Assembly: GCF_016653115.1 (NCBI RefSeq)
Contig: NZ_NHRX01000063.1
Span: 1-64,000 of the forward strand
Length of the DNA: 64,000 nucleotides
Direction of reading: 5' to 3'
From: Rhodocyclus purpureus
Lineage (GTDB): Bacteria > Pseudomonadota > Gammaproteobacteria > Burkholderiales > Rhodocyclaceae
Shown: positions 1 through 64,000 of the stretch, piece by piece
Layout of the letters: every line of letters begins with the position of its first letter
Numbering within the stretch: position 1 is the first letter of the stretch
Notes under the pieces: model-generated
Told to the model about the DNA's origin: nothing
Seen by the model: the letters and a program-made list of their open reading frames with translations, nothing else
The model's database searches: none
Program-made: the position numbers and the translations under genes

Positions 1-99
1 CCCTTTAAGGTGATCAACATTGCGATCGCCCACAAACTACTTCGCCAAGCCTTCGCCGTCGCTACTCAAAAAACATCATTTTCGCCAGAATTCGCTTGA
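1..99 (+). pseudogene. C-terminal remnant of a transposase (IS110-like), cut by window edge
   Basis: Reading frame 1 is open from the first base to a TGA at 97-99. It encodes 32 residues containing HKLLRQAFAV followed by FSPEFA. This resembles the extreme C-terminus of IS110/IS116/IS902-type transposases, which commonly carry an RKLL...A(Y/F)xVxK...FDP pattern. A family A repeat begins about 13 bases after the stop. The upstream part lies outside the window, so I cannot tell whether the gene is intact. The family call rests on a short motif only. Confidence 0.4.
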
Positions 100-111
100 C
101 GACAAGCACAG

Positions 112-224
112 TTCATTGCGAGGCGCGCAGCGCCGTGGCAATCCAGTTCGTTCTTCTGTCTTCGCGACCTGATTCGAGCCCTACGCACTGGATCGCAACG
201 GGCCTACGGCCTTCGCGATGACCG
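112..224. repeat. Dispersed repeat family A, copy 1
   Basis: The copy starts with the arm TTGCGAGGCGCGCAGCGCC, passes CAATCCAGTTCGTTCTT, and ends with an inverted, diverged version of the same arm near CTTCGCGATGACCGG. The orientation matches the copies at 41.5 and 44.9 kb. It fills most of the gap between the transposase remnant and the oligopeptidase gene; the remaining bases up to 290 show nothing recognisable apart from a GTTTCACGTTAA motif (about 259-270), also seen at the ends of other copies. Confidence 0.8.
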
Positions 225-290
225 GCTGCTGTTCGGGGGCTGGCTTCAGCCCTTGCAGTTTCACGTTAAACCTCTTCCTTCTGCGACCCC

Positions 291-2354
291 ATGACCGACA
301 TCGCCACGAACCCCCTGCTCGACTTCTCCGGACTGCCGCGCTTCGACGCGATCACCCCGGACCACGTGAAGCCCGCCATCGAAGAACTGCTGACGCGCGC
401 GCGCGCGCTGGTCGAGCGCCTGACCGCGGCGGAGACCGAGGCGACCTGGGCGGGTTTCGCGCAGCCGCTCGCGGACGGCCTCGAAGGCTTCTCGCGCGCG
501 TGGGGGATCGTCGGCCACCTGCACTCGGTCAATGACGTCCCCGCCTGGCGCGAGGCGTACAACGCGATGCTGCCGGAGGTATCGCGCTTCTTCGCCGAAC
601 TCGGGCAGAACCTCGCGCTGTTCTCGAAGTACAAGGCGCTGCGCGCCAGCGACGAGTACGCCCGACTCGATCCGGCGCAGAAGCGCATCGTCGACAACGA
701 AATCCGCGACTTCCGCCTGTCCGGCGCCGAACTTCCCGATGCGGCGAAGCCGCGCTTCCAGGAGATCCAGGAAGAGCTGTCGAGCCTAGCCGCCAAGTTC
801 TCGGAAAACCTGCTCGACGCGACCAATGCCTTCGCCGAGATCGTCACCGACCCTGCCGAACTCGGCGGGCTGCCCGAGGACGTCAGGGAAGCCGCGCGCG
901 AGGCCGCCGCCAGGGCTGGGGTCGAGGGCTGGAAGTTCACGCTGCACATGCCCTCCTACCTGCCGGTGCTGCAGTTCGCCGACAGCCGCCGCCTGCGCGC
1001 GGCGCTCTACCGCGCCTACGCGACGCGCGCATCCGAGTTCGGCCCGGCCGAGCTCGACAACACGCCGCTGATCCGCCGCATCCTCGAACTGCGCCAGGAA
1101 GAAGCGAGGATGCTCGGCTTTGCCAACTACGCCGAGGTCTCGCTGACGCCGAAGATGGCCGAATCGACGACGCAGGTCGCTGCCTTCCTGCGCGACCTCG
1201 CCGCCAGGGCGAAGCCCTTCGCCGAGCGCGACCTCGCGCAACTGAAGGAATTCGCCGCGGCCGAACTGGGCCTTGCCGCACTCGAACCCTGGGACATCGC
1301 CTGGGCCTCGGAAAAGCTGCGCCAGCAACGCTATTCGTTTTCGGAACAGGAGGTGAAGGAGTACTTCACCGAGCCGAAGGTGCTCGCCGGGCTGTTCGGC
1401 GTCATCGAGAAGCTGTACGCGGTGCGGGTCCTGCCCGACAGCGCGCCGGTATGGCACGAGGACGTGCGCTTCTACCGCATCGAGACGCCCGAGGGACAAC
1501 TCGTCGGCCAGTTCTACCTCGACCTCTACGCGCGTGAAACCAAGCGCGGCGGCGCCTGGATGGACGAGGCGATCACCCGCCGCCGTATCCATCCGGGTGG
1601 CATCCAGGCGCCGGTCGCCTACCTCAACTGCAACTTCCCGCGTCCGGTCGGCGAACGCAACGGGCAGCCGAAGCCGGCGACCTTCAGCCACGACGACGTG
1701 ACCACGCTCTTCCACGAGACCGGCCATGGGCTGCACCACCTGCTCACCCGCGTCGAGGAACTCGGCGTCTCGGGGATCCACGGCGTCGAATGGGACGCGG
1801 TCGAGCTGCCCTCGCAGTTCATGGAGAACTACTGCTGGGAGTGGGACGTGGTGCGCGGCATGAGCGCGCACGTCGATAGCGGCGAGGAACTGCCGCGCGC
1901 GCTGTTCGAGCGCATGCTCGCCGCGAAGAACTTCCAGAGCGGGATGCAGGCGGTGCGCCAGATCGAGTTCTCGCTGTTCGACCTCCTGCTGCACAGCGAC
2001 TTCGACCCGGCCGGCGGCAACCTGCTCGACCTGCTCGCCGAAGTGAGGCGCGAGGTCGCGGTGATCGTCCCGCCCGATTGGCACCGCTTCCCGAACAGCT
2101 TCTCGCACATCTTTGCCGGCGGCTACGCGGCCGGCTACTACAGCTACAAGTGGGCCGAAGTCCTCTCCGCCGACTGCTACGCCGCCTTCGAGGAAGCCGG
2201 CAACCCCTTCGACCTCGCCACCGGACGGCGCTTCCTCGACGAAATCCTCTCGGTCGGCGGCGCACGCCCGGCGCTCGAATCCTTCCGCGCCTTCCGTGGC
2301 AGGGACCCGCAGGTCGATGCGCTGCTGCGCCACAGCGGCATGGTCGAGGCCTGA
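291..2354 (+). CDS. prlC: Oligopeptidase A, M3 family zinc metallopeptidase
   Basis: This cytoplasmic thimet-oligopeptidase-like enzyme degrades short peptides, including cleaved signal peptides and products of other proteases. The 687-residue length fits OpdA/PrlC (about 680). The zinc motif HETGH lies at residues 475-479, followed about 25 residues later by the downstream glutamate region (GVEWDAVELPSQF). The C-terminal FAGGYAAGYYSYKWAEVL stretch is typical of M3A enzymes. The ATG at 291 gives MTDIATNPLLDFSGLPRFD, the usual family N-terminus. The gene stands alone, bounded by family A repeats on both sides. Function is confident from family knowledge. Confidence 0.95.
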   Translation: MTDIATNPLLDFSGLPRFDAITPDHVKPAIEELLTRARALVERLTAAETEATWAGFAQPLADGLEGFSRAWGIVGHLHSVNDVPAWREAYNAMLPEVSRFFAELGQNLALFSKYKALRASDEYARLDPAQKRIVDNEIRDFRLSGAELPDAAKPRFQEIQEELSSLAAKFSENLLDATNAFAEIVTDPAELGGLPEDVREAAREAAARAGVEGWKFTLHMPSYLPVLQFADSRRLRAALYRAYATRASEFGPAELDNTPLIRRILELRQEEARMLGFANYAEVSLTPKMAESTTQVAAFLRDLAARAKPFAERDLAQLKEFAAAELGLAALEPWDIAWASEKLRQQRYSFSEQEVKEYFTEPKVLAGLFGVIEKLYAVRVLPDSAPVWHEDVRFYRIETPEGQLVGQFYLDLYARETKRGGAWMDEAITRRRIHPGGIQAPVAYLNCNFPRPVGERNGQPKPATFSHDDVTTLFHETGHGLHHLLTRVEELGVSGIHGVEWDAVELPSQFMENYCWEWDVVRGMSAHVDSGEELPRALFERMLAAKNFQSGMQAVRQIEFSLFDLLLHSDFDPAGGNLLDLLAEVRREVAVIVPPDWHRFPNSFSHIFAGGYAAGYYSYKWAEVLSADCYAAFEEAGNPFDLATGRRFLDEILSVGGARPALESFRAFRGRDPQVDALLRHSGMVEA

Positions 2355-2368
2355 TTGCCCGTTCGCCG

Positions 2369-2550
2369 ATATCGCGAGTGCGCAGCGAGCGGTGATCCAG
2401 AAGTACGAACTGGATTGCCGGGGCGCTGCGCGCCTCGCAATGACGGTATTGTCGGCTGCGCAGACTCACAGCCGGTCGTCCCGAGCCCGCAGGGCCTGGC
2501 GATCCAGTCGTAATCTGGATTGCCAAGGCATTGCGCGCCTTGCAATGACA
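2369..2550. repeat. Degenerate family A repeats (two shortened units)
   Basis: Two abbreviated units sit back to back. The first (about 2369-2450) holds GGTGATCCAG and then GAACTGGATTGCC...CTCGCAATGACGG. The second (about 2473-2550) holds CCCGAGCCCGCAGGGC and then TGGATTGCCAAGGCATTGCG. Both lack much of the spacer found in other copies, suggesting decay or internal deletion. They occupy the entire gap between prlC and the glycosyltransferase, whose start codon follows about 20 bases later. Confidence 0.7.
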
Positions 2551-2571
2551 AATTCTCTGCCTCGCCGGATC

Positions 2572-3816
2572 ATGAAAATCCTGTTCGTCCACCAGAATTT
2601 CCCCGGCCAGTACAAGCATCTGGCGCCGGCACTTGCCGCCGACCCGGCCAACGAGGTCGTCGCGCTACGCCTCGGCGAGGACGCGGCCTGGGGTCGGGTA
2701 CGCGTGCTCGGCTACAAGGTGGCGCCGGAGGCGATCGCCAAAGCCGATCCGAAGGCCGTCCACCCCTGGCTCTCCGACCTGCAGGTGAAGGTGCTGCGCG
2801 GCGAGGCCGCGAGCCGCCGCGCGCTGGCGCTGCGCGCCGAGGGCTTCGTCCCCGACGTGATCGTCGCCCATCCGGGCTGGGGCGAGACCCTGTTCCTCAG
2901 GGAAATCTGGCCGCAGGCGCGGCTCGGCCTCTACTGCGAGTTCTTCTACCGGGCCGAGGGCAGCGACGTCGGCTTCGACCCGGAGTTTCCGCAAAGCGGC
3001 GACGCGCTGGCCAACGCCAGCCGCCTGCGCCTGAAGAACGCCAACGCGCTGCTCAGCCTCGAAGAGGCCGCGCGCGGACTGTCGCCGACCGCTTGGCAGA
3101 AGAGCCAGTACCCGCAGCGGCTGCAGGCGATGATCGACGTCATCCACGACGGCATCGACACGCGCCAGTTATGTCCCGATGGGCGCGTGAGCATGCGCCT
3201 CAACGGCAGCCGCACGCTCACGCGCGCCGACGAAGTGATCACCTTCGTCAATCGCAACCTCGAGCCTTACCGCGGCTACCACGTGTTCATGCGCGCGCTG
3301 CCCGAAATCCTCGTGCGCCGCCCGCAGGCGCGGGTGATCATCGTCGGCGGCAACGAAGTGAGCTACGGCGCCGCTCCACCACCCGGCAAGACCTGGCGCT
3401 CGATCTTCTTCGACGAGGTCAGGGAGCGGATCGACGCGAGCCGCGTGCATTTCGTCGGTCGCATCCCCTACCCCGACTTCGTCCGCCTGCTGCAGCTCTC
3501 ATCGGCGCACGTCTACCTCACCTACCCGTTCGTGCTCAGCTGGAGCCTCCTGGAAGCGATGAGCGTCGCCTGCCCGATCGTCGCCAGCCGCACGCCGCCG
3601 GTCGAGGAGGCGCTCGCCGACGAAGAGACCGCGCTGCTCACCGACTTCTTCGACCCGGAAGCACTCGCCGACGCGGTCTGCCGCCTGCTCGCCGACCGTG
3701 CGCTCGGCCAGCGGCTGGGCAGCGCGGCGAGAAAAGTCGCCGTCGAGCGCTACGACCTCGCCAGCCGCTGCCTGCCGGCGCAGATTGAATGGGTGCGCCG
3801 GCTCGCCGCGGGGTGA
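2572..3816 (+). CDS. Glycosyltransferase, family 4 type
   Basis: The 414-residue protein begins MKILFVHQNFPGQYKHL, the N-terminus of a proteobacterial GT-B glycosyltransferase group annotated as family 4 (GT1/GT4 Pfam). The C-terminal nucleotide-sugar domain contains FVNRNLEPYRGYHVFMRAL, a VHFVGRIPYPDF stretch, and the E-x7-E region around SWSLLEAMSVACPIVAS...PPVEE. I chose the ATG at 2572 because the open frame upstream is repeat-derived and the family N-terminus starts here. Donor and acceptor cannot be told from sequence; surface polysaccharide assembly is a reasonable guess. No partner gene lies nearby. Confidence 0.8.
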   Translation: MKILFVHQNFPGQYKHLAPALAADPANEVVALRLGEDAAWGRVRVLGYKVAPEAIAKADPKAVHPWLSDLQVKVLRGEAASRRALALRAEGFVPDVIVAHPGWGETLFLREIWPQARLGLYCEFFYRAEGSDVGFDPEFPQSGDALANASRLRLKNANALLSLEEAARGLSPTAWQKSQYPQRLQAMIDVIHDGIDTRQLCPDGRVSMRLNGSRTLTRADEVITFVNRNLEPYRGYHVFMRALPEILVRRPQARVIIVGGNEVSYGAAPPPGKTWRSIFFDEVRERIDASRVHFVGRIPYPDFVRLLQLSSAHVYLTYPFVLSWSLLEAMSVACPIVASRTPPVEEALADEETALLTDFFDPEALADAVCRLLADRALGQRLGSAARKVAVERYDLASRCLPAQIEWVRRLAAG

Positions 3817-4106
3817 GACGCGGGGGGATTCGCTGCCGGCAGAACACCGCCTTGTTGCAGTAGACGACGTCGCCCACGACAGCCTGTTCTCCGTCTTGCC
3901 CGGACGGCCATTCTATTGACATGCCACGCCGACGGACTTCTCGCCTTGGCAAAAGCGGATTCATCGAAGACCGGTGTCGCGCTGTGAGCAAACTGGGTAT
4001 TGGCAGCCACGATCAGTTGTTGCCGAACCTCGGCACGCGACCAGTTCGATTGGCTCAACAGTAGAATCAAGCTTTCCCCTTTTCTGCAAACGCGCGCGAG
4101 GTCGTC
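3817..4106. other. Intergenic region upstream of upp, nothing recognised
   Basis: About 290 bases between the glycosyltransferase and upp. I see no convincing gene on either strand, no repeat of either family and no strong terminator. A TAGAAT at about 4062-4067 could be a -10 element for upp, but no good -35 sits at the proper distance. Confidence 0.4.
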
Positions 4107-4739
4107 ATGCCGGTAATCGAAGTCCGCCACCCCCTGGTCAAACACAAAATCGGATTGATGCGGGAAGGCGACATCAGCACCAAGAAATTTCGCGAGCTGA
4201 CGGCCGAGCTGGCGCGTCTCCTGAGCTACGAGGCCTGCAGCGATTTCGAACTGGAACCTTGCCGGATCGCCGGCTGGTGCGGTGAAGTTGAAGTCGAGCA
4301 GATCAAGGGCAAGAAGGTCACCGTGGTGCCCATCCTGCGCGCCGGCATCGGCATGCTGGATGGCGTGCTCGACCTGATCCCGAACGCCAAGGTCAGCGTC
4401 GTCGGCATTGCCCGTAATCACGAGACGCTGGTGCCGGAGCCGTATTTCGAGCGTTTCGTCGGCCAGCTCGACGAACGTCTGGCAATCATCCTCGACCCGA
4501 TGCTGGCCACCGGCGGTTCGCTGATCGCCACCATCGACATGCTCAAGCGCAAGGGCTGCCAGCAGATCAAGGCGCTAGTGCTGGTCGCCGCACCGGAGGG
4601 CATCGCGGCGCTGAGCAAGGCACACCCGGAAGTACAGGTTTACACGGCGGCCATCGACAGCCACCTGAACGAACAGGGCTACATCATTCCCGGTCTCGGC
4701 GATGCCGGCGACAAGATCTTCGGGACCAAGGAAGCATGA
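4107..4739 (+). CDS. upp: Uracil phosphoribosyltransferase
   Basis: This enzyme converts uracil and PRPP to UMP in pyrimidine salvage. It is 210 residues, close to the usual 208-210. The PRPP-binding loop reads DPMLATGGS, and the N-terminus has the family pattern [17 protein letters not shown]. The C-terminal uracil-binding region has [17 protein letters not shown]. The stop overlaps the start of the uracil permease by four bases (ATGA), so uptake and phosphoribosylation are translationally coupled. Confidence 0.97.
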
Positions 4740-5965
4740 ACACGACACAAGATCCCGTCTGGCGTACCGCCCTATCCGGTGCGCAAATCCTTTTCGTGGC
4801 CTTTGGCGCAACCGTGCTGGTGCCGCTGCTTACCGGGCTGAATCCCAGTCTGGCCTTGCTCGGCGCTGGTGTCGGTACGCTGATCTTCCAGGTGTGCACG
4901 AAGCGTCAGGTGCCGATCTATCTCGGCTCCAGCTTTGCCTTCATCGCGCCGGTGATCTACTCGGTGCAGACCTGGGGCATGAACGCGACGCTGGGCGCAC
5001 TGGCTGCCGCCAGCTTCTTCTATTATGTTGCCGCCGCGCTGGTCAAATGGCGTGGCATCGAGCTGATCCACAAGCTGCTGCCGCCGGTGGTCATCGGCCC
5101 GGTAATCATGGTCATCGGTCTCGGTCTGGCCCAGGTTGCTGTCAGCATGGCGACCGGCAAGGCGGGCGATGCGCAGGTCGTGCCGTACGAAACGGCCATT
5201 GCCATCGCCACCGTTTCCTTGCTGGCAACGATGTTGACCGCAATCCGCGCCCGCGGTCTGCTGAAACTGGTTCCGATCCTGATCGGTGTTGCTGTCGGCT
5301 ACATCGCGTCGCTGTTCGTCGGCATCGTCGATTTCACCAAGCTCAGCGAAGCGGCCTGGATCGCCATGCCGGAATTCGGCACGCCGGAATTCAACCTGGC
5401 GGCGATCCTGTTCATGATCCCGGTGGCGATTGCACCCATCGTCGAACACGTCGGCGGCATCCTCGCCATCGGCTCGGTCAGCGGCAAGGACTACACCGAA
5501 AACCCCGGCCTGCATCGCACGCTGCTCGGCGACGGTCTGGCGGTCAATGTCGTCGGCCTGTTTGGCGGCCCGCCGGTGACCACCTACGGCGAAGTCACCG
5601 GCGCGGTGATGCTGACCAAGAACTACAACCCGGTGGTGATGACCTGGGCGGCCGGTTTCGCCATCCTGATGGCCTTCGTCGGCAAGTTCGGCGCGCTCCT
5701 GCAGACCATCCCGATGCCGGTGATGGGCGGCATCATGGTGCTGCTGTTCGGCTCGATCGCCGGCATCGGCCTGAAGACGCTGCTCGAAGCCAAGGTCAAC
5801 CTGTCGAGCGCGCGCAACCTGTGCATCGTCTCGGTGACGCTGGTCACCGGCATCGGCGGCCTCGGCGTCAATATCGGCAGTTTCTCACTGCAAGGCATCA
5901 GCCTGTGCGGCGTGCTGGCAGTGCTGCTCAACCTGCTGCTGCCGGCCGAGCCAGTGGAAGGCTAG
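4736..5965 (+). CDS. uraA: Uracil/xanthine permease, NCS2 family
   Basis: This inner-membrane nucleobase:proton symporter is 409 residues with repeated hydrophobic helices throughout. The N-terminus ([21 protein letters not shown]) and the [15 protein letters not shown] segment, which matches the NCS2 signature around the substrate-binding half-helices, identify the family. The coupling to upp makes uracil the likely substrate. Start and stop are clear from the ATGA overlap with upp. A pyrimidine-responsive control element was not found. Confidence 0.95.
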
Positions 5966-6081
5966 TTTTCGCATTCCGCTCCCGGCTGGCACAATCCGTC
6001 CCGGCGCACGCATCTCGACGATTACAAAACACGACGACGAGCGCCCCCTCCCTCCTTCTCCTTCGCTGATCGGGAAAAAAC

Positions 6082-6849
6082 TTGAAAATCGCCGCCTGGA
6101 ACGTGAACTCCCTGAAAGTCCGTCTGCCGCAGTTGCTCGACTGGCTGCCCGTGGCGCAGCCCGACGTCGTCTGCCTGCAGGAAACCAAGCTCGAGGACCA
6201 CAAGTTCCCGCGCGCCGAAATCGAGGCGGCCGGCTATCAGGTGGTGTTCTCGGGGCAGAAGACCTACAACGGCGTCGCGCTGCTCTCGCGTAAGGCCCCG
6301 ACCGACGTCGTCGTCGGCAACCCGCACTTTGCCGACGAGCAGAAGCGGCTGATCGCTGCGACCATCGACGGCGTGCGCGTGATTTCCGCCTACGTCCCGA
6401 ACGGACAGGCGGTCGGCAGCGACAAGTACGCGTACAAGCTGGCCTGGCTCGACGCGCTGGCCGGCTGGATCGAGGACGAGCTGCGCGCGCATCCGCAACT
6501 CGTCGTCGCCGGCGACTACAACATCGCTCCCGAAGACCGCGACGTGCACGACCCCGCCGCCTGGGCCGGCCAGATCCTCTGTTCCGACGCCGAGCGCGCC
6601 GCCTTCAGGCGCCTGCTCGACCTGGGCCTCGTCGACAGCTTCCGCTGCTTCGCGCAGCCGGAGAAGAGCTTCTCGTGGTGGGACTACCGCATGCGCGGCT
6701 TCCAGCGCAATCTCGGCCTGCGCATCGACCACGTGCTGCTGTCGCAGCCGCTCGCCGCACGCTGCACTGCCGCCGGCATCGAGCGCGAAGTGCGCAAGCT
6801 CGAACGCCCCTCCGACCACGCGCCGGTATTCGCCGAAATCGGCGACTGA
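6082..6849 (+). CDS. xth: Exodeoxyribonuclease III
   Basis: This endonuclease/exonuclease/phosphatase-fold repair enzyme cleaves at abasic sites and has 3'-5' exonuclease activity. It has 255 residues. Motifs in order: WNVNSLKVRLPQLLDWL, the metal-binding QETKLED, AGDYNIAPED, RIDHVLLS, and the catalytic SDHAPVF near the C-terminus. The start is a TTG at 6082; the sequence before it is purine-rich (GGGAAAAAAC) and no ATG in frame fits the conserved MKIAAWNVNS N-terminus. The gene appears monocistronic. Confidence 0.95.
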   Translation: MKIAAWNVNSLKVRLPQLLDWLPVAQPDVVCLQETKLEDHKFPRAEIEAAGYQVVFSGQKTYNGVALLSRKAPTDVVVGNPHFADEQKRLIAATIDGVRVISAYVPNGQAVGSDKYAYKLAWLDALAGWIEDELRAHPQLVVAGDYNIAPEDRDVHDPAAWAGQILCSDAERAAFRRLLDLGLVDSFRCFAQPEKSFSWWDYRMRGFQRNLGLRIDHVLLSQPLAARCTAAGIEREVRKLERPSDHAPVFAEIGD

Positions 6850-7017
6850 AGCGCGCAACATTCCCCGGCCCGGCCACCTCGGCCGGAACGCCGGCAAGCG
6901 GGGGAACGGCAGAGGTGGCATACTCCCGGAACCGGCGCACGCGCCGGGCAGCGCCTTGCCTTCCCCCTTCCAATCCCTCTTCCCTTCCCGCACGCCTCAC
7001 CCGCAAAGGAAAACCTC

Positions 7018-7221
7018 TTGGCCAAACCCAATTACCAGTTCGAAAAGCGCCAGAGGGATCTGGCGAAGAAGAACAAGCAGGAAGAAAAACGCCGCCAGAA
7101 GCTCGCCGCCAAGGCCGCCGGCAGCAGCGGCGCAGCCGCGGACAGCGAAGTGGAAGGCGAAGAGCGGGACGACGCTGCCGAACTGCCCGCCACCGACGCA
7201 AGCAACTCGACCTCCGCCTGA
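7018..7221 (+). CDS. Small conserved lysine-rich hypothetical protein
   Basis: A 67-residue highly charged protein that starts MAKPNYQFEKRQRDLAKKNKQ and ends in an acidic, Ser/Thr-rich tail. Similar short proteins with this N-terminus are common hypotheticals in beta- and gammaproteobacteria; function is unknown. The start is TTG, preceded by AAAGGAAAACC, a good ribosome-binding site. The N-terminal half is predicted helical with basic residues every few positions, so nucleic-acid or ribosome association is possible but unproven. Confidence 0.7.
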   Translation: MAKPNYQFEKRQRDLAKKNKQEEKRRQKLAAKAAGSSGAAADSEVEGEERDDAAELPATDASNSTSA

Positions 7222-7381
7222 GTCATCCCCCCGCCGGGTGGCCCTCCCCGGGCCGCACGCGCGCTCACCGCGCAAGCTCGTCCCTCGCCGGCGCCCTGTG
7301 CCTCCCCTGGCGACGCGCCGCGCCTCCATTGCTGCGTCGCCCGCCGCACTTCTCTGGCGCCCACGCGCCACCATCTCGCCC

Positions 7382-9034
<1,653 letters not shown>

Positions 9035-9052
9035 GGTGAAACATCAGCAGCC

Positions 9053-9164
9053 CGTCATCGCGAGCCCGCAGGGCGTGGCGATCCAGTGCGTAGGGCTCGA
9101 ATCAGGTCGCGAAGACAGAAGAACGAACTGGATTGCCACGGCGCTGCGCGCCTCGCAATGACCG
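9053..9164. repeat. Dispersed repeat family A, copy 3
   Basis: This unit starts CGTCATCGCGAGCCCGCAGG and ends GCGCCTCGCAATGACCGG. Its orientation is opposite to copy 1. It lies between the ABC-F gene and guanine deaminase, directly upstream of the latter, and keeps several reading frames open, which makes longer false starts for guaD look possible. Confidence 0.8.
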
Positions 9165-9274
9165 GAATGAAGCAGCGTGTTTCATGGTTCGGGTTCGCGC
9201 CGGCAAGCACAGCAAAGCCGGGAAGCCCTTTTCCGGCTATCATTTCCTGCCTGATGACAGGGATGAGTCGGGAG

Positions 9275-10630
9275 ATGACAAAAGCGCCGCCAAACAGTAA
9301 TCGCCCATCGTCTCGCGCAGTGAATCCGCCGCCCGCCCCTCCCGCGCCGCTGCTCGCCGTGCGCGGCGAGATCGTCCATTTCCTCGCCGACCCGGCAAGC
9401 CACGGGGCCACCGCGCTCGAGCACTTCGCCGACGGGATCCTCGTCCTGCGCCACGGTCATGTCGCCGAACTCGGCCCGGCCGACGCCCTGCTGGCGAAGT
9501 TGCCGCACGGAACCACACCGCTCGACTACCGCGGCAAGCTGATCCTGCCCGGCTTCGTCGACACGCACGTGCACTACGGCCAGACCGACATGATCGCCAG
9601 CTACGGCGAGCAACTGCTGCCCTGGCTGGAGAAGTACGCCTTCCCTGCCGAGCGCCGCTTCGCCGACCCCGAGCACGCGACAGCGGTCGCCGAATTCTTC
9701 TGCGACGAACTCCTGAAGAACGGGACGACGACGGCTTCGGTGCTGCCGACGGTGCATGCCGGATCGGTCGACGCGCTGTTCGCCGCCGCCGAAAAACGGC
9801 GCATGCGCCTCGTCTCCGGCAAGCTGCTGATGGACCGGAACTGTCCGGACTTCCTGCGCGACGGCGCGATCACCGGCGACGGCGCGGCGAAAGCGCTGAT
9901 CGAACGCTGGCATGGGCGCGCTCGCCTGCGCTACGCGGTGACGCCGCGCTCGGCCTTCACCTCCAGCCGCGAGCAGATGACGCTCGCCGGCAGGCTGTTC
10001 GCCGCCTGGCCCGAACTGCACCTGCAGTCGCACCTCGCCGAGAACCGCAGCGAGGTCGCACTGGCGCGCAAGCTCTACCCCGAAGCGCGCAGCTACGGCG
10101 ACGTCTTCGAGCGCTTCGGCCAGTTCGGCGAACGCGCGCTCTTCGCGCACTGCCTGTGGATCGACGACGAGGACCGCGAACGCTTGGGCGCCACCGGCAC
10201 CGCGATCAGCTTCTGCCCGACCTCGAACCTCTTCCTCGGCTCGGGACTGTTCGACCTCGCCGCCGCGCAGGCGCTCGGCATCCGCGTTGGCCTCGGCACC
10301 GACGTCGGCGCCGGGACGAGCTTCTCGCTCTTGCAGACGCTGAACGAGGCCTACAAGGTGCTGCAGTTGCAGGGGCAGACGCTGTCGCCCGAGAGCGCCT
10401 TCTACCTGGCGACGCTCGGCGGCGCCAGGAGCCTCTACCTCGAGCGCTTCATCGGCAACTTCCTGCCCGGCAAGGAGGCCGACTTCGTCGTCCTCGACGC
10501 GCAGGCAACACCGCTGCTCGCGCGCCGGATGGCGAACGCGACGACGCTGTCCGAGCGCCTGTTCGTGCTGATGATGCTCGGCGACGATCGCGCAGTCGCG
10601 GCGACGCACGTGCTCGGCGACCGCGTCTGA
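9275..10630 (+). CDS. guaD: Guanine deaminase
   Basis: This amidohydrolase converts guanine to xanthine and ammonia in purine salvage. Metal-binding motifs are present: GFVDTHVHYGQTD near the N-terminus, LQSHLAENRSEV, LFAHCLWI, and GLGTDVGAGTSFSLL carrying the final aspartate. From the ATG at 9275 the protein has 451 residues, near the usual 430-450. In-frame ATGs at 9254 and 9263 are alternatives, and none has a strong ribosome-binding site. The open frame beyond them runs into a family A repeat. The product could feed the NCS2-type xanthine/uracil system nearby, but no operon link exists. Confidence 0.92.
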   Translation: MTKAPPNSNRPSSRAVNPPPAPPAPLLAVRGEIVHFLADPASHGATALEHFADGILVLRHGHVAELGPADALLAKLPHGTTPLDYRGKLILPGFVDTHVHYGQTDMIASYGEQLLPWLEKYAFPAERRFADPEHATAVAEFFCDELLKNGTTTASVLPTVHAGSVDALFAAAEKRRMRLVSGKLLMDRNCPDFLRDGAITGDGAAKALIERWHGRARLRYAVTPRSAFTSSREQMTLAGRLFAAWPELHLQSHLAENRSEVALARKLYPEARSYGDVFERFGQFGERALFAHCLWIDDEDRERLGATGTAISFCPTSNLFLGSGLFDLAAAQALGIRVGLGTDVGAGTSFSLLQTLNEAYKVLQLQGQTLSPESAFYLATLGGARSLYLERFIGNFLPGKEADFVVLDAQATPLLARRMANATTLSERLFVLMMLGDDRAVAATHVLGDRV

Positions 10631-10657
10631 CGGGCCGCCCGGATCGCCCCCGCCGGA

Positions 10658-10915
10658 TCAGTCGGCGCCGCTTGCGACGATGCGGATTTCCTCGCCGCCG
10701 ACGCTGACGAGCTCGCCGCCGCGCAGCTTGCGCGTCTTGCGCGTTTCGGGGACGCCGTCGACGCTGACCTGTCCGTCGCCGACCAGCGCCTTGGCGGCGC
10801 CGCCCGAGTGGGCGATGCCGAGCAGCTTGAGCAGGATGTTCAGTTCGATGAACTCGCGGTCGAGTTCGAAGATGCGCTGGGTCAAGTTAGGGCTCCGTGG
10901 GGTCTGGCCGTGCAT
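10658..10915 (-). CDS. S4 domain RNA-binding protein, YbcJ-like
   Basis: An 85-residue protein that is almost entirely one S4 RNA-binding domain: FIELNILLKLLGIAHSGG, then AKALVGDGQVSVDG and a basic ETRKTRKLRGGE stretch. YbcJ-type proteins are small S4 proteins of poorly defined function thought to bind structured RNA. The start is the ATG complementary to 10913-10915. It lies 29 bases downstream of the next minus-strand gene and may be co-transcribed with it. Confidence 0.85.
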   Translation of the reverse strand: MHGQTPRSPNLTQRIFELDREFIELNILLKLLGIAHSGGAAKALVGDGQVSVDGVPETRKTRKLRGGELVSVGGEEIRIVASGAD

Positions 10916-10944
10916 GATACGCCGCAACCGCGCAGTCTCGGCGC

Positions 10945-11463
10945 TCAGCCGGGTTTCCTGAACTCGTCGTCGATCCAGGCGCTGGCACTGGCCAGGTTGA
11001 GCTTGAAGTTCGGCGCGACGCGAACGCGGGCGATCTCGTCTCCGGCGGCATCGCTGGCGGCAAGGATCGCGTGCGGGTCGTACTCGTCGGGAACGATGTC
11101 GAGCGTGACCTCGATCCGCCCGTCCGGCGTGTTCACGCTCACCCGCTTGTGGTACTGCGCGTGCAGTTGCTGCTCGTGCCGGCGCAGCACTTCGGACGCG
11201 GTCTTGACCAGGGTGTTGAAGGCGGCGGCGTCGAGCGGCTTCGGGTCCTTCTTGTTGCGGCCCATGGTCCATGGTCCGACCAGCGCCGGCTCGGACTCGC
11301 CGTCCTTGATCATCGCGACGGCCCAGCCTTCGTCGTCCTCGTTCTTGATCACGCGCGCGGTCCAGCCCTTGCCGGTCCACAGGCGCGGCTCGTTGACGAC
11401 AAGATCGTCTTCGCTCTCTTCGTTAATGTTCAATGGAATGACTCGCTGCAAAGGGTACGGCAC
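10945..11463 (-). CDS. Conserved hypothetical protein
   Basis: A 172-residue protein of unknown function starting MPYPLQRVIPLNINEESEDDLV. It contains PRLWTGKGWTARVIKNEDDEGWAVAM and a C-terminal AWIDDEFRKPG tail. No signal peptide or membrane segment is visible, so it is probably cytoplasmic. I recall similar hypotheticals in betaproteobacteria but no characterised member. It sits between selU and the S4 protein on the same strand; the 25-base gap to selU suggests a shared transcript, with no evidence for a selenium role. Confidence 0.7.
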   Translation of the reverse strand: MPYPLQRVIPLNINEESEDDLVVNEPRLWTGKGWTARVIKNEDDEGWAVAMIKDGESEPALVGPWTMGRNKKDPKPLDAAAFNTLVKTASEVLRRHEQQLHAQYHKRVSVNTPDGRIEVTLDIVPDEYDPHAILAASDAAGDEIARVRVAPNFKLNLASASAWIDDEFRKPG

Positions 11464-11488
11464 CCGCTGCGCCCCTCAAGGGGGCGCA

Positions 11489-12565
11489 TTATGCCGGGCG
11501 CCCGCCTTCATCCAAAATCCGGGCTGCCAGCGCGTCGAGGCTGGCGCGAGAAAGCTCATCAACCCGGTAGCGCGGCGCGCCGGCGAAGCGCGCGAAGTTG
11601 CGCGGCTGCGAACGCGCGTAGAGCGGGTCGTAATGCAGGGTCAGCAGTTCGCCGACCAGCGAGCGAAAATCGCCGGCTTCGGCGAGTTGCAGCCAGCGCT
11701 CGACGCGCTCGCGGCCCTGCAGTTCCTTCAGGCGCAGCAGCGGCTCGCGCAGTTGCTCGGCAGAACACAGGTAGGCGTAGTCGTCGAGCAGGTAATCGAC
11801 GCGCGCCGGCAGGCTGGCGTCGATGAACAGGCAGGGCGCCGAGCGGATCGCCGCGTTGAGCGCCTCGGGCAGGCGCAGCGCGCCGATGCGCCGGCTCTCG
11901 GCCTCGACATAGACCGGCTGCCCCGGCGCCCGTGCGGAGCGTTCGGCAAGTTCGGCGAGGGCGACGTACAGTTTCGTCTCGAAGGTCTTCTGCGAGGGCT
12001 GCGCCGCACCCGGCAGGTCGCCGAGCACCGAGCCCTTGTGCGCGGCCAGCTCTTCGAGGTGCAGGACCAGCGCGCCCTGCGCGGCCAGCGCTTCGAGCAG
12101 CCGGCTTTTGGCGCTGCCGGTCGGTCCGGCGACGACGCGGAAGGGCAGGCGCGCGGGCAGGGTTTCCAGCCCGGCGATGACGTGATGGCGCCAGGCCTTG
12201 TAGCCGCCCTCGAGCCGCCTGGCCGGCCAGCCGATCTCGCGCAGGACCAGCGTGAATGAGCCGCTGCGCTGGCCGCCGCGCCAGCAGCAGACCAGCGGCC
12301 GCCACGACTTCGGCTGCTCGCTGAACTTCTCCTCCAGATGCCGCGCGATGTTGCGCGCCACCAGCACGGCGCCGAGCTTGCGCGCGGCGAAGGGCGAGAC
12401 CTGCTTGTACAGGGTGCCGACGCGGATACGCTCCTCGTCGTCGAGGACCGGACAATTGATCGCGCCGGGGATGTGGTCGTCGGCGTATTCGGCCGGCGAG
12501 CGGACGTCGATGATGGTATCGAACTCGCCGACTTGTGCTACGGTTGCCAGTGTGTAATCGGACAC
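11489..12565 (-). CDS. selU: tRNA 2-selenouridine synthase
   Basis: SelU (MnmH/YbbB) replaces sulfur with selenium at the wobble uridine of certain tRNAs, via a geranylated intermediate. The 358-residue protein has an N-terminal rhodanese domain (FDTIIDVRSPAEYADDHIPGA) with the active-site cysteine in CCWRGGQRSGS, then a P-loop domain with Walker A GPTGSAKSR. It is divergent from selD, whose product selenophosphate is its substrate; only about 55 bases separate the two starts, so they probably share a control region. No selA or selB is in the window. Confidence 0.93.
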   Translation of the reverse strand: MSDYTLATVAQVGEFDTIIDVRSPAEYADDHIPGAINCPVLDDEERIRVGTLYKQVSPFAARKLGAVLVARNIARHLEEKFSEQPKSWRPLVCCWRGGQRSGSFTLVLREIGWPARRLEGGYKAWRHHVIAGLETLPARLPFRVVAGPTGSAKSRLLEALAAQGALVLHLEELAAHKGSVLGDLPGAAQPSQKTFETKLYVALAELAERSARAPGQPVYVEAESRRIGALRLPEALNAAIRSAPCLFIDASLPARVDYLLDDYAYLCSAEQLREPLLRLKELQGRERVERWLQLAEAGDFRSLVGELLTLHYDPLYARSQPRNFARFAGAPRYRVDELSRASLDALAARILDEGGRPA

Positions 12566-12620
12566 TTTCTGAACGCCAGGGTGTTATCGAGCTTCGCATC
12601 TTAACGAGAACAGAGCCGCC

Positions 12621-13712
12621 ATGAACGACAAGACAGCCGAATCAGCCGCCCGACCCGCCGCCACGACCGACGCCGAACCCGTCCGCCTGACCCGCTTCAG
12701 CCACGGCGGTGGCTGCGGCTGCAAGATCGCGCCGGCGGTGCTGTCGCGCCTCCTCGCCGAATCGCCCTTGCGCGTGCTCCCGCCCGACCTCCTGGTCGGC
12801 ACCGAGACCAGCGACGACGCCGCCGTCTATCGCGTGAACGACGAGCAGGCGATCGTCGCCACCACCGACTTCTTCACGCCGATCGTCGACGACCCCTACG
12901 ACTTCGGCCGCATCGCGGCGACCAACGCGCTGTCCGACGTGTATGCGATGGGCGGCAAGCCGCTGTTCGCGCTGGCGCTGGTCGGCATGCCGCTCGACAA
13001 GCTGCCCGAGGACGCGATCCGCCGCATCCTCGCCGGCGGCGAGGCGGTCTGCGCCGCGGCCGGCATCCCGATCGCAGGAGGGCACAGCATCGACGTGCTC
13101 GAACCGATCTACGGGCTGGTCGGCATCGGTCTCGTCCATCCGCAGCGCGTCCGCCGCAACAGCTCGGCACGCGCGGGCGACGTCCTGATCCTGTCGAAGC
13201 CGCTCGGCATCGGCGTGCTCTCGGCGGCGCTGAAGAAGGGCATCCTCTCGACCGACGGCTACGGAGAGATGATCAAATGGACGACCACGCTGAACACGCC
13301 GGGGACGGCGCTGGCCGGGTTCGACGAGGTGCATGCGCTGACCGACGTCACCGGCTTCGGTCTCGGCGGTCATCTGCTCGAAATCTGCCGCGGCTCGGGA
13401 CTCGCCGCGCGCGTCGATTTCGCCGCGCTGCCGCTCATCGCCGAAGCGCTCGCGCACAGCCGCAACGGCGTCGTCACCGGCGCCACGGGGCGCAACTGGG
13501 CGGCCTACGGCGCCGAGGTGGTGCTGCCCGACGGCAGCCCCGACTGGCAGCGCACGCTGATCACCGACCCGCAGACCAGCGGCGGCCTGCTGATCGCCTG
13601 CGCCGAGAGCGGCGCCGCACGCGTGCTCGAACTGCTGCACGGCGAGGGCTTCGCCGAGGCGGTGGTCATCGGCCGGCTGGAGAGCGGAACGCCGCGCCTG
13701 ATCGTCGGCTGA
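12621..13712 (+). CDS. selD: Selenide, water dikinase
   Basis: SelD makes selenophosphate from selenide and ATP. The protein has 363 residues. The active-site loop reads HGGGCGCK, with Cys32 at the position of E. coli Cys17 and Lys35 at Lys20, so this is the Cys rather than the Sec form. AIRS-type ATP-binding features include SDDAAVYRVN, TTDFFTPIVDDPYDFG and NALSDVYAMGG. The adjacent divergent selU gives a direct consumer of the product. Confidence 0.96.
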   Translation: MNDKTAESAARPAATTDAEPVRLTRFSHGGGCGCKIAPAVLSRLLAESPLRVLPPDLLVGTETSDDAAVYRVNDEQAIVATTDFFTPIVDDPYDFGRIAATNALSDVYAMGGKPLFALALVGMPLDKLPEDAIRRILAGGEAVCAAAGIPIAGGHSIDVLEPIYGLVGIGLVHPQRVRRNSSARAGDVLILSKPLGIGVLSAALKKGILSTDGYGEMIKWTTTLNTPGTALAGFDEVHALTDVTGFGLGGHLLEICRGSGLAARVDFAALPLIAEALAHSRNGVVTGATGRNWAAYGAEVVLPDGSPDWQRTLITDPQTSGGLLIACAESGAARVLELLHGEGFAEAVVIGRLESGTPRLIVG

Positions 13713-13774
13713 GAAGTCGGGCTGGCACTTCGGTTCCGTCATCGAGAGGCCGAGGGGCTTGGCGATCAGCAGCA

Positions 13775-13908
13775 CGTCATCGCGAGCCCGAAGGGCGTGG
13801 CGATCCAGTACCCAGGTCTCGCATCCGGTCGGCCGTGGATGGCCGACAAGGGCGAGGAGACGGAAGAACGAACTGGATTGCCACGGCGCTACGCGCCTCG
13901 CAATGACG
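13775..13908. repeat. Dispersed repeat family A, copy 4
   Basis: The unit runs from CGTCATCGCGAGCCCGAAGG to ACGCGCCTCGCAATGACG, in the same orientation as copy 3. Its spacer carries CATCCGGTCGGCCGTGGAT, resembling spacers of the tandem array at 58.5 kb. Confidence 0.8.
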
Positions 13909-13937
13909 CGAACCGCCACGACGCGTCCGCAAAGGCA

Positions 13938-14111
13938 CGTCATCGCGAGCCCGCAGGGCGTGGCGATCCAGTGCGTAGGACTGGTTTCGGGTTGCACGAA
14001 CTGGCGAGGCCGCGAAAGAACGAACTGGATTGCAACGGCGCTACGCGCCTCGCAATGACGGCAGCAAATGGCTTCGTTTCATGCTCGGGGGTGACACCAC
14101 TCGCCATGATT
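13938..14111. repeat. Dispersed repeat family A, copy 5 with extended flank
   Basis: The core runs from CGTCATCGCGAGCCCGCAGG to CTCGCAATGACGG. The following 50 bases (GCAGCAAATGGCTTCGTTTC then a CATGCTC motif and CGCCATGATT) recur after the last tandem unit at 59.4 kb and, inverted, before the copies at 41.6 and 44.9 kb. The element is therefore larger than its core. Confidence 0.75.
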
Positions 14112-14171
14112 CGGGCCTTCCGGCCCTCCCACGACGGGCGTGGGAGCAGCGGAAGCCGCGAATAAGGGCGA

Positions 14172-15389
14172 TCAATAGATCAGGAACTCCCTCCGGCGCT
14201 CGTTCCAGGCAGCCTCGTCGGCGCCTGCCAGCGCGTCGAGCTCGGCCGGCGTCGCTGCCCGGTCGTCGACCCACTCGCGCAGCAGGGGGCTGCCGTTGAT
14301 CAGGTCGATCGCCAGCCGCTCATGCTCGTACTCGTAGGGAAAATCGCGCCACAGCGGATAGTCGGGACGCAGGTTGCGCAGCGCCTTGAAGGCGAGCGCC
14401 TGCAGGCGCCACGGCTTGAACACATCGTGTGAATAGTACGCCGGATCATCGACGTGGATCTGCACGCCGTGGCAGAGCTGGCCGGCATGCTTGTGGAAGG
14501 TCGGCTCGAAGCAGCACTCGCGCAGCACGCAGCCGGCGAGCCACGATTCGGCCGTGCCGGCGTCGAGCCTGCGCATCTCGGCGACGAGCGCGCCGGCGTC
14601 GAGCTCGGGCGCGCCGAACAGTTCGAGCGGGCGCGTCGTGCCGCGGCCTTCCGAGAGCGTCGTACCTTCGAGCATCACCGTCCCCGGATAGGCGCGCGCC
14701 ATCGACAGGTTGGGCGCGTTCGGGCTCGGGTTGATCCAGCTGCGCTCGCCCAGCGGCCAGCCGAAGCCGGGTCCCTCCTCGGGGCGCCAGCCGTCCATGG
14801 CGACGACCTCGAGCTCGACGTCGATCGCGAATTCGGCGACGAACCAGCGTGCCAGCTCGCCGAGCGTGAGCCCGTGGCGCATCGGCAGCGGACCGGCGCC
14901 GACGAAACTCTCCCAGCCGGGGCGCAGCGTCAGGCCTTCGACCGGCCGGCCGACCGGGTTGGGCCGGTCGAGCACCCACACCGCCTTGCCGTGGCGCGCA
15001 GCGGCTTCGAGCACGTAGCGTAGCGTGGTGATGAAGGTGTAGATGCGGCAGCCCAAGTCCTGCAGGTCGACGAGCAGGACGTCGAAGCCTTCCATCATCG
15101 CGTCGGTCGGTCGGCGCACCTCGCCGTAGAGGCTATGCACCGGGATGCCGTGGCGCGGGTCGAGGTAATCGGGCGACTCGACCATGTTGTCCTGCTTGTC
15201 GCCGCGCAACCCGTGCTGCGGGCCGAAGGCGGCACCGAGTTCGAGCCCGGGCTGGGCCGCGAGCGCGTCGAGCGCATGCGTCAGGTCGCGGGTGACGGAA
15301 GCGGGATGGGCGAGCAGCGCCAGCCGCCGGCCGGCCAGGGGACGGCGCAGGTCGGGGTCGGCGAGAAGGCGTTCGAGTCCGGTGAGCAT
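14172..15389 (-). CDS. DUF1343 protein, NamZ-like exo-beta-N-acetylmuramidase (GH171)
   Basis: DUF1343/YbbC proteins include NamZ, which releases MurNAc from the non-reducing end of peptidoglycan fragments. Family hallmarks: LLAHPASVTRDLTHALD, FGPQHGLRGDKQDN, IPVHSLYG, VDLQDLGCRIYTFITTL and VWVLDRPNPVGRP. From the ATG at 15389 the protein has 405 residues. I see no signal peptide, so it may act in the cytoplasm on imported fragments. The frame continues upstream only into a family B repeat. Together with amgK-murU at 26-28 kb it fits MurNAc salvage. Confidence 0.88.
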   Translation of the reverse strand: MLTGLERLLADPDLRRPLAGRRLALLAHPASVTRDLTHALDALAAQPGLELGAAFGPQHGLRGDKQDNMVESPDYLDPRHGIPVHSLYGEVRRPTDAMMEGFDVLLVDLQDLGCRIYTFITTLRYVLEAAARHGKAVWVLDRPNPVGRPVEGLTLRPGWESFVGAGPLPMRHGLTLGELARWFVAEFAIDVELEVVAMDGWRPEEGPGFGWPLGERSWINPSPNAPNLSMARAYPGTVMLEGTTLSEGRGTTRPLELFGAPELDAGALVAEMRRLDAGTAESWLAGCVLRECCFEPTFHKHAGQLCHGVQIHVDDPAYYSHDVFKPWRLQALAFKALRNLRPDYPLWRDFPYEYEHERLAIDLINGSPLLREWVDDRAATPAELDALAGADEAAWNERRREFLIY

Positions 15390-15403
15390 GTCCGAAAAGG
15401 ATG

Positions 15404-15570
15404 AACCTGAAAAAAGCAGTTGGCCACGAAATGCACGAAAAACACGAAATCGTTGATGAGGTTCGGTGCTGAGTGGAAACAACCCGATGGCTTAGACACG
15501 GAACGACCGCAACCCCATGTTTTTTAGTGGCTTTCGTGTTTTTCGTGGATGAAAAGAGGTTTTAAGGTTT
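15404..15570. repeat. Dispersed repeat family B, copy 1
   Basis: About 167 bases that begin AACCTGAAAAAAGCAGTTGG, pass through CCACGAAATGCACGAAAAACACG and a GAACGACCGCAACCC core, and end GTGGATGAAAAGAGGTTTTAAGGTT. The ends AACCT/AGGTT are inverted. It lies in the leader of the NamZ-like gene and extends that frame with repeat-derived codons. Confidence 0.8.
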
Positions 15571-15605
15571 AAGGATGAAAGGGTCGTGGAAGCGGCGGCG
15601 CGGCC

Positions 15606-16135
15606 TCAGCCGGGGAGTTCGAGGACGAAGGCGGCGCGGTCGTGGAAGTCGGGAAGCGCCCGCGGATGCGCCAGCGCGAGATAGGCGGTCTCCCCGTCGT
15701 TGCCGACGAGGACGGCGCACAGGCCGAGCTGCAGGACGCCGCTGCCGGGGGGCAGCGCCGACGCCGGCAGGCTGGCGCGCAGCGTGAGCCTGGCAGCCGA
15801 GCGCGTCCATTCGAGTCGCGGCGCCGGCACTGCCAGTTCGTCGCGCCGGCGATAGTCGCTGAAGCGCCAGCCGGCCCACTGCCCGCTCGGCGAGAAGTTG
15901 TACTCGCGGTAGTGAGGGGCGCCGGCACGCGCGAGGAAGGCTTCGAAGCAGGTGAACTGCCACAGGCGGTCGGGCGGCAGCGAGTCGCCGGGGCCGGGGA
16001 TGGCGACCTTGGCACCGGCCGGCAGGTCGAGCCGGTAGTCGAGGCAGAGAGCGCCGTCGCCGCCCGGCGCGGCAGCGACGAAAACCTGCGCTCTCGTCGT
16101 CGCGCCGGCCGGATGGGCGGTCAGCGCGACTGCGT

Positions 16136-16151
<16 letters not shown>
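15606..16151 (-). CDS. DOMON-like domain protein
   Basis: A 181-residue protein resembling the bacterial DOMON-like (type 9 carbohydrate-binding-like beta-sandwich) hypotheticals. Visible features: WQFTCFEAFLARAG, YREYNFSPSGQWAGWRFSDYR and a C-terminal HPRALPDFHDRAAFVLEL. The NFSPSG.WA.Y-type motif is the strongest family marker. No signal peptide is evident. The chosen GTG start at 16151 overlaps the end of the oxidoreductase beta gene by 16 bases, implying translational coupling. Its role is unknown; ligand binding (sugar or haem) is only a family-level possibility. Confidence 0.7.
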
Positions 16152-17199
<1,048 letters not shown>

Positions 17200-17203
<4 letters not shown>

Positions 17204-19161
17204 GATTGCCTCCCGCAAAGTTCCTCGATGCGCGCGCGGATCTCGCTCACGCGGAACGGTCGTCCCTGCACCTTGTGCATCGTCTCGACGGCGCGCAGCG
17301 TGCGTTCGCGCAGCAGCCTGGACAGCTGGCCCAGGTTCAACTCGGGAACGAGGACCGTCTTGTAGCGGCCGAGGATGTCGTCGAGGTCGCGCGGCAGCGG
17401 GTTCAGGTGGCGCAGGTGCAGGTGCGCGACCGAGAGACCTGCCGCGGCGGCCTGCTTGCGCGCCTCGGCGATCGCGCCCCAGGTACCGCCCCAGCCGACG
17501 ACGAGCAGGTCGCCGCTGTCGGGACCGTCGACCACCAGCGGCGGCAAGTCGCGCGCGATGCCGGCGACCTTGGCAGCGCGCACCTCGACCATGCGCTGGT
17601 GGTTCTGCGCGTCGTGCGACAGATTGCCGGAAAGGAAGTCCTTCTCCAGCCCGCCGATGCGGTGCTCCATGCCCGGGGTTCCCGGCGGCACCCAGGCGCG
17701 CGCCAGCCGCTCGTCTCGCGCGTAGGGGGAAAAGCCCTCGGGATCGCTGCGGTAATGCACGGCGATGCGCGGCAGCGAGGCCACGTCGGGGATGCGCCAG
17801 GGCTCGGCGGCGTTGGCGATGCCGCCGTCGGAGAGCATGATCACCGGCGTCATGTAGGTGACGGCGATGCGCATCGCCTCGATCGCGCAGTCGAAACAGT
17901 CGGCCGGCGAACGCGCAGCGATCACCGGGATCGGGCATTCGCCGTGGCGGCCGAAGAGCGCCTGCAGGAGGTCGGACTGCTCGGTCTTGGTCGGCAGGCC
18001 GGTCGAGGGACCGGCGCGCTGCACATTGACGATCACCAGCGGCAGCTCGAGCATGGTCACGAGGCCGAGCGCCTCGCTCTTCAAGGCCATCCCCGGTCCC
18101 GAGGTCGTCGTCAGCGCCAGGCTGCCGCCCCAGGCAGCGCCGATCGCCGAGCAGATGCCGGCGATCTCGTCCTCGGCCTGGAAGGTGGTCACCTTGAAGT
18201 GCCGCAGCGCGGCGAGTTCGTGCAGGATGTCGGTCGCCGGCGTGATCGGGTAGGAACCGAGGAAGAGCGGCGTTCCCGCGAGTTCCGAGGCGGCGACGAA
18301 ACCGAGCGCGGCCGCATGGTTGCCGGTGATGCTGCGGTAGGTGCCCGGAACCGAGGAGGCGGCACGAATCTCGAAGGTGGTCGCGAACAGCTCGCTCGCC
18401 TCGGCGAAGCCGTAGCCGGCGCGCAGGGCGAGGACGTTGGCCTCGGCAAAGCGCGGATTCTTCGCGAAACGTTGGGCGACGTCGGCGATCTCGGCTTCGA
18501 GCGGGCGCCCGAACAGGCACAGCATCAGGCCGAGCGCGAAGTAGTTCTTGCAGCGGTCGACCTCCTTCTTCGACAGCGAGGTCCCCGCCAGCGCGCGCGC
18601 GTTGAGCGCCGAGATGTCGACCGCGAGCAGGCGGTAGCCGTCGAGGCTGCCGTCTTCGAGCGGGTTCTTCGCGTAGCCGGCACGCGCGAGGTTGGCCGCC
18701 GTGAAGGCGCCGCTGTTGACGAGCAGGACGCTGCCGCGCGCGAGTTCGCCCAGGTTGGTCTTCAGCGCCGCCGGATTCATCGCCACCAGCACGTCCGGCG
18801 CGTCACCCGAGGTGAACACCTCGCCCGACGAGAACTGGATCTGGAAGCCGGAGACGCCGAACAGCGTTCCGCTCGGCGCGCGGATCTCGGAGGGATAGTC
18901 GGGATGCGTCGCGAAGTCGTGGCCGGCACGCGCGATCGCGCGCGAGAACTCGCTGCCGGTCAGCTGCATCCCGTCGCCGGAGTCGCCGACGAAGCGGATG
19001 ACGACGCGGTCGAGCGCCGCGACCTCGCGCTCGCCGCCGGCCGGCGGTTCACCGGCTGCCACGCCTGCTGCACCTCCCGCGTGAACGCCCGCCTCCGCGT
19101 CACGTCCTGCTGCCGGCGGCGGCGCCGCGGCTGTCTGCGTCTCTGACACGATAACCCCCAT
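17200..19161 (-). CDS. korA: 2-oxoacid:ferredoxin oxidoreductase, fused gamma-alpha subunit
   Basis: About 653 residues. After an Ala-rich N-terminal stretch comes the gamma domain (RFVGDSGDGMQLTGSEFSR), then the alpha PFOR domain I (GNHAAALGFVAASELAG, LGSYPITPATDILHEL, FQAEDEIAGICSAIGA, TTSGPGMALKSE) and a C-terminal transketolase-like domain ending in the NPLPRDLDDILGRYK region. The gamma-alpha fusion plus separate beta gene is the common aerobic bacterial KGOR arrangement. The start is uncertain: ATG at 19161 or a GTG at 19149 preceded by GGGGG, which is the better ribosome-binding context. Confidence 0.9.
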
Positions 19162-19288
19162 TTGTGATCGCTGCGCACGTCCTGCATCGTTGCCCGCATC
19201 GCTGCGGCTGCTGCCGACCCGCCCCGCGCGCAAGCACCCGGGGCAAGTGCAAGTCTGAAGCGCGCGGCGCCGAAATTCAAGCGCCCGA

Positions 19289-20092
19289 TCAGCCTTGGCG
19301 TGCGCCTTGCTGTGCGGACAGCCAGTTCGCCAGGCGCACGTAGTCGGCGATCGCCAGTTCCTCGGCGCGCCGCGTCGGATCGATACCGAGTTCGGCGAAG
19401 CCCGCGTCGGCGACGATTCCCTTCAGCGTGTTGCGCAGCATCTTGCGCCGCTGCGCGAAGGCTGCGGCGACGACCTGGGCGAAGACCGCCTCGTCGGCCG
19501 CCAGCAAGTCGGCAGCGGGGCGCGGGATCAGGCGGACGACCGCGGAATGCACCTTCGGCGGCGGGTCGAAGGCCTCGGGCGGCGCGTCGAGCAGCCAGTC
19601 GATGACGAAGCGGTAGCCGAGCATCACCGTCAGGCGGCCGTAATCGTTGCTGCCCGGTTCGGCGACCATGCGCTCGACGACTTCACGCTGCAGCATGAAG
19701 TGCATGTCGTAGACGAGCTCGGCGAAGCCGGCGAGGTGGAAGAGCAGCGGTGTCGAGATGTTGTAGGGCAGGTTGCCGACGACCTTGAGCCGCGAGCCGG
19801 GGGGACGCGGCAGCGCGGCGAAGTCGAATTCGAGCGCGTCGCCCTCGTGCACCGTCAGGCGCTCGGCCGGGAAACGACGGCGCAGGCGCGCGGCGAGGTC
19901 GCGGTCGATCTCGACCACGTGGAGGTGGTTCACGCGCTCGGCGAGCGGCTCGGTCAGTGCGGCCAGGCCCGGACCGATCTCGACCACGCAGTCGTCGCGG
20001 CGCGGCGCGACGGCGTTGACGATGTCGCCGATGATGCCGCGGTCCACCAGGAAGTTCTGGCCGAAGCGCTTGCGCGCGCGGTGTTCGCTCAT
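19289..20092 (-). CDS. rsmA: 16S rRNA dimethyladenosine transferase
   Basis: RsmA/KsgA dimethylates two adjacent adenosines in helix 45 of 16S rRNA (A1518 and A1519 in E. coli) late in 30S assembly. It has 267 residues. The N-terminus [18 protein letters not shown]-binding [14 protein letters not shown] and catalytic NLPYNIS motifs are all present. It is last in the minus-strand series lptD-surA-pdxA-rsmA, a conserved proteobacterial order. Confidence 0.97.
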
Positions 20093-20128
20093 TGCCCCAC
20101 TCCCTCTCTGGTGTTCCGCATCATGCGC

Positions 20129-21169
20129 TCAAGCTCGATCCGCCGCCGCCAGCGCCGCCGAGCGGCTGACCATCAGCGCCGCCTGTTCGACGGCGACGAA
20201 GAGGCTACCCGGGTCGGCACTACCCTTGCCGGCGAGGTCGAGCGCGGTGCCGTGGTCCACCGAGGTGCGGATCACCGGCAGCCCCAGGGTGACATTGATG
20301 CCGGCGCCGAAAGTCGCGTACTTCAAGGCGGTCAGCCCCTGGTCGTGGTACATCGCCAGCACGCAGTCGCCGCGCGCGAGCTGCGGCGGCGTGAACATGG
20401 TGTCGGCGGGAAGCGGGCCGATCAGCCTGAAGCCTTCCTCCCTCAGGGCGGCGAGTGTCGGCGCGATCACCTCGATTTCCTCGCGACCGAGCGAGCCGCC
20501 CTCGCCGGCGTGCGGATTAAGCCCGGCGACGAGGATGCGCGGCTCGGCGATGCCGAACTTGCGGCGCATGTCGGCGGCGATGATGCGGATCGTCTCGGCG
20601 AGCGAGTCGCGCGTGATCGCATCGGGCACCTCGCGCAGCGGCAGGTGCGTCGTCGCCAGCGCGACGCGCAGATCGCCGCCGGCGAGCATCATCACCACGC
20701 GGGGGACGCCGCAGGCGGCGGCCAGGTACTCCGTGTGGCCGGTGAAGGGGACGCCGGCGTCGTTGATGATCGACTTCTGCACCGGCGCCGTGACCATCCC
20801 GGCGAATTCGGGCGGCGTCCCGTCGGCGCCTGCGCGGCAGCCGGCCAACGCCCGATCGAGCAGCGCGAGCACGTAAGGCGCGTTGGCGACATCGAGCACA
20901 CCCGCCTGCGCCGGCACGGCGAGCGGCAGCGAAAGCACGTCGAGCACGCCCGCAAGCGGGGCCGCTTGCGGATCCCAGTCGCGCAGGCGCGGCGCAAAGC
21001 CCGTCTGCGCGGCACGCGCGGCCAAGAGCTCGCGGTCAGCGAGGACGACCAGGCGCACGCCGTGCGTGGCCGCCCAGTCGCGCTCGGCCAGGCGCAGGCA
21101 GAGCTCGGGACCGATACCGGCCGGCTCGCCCGAGGTGACCGCAAGCACCGGCAGTGCAGACGCGTTCAT
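20129..21169 (-). CDS. pdxA: 4-hydroxythreonine-4-phosphate dehydrogenase
   Basis: PdxA oxidises 4-phosphohydroxy-L-threonine in the DXP-dependent pyridoxal phosphate pathway. It has 346 residues. Family motifs include TSGEPAGIGPELCLRL at the N-terminus, PVQKSIINDAGVPFTGHTEYLA in the middle, a metal-binding histidine in LNPHAGEGG, and MYHDQGLTALKYATFGAGIN, followed by RTSVDHGTALDLAG. It begins four bases downstream of the surA stop. Confidence 0.97.
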   Translation of the reverse strand: MNASALPVLAVTSGEPAGIGPELCLRLAERDWAATHGVRLVVLADRELLAARAAQTGFAPRLRDWDPQAAPLAGVLDVLSLPLAVPAQAGVLDVANAPYVLALLDRALAGCRAGADGTPPEFAGMVTAPVQKSIINDAGVPFTGHTEYLAAACGVPRVVMMLAGGDLRVALATTHLPLREVPDAITRDSLAETIRIIAADMRRKFGIAEPRILVAGLNPHAGEGGSLGREEIEVIAPTLAALREEGFRLIGPLPADTMFTPPQLARGDCVLAMYHDQGLTALKYATFGAGINVTLGLPVIRTSVDHGTALDLAGKGSADPGSLFVAVEQAALMVSRSAALAAADRA

Positions 21170-21172
21170 CTG

Positions 21173-22489
21173 CTAGCGCTCCTCGAGACGCAGGTCGACG
21201 TAGGCGCGGTCGCGCGCCTGGCGCAGCCAGTCCTGGTAGGCCTCGTCGAACTTGCGTTCGCGCAGGGCCTGGCGCGCGGCCATGCGCTGGCGTTCGCTGG
21301 ACACGTCCTGCACGCGCCGCTCCAGCACCTCGATCAGGTGGAAGCCGAACGGCGACTGCACCGGCTGGCTGATCTCGCCCGGCTGCAGCGCGTTCATCGC
21401 GCGCTCGAACTCGGGAACCGTGTCGCCGGGGTAGATCCAGCCGAGGTCGCCGCCCTTCGGTGCCGAACCGTCCTGCGAGTAGAGGCGTGCCAGTTCGGCG
21501 AAGTTGCCGCCGTTCGCCAGGCGCTCGCGCAGCCCTTCGAGGCGATGGCGCGCCTCGGACTCGGAGACGACCTCGTTGACCTTGACCAGGATGTGGCGGA
21601 CGCGCGTCTGCTGCACGGCCGGCACCACCGCACCGCCGCGCTTGGCGATCAGCTTGATGAGGTGAAAGCCGTTCGCGCTGCGCAGCAGGGGCGAAGTCTC
21701 GCCAGGGTTCAGGCTCGCCGCCGACGCCGAGAAGATCGACGGCATGCGGTCGAGCGGGCGCCAGCCGAGGTCGCCGCCATTGAGCCCGTCGGGCGCATCG
21801 GAATAGGCGGCGGCGAGCTGGGCGAAGTCCTCGCCGCGAGCAAGCCGCGCCTGCACCTGCTCGGCCCGCTCCCTGAGCTTCTGGATCTGCTCCGGACTCG
21901 CCGCTTCCGGGGCGCGGAAGAGGATGTGCGCCAGCCTGAATTCCTCGCTCCTGCCCCCCTTGTCGGCTTCGGCGGCAAGATAGTTGTCGATCTCGCCTTC
22001 GGAGACGGCGATCTTGTTCTCGACCTCGCGTTCGCGCACGCGGGCGATGGTCATCTCCTCGCGGATCTCCTCGCGGAAACGCGACAAGGGAATTCCGTCC
22101 TTTTCCAGGAGCGCGGCAAACTGCGCGAGAGACATCTGGTTGTTGGCGGCGATCCGCTGCAGCGCCATCTCGAGCTGCGCATCGTCGATGCGCAGGCCGG
22201 TGTCACGCGCGTACTGCAACTGGATGCGGTCCATCACCAGGCGCTCGAGCATCTGCCGCTGCAGGACGTCCTGCGGTGGCAGCGGCGTGCCCTGGCGCTT
22301 CAAGCGGCCGAGCGCGGAATCGAGGCTGCTGCGCAGCTCGTTGAGCGTGATCACCTCGTCGTTGACGACGGCGACGATGCGGTCGGCGAGCACCGGTTCG
22401 CTGCGCGGCGTGGCAGCGGCGGCGGCGCCGGCGAGCGCCAGCAAGCCGACGGCGAGGAAAAGGGAGCGGATGCAGCGCGTGCAGTTCAT
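21173..22489 (-). CDS. surA: Periplasmic peptidyl-prolyl isomerase/chaperone SurA
   Basis: SurA escorts unfolded outer-membrane proteins to the BAM complex; LptD is a major client. It has 438 residues from the ATG at 22489: a signal peptide (SLFLAVGLLALAGAAAA), the N-terminal chaperone domain starting at LADRIVAVVNDEVIT, and two parvulin domains (RLAHILFRAPE... and RVRHILVKVNE...). I chose this start because GAGGAAG lies 6-7 bases upstream and the signal peptide follows at once. It overlaps nothing but lies 10 bases after the lptD stop, consistent with co-transcription. Confidence 0.95.
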   Translation of the reverse strand: MNCTRCIRSLFLAVGLLALAGAAAAATPRSEPVLADRIVAVVNDEVITLNELRSSLDSALGRLKRQGTPLPPQDVLQRQMLERLVMDRIQLQYARDTGLRIDDAQLEMALQRIAANNQMSLAQFAALLEKDGIPLSRFREEIREEMTIARVREREVENKIAVSEGEIDNYLAAEADKGGRSEEFRLAHILFRAPEAASPEQIQKLRERAEQVQARLARGEDFAQLAAAYSDAPDGLNGGDLGWRPLDRMPSIFSASAASLNPGETSPLLRSANGFHLIKLIAKRGGAVVPAVQQTRVRHILVKVNEVVSESEARHRLEGLRERLANGGNFAELARLYSQDGSAPKGGDLGWIYPGDTVPEFERAMNALQPGEISQPVQSPFGFHLIEVLERRVQDVSSERQRMAARQALRERKFDEAYQDWLRQARDRAYVDLRLEER

Positions 22490-22499
22490 GCAGTCTTCC

Positions 22500-25400
22500 T
22501 CATTGACCAAGGGCGGGATCGGAAAGTGTCTGGATATCGTTGATGCGGCCGTAGCCCTGGATACTGCGCCTGAGCAGTTGGAGCGGATTGGAGCCGACGC
22601 GCGCGAAATCGTTGAGCTCCAGTTGCACGAAGAACGTCGAGGATGCGACGCCCGTCGCCGTCGCCAGACGCTGGCCGACCATGCGGACGACCCAGCAACC
22701 GCCGTCGTACTCGAAGCCGAGGATGTTCTCGATCGGCTGCTGGTCCTTCAGCGAGTAGTTGAGGCGACCGACGGCGTACCAGCCGCCGTGGATCGGCCAC
22801 TGTCCGGAAAAGTCGACCTGCTTGATCTGGTCGCGGTTGAAGCGATACGCGGCGTTGAAGACCTTGCCCGGTGCCGGCAGGTAGCGCGCACCGAGCGAGG
22901 TGCGCTGGGTGCGCGCCTGATCGACGTTGTACTGGACAGCCGCGTCGGCGTAGAGCTTCGGGGCGACCTCGCCGGAGAAGGCGGCAAGCAGGTCGGACTT
23001 GTTCCACTCGCGCTGCGCCTGCGTCGGTAACATCACCTGCTGGTCGCTGAAGTAGAAGCGCTGGCCGAGCATCGCGCGCATCAGTTCGCGCCCGCTCTCG
23101 GGGGCGATCAGGCGAGAGGTCACCGCAGCGGTCAGCTGGTTGGCGTCGTTGAAGCGATCCTGGCCGGTGAACTGGTTCTCGGCGAAGATCTGCGCGAAGT
23201 TGAAGTCGGCCAGACCGCTGTCGAAGACCGGGATGCGGCTCTGGTCGCGGTAGGGGACGTTCAGGTAGTAGAGGCGCGGTTCGAGCGTCTGCGTGAAGTT
23301 TTGACCCGCCCACTCCAACGGCCGCTCGAAAGTCATCCCGGCGTCGACCGAGAAGACCGGCAGGGTGCGGTTGAAGCTGTCGGGTGCGTCCGCCAGCGCG
23401 CCGGCGTCCTGGCGGGTCATCGTCCAGTTGGTCGCATGCACGCCGAGCTTCGGCGTCACGTACCAGCCGGGATTGACGATCGGCAGCGCCAGCTGCGGAT
23501 AGACGACCAGGCGCCGCGCCTCGGCCTTGGCCGGGTCGGCATTCACGAAGGCCGAATACTGGCCGAACAGCGAGCTGTCGGTGCCGCCGAGCCAATACGG
23601 CTTGCGCGCGTTGAAGTTGATCTGCGGCAAGAGGCTGTACGGCTTCGTCACCGACACCGCGGGGTCGGGCTGCAGCGTCTGGTACGACTGCAGGTTGAGG
23701 TTCGTCGTCCACCAGCCGCTCGGCGACCAGTTGAGCATCCCCTGGCGCAGCAACTGGGTCTGCGCGGTGCTGCCGATCCGGCTCGACAGGTCCGTGTAGT
23801 ACTTGTCGTCGGAAACCGCGTTGAAATTGAGTTGCCCGGACAGCCCCGGTGCCAAGGTATGGCGATGCAGCAGCGACAGCCCCCAGCGGTTCTCCTCGGC
23901 GAGCAGGTCGTTGGGCAGCAGTTCCAGCCGCGCCTGTCCCGAATAGTTGTAATCGAGGTAGCGGAAGTCGGTATTGAGCTGGAGGCCGCGCTTGGACAGG
24001 ATGCGCGGCGCGATGGTCGCGTCCATGTTCGGCGCGATGTTCCAGTAATACGGCAGGTTCAGCGAGAAGCCGCTGGTGGTGCTCGAGGCGAAGGTCGGCG
24101 CGAGGAAGCCCGACTTGCGCTGGTTGTTGAGCGAAAAAGTCAGCCACGGCGAATAGAGGATCGGCACGCCCTTGAAGTAGACCGTGCCGTTGCGCCCCTC
24201 GCCGACCTCGCGGTCGTAGTCGAGCCTGAGCTCGTCCGCTTGCGCGTACCAGTCGTCGTTGCCCGGCTTGCAGGTGCTGTAGGTGCCTTCGCTGATGCGC
24301 ACCTGGTTTTCGCCTTCGAAGTCGATCCGCTCGGCCTGGCCGTGCCCCTCGACTGCGGTGCGCGGCGCCAACGTCGAGAACGAGGACACCGTGGACACAC
24401 CAACGCTGGCGTAAGGCGATCCCGAAGGCATCACGTAGGAGCTGCTGTCGGTTCCCGTCACCGGGGCTGCGGCCCCATTCGGCGTCGTGGGCAAGGTGCC
24501 GCCCACCGTCAGCGGGTCCTGCGCACCGAACGCCGAAACGCTCTGCCCGAAGGCCGCCACCGCCTTCGGCTGCCGCATCAGCGTGTAGCTCGGCTGTTCG
24601 AAGAAGCCGACCTGATCCTGCAGACGCAGGCGCAGATAGGGGCCGGAGACGACGTCGCCGCCCTGCTCGATGCGCACCTTGCCGCTGGCAGTGACTTCGT
24701 CTTCAACCGGCGAATAGGTGAGGCGCTCGGCGGTGAGTACCGTGCCGATCCTGCGCAGTTCGGCATCGCCCTCGGCGACCATCTCGGTTTCGGTATCGCC
24801 GTGGATGCGATCGGCGGTCAGGAAAACCGGGAGGGGCTGATCGCTCTTGACCGGTTCGCCCATCTGCTTGGTCAGGCGCAGGGACAAGGGCGGCAGGCCG
24901 TCGTCCACGCGCTCTTCCTCGGTATCCGCCTCGGCTGGCGACGGTTCGCCGCTACTCTCCGGTACGGCCAAGGGTGCCGCCGGAGATTCAGCCGTGCCGG
25001 CCGGGAAGGCCGTGGCGGGCACGCTCCCTGCCGCGTAGGGGGCAGCAGCCGGCGTTCGGTAAGGGCCGGCGACGATCTGCGGACGCTGTTCCTGCGCCGC
25101 CGCAGGAGCGCTTGCCGGCGTCCCGATCGCCTCGCCCGCCTTGCCGAACTCCCACTTCGCCCAGAAGAAGAAGACGTTGCCGGCTCCCGCACCGCCGGGA
25201 ACGAAGGCCGTTTCGAGACTCAGGTTGCGATAGCCGATCGAAGCGATCGGCAGGATGCCGGGAAAGGGCTTGTAGTCGAAGATGTCGGCACGCATCATCA
25301 GGAAGGCCGTGTAGCCGAGACCGAGCTTCACCTCATCGACCGGATTCCAGAAGGTCTTCCACCCGTAGCCGGCCATCCACTGTGGCTTGAAGTGCGAATC

Positions 25401-25946
25401 GTGGAAGCCCATCGCGTAGACGCCTTCCCAGTTGCCCTTCTCGTTATAGCGACCGAAGCCGGCCCCCAGGCCGGGCGGATTTTCCTGATAGCCGGCGATC
25501 TGTTCCTTGGTATACGCGCTGCGCAGGTGGTAGGTGTGGAACGGCAGGTAGAGCTCGAGCGTGCCGAGATCCCAGGTCTGCCTGACCGGCTGCCACAAGC
25601 GCTGGGCCCACGACGGTGGCACAGGGGCGGCGACGGCAGACGGCTCGGCGGTGGCCGCGCCACGGGCCGCCTTGTCAGTGCTGCGGGAGGCCGGGCGCGT
25701 GCCCGACGAACGCCCCGTGCCGCTGCCCGCGTCGAGCGCGCGCCCGGCGGTGCCGGTGGCGGGGGGGCTGGCGGGCCTCGGTAGCGAAGCCGTCGGAGGC
25801 ACCGGCAGCCCGAGCAGCGCCGGGTGCACGCGCAGGGGACTCAGCCCCTGCGCGCCGGCGGCGAGCGGCAAGGCGCCGAGCATGGCGCCCGAGACGAACA
25901 CCGCGAGAGGCTTCACGCGAAAGGGAAGACCGATGCGGAAATTCAT
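22500..25946 (-). CDS. lptD: PagP-LptD fusion: lipid A palmitoyltransferase domain joined to LPS-assembly outer-membrane protein
   Basis: A 1148-residue protein against about 750-800 usual for LptD. From the ATG at 25946 (AGGA upstream) it has a signal peptide (FVSGAMLGALPLAAGAQG), then residues 112-267 that match PagP: LPFHTYHLRSAY, YNEKGNWEGVYAMGFHDSHF, MAGYGWKTFWNPV, LPIASIGYRNLSLE and the last strand NVFFFWAKWEF. His140 and Asp183-Ser184 align with the PagP catalytic His33, Asp76, Ser77. A Pro/Ala-rich linker (268-350) leads to the LptD periplasmic jellyroll (LPVFLTADRIHG onward, 372) and barrel (LEPRLYYLNVPYRDQS; C-terminal GGCWVVR). No stop, frameshift or second signal peptide separates them. 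A Ser/Thr-rich insert sits at about 464-530. Confidence 0.93.
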   Translation of the reverse strand: MNFRIGLPFRVKPLAVFVSGAMLGALPLAAGAQGLSPLRVHPALLGLPVPPTASLPRPASPPATGTAGRALDAGSGTGRSSGTRPASRSTDKAARGAATAEPSAVAAPVPPSWAQRLWQPVRQTWDLGTLELYLPFHTYHLRSAYTKEQIAGYQENPPGLGAGFGRYNEKGNWEGVYAMGFHDSHFKPQWMAGYGWKTFWNPVDEVKLGLGYTAFLMMRADIFDYKPFPGILPIASIGYRNLSLETAFVPGGAGAGNVFFFWAKWEFGKAGEAIGTPASAPAAAQEQRPQIVAGPYRTPAAAPYAAGSVPATAFPAGTAESPAAPLAVPESSGEPSPAEADTEEERVDDGLPPLSLRLTKQMGEPVKSDQPLPVFLTADRIHGDTETEMVAEGDAELRRIGTVLTAERLTYSPVEDEVTASGKVRIEQGGDVVSGPYLRLRLQDQVGFFEQPSYTLMRQPKAVAAFGQSVSAFGAQDPLTVGGTLPTTPNGAAAPVTGTDSSSYVMPSGSPYASVGVSTVSSFSTLAPRTAVEGHGQAERIDFEGENQVRISEGTYSTCKPGNDDWYAQADELRLDYDREVGEGRNGTVYFKGVPILYSPWLTFSLNNQRKSGFLAPTFASSTTSGFSLNLPYYWNIAPNMDATIAPRILSKRGLQLNTDFRYLDYNYSGQARLELLPNDLLAEENRWGLSLLHRHTLAPGLSGQLNFNAVSDDKYYTDLSSRIGSTAQTQLLRQGMLNWSPSGWWTTNLNLQSYQTLQPDPAVSVTKPYSLLPQINFNARKPYWLGGTDSSLFGQYSAFVNADPAKAEARRLVVYPQLALPIVNPGWYVTPKLGVHATNWTMTRQDAGALADAPDSFNRTLPVFSVDAGMTFERPLEWAGQNFTQTLEPRLYYLNVPYRDQSRIPVFDSGLADFNFAQIFAENQFTGQDRFNDANQLTAAVTSRLIAPESGRELMRAMLGQRFYFSDQQVMLPTQAQREWNKSDLLAAFSGEVAPKLYADAAVQYNVDQARTQRTSLGARYLPAPGKVFNAAYRFNRDQIKQVDFSGQWPIHGGWYAVGRLNYSLKDQQPIENILGFEYDGGCWVVRMVGQRLATATGVASSTFFVQLELNDFARVGSNPLQLLRRSIQGYGRINDIQTLSDPALGQ

Positions 25947-26010
25947 TCGTCCTGGGGGGGCTGGATTCGGGTCGGCGGAAGGGAAACGCATCAGGAGCGC
26001 CCGTGAGTCG

Positions 26011-26040
26011 CGGCCATTCGTGGCCATGGGTGGCCATTCG
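26011..26040. repeat. Three phased 10-bp direct repeats between lptD and amgK
   Basis: The sequence reads CGGCCATTCG, TGGCCATGGG, TGGCCATTCG in direct succession. The period equals one helical turn, and the array lies just upstream of the amgK -10 candidate and in the lptD leader. It could be an operator for a phased DNA-binding protein; this is inference. Confidence 0.5.
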
Positions 26041-26057
26041 CGCGCGGGTGGCAGGTG

Positions 26058-26063
26058 TAAAAT
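26058..26063 (+). promoter_or_regulatory. Candidate -10 element for amgK-murU
   Basis: TAAAAT preceded by GGTG lies 128 bases before the amgK start. No clear TTGACA-like -35 stands 17 bases upstream; the three 10-bp repeats occupy that place instead, which might point to activator or repressor control. Confidence 0.3.
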
Positions 26064-26069
26064 CGCGCA

Positions 26070-26078
26070 ATTCTAGCA
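26070..26078 (-). promoter_or_regulatory. Candidate extended -10 promoter for lptD
   Basis: On the minus strand TGCTAGAAT matches the extended -10 pattern TGnTATAAT at five of six hexamer positions. It would give a leader of about 115 bases before the lptD ATG. The -35 region is weak, as is common with extended -10 promoters. Confidence 0.4.
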
Positions 26079-26190
26079 TCAACACCAGGCCTTGCTTCGC
26101 GCCGCCGCCGTGATCGCGCGTGGCAGCGCACGGCCTCCCCATTCATGCAGGCCGGCCAGAGACCTGGCCGCCCCTTCCGGAGAAAGACCG

Positions 26191-27264
26191 ATGAACCCCA
26201 TGCCAGAGAGTGGCGGCCAGTCTGCAGCGCCGCTCGCCGCTGCGGGCGACGAACGTATGCGCGCCGTGCACGAATTCGTCAGCGCAGCGCTCGGCGGCCA
26301 GGCCGGCGCGATCGCACCGGCCTCGGCCGACGCCAGCTTCCGTCGCTATTTCCGGGTGACGCTCACCGACGGCACGACGCGCATCGTCATGGACGCGCCG
26401 CCCGCACACGAGGACTGCCGCCCCTTCCTTACCGTTGCCGCCCTGTTCCGGGCAGCCGGCGCCAACACGCCCGAAGTCTTCGCCAGCGACCTCGCGCAAG
26501 GCTTCCTCCTGCTCTCCGACCTCGGCAGCCGCACCTACCTCGACGCCTTCACCGCCGACAGCGGCAGTGCGCCGCGGCACTACGCCGACGCGCGCGCAGC
26601 GCTGATCGCCATCCAGCACGCCAGCCGGCCGGGGATCCTGCCGGCCTACGACCGCGAACTGCTCGCGCGCGAACTGGCGCTCTTCCCCGACTGGTACGTC
26701 GCCCGCCATCTCGGCATCAGCCTCGACAGCAAGCAGGCGGAGACGCTGGCGACGGTCAATGGCCTGCTGCTCGACTGCGCCCAGGCGCAGGCGCAGGTCT
26801 TCGTGCACCGCGACTATCACTCGCGCAACCTGATGGTCGTCGGCGACGGGGGATTCCCGCGGTCACCGGGCGTCCTCGACTTCCAGGACGCGGTGTATGG
26901 CCCGATCACCTACGACCCCGTCTCGCTCTTCCGCGACGCCTACATCGACTGGGAAGAAGACCAGGAGCTCGACTTCGTCATCCGCTACTGGGAAGCCGCG
27001 CGCGCGGCCGGACTGCCGGTCGCGACCGATTTCCACGACTTCTACCGCGACTACGAATGGATGGGCGCGCAGCGCCAGCTCAAGGTGCTCGGCATCTTCG
27101 CCCGCCTCAAGCACCGTGACGGCAAGGACGGCTACCTGAAGGACATGCCGCGCGTCGCCTACTACCTGCGCCGCACCTGCGAGCGTTACCGCGAGCTGCG
27201 GCCGCTGGCGCGCCTGCTCGACACGCTCGAAAATAGGCAGGTGACGGTCGGCCTCACCTTCTGA
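26191..27264 (+). CDS. amgK: N-acetylmuramate/N-acetylglucosamine anomeric kinase
   Basis: AmgK phosphorylates MurNAc (and GlcNAc) at C1 in the cell-wall recycling bypass that supports intrinsic fosfomycin resistance in Pseudomonas and relatives. It has 357 residues with an aminoglycoside-phosphotransferase fold: SFRRYFRVTL, a catalytic VFHRDYHSRNLM-type loop (here VFVHRDYHSRNLM) and the metal-binding GVLDFQDAVYGPITYD. The ATG at 26191 follows GGAGAAAG. It is directly upstream of murU, eight bases between stop and start, and divergent from lptD, the typical arrangement. Confidence 0.93.
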   Translation: MNPMPESGGQSAAPLAAAGDERMRAVHEFVSAALGGQAGAIAPASADASFRRYFRVTLTDGTTRIVMDAPPAHEDCRPFLTVAALFRAAGANTPEVFASDLAQGFLLLSDLGSRTYLDAFTADSGSAPRHYADARAALIAIQHASRPGILPAYDRELLARELALFPDWYVARHLGISLDSKQAETLATVNGLLLDCAQAQAQVFVHRDYHSRNLMVVGDGGFPRSPGVLDFQDAVYGPITYDPVSLFRDAYIDWEEDQELDFVIRYWEAARAAGLPVATDFHDFYRDYEWMGAQRQLKVLGIFARLKHRDGKDGYLKDMPRVAYYLRRTCERYRELRPLARLLDTLENRQVTVGLTF

Positions 27265-27272
27265 AGGTGGCG

Positions 27273-27962
27273 ATGAAGACGCTGATCTTCGCCGCCGGCC
27301 GCGGCGAGCGCATGCGCCCCCTGACCGACACGCTGCCGAAGCCGCTGCTGCAGGTCGGCGGCAAGCCGCTGATCGTCTGGCACCTCGAACGGCTGGCGGC
27401 GGCGGGACTCTCCGAGGTGGTGATCAACTGCGCGCATCTGGCCGACACCTTGCAGGCCGCCCTCGGCGACGGCAGTGCCTGCGGCGTCCGCATCGCCTGG
27501 TCGCGCGAACCCGCCGGCGCGCTGGAAACCGCCGGCGGCATCGCCTGGGCGCAGCCGCTGCTCGGTGACGACCCTTTCCTCGTCATCAACGGCGACGTCT
27601 TCTGCGACTGGGACCTGGCGCGCGCACCGGCCATCGCCGCGACGCTCGGCGCGCGTGGCCGCGACGCGCATCTGGTGATGGTCGACAATCCGCCGCAGCA
27701 CCCCGGCGGCGACTTCGCCCTCGTCGGCGACAGCGTCGTCGCTGCCCGGCACGCTGCCGCAACGCTCACCTACGCGGGGATCGGCATCTTCTCGCCGGCA
27801 CTCGTCGCCGGTGTCGAGCGCGGCGCAGTCATGAAACTGCGGCCGCTCCTCGACGCAGCGATCGCCGCCGGCCGCCTCGGCGGGGAACACCACGGCGGCC
27901 GATGGGTCGACGTCGGAACGCCCGAACGCCTCGCCGCACTCGACCGCGAACTGCGCCGCTGA
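27273..27962 (+). CDS. murU: N-acetylmuramate alpha-1-phosphate uridylyltransferase
   Basis: MurU converts MurNAc-1-phosphate to UDP-MurNAc, completing the shortcut that bypasses de novo MurA/MurB. It has 229 residues with the nucleotidyltransferase signature AAGRGERMRPLTDTLPKPLL, the metal-binding INGDVFCDWD and the C-terminal GRWVDVGTPERLAAL. I prefer the ATG at 27273, preceded by AAGG at five bases, over a GTG at 27267. It forms a two-gene unit with amgK. Confidence 0.93.
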   Translation: MKTLIFAAGRGERMRPLTDTLPKPLLQVGGKPLIVWHLERLAAAGLSEVVINCAHLADTLQAALGDGSACGVRIAWSREPAGALETAGGIAWAQPLLGDDPFLVINGDVFCDWDLARAPAIAATLGARGRDAHLVMVDNPPQHPGGDFALVGDSVVAARHAAATLTYAGIGIFSPALVAGVERGAVMKLRPLLDAAIAAGRLGGEHHGGRWVDVGTPERLAALDRELRR

Positions 27963-27981
27963 GGATCGTTTTGATCCTTGT

Positions 27982-28150
27982 AACCTCTTTTCATCCACGA
28001 AAAACACGAAAGCCACGAAAGCCACGAAACAAAACATAGGGTTGCGGTCGTTCAGTGTCCAACCCATCCGGTTGTTTCCACTCAGCGTCAAAGCCCATGA
28101 ATGATTTCGCGTTTTTTCGTGCATTTCGTGGTCAAGTGCTTTTTTCAGGT
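27982..28150. repeat. Dispersed repeat family B, copy 2
   Basis: About 169 bases in the orientation opposite to copy 1. It starts AACCTCTTTTCATCCACGAA and ends GTGCTTTTTTCAGGTT, with the ACATAGGGTTGCGGTCGTTC core between. It fills the gap between murU and pepP. Confidence 0.8.
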
Positions 28151-28195
28151 TGATACAGCCTCCTCTCAAACCGCGCCGATCCCGAAAAGCCTCCG

Positions 28196-29536
28196 ATGAC
28201 CGCCCCCCTGACTCCTGCCGGCCGGCACTCCCCGTTCTCCCTGCGCCGCCAGCGCCTGCTGGCACAGCTCGGCGACGGCATCGCCATCGTGCCGACCGCC
28301 CCCGAGCGCATCCGCAACCGCGACACGCACCATCCCTACCGTTTCGACAGTTACTTCTGGTATCTGTCGGGCTTTCCCGAACCCGAGGCGGTGCTCGTCC
28401 TCGTCGGCGAGCGGCGCGGCGCGCAGCCCGCGCCGGCGCGCGCCATCCTCTTCTGCCGGCCGAAGCACGCCGAACGCGAGATCTGGGACGGCTTCCGTTA
28501 CGGCCCCGCAGCGGCGCAGGAGACTTTCGGCTTCGACGAGGCCTGGCCGATCGAGGAATTCGAGCAGCGCCTGCCCGAGCTGCTCGCCGACCGTGACAGC
28601 GTCTGGCACTCCTTCGGCGACGACAGCGCCTGGGACGCGCGCATCTTCAAGGCGATGGCGGCGGTGCGTGGCATGGCGCGCGCCGGCAGGCGGCCGCCGC
28701 GCAGCATCAGGGACCTGCGCGCCCCGCTCGACGCGATGCGCCTCGTCAAGGACGCGCACGAGATCCGGCTGATGCACGAGGCCGCCGACATCGCCGCGGC
28801 CGGCCACGCGCGCGCCATGCGCGCCTGCCGTCCGGGGATGGCCGAATACGAGCTCGAAGCCGAGCTGTCGCACGAATTCCGCCGCCGCGGTGCCGACGGC
28901 CACGCCTACCCGCCGATCGTCGCCGGCGGCGCCAACGCCTGCATCCTGCACTACGTGGACAACCGCCGCCTGCTCGCCGACGGTGCGCTGGTGCTGATCG
29001 ACGCCGGCTGCGAGCTCGAAGGCTACGCCGCCGACATCACGCGCACTTTCCCGGTCAATGGGCGCTTCAGCGCCGCGCAGCGCGAGGTCTACGAAATCGT
29101 GCTCGCCGCGCAGGCCGCCGCGATCGACGCGATCCGCCCCGGCGCCCCCTTCACCGCCTACCACGACGCGGCGCTGCGCGTGCTCACCCAGGGGCTGATC
29201 GACCTCGGCCTGATCGAAGGCAGCGTCGACGGCGCAATCGAGCGCGAGGCCTACAAGCCGTGGTACATGCACCGCACCGGCCACTGGCTCGGACTGGACG
29301 TGCATGACGCGGGCGACTACAAGTCCGGCGACGAATGGACGACGCTGGCGCCGGGGATGACGCTGACCGTCGAACCGGGCCTCTACCTGCGCCCGGGCGA
29401 GAAGGTGCCGGCCGCGCTCGCCGGCATCGGCATCCGCATCGAGGACGACGTGCTCGTCACCGCCGAGGGGGCGAGCGTGTACACCAGCGCACCGAAGACG
29501 GTCGCCGAGATCGAGGAGGTGATGCGCCGTGACTGA
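28196..29536 (+). CDS. pepP: Xaa-Pro aminopeptidase
   Basis: An M24B metallopeptidase that removes an N-terminal residue linked to proline. It has 446 residues. The N-terminal domain includes TAPERIRNRDTHHPYRFDSYF and YLSGFPEPEA; the catalytic pita-bread domain has LIDAGCELEGYAADITRTF (metal aspartates), HRTGHWLGLDVHD, and the metal glutamates in TVEPGLYL and IEDDVLV. The stop overlaps the next gene by eight bases, so it is coupled to the ubiquinone hydroxylase, a conserved proteobacterial pairing. Confidence 0.96.
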   Translation: MTAPLTPAGRHSPFSLRRQRLLAQLGDGIAIVPTAPERIRNRDTHHPYRFDSYFWYLSGFPEPEAVLVLVGERRGAQPAPARAILFCRPKHAEREIWDGFRYGPAAAQETFGFDEAWPIEEFEQRLPELLADRDSVWHSFGDDSAWDARIFKAMAAVRGMARAGRRPPRSIRDLRAPLDAMRLVKDAHEIRLMHEAADIAAAGHARAMRACRPGMAEYELEAELSHEFRRRGADGHAYPPIVAGGANACILHYVDNRRLLADGALVLIDAGCELEGYAADITRTFPVNGRFSAAQREVYEIVLAAQAAAIDAIRPGAPFTAYHDAALRVLTQGLIDLGLIEGSVDGAIEREAYKPWYMHRTGHWLGLDVHDAGDYKSGDEWTTLAPGMTLTVEPGLYLRPGEKVPAALAGIGIRIEDDVLVTAEGASVYTSAPKTVAEIEEVMRRD

Positions 29537-30803
29537 ACCCATGCCGGCACAAGCCGCCGCGCCTGCTGGAGTTTCGCCATCCGTCGCCGACAGCTTCGAC
29601 CTCGCCATCGTCGGCGCCGGCCCGGTCGGTCTGGCGCTGACCAACGCGCTGGTCGGCGCCGGCGTCGCGCTGCGCATCGCGCTGATCGACCGTCGCGCTG
29701 CCGGAGCGGGCCGCGACGACCCGCGCGCGCTGGCGCTCGCCGAAGGCTCGCGCCGCATCCTGGCAGCGCTCGGCGCGTGGGAAGCCGCCAGCGCGACGCC
29801 GATTCGCGACATCCATGTCTCGCAGCGCGGTGGCTTCGGCCGGACGCTGATCGAGGGCAGCGACGTGGCGGCCGAGGGACAAGCTGCGCTCGGCCACGTG
29901 CTGCGCTACGGCGCGCTGCTCGCGGCGCTGGAGCAGGCACTGGTGCAGGCGCAGTCCCTGACAGGCGCAGCCCGCGTCACGCGCTTCGCCGAAACGACCG
30001 TCGCCGCGCTCGCCGAAGAGCGCGACCAGATCACCCTGACCCTGGCAACGGGCGGCGAGCCGAAGCGCATCGCCGCCCGCCTGGTCGTCCATGCCGAGGG
30101 CAGCGCGGCCGATGCCACCGCCTGGCTCACGCGCGACTACCGGCAGAGCGCGATCGTCGCCGAAGTGACCCCGGCGCGCGCGCACCAGGGTCGCGCCTGG
30201 GAACGCTTCACCGCAGACGGTCCGCTGGCCCTGCTGCCGCTCGGCAGCGACTATTCGCTCGTGTACACGACCAGCAATGGGCGCCTGCCGGAGTTGCTGG
30301 AACTCGACGACGCAGCCTTCCTCGCCCTGCTGCGCGCCGACTTCGGCACGCGCCTCGACTTTGCGGCGATCGGTCCGCGCAGCGCCTGGCCGCTGGCGCT
30401 GCGCGCACGCAAAACCCTGTCGGTGCCGCGCCAAGTCTGGATCGGCGCCTCGGCGCAGACGCTGCATCCGGTCACCGGCCAGGGCTTCAACCTCGGCCTG
30501 CGCGACGCACTGACGCTGGCCACGGTGATCGGCAACGCGGTGCGCAGCGTCACGCAGCAGCGCATCGACGTCGGCGCCGGGGCGCTCCTTGCCGACTACC
30601 GCCGCCAGCGGCGCGGCGACCGACTGGGAACGATCGCCTTCACCGACGGACTGATCCGCGTCTTCGGCAGCACCCTGCCGGGGATGTCCGCGCTGCGCGG
30701 CATCGGCCTGCTTGCGCTCGACGTGCTGCCGGCGCTGCGCGCGCCGCTGGCGCGGCGTCTGGCGCACGGGACCGTCGCGGCGCCGACCTGGCGCGGCGAT
30801 TGA
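29529..30803 (+). CDS. ubiH: FAD-dependent hydroxylase of ubiquinone biosynthesis (UbiH type)
   Basis: A class A flavoprotein monooxygenase that hydroxylates the ubiquinone ring. It has 424 residues: dinucleotide-binding LAIVGAGPVGLAL, the DPRALALAEGSRRIL stretch typical of UbiH/UbiF/UbiI, and the second FAD motif HPVTGQGFNLGLRDA. The pepP-ubiH pairing matches E. coli (pepP-ubiH-ubiI) and favours the UbiH assignment, though the regiospecificity among UbiH, UbiF and UbiI homologues cannot be fixed from sequence. Confidence 0.88.
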   Translation: MTEPMPAQAAAPAGVSPSVADSFDLAIVGAGPVGLALTNALVGAGVALRIALIDRRAAGAGRDDPRALALAEGSRRILAALGAWEAASATPIRDIHVSQRGGFGRTLIEGSDVAAEGQAALGHVLRYGALLAALEQALVQAQSLTGAARVTRFAETTVAALAEERDQITLTLATGGEPKRIAARLVVHAEGSAADATAWLTRDYRQSAIVAEVTPARAHQGRAWERFTADGPLALLPLGSDYSLVYTTSNGRLPELLELDDAAFLALLRADFGTRLDFAAIGPRSAWPLALRARKTLSVPRQVWIGASAQTLHPVTGQGFNLGLRDALTLATVIGNAVRSVTQQRIDVGAGALLADYRRQRRGDRLGTIAFTDGLIRVFGSTLPGMSALRGIGLLALDVLPALRAPLARRLAHGTVAAPTWRGD

Positions 30804-31004
30804 CTATTTTTTAGGCGCCGGAAGGCGTAGAATCTCGGCCTCGCCGCCAGCCGTCCGCAGCGGCGCAGGGAGCCGCCGGCACCGGCAGAGGATCAGCGCT
30901 GCGCGCGGATCTTCAGTGCCGTTCTTGCAGCGCCTCGCCGGCGCTTTTCTGCCACCGTCGCCGCCCCCCGTGCGGATCGACCTCAATCGCCCCCGACGCC
31001 CTCG

Positions 31005-32063
31005 ATGAACTACCTCGGTTTCACCCTGCGCAACAACCTCTTCGTCGCGCCGATGGCGGGCGTCACCGACCGCCCGTTCCGCCAGCTGTGCAAGCGCATG
31101 GGCGCCGGCCTCGCGGTTTCGGAGATGGTGACCTCCAACTCGCTGCTCTACGGCAGCGCCAAGACGCAACGGCGCGCCAACCACGAGGGCGAAGTGGCGC
31201 CGATCGCGGTGCAGATCGCCGGCTCCGACCCGCGCATGATGAGTGAGGCGGCCCGCCACAACGTCGAGCGCGGCGCGCAGATCATCGACATCAACATGGG
31301 CTGCCCGGCGAAGAAGATCTGCAACGTGATGGCCGGTTCGGCGCTCTTGAAGGACGAAGTGCTGGTCGGCCGCATCCTCGAAGCGGTGGTCGAGGGCGCA
31401 CTGGGGACGCCGGTGACGCTGAAGATCCGCACCGGCTGGGACAAGGGCAGTCGCAACGCGCTGAACATCCTGCGCATCGCCGAGGAGAGCGGCATCCAGG
31501 CGCTCGCCGTGCACGGCCGCACGCGCGCCTGCGGCTATACCGGCCACGCCGAATACGAGACCATCGCCGCGGTCAAGGCGGCAGCCAGGATCCCGGTCGT
31601 CGCCAACGGCGACATCACCTCGCCCGAGAAGGCGCGCCATGTGCTCGACGTCACCGGCGCCGACGCGCTGATGATCGGCCGTGCCGCGCAGGGCCGGCCG
31701 TGGCTGTTCCGCGAGATCGAGCATTACCTTTCCACCGGCGAGAAACTGCCGCCGCCACGCGTCGCCGAAATCCACGAGATCCTGCTGGGCCACCTGGAGG
31801 ACCTCTATTCCTTCTACGGGGTGGACACCGGCGTGCGCGTCGCCAGGAAGCACATCTCCTGGTACACCAAGGGCCTCTCCGGCTCGGCGGCGTTCCGCCA
31901 CGCGATGAACCAGCTGCCGACGGTCGAACTGCAGCGCCGCGCCGTCGACGATTTCTTCCGCCTGCTCGGCGCACAGGGCGAGCACTTGCACTACAACGAA
32001 GATGCACCGGCCGACGCCGGACAGCACAGCGACGAAACGGCCTGGGGAGGGCTGGCAGCATGA
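31005..32063 (+). CDS. dusB: tRNA-dihydrouridine synthase B
   Basis: An FMN-dependent enzyme that reduces uridine in tRNA D-loops. It has 352 residues. Family motifs: FVAPMAGVTDRPFRQLCK, INMGCPAKKICN with the catalytic cysteine, VTLKIRTGWDKG, AVHGRTRACGYTGHAEYE and DALMIGRAAQGRPWLFREI. It overlaps fis by four bases (ATGA), reproducing the widespread dusB-fis operon in which fis is translated downstream of dusB. Confidence 0.96.
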   Translation: MNYLGFTLRNNLFVAPMAGVTDRPFRQLCKRMGAGLAVSEMVTSNSLLYGSAKTQRRANHEGEVAPIAVQIAGSDPRMMSEAARHNVERGAQIIDINMGCPAKKICNVMAGSALLKDEVLVGRILEAVVEGALGTPVTLKIRTGWDKGSRNALNILRIAEESGIQALAVHGRTRACGYTGHAEYETIAAVKAAARIPVVANGDITSPEKARHVLDVTGADALMIGRAAQGRPWLFREIEHYLSTGEKLPPPRVAEIHEILLGHLEDLYSFYGVDTGVRVARKHISWYTKGLSGSAAFRHAMNQLPTVELQRRAVDDFFRLLGAQGEHLHYNEDAPADAGQHSDETAWGGLAA

Positions 32064-32296
32064 GTACTCAGGACATTTCGGCTTGCGTCAGCAGCGCGCT
32101 GGAAACCTACTTCGTCGACCTCGACGGCGAGAAACCGGCCGGCATCTACGACATGGTGCTGAAGAGCGTCGAACGCCCGATGCTCGAGATCGTCATGCGC
32201 CAGGCCGCAGGTAACCAGACGCTCGCCGCCGAGATGCTCGGCATCAACCGCAACACCCTGCGCAAGAAGCTCGTCGACTACCGCCTGCTCGGCTGA
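32060..32296 (+). CDS. fis: Fis family nucleoid-associated regulator
   Basis: A 78-residue protein ending in the Fis helix-turn-helix: [20 protein letters not shown] followed by [11 protein letters not shown]. The shorter N-terminus compared with enteric Fis (98 residues) is usual for betaproteobacterial members. Fis bends DNA and modulates rRNA transcription and recombination. Translational coupling to dusB sets the start at 32060. Confidence 0.93.
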
Positions 32297-32387
32297 ACCG
32301 CACCGTTCCGAGCGCCCACAGGCAGCGCCTGCCGGTGCTCCCGGAACTCACCCCTCACCCTTCCCGCTCATCACTTCCCAGGCCAAC

Positions 32388-33953
32388 ATGAAAATCCGTC
32401 AAGCCCTGATCAGCCTTTCCGACAAACGCGGCGCCCTCGACTTCGCGATCGGCCTCGCCGCGAAAGGCGTCACCCTCCTGTCCACCGGCGGCACCGCCAA
32501 GCTCCTGCGCGACGCCGGACTGGCCGTCACCGAGATCGGCGACTACACCGGTTTCCCGGAAATGCTCGACGGTCGCGTCAAGACCCTGCACCCGAAGGTG
32601 CACGGCGGCATCCTCGCGCGTCGCGACCTGCCCGAGCACCTGGCGACGATCGCCGCGCACGGCATCCCGCAGATCGACCTCGTCTGCGTGAACCTCTATC
32701 CCTTCCGTGAAACCGTCGCCAAGCACGGCGTCACCCTCGACGAAGCGATCGAGAACATCGACATCGGCGGCCCGGCGATGGTGCGCTCGGCGGCGAAGAA
32801 CCACGCCGGCGTCGCCGTCGTCACCGACCCCGCCGACTACGACGCGCTGCTCGCCGAAATGGCCGCCAACGACGGCGCGCTGTCGGCGACGACCCGCTTC
32901 AACCTGGCCAAGAAGGCGTTCACGCACACCGCCCGCTACGACAGCGCGATCGCCAACTGGCTGACCTCGCTCGACGAGGAGAACAAGCCGCAGACCTTCC
33001 CGAACGCGCTGCAGTTCGCCTTCGACCGCGTCGAGACGCTGCGCTACGGCGAGAACCCGCACCAGCAGGCCGCCTTCTACCGCGACACGGCGCCGGTCGC
33101 CGGCGGCATCGCCAGCTACGTGCAGCTGCAGGGCAAGGAACTGTCGTACAACAACATCGCCGACGCCGACGCTGCCTGGGAGTGCGTGAAGACCTTCACC
33201 GCGCCGGCCTGCGTCATCGTCAAGCACGCCAACCCCTGCGGCGTCGCCATCGACGTCAAGCTGCTCGCCGCCTACGAGAAGGCGTTCCGCACCGACTCGA
33301 CCTCGGCCTTCGGCGGCATCATCGCCTTCAACGGCACCGTCGACGCCGACGTCATCGCTGCGATGAGCGAGCGCAAGCACTTCGTCGAAGTGATCATCGC
33401 CCCGGCCTTCACCGAAGCTGCCAAGGAACTGCTGGTCGCCAAGCAGAACCTGCGCGTCCTCGAAGTCCCGCTCGAACGCGCGCTGCAGGCCTTCGAACTG
33501 AAGCGCGTCGGCGGCGGCCTGCTGGTGCAGACGCCGGACGCGTTCAACGTGCAGGCCTCCGACCTGCGCGTGGTGACGAAGAAGGCGCCGACCCCGGCAC
33601 AGGTCGAGGACCTGCTCTTCGCGTATCGCGTCGCCAAGTTCGTCAAGTCGAACGCGATCGTCTTCTGCGGCGACGGAATGACCCTCGGCGTCGGTGCCGG
33701 CCAGATGAGCCGCGTTGATTCGACCAAGATCGCCAGCATCAAGGCGCAGCACGCCGGTCTCGAACTGAAGGGATCGGTGGTCGCTTCCGACGCCTTCTTC
33801 CCCTTCCGTGACGGCGTCGACGTCCTCGCCGAAGCCGGCGCAGCTGCGGTGATCCAGCCCGGCGGCTCGGTGCGCGACGAGGAAGTGATCGCCGCCGCCG
33901 ATGAACACGGCCTGGCGATGGTGTTCACCGGCGCCCGCCACTTCCGCCACTGA
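32388..33953 (+). CDS. purH: Bifunctional AICAR transformylase / IMP cyclohydrolase
   Basis: PurH carries out the last two steps of IMP synthesis. It has 521 residues: an N-terminal MGS-like cyclohydrolase domain ([44 protein letters not shown]) and a C-terminal transformylase domain ([44 protein letters not shown]). The partner purD is usually next; here it is separated by the ATPase/TOPRIM pair. Confidence 0.97.
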
Positions 33954-33989
33954 TCGACTGGTTTTTCACCGCCGACGATGGGATTCGCA

Positions 33990-35156
33990 ATGATTCATGA
34001 CCTGACCATCAGGAATTTTCGCTTATTCGACGAGCTCAGTATAAATGGGCTCGGTCGCGTCAATCTCATCGTCGGCAAAAACAACAGCGGAAAGAGCGCC
34101 GTTCTCGAAGCCTTGACAATCTACGCCAGTCAAGGTGATCCAGCCACACTCTATTCGATTTTGGGAAGCCACGACGAGAACCTGCGATTTGACAACCCGC
34201 TTTCCGAATCCGGTGTCGAGGCGATTGACTCTTCGTTTCGCCACCTATTCCCCAACCGACGCTTTCCAGAGGAAGACGGCAAGGAAATATATATCGGAGA
34301 CTCCAGCAGAGGGTCTTACGTTCAGCTCGAACATAGATTGTTTTTCGAGGTATTCGAGGAATTCCAAGACGAATCGGGCAGCACGCTTCGTCGCCGTAAG
34401 CGTGTGCCTTTAGAAAAAAGCAGTCCTGACCTTTTTTCTCAGGACACGACACCCGAACAAGCGCTTTTCTTATCGACCAAGAACCGTTCATTCTGGCTCG
34501 ACTTGGCTGACACACCACTTAGCAGACGTAGATACCTGACTCATGGTGCAGACGCACGCTCAATTCCCCACGTTTACGTCCCTACCGACTTCATCACGGC
34601 GGAACGCTTGGCATCGATGTGGGATAGCGTTGCTCTCACGGAGGCCGAGGAGTACTCGCTCAAGGCGCTCAAGATTATTGACGAATCGGTTTCTGGCCTT
34701 GCCTTCGTGCAAAAAAAAGAGGGAAGCTTTACCAAGGAGGGCGCGCGCGTAGCGATCGTCAAGATCAGTGGCCAGTCCGTTCCAATTCCCTTAGCCAGCA
34801 TGGGCGACGGGATGACAAGGCTTTTGCAGTTGGTACTTGCTCTCTTCTCGGCCAAGGGCGGCCTGCTTCTGCTCGACGAATTCGAGAATGGCTTGCACTT
34901 TTCCGTACAGAAACAGATTTGGGACATGGTGTTTCATCTGGCGAAGGAACTCGATGTTCAAGTTTTCTGCACGACACACAGCAGGGATTGTGTGGAAGCA
35001 TTCAGTCAATCCGCCCAAGAGGATACAGCCACCAAAGGTGTCCTTTTCCGCCTTGGGCGCAGTGTCGCCCCGAAAGACGCTAATCGCATCTTCGCTACCG
35101 TTTTCGACGAGAATCGTCTGAGCCGCATGACGGAAGCCGACATCGAGGTGCGCTGA
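33990..35156 (+). CDS. AAA (OLD/ABC-type) ATPase of a putative two-gene defence module
   Basis: A 388-residue ATPase of the AAA_15/AAA_21 class. It starts MIHDLTIRNFRLFDELSI, the usual N-terminus of OLD/RecF-like ATPases; Walker A GKNNSGKS is at 29-36, a signature-like SMGDGMTRLLQL at 270-281, Walker B LLLLDE at 292-297, and the switch histidine at 330 (CTTHSRD). I chose the ATG at 33990 over 33978 for family fit. It overlaps the next gene by one base (TGATG). Base composition is lower in GC than purH and purD. It resembles the ATPase partner of PARIS and similar OLD-like systems; that role is inference. Confidence 0.85.
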   Translation: MIHDLTIRNFRLFDELSINGLGRVNLIVGKNNSGKSAVLEALTIYASQGDPATLYSILGSHDENLRFDNPLSESGVEAIDSSFRHLFPNRRFPEEDGKEIYIGDSSRGSYVQLEHRLFFEVFEEFQDESGSTLRRRKRVPLEKSSPDLFSQDTTPEQALFLSTKNRSFWLDLADTPLSRRRYLTHGADARSIPHVYVPTDFITAERLASMWDSVALTEAEEYSLKALKIIDESVSGLAFVQKKEGSFTKEGARVAIVKISGQSVPIPLASMGDGMTRLLQLVLALFSAKGGLLLLDEFENGLHFSVQKQIWDMVFHLAKELDVQVFCTTHSRDCVEAFSQSAQEDTATKGVLFRLGRSVAPKDANRIFATVFDENRLSRMTEADIEVR

Positions 35157-35827
35157 TGAGTGCGAATCCCTCATCAAAAAAGTTGATCGTCGAAGGCGAC
35201 ATCGACGGATCGTTCTTCGAGGCCTTTTGTTACAGCATCGGCTACCGAAAGAAAGAGATCTGGGTTGGTCCACCGGCCGATTACGCCGCTGGCAAAGGAC
35301 GCGGCAAAGGCAACGCCATCGACTTGTTCGTCGATCTGGTCGGAGAACTCAGAGACGGACGCGTCAGCCGACTGGGGCTGATCGTCGACGCCGATTACGC
35401 ATCGAAAGGAGGTTTGGGCTATTCCGGAACACTCGAACACATTTCCGGAAAGCTCGGACCGCTTGACTACGCGCCGATCAGTGACGGCGAGGAAGGCATT
35501 GTTTTCGCGCACGCCGGAGGGCTTCCGGACATCGGCGTCTGGATCATGCCGAACAACAGGAACGAAGGCTACCTCGAGGATTTCTGTATCGGCATCGCCG
35601 CCAGATCCGAGGCAACCCTGCTGCGCCGCGCAAGGACTGCGGTCACGGACATTGACACCCCGAAATTCCCGGCGCACTTCAAGACCAAGGCCGAAATGGC
35701 GACCTGGCTCGCCTGGCAGGAAGTGCCCGGCCAGAAACTGGCAGCGCTGATCGGCAACAACCTGATCGACACCACAAGCCCTAAATTCCTCGCACTAAAA
35801 AAGTGGCTCAAACGAACTTTTGACTAA
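35156..35827 (+). CDS. DUF3226-type TOPRIM-like protein, partner of the ATPase
   Basis: A 223-residue protein with TOPRIM-like acidic positions: LIVEGDIDGSFFEAF (Glu13), LGLIVDADY (Asp78, Asp80) and NEGYLEDF (Glu137, Glu141). DUF3226 proteins often sit beside AAA_15/AAA_21 ATPases and are thought to be the nuclease or effector half, as the DUF4435 protein is in PARIS. The start overlaps the ATPase stop by one base. The stop lies 13 bases before purD, so the module is probably read through with the purine operon. Nuclease activity is inferred, not shown. Confidence 0.8.
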   Translation: MSANPSSKKLIVEGDIDGSFFEAFCYSIGYRKKEIWVGPPADYAAGKGRGKGNAIDLFVDLVGELRDGRVSRLGLIVDADYASKGGLGYSGTLEHISGKLGPLDYAPISDGEEGIVFAHAGGLPDIGVWIMPNNRNEGYLEDFCIGIAARSEATLLRRARTAVTDIDTPKFPAHFKTKAEMATWLAWQEVPGQKLAALIGNNLIDTTSPKFLALKKWLKRTFD

Positions 35828-35840
35828 GGAAAAGACCCTA

Positions 35841-37112
35841 ATGAAACTACTCGTCATCGGTTCCGGCGGCCGCGAGCACGCGCTCGCCTGGCGGCTGGCG
35901 CAGGCACCCGGCCTGCGCCGCAAGATCTACGTCGCCCCCGGCAACGCCGGCACGGCGCTTGAACCCGAACTCGAGAACCTGCCGCTCACCGACCCGGTCG
36001 CGCTCGCCGACTTCGCCGAAAGCGAGAAGGTCGCGCTCACCGTGGTCGGCCCCGAGGCGCCGCTCGCTGCCGGCGTCGTGGACATCTTCCGCGCGCGCGG
36101 ACTGAAGATCTTCGGCCCGACCAAGGCCGCCGCGCAGCTCGAAAGCTCGAAGGACTTCGCCAAGCGCTTCATGGCACGGCACAAGATCCCGACCGCGGCC
36201 TTCGCGACCTTCACCGACGCTAGCGCCGCGCATGCCTACGTCGACGCACAGGGCGCGCCGATCGTGATCAAGGCCGACGGGCTCGCCGCCGGCAAGGGCG
36301 TCGTCGTCGCCATGAACCTCGCCGAAGCACATGCCGCGATCGACGACATGCTCGCCGGCAACAAGCTCGGCGACGCCGGCGCCCGCGTCGTCATCGAGGA
36401 GTTCCTCGACGGCGAGGAAGCCAGCTTCATCGTCATGGTCGACGGCAAGAACGTGCTGCCGCTGGCCTCCAGCCAGGACCACAAGCGCATCGGCGACGGC
36501 GACACCGGTCCCAACACCGGCGGCATGGGCGCCTACTCGCCGGCGCCGGTGGTGACGCCCGAGATCCACGCGCGCGTGATGCGCGAGATCATCATGCCGA
36601 CGGTGCGCGGCATGGCCGCCGACGGCATCCCCTACACCGGCTTCCTCTACGCCGGCCTGATGATCGGCCGCGACGGCTCGGTGAAGACGCTCGAATTCAA
36701 CTGCCGCATGGGCGACCCCGAGACGCAGCCGATCATGATGCGCTTGAAGTCCGACCTCGCCGTCCTGCTCGAGCACGCGATCGACGGCAAGCTCGATGCG
36801 ATCGAAGCCGAGTGGGACCGCCGCGTCGCGCTCGGCGTGGTCCTCGCCGCCGCCAACTACCCGGAAACGCCGCGTGTCGGTGATACGATCAACGGCCTGT
36901 CGGAAGGCAGCAACGATGCGCACGTCTTCCACGCCGGAACGCGCCTGGTCGACGGCAAGGTGGTCACCTCGGGCGGTCGCGTCCTCTGCGTCACCGCGCT
37001 CGGCGACAACGTCCGCCTCGCGCAGCAAGGCGCCTACGAGGTCGCCAGCGGCATCCACTTCGACGGCATGCAGCTGCGCCGCGACATCGGCTACCGGGCG
37101 ATCAACCGATGA
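35841..37112 (+). CDS. purD: Phosphoribosylamine-glycine ligase
   Basis: The second enzyme of purine synthesis (GAR synthetase), an ATP-grasp ligase of 423 residues. Motifs: [36 protein letters not shown]-grasp [29 protein letters not shown] and [11 protein letters not shown]. The ATG at 35841 follows AAGGAAAAG. It overlaps hemF by four bases. The frame continues a little upstream over the end of the TOPRIM gene, but that extension lacks family similarity. Confidence 0.96.
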
Positions 37113-38056
37113 GCGACACCGCCCCGCGGCCGGCAGCGGCGCAGGGCGGCAGCGCCGCCGAGGCCTGGTTCCGCGAGCTGCAGCAGCGCCTGGTCGCCGC
37201 CTGCGAGGAACTCGAAGGCGCAGAAGGCGGCCGTTTCCTGCGCGACGCCTGGGAAAAGCCGAGCGAGGCCGCACTTGCCGGCGAGGGCCTCACCTGCGTC
37301 ATCGAAGGCGGCCGCGTCTTCGAGCGCGGCGGCGTCGCCTTCTCGAAGGTGCGCGGCGCGGCGCTGCCGGCGTCGGCCACCGCCGCCCGGCCGCAGCTCG
37401 CCGGCGCGCCCTTCACGGCGATGGGCGTCTCGCTGGTCCTGCACCCGGAAAACCCGTACTGCCCGACCGCGCACCTCAACGTGCGCGCGCTCGCCGTGAC
37501 ACCGGCCGATGGCGAGCCGCTGTGGTGGTTCGGCGGCGGCTGCGACCTGACGCCCTACTACCCGTTCGAGGAAGACATCCGCCACTTTCACGGCACGCTG
37601 AAGCAGGCGCTCGCGCCCTTCGGCGCCGAGGTCTATCCGGACATGAAGAAGGCCTGCGACGCGTACTTCCACCTGCCGCACCGCAACGAGCCGCGCGGCG
37701 TCGGCGGCGTCTTCTTCGATGACCTCGACACCGGCGGCTTCGAGCGCTGCTTCGCGCTCACGCGCGCCGTCGGCGACGCCTTCGCCGACGCCTACCTGCC
37801 GCTGGTCGCGCGCCGCCAGGACACGCCCTTCGGCGAGCGCGAACGCGACTTCCAGGCCTACCGCCGCGGCCGCTACGTCGAATTCAACCTGATCTGGGAC
37901 CGCGGCACCCTGTTCGGCCTGCACGGCGACGGTCGCACCGAATCGATCCTGATGTCGATGCCGCCGCTGGTGCGCTGGAAATACGACTGGCAGCCCGAAC
38001 CGGGAAGCCCCGAGGCGAGGATCTACGCACTGCTGCCGCCGCGCGACTGGGCCTAG
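37109..38056 (+). CDS. hemF: Oxygen-dependent coproporphyrinogen III oxidase
   Basis: This haem-pathway enzyme converts coproporphyrinogen III to protoporphyrinogen IX using O2. It has 315 residues with the signature [46 protein letters not shown] and [16 protein letters not shown]. Its start overlaps the purD stop (ATGA). The presence of the oxygen-dependent form indicates at least facultatively aerobic growth. Confidence 0.96.
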
Positions 38057-38068
38057 GCAGAGTCTGGC

Positions 38069-38098
38069 AGGTCGGGTTAGCGCAGCGTAAGCCGACCT
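38069..38098. terminator. Palindrome between convergent hemF and the hypothetical gene
   Basis: AGGTCGG and CCGACCT form 7-bp arms around GTTAGCGCAGCGTAAG, itself partly self-complementary. It lies between two converging genes, and its right end includes the TAG stop of the minus-strand gene. It resembles widespread REP-type palindromes (TCGGGTTAGCGCAGCG). No U-tract follows, so it may be an mRNA-end stabiliser rather than an intrinsic terminator. Confidence 0.5.
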
Positions 38099-38921
38099 AC
38101 GAAGCTGAAGGCCCGGCGAACCAGGGCAGCAGTGCCTGCGCGGCGCTGATGCGGTCGCGCATGGCGACCGAGGGATCGTTCATCACCGCGAGCAGGAAAG
38201 CCTTCGGGTCGTCATGATGGCCGGCGACGTCCGGGCCGGAGCTTCCGCGACCTTGATCACGGCTTGACTGGCGGCTCAGCTCGCCGCCCTCTGGCACGCG
38301 CTCCTGCGCCACCGGCTGCGCGGGCTGCAACAGCGCAGTCACCCGCAGCCAGTCGGCGCGGTCGATGCTCTTGAGCCCGGCGAGCATCTCGGCCTGCCGC
38401 TGCATGTTCGGCGCCAGCGGCAGTCCGGGCTCGTCGACGAAGGCGCTGCCCATCGCCGGGTCGATGAAGGCCGACCACTTGCCGCTCTCCTCATCGGCGG
38501 CAGGAACCAGATGCAGCGCGCAGGGCTCCGCGGCCACCGGAGCGAAGGCCAGATGCGCAGCGGGCAGGTCGGCGAGGTAGCGGCGGCGCAGCGACTCGGC
38601 GAAGGCGGCGAGTTCGCCGGCCGGCAGCGCTTCGGCAAACGACAGCCAGAGGCGAAAGCCACCACACGCCACCACCGAGAGCGCCGGCAGCGGCAGCTCG
38701 AGCTCGCTGCACAGCGCGTGCAGGAGCTTGCTCACCGAGACCCAGTCGTCGGCACGCCTGAAATCGACGAGCATGACCCGCGCGCGGCCGTCGGCGTCGA
38801 CCAGATCGACGGCCGCGGGAAGTGCGTTCCCAGCGCCGGCCGCCTGGGATGGCAACCCGGGCCCGGGCAGGAAGTAAAGCCGCTGCAGTTCGGCGAGCAG
38901 TCGCTGCATGCTTTCAGCCAC
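38097..38921 (-). CDS. Hypothetical protein downstream of hemD
   Basis: A 274-residue protein of unknown function. The central part (VMLVDFRRADDWVSVSKLLH, VACGGFRLWLSFAEALPAGE, KWSAFIDPAMGSAFVDE) looks like a conserved betaproteobacterial hypothetical; I faintly see the layout of small archaeo-eukaryotic primase-like folds, but without a convincing catalytic DxD this is speculative. The C-terminal segment (PKAFLLAVMNDPSVAMRDRI...ALLPWF) is a separate short helical motif. It is six bases downstream of hemD, so co-transcription with hemCD is likely. Confidence 0.65.
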   Translation of the reverse strand: MAESMQRLLAELQRLYFLPGPGLPSQAAGAGNALPAAVDLVDADGRARVMLVDFRRADDWVSVSKLLHALCSELELPLPALSVVACGGFRLWLSFAEALPAGELAAFAESLRRRYLADLPAAHLAFAPVAAEPCALHLVPAADEESGKWSAFIDPAMGSAFVDEPGLPLAPNMQRQAEMLAGLKSIDRADWLRVTALLQPAQPVAQERVPEGGELSRQSSRDQGRGSSGPDVAGHHDDPKAFLLAVMNDPSVAMRDRISAAQALLPWFAGPSAS

Positions 38922-38927
38922 GGTGGC

Positions 38928-39701
38928 TCAGCGCCACGGGTGCGCGCACAGCCCGGCGATGATGCCGGCGTCGGCGGGATCGGTGAGGATGGTGTTCGTC
39001 AGCCCGAGCGCGTGCGCGGCCTCGGCGATGCGCGCGTGCGGGACGAACAGCGGCGTCTCGGCGAGGCGCTCGCGGTCCTCGGCGTCGAGCATCTCCCACA
39101 AGTTGCGCAGGCCTTCGCTCGACGACAGCGCGACCGCGTCGAAGCAGCCGCTGTCCCACAGGTCCTTCAAAGAGGCCGAGCCGCCGGCGGGGGTCGTGCG
39201 CTGGTAACAGGCGATGAAATCGACGCGGGCACCGCGTTCGCGCAGGGTGTCGGCGAGCAGCTCGCGACCGCCGTTGCCGCGGAAGACGGCGACGCGCTTG
39301 CTGGCAACCGCTGCCGCCTGCAACTCGGGGAGTTCGAGCAGCGCCTCCGAGTCGAAGCGCAGGCTAGGCGCGATGGTCGGGCCGATCCCGTGTTGCGCGA
39401 GCGCAGCGACGGTAGCGCCGCCGACCGCCACCGGACGCAAGCCCGCGGGCCAGGCGCGTCGTGCGAGGATCTCCGGCACGCTGTAGGCGACCGCGTTCGG
39501 GCTGACGAAGACGGCGAATGCGTAGTCGTCGAGCGCGTCGATCGCCGCGGCGAGCGGCGCCGGGTCTTCGGCCGGACCGATCTCGAGCACCGGGAAGACG
39601 ACGGCTTCGCCGCCGGCCGCCTCGATCATTGCCGCGAGACCGGCCGCCTGCGCCAGCGGCCGGGTGACGACGACGGTGACACCCTGCAGCGGCTGGCTCA
39701 T
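38928..39701 (-). CDS. hemD: Uroporphyrinogen-III synthase
   Basis: HemD cyclises hydroxymethylbilane with inversion of ring D. It has 257 residues from the ATG at 39701: VTVVVTRPLAQAAGLAAMIE, VFVSPNAVAYSVPEIL, PVAVGGATVAALAQHG, and DAVALSSSEGLRNLWEML. Sequence conservation in this family is low but the layout is clear and hemC is directly upstream. An ATG at 39764 overlapping the hemC stop (TGATG) is an alternative adding 21 non-conserved residues; I favour 39701 because GAGAAAAAG precedes it and the family start follows. Confidence 0.9.
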   Translation of the reverse strand: MSQPLQGVTVVVTRPLAQAAGLAAMIEAAGGEAVVFPVLEIGPAEDPAPLAAAIDALDDYAFAVFVSPNAVAYSVPEILARRAWPAGLRPVAVGGATVAALAQHGIGPTIAPSLRFDSEALLELPELQAAAVASKRVAVFRGNGGRELLADTLRERGARVDFIACYQRTTPAGGSASLKDLWDSGCFDAVALSSSEGLRNLWEMLDAEDRERLAETPLFVPHARIAEAAHALGLTNTILTDPADAGIIAGLCAHPWR

Positions 39702-39763
39702 CGGCTTTTTCTCGGCAATCGGTTCTGAAGAGGTGGCATCAACGGCGAAATACCAGCGCGACA

Positions 39764-40717
39764 TCAGCCGGCCTGGTGCGTCGCCAGCTGCGCGAGGATG
39801 TCGTCGGCGCCCTGCGCACGCAGCTGGGCGGCGAGTTGCAGGCCGAGGGCCTCGTCGTCGGCGGGCGCGCCGCGCACTTCGGCGCTGACCATCTGCTGGC
39901 CATCCGGGGTGGCGACGAAGCCGCGCAGCCACAGTTCACCATTCTCGATGATCGCGTAGCCGCCGAGCGGCACCTGGCAGCTGCCGCCGAGCGCACGCGA
40001 CAGCGCACGTTCGGCACGCACGCAGTGCGCCGTTTCCGGGTCGTTCAGCGCGGCGACGATCGCGGTCGCGTCGGGACGGTCGGCGCGCGTCTCGATGCCG
40101 AGCGCGCCCTGCCCCGGCGCCGGCAGCGACTGCTCGGGGGTCAGCGTCGAGCGGATGCGCTCCTTGAGGCCTAGGCGGATCAGGCCGGCCGCGGCAAGGA
40201 TGATCGCGTCGTACTCGCCGGCGTCGAGCTTCCTCAGGCGCGTGCCGAGGTTGCCGCGCAGGCTCTTGATCACCAGTTGCGGGTAGCGCGAGCGCAGCAC
40301 CGCCTCGCGGCGCAGGCTGGAGGTGCCGACGACGGCACCGGCCGGCAGCTCGTCGAGCGAAGCGTACTTGTTCGAGACGAAGGCGTCGAACGGCGTCTCG
40401 CGCTCGGAGATGGCCGAGAGGACGAAGCCTTCGGGCATCACCATCGGCACGTCCTTCAGCGAATGCACGGCCAGGTCGGCGCGGCCTTCCTCCATCGCGA
40501 CTTCGAGTTCCTTGATGAACAGCCCCTTGCCACCGATCGTTGCCAGCGGCTTGTCGAGGATCTGGTCGCCCTGCGTCGTCATGCCGAGGATATCGACCTG
40601 GCTCTGCGGATACAATGCGGCGAGACGTCCCTGCACATGGACGGCCTGCCACATGGCAAGCGGCGACTCACGGGAAGCGATGACGATGCGGGAGGGAGAG
40701 GAAGATGAGGAGTTCAA
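39764..40717 (-). CDS. hemC: Porphobilinogen deaminase (hydroxymethylbilane synthase)
   Basis: HemC polymerises four porphobilinogens on a dipyrromethane cofactor. It has 317 residues from a TTG at 40717. Motifs: [35 protein letters not shown] followed by [18 protein letters not shown], and the cofactor-attachment cysteine in [13 protein letters not shown]. The TTG is preferred because AGAGAA precedes it and upstream codons do not resemble the family. hemC-hemD-hypothetical form one unit; hemA and hemF lie elsewhere in the window. Confidence 0.95.
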
Positions 40718-40864
40718 GGCGAATTCTCTGTAGGTTCGTCGACAATCGGGACGCTGCACCGGCCTCGCCGGGAGCACGCAGGAGGCACGCATGAAGCGCG
40801 GAATTCTATCACGGTCGTTGGCGGCGGCTGGCGAGCGGCAGCGCAGTCAAGCAGGGAGCGCAGG

Positions 40865-41509
40865 ATGAGCGCGGCGGAGCAGTTGGCGAAGCAGGAGAAG
40901 CCGGCGCACCAGCGCCCCGAACTTCCCGACTTCTGGGACAAGCGCTTCAGCGAGGGGGTGACGCCGTGGGAGGCCCACTGCGTGCCGCAGGCGCTGCGCG
41001 AATTCGCCGCCGCGCACGTGCAGCAGGCGACTGCCCGGCGCGTGCTCGTTCCCGGCTGCGGCAGCGCGCTCGAGGCGGCCTGGCTCGACCGCGCCGGCTG
41101 GGAGGTCACCGCGCTCGACTTCTCGGCGGCCGCCGTCGAGCGCGCGCGGCAGACGCTCGGCGAGGCCTTCGGCGGCCGGCTGCTCTGCGCCGACTTCTTC
41201 GACTTCGTTCCGGCAGCGCCCTTCTCGCTGATCGTCGAGCGCGCCTTCCTCTGCGCGCTGCCGCGCAAGCTGCGCGCCGGCTACGCGCGGCGGATGGCCG
41301 AACTGCTCGCCCCCGGATGCCTCCTCGCCGGTGTATTCTTCGTCGCCGAGCAGCTGAAGGGACCGCCTTTCGGCATCTCGCAGGAAGAACTGGACGCCCT
41401 GCTCGGCGACGCCTTCACCCTGCGCGACGATCGTCCGGTCCACGACTCGCCGCCGGTCTTCGCCGGCCGTGAACGCTTCCAGGTGTGGGAGAAGAAAGGC
41501 ACACGATAG
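40865..41509 (+). CDS. Class I SAM methyltransferase, TPMT family
   Basis: A 214-residue protein with the thiopurine-methyltransferase-like N-terminus PELPDFWDKRFSEGVTPWE, SAM-binding VLVPGCGSALEAAWLDRAGW and VTALDFSAAAVERAR, and CADFFDFVPAAPFSLIVERAF. Bacterial members methylate various thiols, selenols or tellurite; the substrate here is unknown. It is divergent from hemC, with about 147 bases between. Its TAG stop falls inside a perfect palindrome. Confidence 0.85.
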   Translation: MSAAEQLAKQEKPAHQRPELPDFWDKRFSEGVTPWEAHCVPQALREFAAAHVQQATARRVLVPGCGSALEAAWLDRAGWEVTALDFSAAAVERARQTLGEAFGGRLLCADFFDFVPAAPFSLIVERAFLCALPRKLRAGYARRMAELLAPGCLLAGVFFVAEQLKGPPFGISQEELDALLGDAFTLRDDRPVHDSPPVFAGRERFQVWEKKGTR

Positions 41510-41538
41510 GGACACCATGATTCATGGTGTCCCTATCG
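41504..41538. terminator. Perfect 17-bp inverted repeat with one-base loop
   Basis: CGATAGGGACACCATGA is followed, after a single T, by its exact reverse complement. It contains the stop codon of the methyltransferase gene. The near absence of a loop suggests a cruciform or a head-to-head duplication of an element end rather than a typical terminator hairpin; GATAGGGACAC-type motifs are often seen at transposon or REP-element ends (recollection, not checked). Confidence 0.7.
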
Positions 41539-41540
41539 TT

Positions 41541-41758
41541 CATGGCGACGTCCGCCGCCCCATGCCATGAAACGCAGCCATCCGCTACCGTCATTGCGAG
41601 GCGCGTAGCGCCGTGGCAATCCAGTTCGTTCTTCCATTCAGCCCTACGCACTGGATCGCCACGCCCTGCGGGCTCGCGATGACGGGCTGCCGATCGCGAC
41701 GGATTCCGCAGATCAGCTTGGCCGATGTTTCACGAAATTGTTCCACGTTTCACGTTAA
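41541..41758. repeat. Dispersed repeat family A, copy 6 (full-length, about 218 bp)
   Basis: The most complete form: flank CATGGCGACG...GAAACGCAGCC, core from CGTCATTGCGAGGCGCGTAG to GGGCTCGCGATGACGG, then a second flank TGATCGCGACGG-like...GTTCCACGTTTCACGTTAA. It matches copy 7 from end to end in the same orientation. Its right end supplies the last two codons and the stop of mscS. Confidence 0.85.
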
Positions 41759-43276
41759 CCCGAAGAACTCCCGGATGAGCGTCAGGATCGCCGCCGGCCC
41801 GTGGCCGCGCGGGTGCTCGCTGCCCTCGCGCTGCAGGCGCGCCTGCATCTCCTCGATCTGGCGCAGGCGTTCGGCGAGGATGTGCGACATCGCCTCGGCC
41901 AGTTCCGGACGCGCGTGGATGATGTCCTCGAAACCCGACTTGTCGAGCCGGTAGCACTCGACGTCGCTGCGCGCGACGACCGTGGTCGAGCGCGGTTCGC
42001 CGGTCATCAGCCCCATCTCCCCGAACACGGCACCGGCCGGAACGGTGCCGATCTGCCGCGGCTGCCCGTCGGGGCCTGCCCAGAGGATCGCGGCCTCGCC
42101 GCTGGCGACGATGTAGAGCCAGTGCGCGACAGCACCCTGGCGCGTCATCACGTCGCCGGCGGCGAAGGGCGCGTCGACCAGCCGTTCGGCGAGCGTGCGC
42201 CGTTCGCCGTCGGAGAGCGGCGCGAACAGCGGGATTCCCGCCAGGGCATGCAGGCGGCGTTCGAGCTCCTGCTGGCGCAGGCGTTCGCGGTAGGGTTCGC
42301 CCTCCTTGACCATGTGGATGAGCTGGTCGGGCAAGGCGATGCCCCAGCCGGAACGGGCCAGCGCGGCGAAGACATGGACGCGCACCGCCGAGTCGGTCGG
42401 ATCGTCGTCGCGCGGGTCGAGCAGCCAGTAGCGCAGCGCGTAGCGCACCGATCCGGGCGTGAATTCCATCGCCACGCACGAGGGCGGCGGCGACTTGGCG
42501 ACGTTGGCGATGGCGGCGTCGGCGATCGCCTGTTCGACGACCGCGATCACCCTGCCCGGCGGCGCCGCGTAGTCGACGTTGAACCAGACCCAGCGCCGCC
42601 AGCCTTCCTGGCCGTGCTCCGGGTCGAGCAGGACGAAGAACTTGCTCTTCATCAACTGGCTGTTGGGGACGACGACCTTCTCGCCGTTGCGCGTGACGAT
42701 CGCCGTGTAGCGCCACTGGATCTCGACGACGCGCCCGGAGACGTCGTCGAAGCGCACCCAGTCGCCGATCTCCAGCGAGTTGTCGAGCTGCAGCGCGAGC
42801 CCGCCGAGGATGTTGCCGAGGGTATCCTGCATGGCGAAGGCGACCACCGCGGTGATCACCGCCGAGGTGGTCACCAGACCGGTCAGCTCGACACCGGCGT
42901 AGCCCAGGCGCACCATCGCCCAGACGAGGTAGCCGGCGATGACGACGATGTCCTCCAGGATGCGCGGCGCGCGAACGCGGATCGCCGGCAGCAGCACGCG
43001 GAAGAGCGCGAGTCCCGAGAGGCGGATCAGCACCAGTCCGAAGCCGAGCAAGGCCGCCTGATGCACGCCGCCGGCAATGACCACTTCACCGCGCGCGGCA
43101 AAGAGCGCCGCGGCGAGATCGAGCAGGAGCCAGAAGGCGAGGAAGAGCAGCGAGTGCTTGAGCGGCTGCCGGGTGCCGCCGAGCGCGCGGTAGAGCAGGG
43201 CCGAGAGCAGCAGGGCAGCGCCGAAGATGTACGGGCTCTCGTCGCGCCACAGGTGGGCGAAAACGGTTTCGATCAT
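41750..43276 (-). CDS. MscS-type mechanosensitive channel with C-terminal cyclic-nucleotide-binding domain
   Basis: A 508-residue inner-membrane protein. Several N-terminal hydrophobic helices are followed by the MscS pore and beta domain ([62 protein letters not shown]), then a cNMP-binding domain from about residue 360 ([40 protein letters not shown]). Such fusions resemble the bCNG group of the MscS superfamily, gated by cyclic nucleotide more than by tension. The ATG at 43276 follows GGGGGAAA. The stop lies within a family A repeat. It is divergent from argH. Confidence 0.9.
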
Positions 43277-43459
43277 GATTTCCCCCGTCCGCAGTCGGCG
43301 CCGGGCAGCGGAGCGGCGGCAGCACGCCACCTGGCGCCCGGCCGGGCCCGGGCTTTTGCCGTATACTCGCGCATCTCCCGCCCCGCCAGGGATGGCCGTC
43401 CGGCGCACCGACTGGCACCGTTCCGCGAGGCTCCCTCACTGCACACGCGCGCATCCATC

Positions 43460-44875
43460 ATGACCTCTTCTTCCTCGCCCGCCTCGCCAGCTCCCGGCAC
43501 GCCGACCGCCTACACCTGGGCCGGTCGTTTCTCGGAACCGATGTCCGAACTCGTCAAACGCTACACCTCGTCGGTGGACTTTGACAAGCGCATGTGGCGG
43601 CAGGACATCCGCGGCTCGCTCGCGCACGCACGCATGCTGGCGAAGCAATCGATCATCGGCGCCGCCGACCTTGCCGACATCGAGCGCGGCATGGCGCAGA
43701 TCGTCGAGGAAATCGAATCGGGACGCTTCGAATGGTCGCTCGACCTCGAGGACGTCCATCTCAACATCGAGAAGCGCCTGACCGCGCTCGTCGGCGACGC
43801 CGGCAAGCGCCTGCACACCGGCCGCTCGCGCAACGACCAGGTCGCCACCGACATCCGTCTCTGGCTGCGCGACGCGATCGACGAGATCCTCGTCCTGCTG
43901 CGCGACTTCCGCAACAACCTGCTCGACCTCGCCGAACGCGAGGCGGCGACGCCGATGCCCGGCTGCACCCACCTGCAGGTCGCGCAGCCGGTCACCTTCG
44001 GTCACCACCTGCTCGCCTACGTCGAGATGAGCGAGCGCGACGCCGGACGTTTCGCCGACTGCCGCCGCCGCCTGAACCGACTGCCGCTCGGCGCCGCCGC
44101 GCTCGCCGGCACCACCTACCCGATCGACCGCGAATTCGTCGCCGCCGAGCTCGGCTTCGACGGCGTCTGCGAGAACTCGCTCGACGCCGTCTCCGACCGC
44201 GACTTCGCGATCGAATTCTGCGCTGCCTGTTCGCTCTTGATGACGCACATCTCGCGCTTCTCCGAGGAGCTCGTGCTGTGGATGAACCCGCGCGTCGGCT
44301 ACGTGCGCATCGCCGACCGCTTCTGCACCGGCAGCTCGATCATGCCGCAGAAGAAGAACCCGGACGTCCCCGAGCTCGCGCGCGGCAAGACCGGCCGCGT
44401 CTATGGCAGCCTGATGTCGCTCTTGACGCTGATGAAGGGCCAGCCGCTCGCCTACAACAAGGACAACCAGGAAGACAAGGAACCGCTGTTCGACGCCGCC
44501 GACACGGTGCGCGACACGCTCGCCATCTTCGCCGCGATGATCCCCGGCATCAGCGCGCGTCCCGAGAACATGCGCGCGGCGCTGCAGCAGGGCTTCGCCA
44601 CCGCTACCGACCTCGCCGACTACCTGACCAAGAAAGGCCTGCCCTTCCGCGACGCGCACGAGGCGGTCGGCCTCGCCGTTCGCCGCGCCGAGGAACTCGG
44701 CGTCGACCTGCCGCAGCTGTCGCTCGCCGAGCTGCAGGCCTTCTCGCCGCTGATCGGCGAGGACGTGTTCGCGGTGCTCACCGTCGAGGGCTCGCTCGCC
44801 GCCCGCAACCACATCGGCGGAACGGCGCCGGCGCAGGTGAGCGCGGCGATCGCACGCGCGCGGGCGCGCGGCTGA
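43460..44875 (+). CDS. argH: Argininosuccinate lyase
   Basis: The last enzyme of arginine synthesis, splitting argininosuccinate into arginine and fumarate. It has 471 residues. Motifs: [37 protein letters not shown] followed by [36 protein letters not shown], and the superfamily signature [12 protein letters not shown]. The start at 43460 matches the family N-terminus; a much longer open frame upstream is antisense to mscS and is rejected. Family A copy 7 begins five bases after the stop. Confidence 0.96.
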
Positions 44876-44879
44876 CGGT

Positions 44880-45098
44880 CATGGCGAGTCGTGCCAGCCC
44901 TGAGCATGAAAGGCAGCCATTCGCTGCCGTCATTGCGAGGCGCGTAGCGCCGTGGCAATCCAGTTCGTTCTTCTATTCAGCCCTACGCACTGGATCGCCA
45001 CGCTCTTCGGGCTCGCGATGACGGGAGTGCTGATCGCGACGGCTTCGGCAGATCAGGGCGGCGGATGTTTCTCGAAATTGTTCCACGTTTCAGGTTAA
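44880..45098. repeat. Dispersed repeat family A, copy 7 (full-length, about 219 bp)
   Basis: It matches copy 6 over the entire length and in the same orientation: left flank CATGGCGAGTC...GAAAGGCAGCC, core from CGTCATTGCGAGGCGCGTAG to CGGGCTCGCGATGACGG, right flank TGATCGCGACGGCTTCGG to GTTCCACGTTTCAGGTTAA. It fills most of the 317-base gap between argH and the MHS transporter; the remaining 90 bases show no gene. Confidence 0.85.
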
Positions 45099-45192
45099 CG
45101 GGCACGAACGAGGCCGGGCACTGCGGCCTCGTGCGAGCATCGGCGATTCCGGCATCCGGGTGCCCGCCTTCCTGAAATCCTCCAGCTCACCG

Positions 45193-46512
45193 ATGATGCA
45201 GCCCACCGACAGCCCGCAGGACATCCAGAAGAAAGTCGTCGTTGCCGCCTGTTTCGGCACTTTTCTCGAGTGGTACGACTTCCTCACCTTCGCCTCGCTG
45301 GCGATCTACTTCAGCGTCCTGTTCTTTCCGGGTGACGACCCGGTGGCGGCCCTGCTCGCCAGCCTGGCGACCTTCGGTATCGGCATGATCGTCCGCCCGC
45401 TCGGCGCCGCCGCGTTCGGTTCGCTCGGCGACCGTTATGGCCGACGCCGCATCTTCCTGGTGACGATCGTGCTGATGGGCGTGTCCACCGTCTGCGTCGG
45501 ACTGCTGCCGACCTACGCGCAGGTCGGCCTGCTCGCCCCCTGCCTGCTGCTCGCGCTGCGCATTCTGCAGGGCTTCTCGGTTGGCGGCGAGATCGGCGGC
45601 GCCTCGGTCTACCTCACCGAACATGCGCCGACCGGCAAGCGCGGCCTGTACACCAGCGTCCTGCAACTGATGGGACCGCTGGGCATGATGGCATCGACGC
45701 TGCAAATCGTCGTCCTGCAGCATTTCCTCAGCGACGCCGACTTCAGGGACTGGGGCTGGCGCATTCCCTTCCTGGTTTCCGCCTTGTTGCTGGCCATCTC
45801 GATCAAGAGCCGGGTCAACCTGCATGAATCGCCCGTATTTCGCCATTTGAGCGAACAGAACGCGCTGGCGAAGACGCCCTTGCGCGAATGCTTTCGCGAC
45901 CGGCAGACACTCGGGCGCATGGCGCTCCTGTTTTTCTGCCTTTCCGCCGGCGGTTCGCTGCTCTTCTTTTCAGCCCAGGTCTACACCACCGTCTTCCTGA
46001 AAACCGTGGTCAATCTTCCGGCCGCGCAGGCCAGCGGCCTGGTCACGATCGCCACGCTGGCGCTTTTTCCGGCCACGATATTCTGCGGCTGGCTGTCCGA
46101 CCGCATCGGCCGCCGGCCCGTGCTGTTGGCCGGACTGATCATCGGCGCCATCAGCATCTTTCCGGTCTTCATGGGCCTGCTGCACTACGGCAGCCTGCCG
46201 ACGCCGGATTCGACGATGATCGTGATCCTGCTGCTCGTCCTGGTCGTTCCGCTGGCCTGCATCACCGGGCCACAAACGGCAACCCTGCCGGAGCTGTTCC
46301 CGGCGCGGACCCGCTATACGGCCGTCGCCCTGCCGCACAACCTTTCGGCAGGCTGGATCGGCGGCATGTCGCCATTCATGGTGACCTGGCTGGGTGTGCA
46401 GTTCGGCAACCCGCTGGCCGGGCTGTGGTACCCGACCGCCCTGCTGATCCTGGCCTCGCTGATCGGCCTGTTCTTTCTTCCGGAAGTCCGCGACCGGAAG
46501 CTGCATGAGTAA
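45193..46512 (+). CDS. MHS-type major facilitator transporter (metabolite:H+ symporter)
   Basis: A 439-residue, twelve-helix transporter of the metabolite:H+ symporter branch (ProP, KgtP, citrate and dicarboxylate carriers). Markers: VAACFGTFLEWYDFLTFASL, IGMIVRPLGAAAFGSLGD followed by RYGRRRIFL, FSVGGEIGGASVYLTEHAP and a mid-protein GWLSDRIGRRP loop. I took the ATG at 45193 (followed by another ATG); a GTG at 45160 is possible, and neither has a clear ribosome-binding site. The substrate cannot be read from the sequence; no catabolic genes are adjacent. Confidence 0.85.
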   Translation: MMQPTDSPQDIQKKVVVAACFGTFLEWYDFLTFASLAIYFSVLFFPGDDPVAALLASLATFGIGMIVRPLGAAAFGSLGDRYGRRRIFLVTIVLMGVSTVCVGLLPTYAQVGLLAPCLLLALRILQGFSVGGEIGGASVYLTEHAPTGKRGLYTSVLQLMGPLGMMASTLQIVVLQHFLSDADFRDWGWRIPFLVSALLLAISIKSRVNLHESPVFRHLSEQNALAKTPLRECFRDRQTLGRMALLFFCLSAGGSLLFFSAQVYTTVFLKTVVNLPAAQASGLVTIATLALFPATIFCGWLSDRIGRRPVLLAGLIIGAISIFPVFMGLLHYGSLPTPDSTMIVILLLVLVVPLACITGPQTATLPELFPARTRYTAVALPHNLSAGWIGGMSPFMVTWLGVQFGNPLAGLWYPTALLILASLIGLFFLPEVRDRKLHE

Positions 46513-46616
46513 TCCGGGCCGTGGCTGCCGCAATCGCTCCCGCACCCGCACGGGTTCCAGAGCGGCTCCAGCGATCGACACCGCGATGGATCTGCTGGCA
46601 CAACCCGTAATGTTGC

Positions 46617-46746
46617 AACCTGAAAAAAGCAGTTGGCCACGAAATGCACGAAAAAACGCGAAACCATTCATCGGGTTTGACGCTGAACGACCGCAACCCT
46701 ATGTCTTGTTTCGTGGATTTCGTGGATGAAAAGAGGTGTCAAGGTT
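46617..46746. repeat. Dispersed repeat family B, copy 3
   Basis: About 130 bases in the orientation of copy 1: AACCTGAAAAAAGCAGTTGG, CCACGAAATGCACGAAAAAACG, GAACGACCGCAACCC, GTGGATGAAAAGAGG, ending AAGGTT. It is shorter than copy 1 because part of the middle is missing. It lies between the transporter and the hydrolase. Confidence 0.8.
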
Positions 46747-46786
46747 CAATGCGAGACCTGAGCCCTAGATTGCCGGCCGCGAAACG

Positions 46787-47710
46787 ATGATGGATATCCT
46801 GGCCCTTGCGCTGATCTTCGGTGGCCTGCTGCTGGCGCTGATCAACTTCGCCATCCGGCTCGGCCTGCGCGCACCACGGCTGGTCGACCCGGCGACTCCG
46901 GCCGATCACGGACTCGCATTCAGCGAAGTGCGCATCGGCACGCAGCGCGGCCGGCGCCTGCGCGCCTGGTGGATTCCGCCGGCGGGAAAGCGCCCGCCCG
47001 GATCACCCGGATCGCCCGCGCCGGCGCTCGTGATCCTGCACGGCTGGGGTAGCAACGCCGCCAACATGCTGCCGCTGGCGCCAGCACTGCACCGCGCCGG
47101 CTACGGGCTGCTGCTGATCGAGGCGCGCAACCACGGTGCCAGCGACAGCGACACCTTTTCCTCGCTGCCGCGTTTCGCCGAGGACATGGAGAGCGCCCTG
47201 GATTGGTTGCGGCAGCGCGCCGACGTGGACGGCAGACGCATCGGCCTGATCGGACACTCGGTCGGCGCCGCAGCGGCGCTGCTGCTCGCCTCGCGCCGTG
47301 ACGAGGTGGCCGCGGTGATCAGCATCGCCGCTTTCGCCCACCCGGAAACGGTGATGCGCCGCCTGCTCGCCTCCTGGCGGGTTCCGTTCATTCCCTTCGG
47401 CTGGTACGTGCTGCGCTACGTGCAGCACGTGATCGGCCACCGCTTCGCCGACATCGCTGCGCAGCATACGATCGGCAAGGTGGGCTGCCCGGTATTGCTG
47501 GTGCATGGCCTCGACGACGAGACCGTTCCGGCCGACGAGGCCCGGCTGATCCACGCCGGGCGTCGCGATGACTCGACGCAACTGCTGCTGATCGCCGGCA
47601 GTCACGATGCTTACGCCGAACTCGACCAGGGCATCGACGCGGCGCTCGCCTTCCTCGCCACGGCGATGCCGCCCAATCGAGCCGGCGCCGCGTCAGAACC
47701 TCACTTCTGA
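46787..47710 (+). CDS. Membrane-anchored alpha/beta hydrolase
   Basis: A 307-residue protein with an N-terminal hydrophobic helix (ILALALIFGGLLLALINFAI) that probably anchors it in the inner membrane, then a hydrolase domain. The oxyanion region is LVILHGWGSNAANM, the nucleophile elbow is GLIGHSVGAA (G-x-S-x-G), and an acid and histidine are likely in VHGLDDETVP and AGSHDAYAEL. The substrate is unknown. An ATG three bases downstream is an equal start choice. The last ten bases overlap the converging grxD gene. Confidence 0.8.
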   Translation: MMDILALALIFGGLLLALINFAIRLGLRAPRLVDPATPADHGLAFSEVRIGTQRGRRLRAWWIPPAGKRPPGSPGSPAPALVILHGWGSNAANMLPLAPALHRAGYGLLLIEARNHGASDSDTFSSLPRFAEDMESALDWLRQRADVDGRRIGLIGHSVGAAAALLLASRRDEVAAVISIAAFAHPETVMRRLLASWRVPFIPFGWYVLRYVQHVIGHRFADIAAQHTIGKVGCPVLLVHGLDDETVPADEARLIHAGRRDDSTQLLLIAGSHDAYAELDQGIDAALAFLATAMPPNRAGAASEPHF

Positions 47711-48021
47711 AGCGCGCTGTCGAGCAGTTGCTGCAGCTCGCCGGTCGTGTACATCTCGCGCATGATGTCGCTGCCGCCGATGAACTCGCCGTTCACGTAG
47801 AGCTGCGGAATCGTCGGCCAGTTGGCGAATTCCTTGATCCCCTGGCGGATTTCGGGCGAGGCGAGGACATTGACGCTGAAGAAGTCGTGCACGCCGCAAT
47901 TCTGCAGGAGTTGCACCGCCATCGCCGAAAAACCGCATTGCGGCTGCAGCGGCGTACCCTTCATGTACAAGACCACCGGCGCACCGCTGACCTGCTCGCG
48001 AATCAGTTGCTGAACATCCAT
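47701..48021 (-). CDS. grxD: Monothiol glutaredoxin
   Basis: A Grx4-type, CGFS monothiol glutaredoxin that carries Fe-S clusters with glutathione. It has 106 residues, and the active-site segment is MKGTPLQPQCGFS, followed by the glutathione-binding TIPQLYVNGEFIGGSDIM. It is last in the hemA-prfA-prmC-grxD series, a common betaproteobacterial order, 84 bases after prmC. Confidence 0.95.
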   Translation of the reverse strand: MDVQQLIREQVSGAPVVLYMKGTPLQPQCGFSAMAVQLLQNCGVHDFFSVNVLASPEIRQGIKEFANWPTIPQLYVNGEFIGGSDIMREMYTTGELQQLLDSALQK

Positions 48022-48105
48022 GAAAATCTCCTGAGGAAAGCAGTGAAAGAATACGGCATCGACAGACCGCGGCAGCTGCCCTGAAGTTCCGCTGCCGCCG
48101 CTCGC

Positions 48106-49044
48106 TCAGCCACCCGCCGCGTGCCAGCGACCGCCGCTGACGCGCTCGATCCCCGCCAGGTCGCGCCAGCTCGCGACCTCGACGAACCCCGCCGCAGCGA
48201 GCAGCGAACGCACCGCAGCGGCCTGGTCGTAGCCGTGTTCGAGCAGCAGCCAGCCACCGGGCACGAGATGCGCCGGCGCCTCCTGCACGATCGCACGCAG
48301 GCAGGAAAGGCCATCACCGCCGTCGCTCAATGCCTCCTGCGGCTCGAAGGGCAGGCCGTCCTGCGCCAGATGCGGATCGCCGGCGGCGACGTAGGGCGGG
48401 TTGGAGACGACGATGTCGAAGCGCGTGGCGACGCCGGTAGCCAGGCCCGGGGTGTGCACGCCCGTAGCGGCGAGCGGCGCGAACCAGTCGCCCTGATGGA
48501 AGACGACGTCGACACCGTGACGGAGGGCGTTGGCCCGGGCGACCGCGAGCGCAGCCGGCGACCGCTCGACCGCCTCGACCCGTGCGCCCGGCGCCAGCGA
48601 GGCGGCCAGCGAAACCGCGATCGCCCCCGAACCGGTGCCGAGGTCGAGCAGGCGCGGCGTCATTCCCGCCGCCTGCAGCGCGCGCGCACGCGCCAGCGCC
48701 AGCTCGACGATCAGCTCGGTATCCGGACGCGGGATGAGCACGGCCGGGGAAACGCCGAAGTCGAGGCCGTAGAAGCCGGTGCAGCCGGTGAGGTAGGCGA
48801 GCGGCTCGCCGGCGGCGCGACGTTCGACCAGCGCCGCCAGTCGCCTTGCCGCGTCGGCGGCAAGCGCACGCTCGGGGCTGGCGATCAGCTCGGCGTGCGT
48901 GCAGCCGGCCACGTGCTCGACCAGCAGGCGAGCATCGAGCCGGTCGATGCGGCGCATGGCCAGGCACCAGGCCGCGCCGATGCTCGTCGGCAAGGTTTCC
49001 CCCGCCGCGGCAGCCTCACTCACCCCGCTCGCCTTGCCGCTCAT
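48106..49044 (-). CDS. prmC: Peptide chain release factor N5-glutamine methyltransferase
   Basis: PrmC (HemK) methylates the glutamine of the GGQ motif in release factors. It has 312 residues. The N-terminal helical domain includes DARLLVEHVAGCTHAEL, then PLAYLTGCTGFYGLDF and VLIPRPDTELIVE; SAM binding is at LLDLGTGSGAIAVSLA and catalysis at VVSNPPYV. Its target prfA lies seven bases upstream in the same transcript. Confidence 0.96.
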   Translation of the reverse strand: MSGKASGVSEAAAAGETLPTSIGAAWCLAMRRIDRLDARLLVEHVAGCTHAELIASPERALAADAARRLAALVERRAAGEPLAYLTGCTGFYGLDFGVSPAVLIPRPDTELIVELALARARALQAAGMTPRLLDLGTGSGAIAVSLAASLAPGARVEAVERSPAALAVARANALRHGVDVVFHQGDWFAPLAATGVHTPGLATGVATRFDIVVSNPPYVAAGDPHLAQDGLPFEPQEALSDGGDGLSCLRAIVQEAPAHLVPGGWLLLEHGYDQAAAVRSLLAAAGFVEVASWRDLAGIERVSGGRWHAAGG

Positions 49045-49051
49045 CGCGGAC

Positions 49052-50137
49052 TTACTCGCCGCCCTCGGCGAGTTGCGCGAGCAGTTCGGCCTGCCGTTCG
49101 GCGGCCAGCGCGTCGACCAGTTCGTCGATGTCGCCGTCCATGATCGAGTCGATCTTGTACAGCGTCAGGTTGATGCGGTGGTCGGTGACGCGCCCCTGCG
49201 GGAAGTTGTAGGTGCGGATGCGCTCGGAACGGTCGCCGCTGCCGATCAGGCTCTTGCGGGTCGAGGCGATCTGCGCGTTCTGCTCGCGTTCCTGCGCGTC
49301 CTTGATGCGCGCGGCGAGCACCGACAGCGCCTGCGCCTTGTTCTTGTGCTGCGAGCGATCGTCCTGGCACTCGACGACGATCCCGGTCGGCAGGTGGGTG
49401 ACGCGCACCGCCGAATCGGTCTTGTTGATGTGCTGGCCGCCAGCACCCGACGCGCGGAAGGTGTCGATGCGCAGGTCGGCGGGGTTGAGCACCACCTCGG
49501 CGAGGTCGTCGGCCTCCGGCATCACGGCGACGGTGCAGGCCGAGGTGTGGATGCGCCCCTGCGCCTCGGTCGCCGGGACGCGCTGCACGCGGTGGCCGCC
49601 CGACTCGAACTTGAGCCTGGCGTAGGCACCGCTGCCGACGACGCGGGCGATGATCTCCTTGTAACCACCGAGTTCGGAGGGATTGGCCGAGACGATCTCG
49701 ACCTGCCAGCGGCGGCGCTCGGCGTAGCGCGAGTACATGCGGAAGAGGTCGCCGGCGAACAGCGCCGACTCGTCGCCGCCGGTGCCGGCGCGCACCTCGA
49801 GGAACAGGTTGCGGTCGTCGTCCGGGTCCTTCGGCAGCAGCAGGGTCTGCAACTCGGTTTCGAGCGCCGGCAGACGCGCACGCGCATCGTCGATCTCGGC
49901 CTCGGCGAGTTCCTTCATCTCGGGATCGGCGAGCATCTCCTGCGCGTGCGCGAGATCTTCCTGGCACTGCCGCCAATCCTGGTAGCGCGCGACCACCGGG
50001 CCGATCTCGGCATGCTCGCGCGTGAGCTTGCGGTACTCGTCCATGTTGCGCGTCGCCTCGCCGCTCGCCAGCACGCGGTCGAGTTCTTCCAGCCGACCGC
50101 AAAGGCGCTCGAGTTTATCGACGATGCTCTGTTTCAT
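49052..50137 (-). CDS. prfA: Peptide chain release factor 1
   Basis: RF1 terminates translation at UAA and UAG. It has 361 residues. The stop-codon recognition motif PAT sits in [16 protein letters not shown] and the catalytic GGQ in [14 protein letters not shown]. It forms a unit with prmC downstream; hemA is 167 bases upstream. Confidence 0.97.
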
Positions 50138-50304
50138 GGGGAAGGCTGACGGAGTGAAGGTTTGGAATCAGTGCGCGCCGCCGGCGCGGGGCAGGCAGGA
50201 CGTCGACCGGAGGGACTCCGACCGGGAATGCCCGGTCGGCAGCTAGCGCAGGCGCCACCCCGGCCGCGCGGACGGCAGGCAGCGGCGCCGACGGTCAGCG
50301 GCAG

Positions 50305-51558
50305 CTAATCGTGCGTGTGCAGATGGAAGAGGCGGGCGACCATCGCATTCATTTCGGCGCGCTCGTCCTCGGCCGACTGATTGAGCGTCTGCGTCGGCGC
50401 ATGCAGGAACTTGTTCATCAGCCGCATCGACAACTGTTCGAGGACGCGCTGCGGGTCGTCGCCCTTGGCCAGCAGCTTGTGCGCGTGCTCGATCTCGTGC
50501 CGGCGCGTGCGCTCGGCGGCGTCGCGCAGCGAGCGGATCAGCGGCACCGTGTCACGCGTGGACATCCACTGCAGGAAGCTGTCGACGCGCTGGGCGATGA
50601 TCGTCTCGGCCTCGACCACCGCCGCCTTGCGCGATTCGAGACCGGCCTGCACCACCTGTGCCAGGTCATCGACCGTGTACAGGAAGACGTCGTCGAGTTC
50701 GCCGACCTCGATCTCGATGTCGCGCGGAACGGCGAGGTCGATCATGAAGATCGGGCGGTGGCGACGCGCCTTGACCGCGCGCTCGACCATGCCGAGACCG
50801 ATGATCGGCAGCGGCGAACCGGTGCACGAGACGATGATGTCGAACTGCGCCAGACGATCGGCGATCTCGTCGAGGCGGATGGCGGTGCCGCCGAAACGCT
50901 CGGCCAGCGCCCGACCGCGCTCGACGGTGCGGTTGGCGACGACGATCTGCTTCGGCTTTTCGGCGCCGAAGTAGGTCGTGCACAACTCGATCATCTCGCC
51001 GGCACCGATGAACAGGATGCGCTGCTCGTCGATGCGCTCGAAGATGCGCTCGGCCAGATGCACGGCGGCAGCGGCCATCGAGACGATGTTGGCACCGATC
51101 GCGGTGGTCGAGCGCACTTCCTTGGCCACCGCGAACGAACGCTGGAAGAGCTTGTGCAGCGTCGTCCCGAGCGTTCCCGCCTCTTCGGCGACGCGCACCG
51201 CGTCCTTCATCTGCCCGAGGATCTGCGGCTCGCCGATGACCATCGAGTCGAGGCCGCTGGCGACGCGGAAGGCGTGGCGAACGGCGTCGCGCTCGGGGTA
51301 GGTGAACAGGTAGGGATTGATGTCCTGACGGCCGATGCGGTGATACTCGGCGAGCCAGTCGGCCGCGGCTTCGGGCGCGTCGGTCGCGCAGTAGAGCTCG
51401 GTGCGGTTGCAGGTGGACAGGATCGCCGCCTCGCGCACGGGTTTAGCGCGCGTGAGGTCAGCCAATGCCTGATGCAACTTCTCGGCGTTGAACGCCACCT
51501 GCTCGCGGACCGACAGAGGAGCCGTGTGGTGATTGATGCCGAACGTAAAAAGCGCCAT
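50305..51558 (-). CDS. hemA: Glutamyl-tRNA reductase
   Basis: HemA reduces glutamyl-tRNA to glutamate-1-semialdehyde, the first committed step of the C5 tetrapyrrole pathway. It has 417 residues. Motifs: [18 protein letters not shown], catalytic cysteine in [30 protein letters not shown], and the NADPH-binding [11 protein letters not shown] start at the ATG 51558, the family N-terminus; an in-frame ATG lies four codons upstream. A strong extended -10 promoter precedes it. Using the C5 route is unusual only for alphaproteobacteria; it fits a betaproteobacterium. Confidence 0.96.
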
Positions 51559-51589
51559 GGGGGAGACCATCGGAGCAAACCGGACGCGG

Positions 51590-51620
51590 ATTATAGCACC
51601 GCGACCGGAAAGGGAGTCAC
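51590..51620 (-). promoter_or_regulatory. Promoter of hemA-prfA-prmC-grxD
   Basis: On the minus strand TGCTATAAT gives a perfect TATAAT hexamer with the TGn extension. A partial -35 (GTGACT) lies 19 bases upstream. The predicted start would give a leader of about 25 bases before the hemA ATG. It overlaps the short gap after cysA, showing hemA is transcribed independently. Confidence 0.6.
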
Positions 51621-51652
51621 ACGCTTGCGCATGCCATGCAGCAGCGCGTCGC

Positions 51653-52717
<1,065 letters not shown>

Positions 52718-52752
52718 GGTCGTTCTGTCGGTAAGGGTCGGGGCGCCTGGAC

Positions 52753-53637
52753 TCAGGCTGCCGGGGAGGCAGCGCCGCCCTCCGGCGAGAGGCTCGCTTC
52801 AAGCATCGCCGTCTCGCGGCGCATGCGCCACTCGACGATGGTCTTGGCGATCAGCGTCACCAGCGCCAGGAGCGCCAGCACCGAAGCCGCGGCGAAGGCG
52901 CCGACCTGGTTGTACTCGTTGTAGAGGATCTCGACGTGCAGGGGCAGCGTGTTGGTCTCGCCGCGGATGTGCCCGGAGACCACCGAGACCGCGCCGAACT
53001 CGCCCATCGCGCGCGCGTTGGCGAGGATGACGCCGTAGAGCAGGCCCCACTTGATGTTCGGCAGGGTCACCCGCCACAGCATCTGCCAGCCGGAAGCGCC
53101 GAGCGAAACGGCGGCCTCCTCCTCCTCGCGCCCCTGCGCCTGCATCAGCGGGATCAGCTCGCGCGCGACGAAGGGGAAGGTCACGAACAGGGTCGCCAGC
53201 ACGATGCCGGGGACGGCGAAGATGATGCGGATGTCGTGCGCCGACAGCCAGGCGCCGAACAGTCCCTGCGACCCGAACAGCAGCACGAAGACAAGGCCGG
53301 CGACCACCGGCGAGACCGCGAAGGGCAGGTCGATCAGGGTGATCAGCGCGCTCTTGCCACGGAACTCGAAGCGCGCGATCGCCCAGGCGGCGGCAACGCC
53401 GAAGGCGACGTTGAGCGGCAGCGCGATCAGCGCGACGAGCACGGTCAGCCAGATCGCCGAACGCGCCTCGGGATCGGCGAGCGCATCGAGGTAGGCGGGA
53501 ATACCGGCGGCTAGGGCCTCGACGAAGACCGCGACCAGCGGCAGCGCGAGGAAGAAACCGAGGAAGACGAGCGCGACCGCGGTCAGCGTGAAGCGCACCC
53601 AGCGCGGCTCGGCGATGGAAGGACGAGGACTGCTCAT
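52753..53637 (-). CDS. cysW: Sulfate ABC transporter permease CysW
   Basis: A 294-residue, six-helix inner-membrane permease. The binding-protein-dependent transport signature lies around [20 protein letters not shown], with [20 protein letters not shown] following, typical of CysW. Its ATG at 53637 overlaps the cysT stop by four bases, which decides the start over an upstream ATG. Confidence 0.95.
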
Positions 53638-54467
53638 CGGCGGGCTCCCGCTGCACTGTGACGATTGGCCATCCGCCACTGCAAGGCGTTGACCGCGAGC
53701 AGCAGCGCGAAGGAGATCACCAGCATGACCACCGCCAGCGCGGTGGCGCCGACGATGTCGTACTGCTCTAGTTTGGCGACGATCAAAAGCGGCGTGATTT
53801 CGGAGATGAAGGGCATGTTGCCGGCGATGAAGATGACCGAACCGTATTCGCCGATCGCGCGCGAGAAGGCGAGCGTGAAACCGGTGATCAGCGCCGGCAG
53901 GATCGCCGGCAGCAGCACGAGGCGGAAGGTCTGCCAGCGGCTGGCGCCGAGCACGGCTGCCGCCTCCTCGATCTCGGGCTCGATGTCCTCGATCACCGGC
54001 TGCAGCGTGCGCACGACGAAGGGCAGGCTGATGAAGGTGAGCGCGACGACGATGCCGACCGGGGTGAACGCGACCTTGAAACCGAGCGGCTCCAGGTGCC
54101 GGCCGATCCAGCCGTTGCCGGCGTAGAGGGTGGCCAGCGTGATGCCGGCGACCGCGGTCGGCAGCGCGAAGGGCAGATCGACCAGCGCGTCGACGAAGCG
54201 CTTGCCCGGAAACGTGTAGCGCACCAGCACCCAGGCGGTGAGCAGGCCGAAGGCGGCGTTGATCAGCGCGGCGATCAGCGCCGAACCGAAGGTCACGCGC
54301 AGCGAGGCGAGTGCGCGCTCGCCGGTGGCGATGTCCCAGAACTGCGCCGCCGACAGCTCGGCCGACTTGAACACCAGCGCCGCCAGCGGCAAGAGCACGA
54401 TCAGCGACAGATAGAGCAGCGTGTAGCCGAGCCCAAGTCTGAAGCCGGGAAGGACGTTGCGGGCCAT
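53634..54467 (-). CDS. cysT: Sulfate ABC transporter permease CysT
   Basis: A 277-residue inner-membrane permease pairing with CysW. It begins with [20 protein letters not shown], contains [18 protein letters not shown] and the EAA-like loop [17 protein letters not shown], and [19 protein letters not shown]. It follows the binding-protein gene by six bases. Confidence 0.95.
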
Positions 54468-54473
54468 CGACGC

Positions 54474-55481
54474 TTACTTCTGCTGGTAGACCTGGTCGAA
54501 GCTGCCGCCGTCGCGGAAGTGCGCAGCGTATGCCTTGCCCCAGCCACCGAAGACTTCATCGACGCTGAAGGTACGCACCGTCGGGAACTGCGCCGAATAC
54601 TTCTTCAGCACCTCGGCGTCACGCGGACGCAGGTAGTTCTGCGCGGCGTTCTCCTGCCCTTCCTTCGACCACAGGTAGTCGAGGTAGGCCTGCGCCTGCT
54701 TGCGTGTCCCCTTCTTGTCGACGACGCGTTCGACCACCGCCACCGGGAACTCGGCGAGGATCGACTGCGACGGATAGACCACCTCGAAGTCGCCGCGGCC
54801 GAATTCACGCGCGATCAGCTCGGCCTCGCTCTCGAAGGAAATCAACACGTCGCCGATGCGGCGCTGCAGGAAGGTGGTCGTCGCGTCGCGGCCGCCGGCG
54901 GCGAACAGCGGCGCGTTCTTCAGGACGCGGCCGACGAAGTCCTGCGCGGTCTTCTCGTTGCCGCCGGGCTGGCGCAGCGCATAACCCCAGGCGGCCAGAT
55001 AGGCATAGCGGCCGTTACCGCTGGTCTTCGGATGCGCGAGCACCACCTGCACACCGGGTTTGACGAGGTCGCCCCAGTCGTGGATCGCTTTCGGGTTCCC
55101 CTTGCGCACGATCAGCACCATGGTCGAGGTGTAGGGCGAGGCGTTATTCGGGAATTTCTTCGCGTAGTCGCGCGCAACCAAGCCCTTGTCGGCGAGGAAA
55201 TCGACATCGGAGGCCTGATTCATGGTCACCACGTCGGCTTCGAGCCCGTCGGCGACGGCACGCACCTGTTTCGACGAACCGCCGTGCGACTGCTTGATGT
55301 CGACGGTCTCGCCGCTCTTCGCCTTCCAGTGCTTCTGGAAGAGCGGGTTGTAATCCTTGTAGAAATCGCGCGCGACGTCGTAGGAAGCGTTGAGGAGCAC
55401 GCTGTCGGCAGCCGCCGGCAGCGCGGCGAGCAGGCCGGAGAGCAGGGCGGCAATGGCGAAGGGACGGAACGAGCGGGACAT
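54474..55481 (-). CDS. sbp: Periplasmic sulfate-binding protein
   Basis: A 335-residue substrate-binding protein with a signal peptide ([18 protein letters not shown]) and mature start near [20 protein letters not shown], the conserved sulfate-binding N-terminus. Other family blocks: [49 protein letters not shown]-type (here [16 protein letters not shown]) and the C-terminal [16 protein letters not shown]. First gene of the sulfate uptake operon. Its ribosome-binding site lies in a small hairpin. Confidence 0.95.
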
Positions 55482-55488
55482 GGCAAAA

Positions 55489-55507
55489 CCCTCGAAAACG
55501 GCGAGGG
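55489..55507 (-). promoter_or_regulatory. Hairpin enclosing the sbp ribosome-binding site
   Basis: In the mRNA, CCCTCG pairs with CGAGGG across a 7-base loop, a six-pair GC-rich stem. The right arm GAGGG is the likely Shine-Dalgarno sequence about eight bases before the sbp ATG, so the stem would mask it. Whether anything relieves this is unknown. Confidence 0.45.
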
Positions 55508-55511
55508 GCCC

Positions 55512-55539
55512 ACTATACGGAGGCCTTCTAGACCGACAA
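55512..55539 (-). promoter_or_regulatory. Candidate promoter of the sbp-cysTWA operon
   Basis: On the minus strand TTGTCG and TATAGT are separated by 16 bases, a fair sigma-70 match. An AT-rich stretch (ATAAGGAAATAATTCG) lies directly upstream, where CysB would be expected to bind in cys promoters; CysB control is inference from the operon content. Confidence 0.5.
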
Positions 55540-55704
55540 AGTCTTTCGAATTATTTCCTTATCGCTCTTTCGCATAAGGAGACACCCCTGGCCCGGCGCG
55601 CGCAGCGCCGGACAGGCTCCCGGCATGCAGGCGCGATTGATCGCGCGGCCCGGCGGCGGTAAATTAGCCGGCCGATCGTTTCCCTGCCGTCGAGAGCAAC
55701 GCTC

Positions 55705-56412
55705 ATGCATCGAAAAGTCACCGCCAGGCTGAAAGAGGGCCGCTATTACGAGGCGATCGAGGCGGCGCGCAGCTGGATCGAGTGCACCAGCTACCCGCAG
55801 ATCGCCGAAGAGCTGGCGTGCCTGCGCGAGGACGAACGCGCGCCGCTGGTGACGCTGCTGCGCGACGTGCTGCTGCTCGGCGGACCGCTCGGCGGACCGC
55901 TGTGGGGCGCGCCGGTGCTGCTGCACTACAGCGCGCCCGGACGCAGCGAAGTGCTGCTCGCCCCTCCCGAAGCACCGCCGGCCGACGTGGTGCGCGCCGG
56001 CTGGCTACCGGCGACGCTGCTCGGCAGCGACGAGCCGCTCGGCTTCGCCTGCAAGCCGACCAGCCTGATGCTGGCGACGGGCGAGATGAGCGCGGCAGTG
56101 CTGGTCCTGCAGACCGAGGATACCGAGGTGCCCGAACTCGACGACGGCCACCTCGCCGACGTCGTCTCCCCGGCCCAAGGTGAACGCGTCGTCCTCTGCG
56201 GGCGCTTCGTCCTGCCGTGGATCGAGGCGCTGGAGGCCGCCCGCGTCATGCTGCACGAACTCCGCCGCATCGGCGCGGCGATGGGCGGGCCGCGCACGGG
56301 CGAGGCGCAGTCGATCTTCCTGCTGCCGCGCACCGAAGCCTGGGCGATCGAGGCGGCCCAGGAGTTCGCGCGCATCGTGCGCACGCAGGCCGCGGACGCA
56401 GCCGAGCCCTGA
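55705..56412 (+). CDS. Hypothetical protein, unknown function
   Basis: A 235-residue protein I do not recognise. It begins MHRKVTARLKEGRYYEAIEA and continues with a helical, TPR-like stretch rich in Ala and Glu, an unusual direct repeat GGPLGGPLWG around residue 60, and a mixed alpha/beta C-terminal half. No signal peptide or membrane helix is apparent. It lies 13 bases upstream of the glycosyltransferase-like gene and probably shares its transcript; the neighbours do not explain its job. Confidence 0.65.
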   Translation: MHRKVTARLKEGRYYEAIEAARSWIECTSYPQIAEELACLREDERAPLVTLLRDVLLLGGPLGGPLWGAPVLLHYSAPGRSEVLLAPPEAPPADVVRAGWLPATLLGSDEPLGFACKPTSLMLATGEMSAAVLVLQTEDTEVPELDDGHLADVVSPAQGERVVLCGRFVLPWIEALEAARVMLHELRRIGAAMGGPRTGEAQSIFLLPRTEAWAIEAAQEFARIVRTQAADAAEP

Positions 56413-56425
56413 AACCGGGGCCGGC

Positions 56426-57478
56426 GTGCACCTCTTCGTCGACATCTCCGCGCATGGTCTCGGCCACCTCGCCATCTCGGCACCGGTCATCGCCGCGCTC
56501 GCCCGCCACCATCCCCGGCTGCGTCTGACGATCAGAAGCGGGCTGCCGCAGGCGACGCTGGCACGGCGGATTCGCGAGCCCTTCGCGCACATCGCCACCG
56601 CCAGCGACTTCGGCTTCGTGATGCTCGACGCGACGCAGGTCGACCTGGCGGCGAGCGCAGCCGCCTACCGGACTGCGCACGCCGACTGGAGGCGACGCGT
56701 CGCTGACGGGGCCGCCCTCCTGAAACGCCTCGCGCCCGACCTCGTCTTCAGCAACGTCAGCTACCTGCCGCTCGCCGGCGCCGCAGAGGCGGGCATCCCC
56801 GCGGCGGCGCTGTGCTCGCTGAACTGGGCCGAGCTCTTCGCGCACTTCTTCGCCGGCGAGGCGTGGGCGGCGAAGATCCACGGCGAGATGCTCGCCGCCT
56901 ACCGTTCGGCGAGCGTCTTCCTGCGCACGACCCCGGCGATGGCGATGGACGAACTCGGCAATTGCGAGGAAATCGGGATCATCGCCGCGCGCGGCGAACG
57001 CCACGAGCTCGGCGGCGGACGCCATGCACGAAACGTGCTCGTCGCCATGGGCGGCATCCGCCACCGGCTGCCGGTCGAGGACTGGCCGCGGGTTCCCGGC
57101 CTGCGCTGGCTCGTTCCCGGCGACTGGCAGTGCCGCCATCCCGACGCGGTGGCGCTGGAAAGCTTCGGACTCGGCTTCACCGACCTGCTCGCTTCGGTCG
57201 ATGCGGTGCTCGGCAAGCCCGGCTACGGCACCTTCAGCGAAGCCGTCTGCAACGCCGTGCCCGTGCTCTACCAGCGCCGCGCAGACTGGCCGGAGCAGCA
57301 ATGCCTGATCGACTTCCTACACGCGCAGGGCCGCGGCCGCGAAATCCCGGCCGCCCTGCTCACCACGGGCCGGCTTGCCGACGAGGTGGACGCGCTGCTG
57401 GCGACGCCGCCGCGTACGCCGCCGGCGGCCTGCGGCGCCGATGCTGCCGCCCGGCGGCTGCTGGCGCTGCTGCGCTGA
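56426..57478 (+). CDS. GT-B glycosyltransferase-like protein (MurG/arabinokinase N-domain type)
   Basis: A 350-residue protein with a GT-B layout. It starts VHLFVDISAHGLGHLAISAP, a glycine/histidine loop like that in MurG-type transferases and in the N-terminal domain of L-arabinokinase-like proteins. The C-terminal half has VLVAMGGIRHRLPVEDW and the donor-site region DAVLGKPGYGTFSEAVCNAVPVLY, with a Glu-containing loop. GTG at 56426 is the best start, since the frame upstream is a shadow of the preceding gene. Donor and acceptor are unknown. Confidence 0.75.
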   Translation: MHLFVDISAHGLGHLAISAPVIAALARHHPRLRLTIRSGLPQATLARRIREPFAHIATASDFGFVMLDATQVDLAASAAAYRTAHADWRRRVADGAALLKRLAPDLVFSNVSYLPLAGAAEAGIPAAALCSLNWAELFAHFFAGEAWAAKIHGEMLAAYRSASVFLRTTPAMAMDELGNCEEIGIIAARGERHELGGGRHARNVLVAMGGIRHRLPVEDWPRVPGLRWLVPGDWQCRHPDAVALESFGLGFTDLLASVDAVLGKPGYGTFSEAVCNAVPVLYQRRADWPEQQCLIDFLHAQGRGREIPAALLTTGRLADEVDALLATPPRTPPAACGADAAARRLLALLR

Positions 57479-57524
57479 ACCTCAAAACCTCTTTTCAGCC
57501 ACGAAAAACACGAAATCCACGAAA
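57478..57524. repeat. Dispersed repeat family B, half copy
   Basis: Only one end of the element is present: AACCTCTTTTCAGCCACGAA, then AAACACGAAATCCACGAAAT. It ends six bases before the radical SAM start codon, so it forms the immediate leader of that gene, where no ribosome-binding site is evident. Confidence 0.7.
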
Positions 57525-57530
57525 TAAAGC

Positions 57531-58421
57531 ATGCCCCCGATCCGCTACGTCGAACCCGTCTACCGCCCGCCGAGCGAGGCGCAATCGCTGATCCTGCCGG
57601 TCACCGACGGCTGCTCGTGGAACCATTGCACTTTCTGCACCATGTACGAGGCACCGCAGAAGGCCTTCCGAGCGCGCGACGAGGCGGAGGTGCTCGCCAG
57701 CATCCGCGACTGCGGCGAGCGCTACGGCGACGCGGTGCGCCGCGTCTTCCTCGCCGACGGCGACGCGCTGGTGCTGCCGACGCGGCGCCTGCTCATCTAC
57801 CTCGAGGCGATCCGCCGCCACCTGCCGGCGGTGCACCGCGTCTCCAGCTACTGCCTGGCGCGCAACCTGCGCAGGAAGAGCGTCGATGAGCTGATCGCGC
57901 TGCGCGAGGCGGGGCTCTCGCTCGCCTACCTCGGGGCCGAATCGGGCGACGACGAGGTGCTCGCCAGGGTCAACAAGGGAGAGACCTTCGCCAGCACGCG
58001 CGAGTCGCTCGACAAGCTCGCCGCCGCCGGCATCACGCGCTCGGTGATGATCCTCAACGGGCTCGGCGGCCGCACCCTGAGCCGGCAGCACGCCGAGCAC
58101 TCGGCCGATCTCGCCAACGCGACCCAGCCCGAGTTCCTGTCGACCCTGGTGGTCACCCTGCGCCGGGGCGACCAGCGTTTCTGCACGAGCTTCCTGGACT
58201 GGGAGCCGCTCGCCCCGCCGGCGCTCTTCCAGGAAATGGAGACCTTCCTGTCGCGCCTCGAATTGCGGCGCACGGTGTTCCGCTCCGACCACGCGAGCAA
58301 CTGGCTGGTACTGAAGGGAACGCTCGGCGCCGACAAGGAGCGCCTGCTGCGCGAAGTGCGCGGCGCGATCACGGCACCGGAGGCCGCGCAGCTGCGGCCG
58401 GCCTGGGCGCGCGGGCTGTGA
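57531..58421 (+). CDS. Radical SAM protein of unknown substrate
   Basis: A 296-residue radical SAM enzyme. The cluster motif is GCSWNHCTFC, spacing C-x4-C-x2-C rather than the canonical C-x3-C-x2-C; it is followed by TMYEAPQKAF. Other fold markers: FLADGDALVLP (GGE-like position), VSSYCLARNLRRKS, LSLAYLGAESGDDEVLARVN. This subgroup of COG1032-like proteins is widespread but uncharacterised. There is no B12-binding domain or extra Cys-rich tail. The start codon lies against a family B half repeat. Confidence 0.85.
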   Translation: MPPIRYVEPVYRPPSEAQSLILPVTDGCSWNHCTFCTMYEAPQKAFRARDEAEVLASIRDCGERYGDAVRRVFLADGDALVLPTRRLLIYLEAIRRHLPAVHRVSSYCLARNLRRKSVDELIALREAGLSLAYLGAESGDDEVLARVNKGETFASTRESLDKLAAAGITRSVMILNGLGGRTLSRQHAEHSADLANATQPEFLSTLVVTLRRGDQRFCTSFLDWEPLAPPALFQEMETFLSRLELRRTVFRSDHASNWLVLKGTLGADKERLLREVRGAITAPEAAQLRPAWARGL

Positions 58422-59495
58422 GCGCCGGCTCGCCTGCAGCCGGCAAGTGAGTACGCGACGGAAGGAAAACGGGTTACGGTGAAACTGCGCAGTGCCGACG
58501 CAGCCGGCCGGAACTACTCACCGTCATCGCGAGCCCGCAGGGCGTGGCGATCCAGTGCGCAGGGCTGGAATGGCTGGAATCGGGTCGCCCGTGGCTAGCT
58601 GGCAAGTGCCAGAAGACGCAAAGACGAACTGTATTGCCACGGCGCTGCGCGCCTCGCAATGACGGCATTGTTGCCGCGGAGCGATGCGCCTCGAAATGAA
58701 CGGATGGCGACGCGTCATCGCGAGCCCGCAGGGCGTGGCGATCCAGTGCGTAGGGCTGGAATGGCGGGAATCGGGTCGCCCGTGGATAGCCGGCAAGTGC
58801 CAGGAGACGGAAGAACGAACTGGATTGCCACGGCGCTGCGCGCCTCGCAATGACGGCATTGTTGCCGCGGAGCGAGGCGCCCCGAAATGAACGGATGGCG
58901 ACGCGTCATCGCGAGCCCGCAGGGCGTGGCGTTCCAGTGTGCAGGGCTAGAATGGCTGGAATCGGGTCGCCCGTGGCTAGCTGGCAAGTGCCAGAAGATG
59001 GAAGAACGAACTGGATTGCCGCGGCGCTGCGCGCCTCGCAATGACGGCATTGTTGCCGCGGAGCGAGGCGCCTCGAAATGAACGGATGGCGACGCGTCAT
59101 CGCGAGCCCGCAGGGCGTGGCGATCCAGTGGGCAGGGCTGGAATGGCTGGAATCGGGTCGCCCGTGGATAGCCGGCAAGTGCCAGGAGACGGAAGGACGA
59201 ACTGGATTGCCGCGGCGCTGCGTGCCTCGCAATGACGGCATTGTTGCCGCGGAGCGAGGCGCCTCGAAATGAACGGATGGCGACGCGTCATCGCGAGCCC
59301 GCAGGGCGTGGCGATCCAGTGCGTAGGGCTGGAATCGGCTTGCCCGCGTCTAGCTGCCCTGCACGCTGAGCCAGAAGGACGAACCGGATTGCCACGGCGC
59401 TGCGCGCCTCGCAATGACGGCAGCGAATGGCTGCGTTGCATGCTCAGGGGTGGCACGACTCGACATGATCCTCAGGCGCAGCGACTCAGCCCAAC
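58422..59495. other. 1.07-kb gene-free region holding a tandem repeat array
   Basis: No credible gene is present between the radical SAM gene and the minus-strand hydrolase. About 57 unassigned bases are followed by a conserved leader (GTGAAACTGCGCAGTGCCGA at about 58479) also found after 63716, then the five-unit array and a 60-base flank. All small open frames here are translations of the repeat in different frames. Confidence 0.75.
58522..59480. repeat. Tandem array of five family A units, period 191 bp
   Basis: Units start at 58522, 58713, 58904, 59095 and 59286 with CGTCATCGCGAGCCCGCAGG (or the same with a T variant), each exactly 191 bases apart. Each has a left arm, a spacer with CGGGTCGCCCGTGG(A/C)TAG, a right arm ending CTCGCAATGACGG, and a linker CATTGTTGCCGCGGAGCGA. 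The last unit has a different spacer and ends in the long flank shared with copies 5, 6 and 7. Confidence 0.9.
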
Positions 59496-60008
59496 TCATC
59501 CCGGCGCGGCGAGCACCCGGCCGAGGAAGTTGTCGAAGAGGACGCCGACCTCTTCGAGCACGCCTTCGAGGCGATGGTCGGCGTCGAGCACGTGCAGCTC
59601 GGCCTTGTGCGCAGCAGCGAAGCGGATGCTGTGCTCGACCGGGATCACCTCGTCGCCCCAGCCGCTGACGACGCAGGTCCTGGCCGCTGCGCTGCGCGGT
59701 TCCCGGACCGCGCCAGCCGGCATGTAGAAGGCCGGCGCCATCAGGAACAGCCCCGCCGGCACCAGCGTCGCCGAGGCGACCGTCGACACGTAGCCGCCCA
59801 TGCTCGAACCGACCAAGACCAGCCGCTCGTGCGCCGGCAGTTCGAGCGCGAGCAGGCGCTGCACGCGCGCGTCGGCATCGGGCAGATCGCTGTAGTCCGG
59901 GCTGAGCACGCGGGCGCCCTGCCCTTCGGCGATCGCCGCGAGGTGTCTGATCTTGGTGCCCCAGGGGCCGGACTCCTTGCCGTGAGCGAAGACGACGAGT
60001 GCTTTCAT
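59496..60008 (-). CDS. Small alpha/beta hydrolase
   Basis: A 170-residue compact hydrolase. ALVVFAHGKESGPWGTKI carries the oxyanion region, VLVGSSMGGYVS the nucleophile serine, and the remaining triad residues are probably in SGWGDEVIPVEHS and DADHRLEG. The size and layout recall YqiA/KANL3-like esterases. I start at the ATG at 60008. Its 5' neighbour on the same strand is the J-domain protein, 29 bases upstream; the tandem array borders its 3' end. Confidence 0.8.
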   Translation of the reverse strand: MKALVVFAHGKESGPWGTKIRHLAAIAEGQGARVLSPDYSDLPDADARVQRLLALELPAHERLVLVGSSMGGYVSTVASATLVPAGLFLMAPAFYMPAGAVREPRSAAARTCVVSGWGDEVIPVEHSIRFAAAHKAELHVLDADHRLEGVLEEVGVLFDNFLGRVLAAPG

Positions 60009-60037
60009 GGTTGTGGCCTTGGTCAAAGGGGTTGCGG

Positions 60038-61195
60038 TCAAAAAGGAAGGTCGAAGTCGTCGTAGTCGTCGCTTCTGCGCTGCCGGCGCATCCTGAACGA
60101 CTTCAGCGCGGCCTTGAGTCGCCTCAGATCGCCGGCGGTGTCGAGGTCGTTCTGCAGTCCACGGATGCTGGCGGCGCAGTGCGCTAGATCGGCCTTCATG
60201 ATCGGCATCAGGCCCTCGGGACGAATCCGCTCGAAGGTCGACAGGCCGAACTCGAAGCAGAAGCCGTCGGCGACGCGCTCGAGCTCGGCTTCGAGCTCAC
60301 TCAACTGCCCCCTCAGGATCTTGATGTAGTGCTTGAGGCGCTCGCCACCGATGTTCGCGAGATGCGCCACGTCGATCTGTTCGAGCTGCAGTTGCAGTTC
60401 CAGGAGCTGCAGGAGATTGCCCCTGGCGTAGGCGTCATTGACGCGCTGCATCAGCCCGGTCTTGCGCTGCCGTTCGACCGGGTCCGCCTCGCGGTCCGGG
60501 TGCAGCGCGCTGGCCATCTTGCGGTACACCTCGCGGATCGACTGGCTCAGCTGCTTCTCTTCCGCCTCGCGTTTCGCCTGCTGCCTGGCTGCGCGCGCCT
60601 GCGCCCGGGCGCTCTGCGCGCGCGCGGCGGCCTCTTCCTGCGCGGACTGCGCCCGGAACTCGCCTTCAACGCGCTTGAGCACCTCCTCCGGCGAGCGCAG
60701 GTCGAGCTCGTCGCCGAGCTTCATGCCGAGGACGTCCTCAAGCAAGTCCTTCATGCGCGCCTGCTCGGCGGCTTCCTCGGCGTCGTAATCGGACTGGCTG
60801 TGCAGGTTGTAGATCGCCTTGATCTCGTCGTCGGCGACGCGATCGAGGATCCCCTGCGTCAGCTGCACGATCAGCGCCGAGAGCTTGCGCCGTTCGCCAC
60901 TGGTCAGGCCCTTCTGCGCGTGGACGAAGTCGTATTTCTTGGCGAGCTGGATCAGGAGCGCGGTTTCCTTTTCCTGCAGCGGCAGCAACTCGCTGACGTA
61001 CTTCTGCCGGAAGCGCGGAATCGCCTGCTCCCACTCGGCGAGCCGCGCACGCGCGCCTTCGATCTTCCTGATCAATGAGTTGAAGGTCTTCTGGTCCTTG
61101 CCGAGCGGCGCTTCGGCAGCGATGACGAGACGCGCCGAGAGCGCGGGCGGCTGCGGATCGTCGGCAAACAGCGAGAACTGGGAGGGAGGGGTCAT
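60038..61195 (-). CDS. J-domain protein, likely co-chaperone of the adjacent Hsp70-like protein
   Basis: A 385-residue, highly charged, largely helical protein. A J-domain-like segment lies around residues 225-275: SIREVYRKMASALHPDREAD, with the HPD tripeptide and NDAYARGNLLQLLEL after it. A coiled-coil, Ala/Glu/Arg/Gln-rich stretch (about 180-220) precedes it. The domain is internal, unlike classical DnaJ. It is directly downstream of an Hsp70-like gene on the same strand (117-base gap), which makes it the probable partner. The client is unknown. Confidence 0.8.
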   Translation of the reverse strand: MTPPSQFSLFADDPQPPALSARLVIAAEAPLGKDQKTFNSLIRKIEGARARLAEWEQAIPRFRQKYVSELLPLQEKETALLIQLAKKYDFVHAQKGLTSGERRKLSALIVQLTQGILDRVADDEIKAIYNLHSQSDYDAEEAAEQARMKDLLEDVLGMKLGDELDLRSPEEVLKRVEGEFRAQSAQEEAAARAQSARAQARAARQQAKREAEEKQLSQSIREVYRKMASALHPDREADPVERQRKTGLMQRVNDAYARGNLLQLLELQLQLEQIDVAHLANIGGERLKHYIKILRGQLSELEAELERVADGFCFEFGLSTFERIRPEGLMPIMKADLAHCAASIRGLQNDLDTAGDLRRLKAALKSFRMRRQRRSDDYDDFDLPF

Positions 61196-61312
61196 CGTGC
61201 TTGAAGGCCGGGCAGCGCGCGCCGCTCACAGCCAGCCTGGCGAGGAGGAAAGTCCTTCATTCTAGCCGTGCCGCGCTGAACGCGTGGCACGACCGACAGT
61301 CGTCGCGCCGTC

Positions 61313-62578
61313 TCAGCCGTAACGGCGCGCCGCCTCGACGGCGAGGCCGGCGCCGATGCTGCCGAAGAGGTCGCCTTCGACCGCGCGCGCCTGCGGCAGC
61401 AGCGCGGCGATGCGCTGGCGCAGGCAGGGGACGCCGCTGGCGCCGCCGGTGAAGAACACGGTGTCGATCGCCTCGCGCTTGAGCCCGGCATCGCGCAGCA
61501 GCGCGGCGACGGTCGCCTCGACCTTGTCGACCAGGCCGGCGCTCGCCGCATCGAATTCGGCGCGCGTGATCGTCTGCGCGAGTCCGCCCTCCAGTTCGTC
61601 GAGGTCGAGGACGACGCGCTCGTTCGCGGAGAGCGCGATCTTCGCCTGCTCGATCGCATTGGCCAGCCAGTGTCCCGAACGGTTCTCGATCAGCGTCAGC
61701 AGGCGGGCGATCTTCTTCGGCTCCCTGGCGTCGAGCGCCAGTTGCTTCTGCTCGGCCAAGACCTGGCGCGTGTAGGCGAAGTTGATCGTGTGCCAGGTGG
61801 CGAGGTTGAAGAAGACGCCGGAAGGCATCTCGCGCCCGTTCTTCAACTGGCTGCGGTAACCGAGCAGCGGCAGCGCGCGCGCGAGGCTCAGCTGGCGGTC
61901 GAAATCGGTGCCTCCGATATGCACGCCGCCGTTGGCGAGCAGGTCGTCGTGGCGGTCGGAGCGCCGGGCACGCTGCGGCGACAGGCGGACCAGCGAGAAG
62001 TCGGAAGTGCCGCCGCCGATGTCGGCGACCAGCACCAGTTCCTCGTGCTGCAGTCCGGTCTCGTAGTGGAAGGCGGCGGCGATCGGCTCGTACTGGAAGC
62101 TGACCTCCCTGAAGCCGACGGCGCGGGCGATCGCGGCCAGCGTATCCTCGGCGGCCTGGTCGGCTGCCGCATCGTCGTCGACGAAATGGACAGGACGGCC
62201 GATCACGGCCTCGCCGAACTCGCGCCCGCCGAGCCGGTCGGCACGCAGCTTCAGTTCGCCGATGAACTGCGCCAGCAGGTCGCGGAAGAAGAGCGAACGG
62301 CCATGCACCTCGGTCTTGCCGTCGATCAGCCGGCTGCCGAGCAGGCTCTTCAGCGAGCGCATCAGCCGCCCCTCGCTCCCTGCCAGGTAATCACTCAAGC
62401 CGGCGCGACCGAAACGGGTGACTTCGTCCTCGGCGTTGAAGAAGACGACCGAGGGCAGCGTCACCTTGCCGTCTTCGAGCGGCAGCAGCGGCGGCAAGCC
62501 CGGCCGCAGGCAGGCGACGGTCGAATTGGAGGTGCCGAAATCGATACCGCAGGCACGCGCGGCAGAGGCTTGGGACAT
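61313..62578 (-). CDS. Hsp70-like protein lacking the substrate-binding domain (YegD type)
   Basis: A 421-residue protein that is nearly all actin-like ATPase domain: phosphate-1 GIDFGTSNSTVACL, phosphate-2 VADIGGGTSDFSLVRL, adenosine motif TVFFTGGASGVPCLRQ. It stops where DnaK would continue into the substrate-binding domain. This is the YegD arrangement (E. coli YegD about 450 residues). With the adjacent J-protein it forms a chaperone-like pair distinct from DnaK/DnaJ. Its function is not established. Confidence 0.88.
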   Translation of the reverse strand: MSQASAARACGIDFGTSNSTVACLRPGLPPLLPLEDGKVTLPSVVFFNAEDEVTRFGRAGLSDYLAGSEGRLMRSLKSLLGSRLIDGKTEVHGRSLFFRDLLAQFIGELKLRADRLGGREFGEAVIGRPVHFVDDDAAADQAAEDTLAAIARAVGFREVSFQYEPIAAAFHYETGLQHEELVLVADIGGGTSDFSLVRLSPQRARRSDRHDDLLANGGVHIGGTDFDRQLSLARALPLLGYRSQLKNGREMPSGVFFNLATWHTINFAYTRQVLAEQKQLALDAREPKKIARLLTLIENRSGHWLANAIEQAKIALSANERVVLDLDELEGGLAQTITRAEFDAASAGLVDKVEATVAALLRDAGLKREAIDTVFFTGGASGVPCLRQRIAALLPQARAVEGDLFGSIGAGLAVEAARRYG

Positions 62579-62689
62579 GGGAAAGGCAGGCAGAGCTTGA
62601 AGAAGGGGCGCGATTGTACGCGCAATTTCGGTGCCGCACTTGCGGGGAAGATATACTCGTCGATCGAGCCCTCACCAGGTCGTCGATCG

Positions 62690-63715
62690 ATGTCTTTCCT
62701 CCATGGCGCAGCGCCGGTACTGAATCTCGCCCTGCAGGGCGGAGGGGCCCATGGCGCCTTCACCTGGGGCGTCCTCGACGGTCTGCTCGAGGACGGACGG
62801 GCGAACTTCGAGGGCGTCAGCGGCACCAGTGCGGGCGCGATGAATGCAGTGGTGCTGGCGCAGGGGCTGATGACGGGCGGCAACGAGGGCGCACGCGCGG
62901 CGCTCGCGGATTTCTGGAACGCCGTTGCCGACAGTTCGCCTTTCGTTCATGCGCCGGTTGCGAACGGAGGCGAGGCGCCGCGACTGGCCACCGCGCAGAA
63001 GTTGCTGCTGCAACTGACCGAGTACTTTTCACCGAGCCAGCTGAACCCCTTCGACCTCAATCCGCTGCGCCGGATCGTCGCCAGCCAGGTCGATTTCGAG
63101 CGCCTGCGCCGCGACAGCCCGGTCAAGCTGTTCATCGCGACGACGCAGGCCAATTCCGGCAAGCTGAGGATGTTCCAGACGGCCGAACTGTCGGTCGACG
63201 TGATCCTGGCGTCGGCTTGCCTGCCGAGCATCCACCACCCGATCATGATCGGCGACGAACCCTACTGGGACGGCGGCTACAGTGCCAATCCCGCGGTCTT
63301 CCCGCTTTTCCATCACTGCGCCAGCCACGACATCCTGCTCGTCCTGCTGACGCCGCTCAAGTACAAGGAAACGCCGCGCTCGGCGCCGGCAATCAGGCAG
63401 CGGCAACGGGAACTGGGCTTCCAGTCGGCTTTCCTGCGCGAGATGCGCATGTTCGCGCACATGCGCGAGTTCGTCGAAGGCTCCTGGTTCAAGCTCGGCC
63501 GCCTCGAGCGCCGCATTGCCCGCGCCAACTTTCACCTCATCGCCGCCGAGGAACTGATGGGCGGGCTGGCCCCGGAAACCAGGGTCATCGCCAACAGGCA
63601 GTTCTTCAACATGCTCAGGGACAGCGGACGCCAGCACGCCGGGGACTGGCTCGACCAGCACCGCGGCGCCATCGGCAAACGCTCGACGGTGGCCTTGTCC
63701 GAGCTCTTCTATTGA
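62690..63715 (+). CDS. Patatin-like phospholipase
   Basis: A 341-residue serine acyl hydrolase with a Ser-Asp dyad: oxyanion loop LQGGGAHGAFTWG, nucleophile GVSGTSAGAMNAV (G-x-S-x-G), and the catalytic aspartate in YWDGGYSANPA. No signal peptide is visible, so it is probably cytoplasmic or exported by another route. The ATG at 62690 is used because the conserved N-terminal beta strand follows; the frame upstream is antisense to the Hsp70-like gene. It is divergent from that gene with about 110 bases between. Confidence 0.88.
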   Translation: MSFLHGAAPVLNLALQGGGAHGAFTWGVLDGLLEDGRANFEGVSGTSAGAMNAVVLAQGLMTGGNEGARAALADFWNAVADSSPFVHAPVANGGEAPRLATAQKLLLQLTEYFSPSQLNPFDLNPLRRIVASQVDFERLRRDSPVKLFIATTQANSGKLRMFQTAELSVDVILASACLPSIHHPIMIGDEPYWDGGYSANPAVFPLFHHCASHDILLVLLTPLKYKETPRSAPAIRQRQRELGFQSAFLREMRMFAHMREFVEGSWFKLGRLERRIARANFHLIAAEELMGGLAPETRVIANRQFFNMLRDSGRQHAGDWLDQHRGAIGKRSTVALSELFY

Positions 63716-63840
63716 CGTGAAACTGCGAGCTGCCGAGGCAAAGGTACTACCCGGAGCAGCAGCCGCTCATCCTATGCTTGATCTGCCTCCGCGGAATAGA
63801 CGTATTCCAGGCGTGCATGCAGAGGAGCCGAGACCGTAAC

Positions 63841-63974
63841 CGTCATCGCGAGCCCGCAGGGCGTGGCGATCCAGTGCGTGGGGCTGGAATCGGCTCGCCC
63901 GCGGATAGCTGCCCTGCGCGCTGCGCCGGAAGAACAAACCGGATTGCCACGGCGCTGCGCGCCTCGCAATGACG
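63841..63974. repeat. Dispersed repeat family A, last copy
   Basis: A unit in the orientation of the tandem array, from CGTCATCGCGAGCCCGCAGG to CGCCTCGCAATGACGG, with the spacer CGGCTCGCCCGCGGATAG. The sequence after the patatin stop (GTGAAACTGCGAGCTGCCGA at about 63718) resembles the leader of the tandem array. The final 26 bases of the window show nothing further. Confidence 0.8.
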
Positions 63975-64000
63975 GCAGTGCCAGAAGTGCATGCAGCGGG

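Follow-up and report, generated by a model that had tools for sequence, protein, structure and literature searches.

The PagP protein of E. coli (CrcA; PF07017, NF008271) is a free outer membrane enzyme that carries its own signal peptide. PagP is described as moving palmitate from mislocalised phospholipid in the outer leaflet to lipid A (PMC5874903, PMC9403492), and it is also reported to be able to acylate phosphatidylglycerol (PMC9403492). The LptD protein of E. coli (PF04453) combines a jellyroll and a barrel and inserts LPS. The termini of PagP and the N-terminus of LptD all face the periplasm, so a PagP domain could be tethered to LptD without any crossing of the membrane.

Here, we describe a gene of Rhodocyclus purpureus in which these two proteins are joined. 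The fusion is a natural protein, encoded in one frame, and both of its domains are complete. Both domains belong to known families, and the new part is the architecture. Among the matches listed in a literature search that covers subscription journals thinly, no PagP-LptD fusion appeared in the titles or in the opening parts of the abstracts.

Results

PagP and LptD are encoded in a single open frame

The window (the whole stretch of DNA analysed, 64,000 nucleotides) contains one open frame at 22500-25946 on the minus strand, with an ATG at 25946, 1148 codons plus a stop and no internal stops. Its parts and its downstream neighbours are the following.

22500..25946, minus strand: PagP-LptD fusion gene, a 1148-codon open frame with Pfam PagP and LptD matches within a single protein
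25845..25946, minus strand: signal peptide, about residues 1-34 (lone hydrophobic peak; cleavage site placed by eye)
25803..25835, minus strand: LptD leader motif LRVHPALLGLP, residues 38-48 (LRVDPALLGLP in unfused LptD of the family)
25146..25613, minus strand: PagP domain, residues 112-267, with His140, Asp183 and Ser184 (PF07017, NF008271, PDB 3gp6/1mm4, AF2 model)
24831..25145, minus strand: Pro/Ala-rich linker, residues 268-372 (composition, hydropathy and start codon scan; no second signal peptide)
24567..24830, minus strand: N-terminal part of the LptD periplasmic jellyroll, about residues 373-460 (phmmer to 7omm at 376-447; alignable in fused and unfused LptD)
22503..24356, minus strand: remaining LptD jellyroll and barrel, residues 531-1148, with Cys559 and Cys1084 (PF04453 at 685-1056, PF19838 at 589-770)
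21173..22510, minus strand: surA, the downstream neighbour (SurA_N by Pfam)
20129-21169: pdxA, after surA (PdxA by Pfam)
19289-20092: ksgA, after pdxA (RrnaAD by Pfam)

A hydropathy scan of the protein in 15-residue windows yielded a single passing peak, in windows starting at residues 13-16. Together with the open frame, this upholds the initial annotation, made from the DNA sequence, which had described an uninterrupted frame with a single signal peptide. We rejected the production of a separate LptD from an internal start: residues 260-420 include six in-frame start codons, and by eye and by hydropathy none of the six is followed by a signal peptide. The leader ahead of PagP is ~78 residues long and the linker behind it ~105 residues, and the spacing from the PagP match to the jellyroll match varies between 51 and 134 residues across 12 fused proteins.

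The fused PagP domain retains its catalytic residues

The initial annotation had placed a PagP-like domain at residues 112-267 and had named a profile search as a check on the similarity. The match persists in Pfam, where PF07017 scores 172.5 bits (cut-off 24) at residues 121-264 and spans positions 2-144 of its 144-position profile; it exceeds the cut-off of the NCBIfam PagP equivalog (NF008271 at 107-267, 185.6 against 155), and residues 113-267 match solved PagP chains in phmmer (E ~3e-33). Chance similarity is rejected by the profile scores of both PagP and LptD.

As had been proposed, His140, Asp183 and Ser184 align with His33, Asp76 and Ser77 of E. coli PagP, which we take to be its catalytic residues. 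The counterparts of these three residues and of Arg114 are conserved in 14/14 fused PagP domains (their distribution is given below). Eight pairwise comparisons gave dN/dS values of 0.03-0.26 for the PagP part and 0.07-0.23 for the LptD barrel, with synonymous change high in some pairs; by these ratios, the fused PagP is under purifying selection.

Gly88 of E. coli PagP is presumably the acyl ruler for C16 chains. The same position holds Gly in the window protein and in 9/14 fused domains, and the other five have Gln (L034), Thr (L041), Ala (L036) or Ser (L096 and L098). Because the ruler residue varies, it is not certain that every fused PagP uses palmitate and, judged by this residue, some of them may use other acyl chain lengths.

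An AF2 model of residues 103-276 reached a pLDDT of 75 in the best of five predictions (70, 57, 34 and 33 in the others). The best model has eight strands and two helices, the first N-terminal and the second short, and its three best PDB matches are 3gp6, 1thq and 1mm4. The fused domain is thus predicted to be like E. coli PagP (39% identity to 3gp6 in the structural alignment; TM-score 0.68/0.76), with the same 8-stranded barrel and N-terminal helix and with the three catalytic counterparts kept. Unlike the free enzyme, it is embedded in the LptD leader, and its last strand is therefore internal to the chain. Prediction of the full-length fusion, from an alignment of 5 rows, gave a pLDDT of 27, too low to place the two barrels, and did not yield the 8-stranded barrel beside the large one that the initial annotation had expected.

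The LptD part is complete and is the only copy found in the genome

The LptD part matches all 384 positions of its Pfam profile (PF04453 at residues 685-1056, 343.1 bits, cut-off 22.4), in line with the annotated complete LptD. The best solved LptD chain is 7omm (residues 542-1133, E 1e-115 in phmmer). Two NCBIfam LptD equivalogs also matched, with scores of 373.5 and 372.7 that fall short of the curated cut-offs of 683 and 944, respectively, over model positions 145-730 of 783 and 145-775 of 799. The fusion protein has only two cysteines, Cys559 and Cys1084, which align with Cys173 and Cys725 of E. coli LptD; we take this to be the cysteine pair that links the jellyroll and the barrel. Cys31 and Cys724 of the E. 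coli protein have no counterpart in the fusion, and likewise none in the aligned unfused relatives.

The LptD part resembles E. coli LptD in its jellyroll and barrel, in the two cysteine counterparts, in adjoining surA and in being the only copy found in its genome, and differs from it in having an enzyme with a barrel of its own at its N-terminal end. The source genome (3.6 Mb, 69 contigs) contains no second PagP or LptD match. The search for a separate pagP that the initial annotation had suggested thus leaves the fusion as the holder of both the sole PagP match and the sole LptD match found. LptE is present elsewhere in the genome (one PF04390 match, 69.9 bits against 23).

The order lptD-surA-pdxA-ksgA (names from Pfam) is constant in all fused loci whose downstream side is covered (10/10). 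At the unfused loci L043-L055, a conserved neighbourhood places the separate pagP no more than ~2 kb from dus in 10/13 cases, some kilobases from lptD. Where the stretch covers it, amgK-murU-pepP is found between the separate pagP and lptD; these names are labels that we apply to Pfam matches to APH, nucleotidyltransferase and M24 peptidase, respectively.

PagP lies inside the LptD leader

Unfused LptDs of the family start with a signal peptide and a LRVDPALLGLPP-type motif, which are followed by a Pro/Ala-rich stretch and the jellyroll. A pattern search found the motif in 22/30 unfused loci, in one to three copies. The fused proteins have it once or twice, ahead of PagP; in the six with two copies, both come before PagP. 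Because the leader motif precedes PagP in fused proteins and the jellyroll in unfused ones, PagP is located inside the LptD leader, and the earlier guess of an insertion of PagP behind the LptD leader and ahead of the jellyroll agrees with the motif order of the unfused relatives. The unfused LptDs with long Pro/Ala leaders have the same leader motif and are without the PagP domain. No PagP remnant was detected in the 16/30 unfused leaders that were searched without filters (best E 1.6). Within the leader comparison, the leader of L067 was covered in part.

The motif itself (window 25803-25835) is conserved, and often duplicated, in LptDs of the family. By eye, it looks like CMLGVP, the sequence at Cys31 in the LptD of E. 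coli. Simple amino acid repeats also occur in LptD leaders (L037 and L084), namely QAT in G105 and PT and PA in G042.

The fusion occurs in 14 genomes of three genera

The architecture search across relatives that the initial annotation had called for recovered the PagP-LptD fusion in 14 genomes: 3/3 of the window's genus, Rhodocyclus, 10/28 of genus g53 (which includes Ca. Propionivibrio aalborgensis) and 1/1 of a third genus. Carriers include Rhodocyclus tenuis 2761 (NZ_JACIGE010000001.1), and a Rhodocyclaceae MAG record also has the architecture. In a family sample of 297 genomes, PagP matches were found in 44, and in 8 of those the frame with the match was of LptD size and encoded LptD as well; 30 of the 45 family PagP loci were examined, and the other 15, in frames of 135-404 aa, were counted as unfused by size. 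In genus g53, PagP is present in 10/28 genomes, always fused, and the other 18 are PagP-less. In none of the 14 fused genomes was PagP matched a second time outside the fusion.

In G1048, a g53 genome, the fusion gene is divided between two overlapping contig ends. For Ca. P. aalborgensis (L034), where the PagP row stops at the end of a contig, we assigned the fused label manually; L035, which overlaps L034 (371/379 bases and 115/115 residues alike), continues into LptD.

The fusion was not found beyond the family; in the order, class and phylum samples, which overlap partly and have PagP in 58/399, 15/369 and 25/398 genomes, respectively, the only carrier is the window's own genome. Its frame is also the sole LptD-sized PagP frame in these samples, and the others are at most 539 aa. 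No plasmid record covered 80% of the fusion protein. The initial annotation had held that separate pagP and lptD genes at this locus in related genomes would speak against the fusion. Such separate genes do exist in some relatives (e.g. G031), whereas the fusion is conserved in Rhodocyclus and in parts of two further genera. Because of that conservation, the separate genes point to gain and loss rather than to error.

A related arrangement occurs in family f20 of the same order, where PagP is followed by a second barrel in one frame in 3/3 proteins tested (L100:1332-2948, L101:1163-2620 and L102:2063-3244). The second domain of these proteins is a small OMP_b-brl barrel (PF13505, 40-47 bits), in contrast to the LptD of the fusion. 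In f20, the PagP frames of seven genomes are 389-539 aa long.

Phylogeny fits one fusion followed by losses

All 14 fused LptDs are located in one 27-row clade (support 100/100) of a tree rooted on 16 other members of the family. On this tree, the fused/unfused label requires five changes, and the count is equal when E. coli is included. The LptD trees include 10/18 PagP-less g53 genomes and a partial row for G1064, and they omit G082, whose match is split. This pattern fits one fusion and four losses (in G031, in the pair G245/G125 and in two groups of g53), with repeated gain of the fusion, instead of one gain and losses, as a conceivable alternative. If the favoured four losses took place, the fusion is dispensable.

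In the PagP tree, which has rows from 24/36 unfused family genomes, G389 and E. coli and omits three divergent f20 rows, the 14 fused PagPs form one side of a branch (support 82/95; 88% of 200 bootstrap trees). Support for the unity of the fused PagP clade is therefore moderate. The branching order of the genera is the same for fused PagP and for LptD, and the separate pagP genes of G031 and G245/G125 are on other branches than the fused PagP. An origin of the fused PagP from the separate gene found near dus, which in G031 is ~11 kb away from lptD, is not supported, because this gene and the fused clade do not nest together.

Discussion

On balance, and by a modest degree, we favour a reading in which the fused domain is an active PagP-family lipid A acyltransferase, located in a disordered LptD leader and tethered to the LPS insertion pore. 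The proposal draws on sequence comparison and structural modelling. The chain would be exported once, and the Bam machine would fold both the 8-stranded barrel and the large barrel from it. With the ends of both parts in the periplasm, the leader and the linker would tether the enzyme to the translocon. The PagP domain would then take an acyl chain from an outer-leaflet phospholipid near the insertion site and transfer it to LPS as it leaves the lateral gate of LptD. Acylation would be constitutive and coupled to LPS delivery, in contrast to the stress response of a free enzyme. Of the functions put forward by the initial annotation, palmitoylation at the insertion pore or clearance of phospholipid, either is plausible.

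The older chemistry of Rhodocyclus tenuis lipid A is said to include ester-bound C16:0; our literature search found no published lipid A chemistry for this species. The fatty acids of Rhodocyclus species are listed as 33-36% C16:0 (PMC8954225), so acyl donors appear to be at hand.

Several other explanations would account for the same gene. The translated chain could be cut in the Pro/Ala-rich linker to release separate PagP and LptD proteins, and PagP would then merely be constitutive and equal in number to LptD. The linker and the leader look disordered and vary in length by species, as protease-sensitive linkers do, but an open frame maintained in 14 genomes does not need cleavage, and operon linkage would have sufficed; we consider this outcome unlikely. 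With the chain intact, PagP could mainly clear or sense stray phospholipid at the LptD gate, or acylate another lipid such as phosphatidylglycerol, rather than serve LPS acylation. The enzyme's reported removal of a chain from outer-leaflet phospholipid and its capacity to acylate phosphatidylglycerol (PMC9403492) are consistent with such a role, as is the variable ruler residue. However, the PagP family is named for its lipid A acceptor and LPS is what arrives at LptD, and we judge a primary phospholipid role to be less likely again than cleavage.

Loss of activity would leave the PagP barrel as a scaffold or a plug beside LptD, which is very improbable when all of its catalytic residues are kept in 14/14 domains and its dN/dS is far below 1. 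We give practically no weight to an assembly or frameshift artefact that joined two genes: it is rejected because 14 independent genomes from three genera, including Rhodocyclus tenuis 2761 and the Rhodocyclaceae MAG, carry the same architecture.

If the fused PagP is active, a lipid A modifying enzyme is placed at the LPS exit, and it becomes testable whether LPS is remodelled during its insertion and where phospholipid meets LPS. The fusion is also a natural substrate for studying how Bam folds two barrels per chain, the first of which has an internal last strand. More tentatively, and with somewhat less conviction than we attach to the tethered enzyme itself, the single chain may work as one outer membrane machine with two barrels, LptD inserting LPS and the tethered PagP acylating it as it emerges, so that remodelling is built into delivery; together with the f20 proteins, it would suggest that PagP is a portable module, a barrel that can go in front of other outer membrane barrels. 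In Rhodocyclus and some of its relatives, the LPS-inserting protein bears an apparently intact LPS-acylating enzyme in the same chain.
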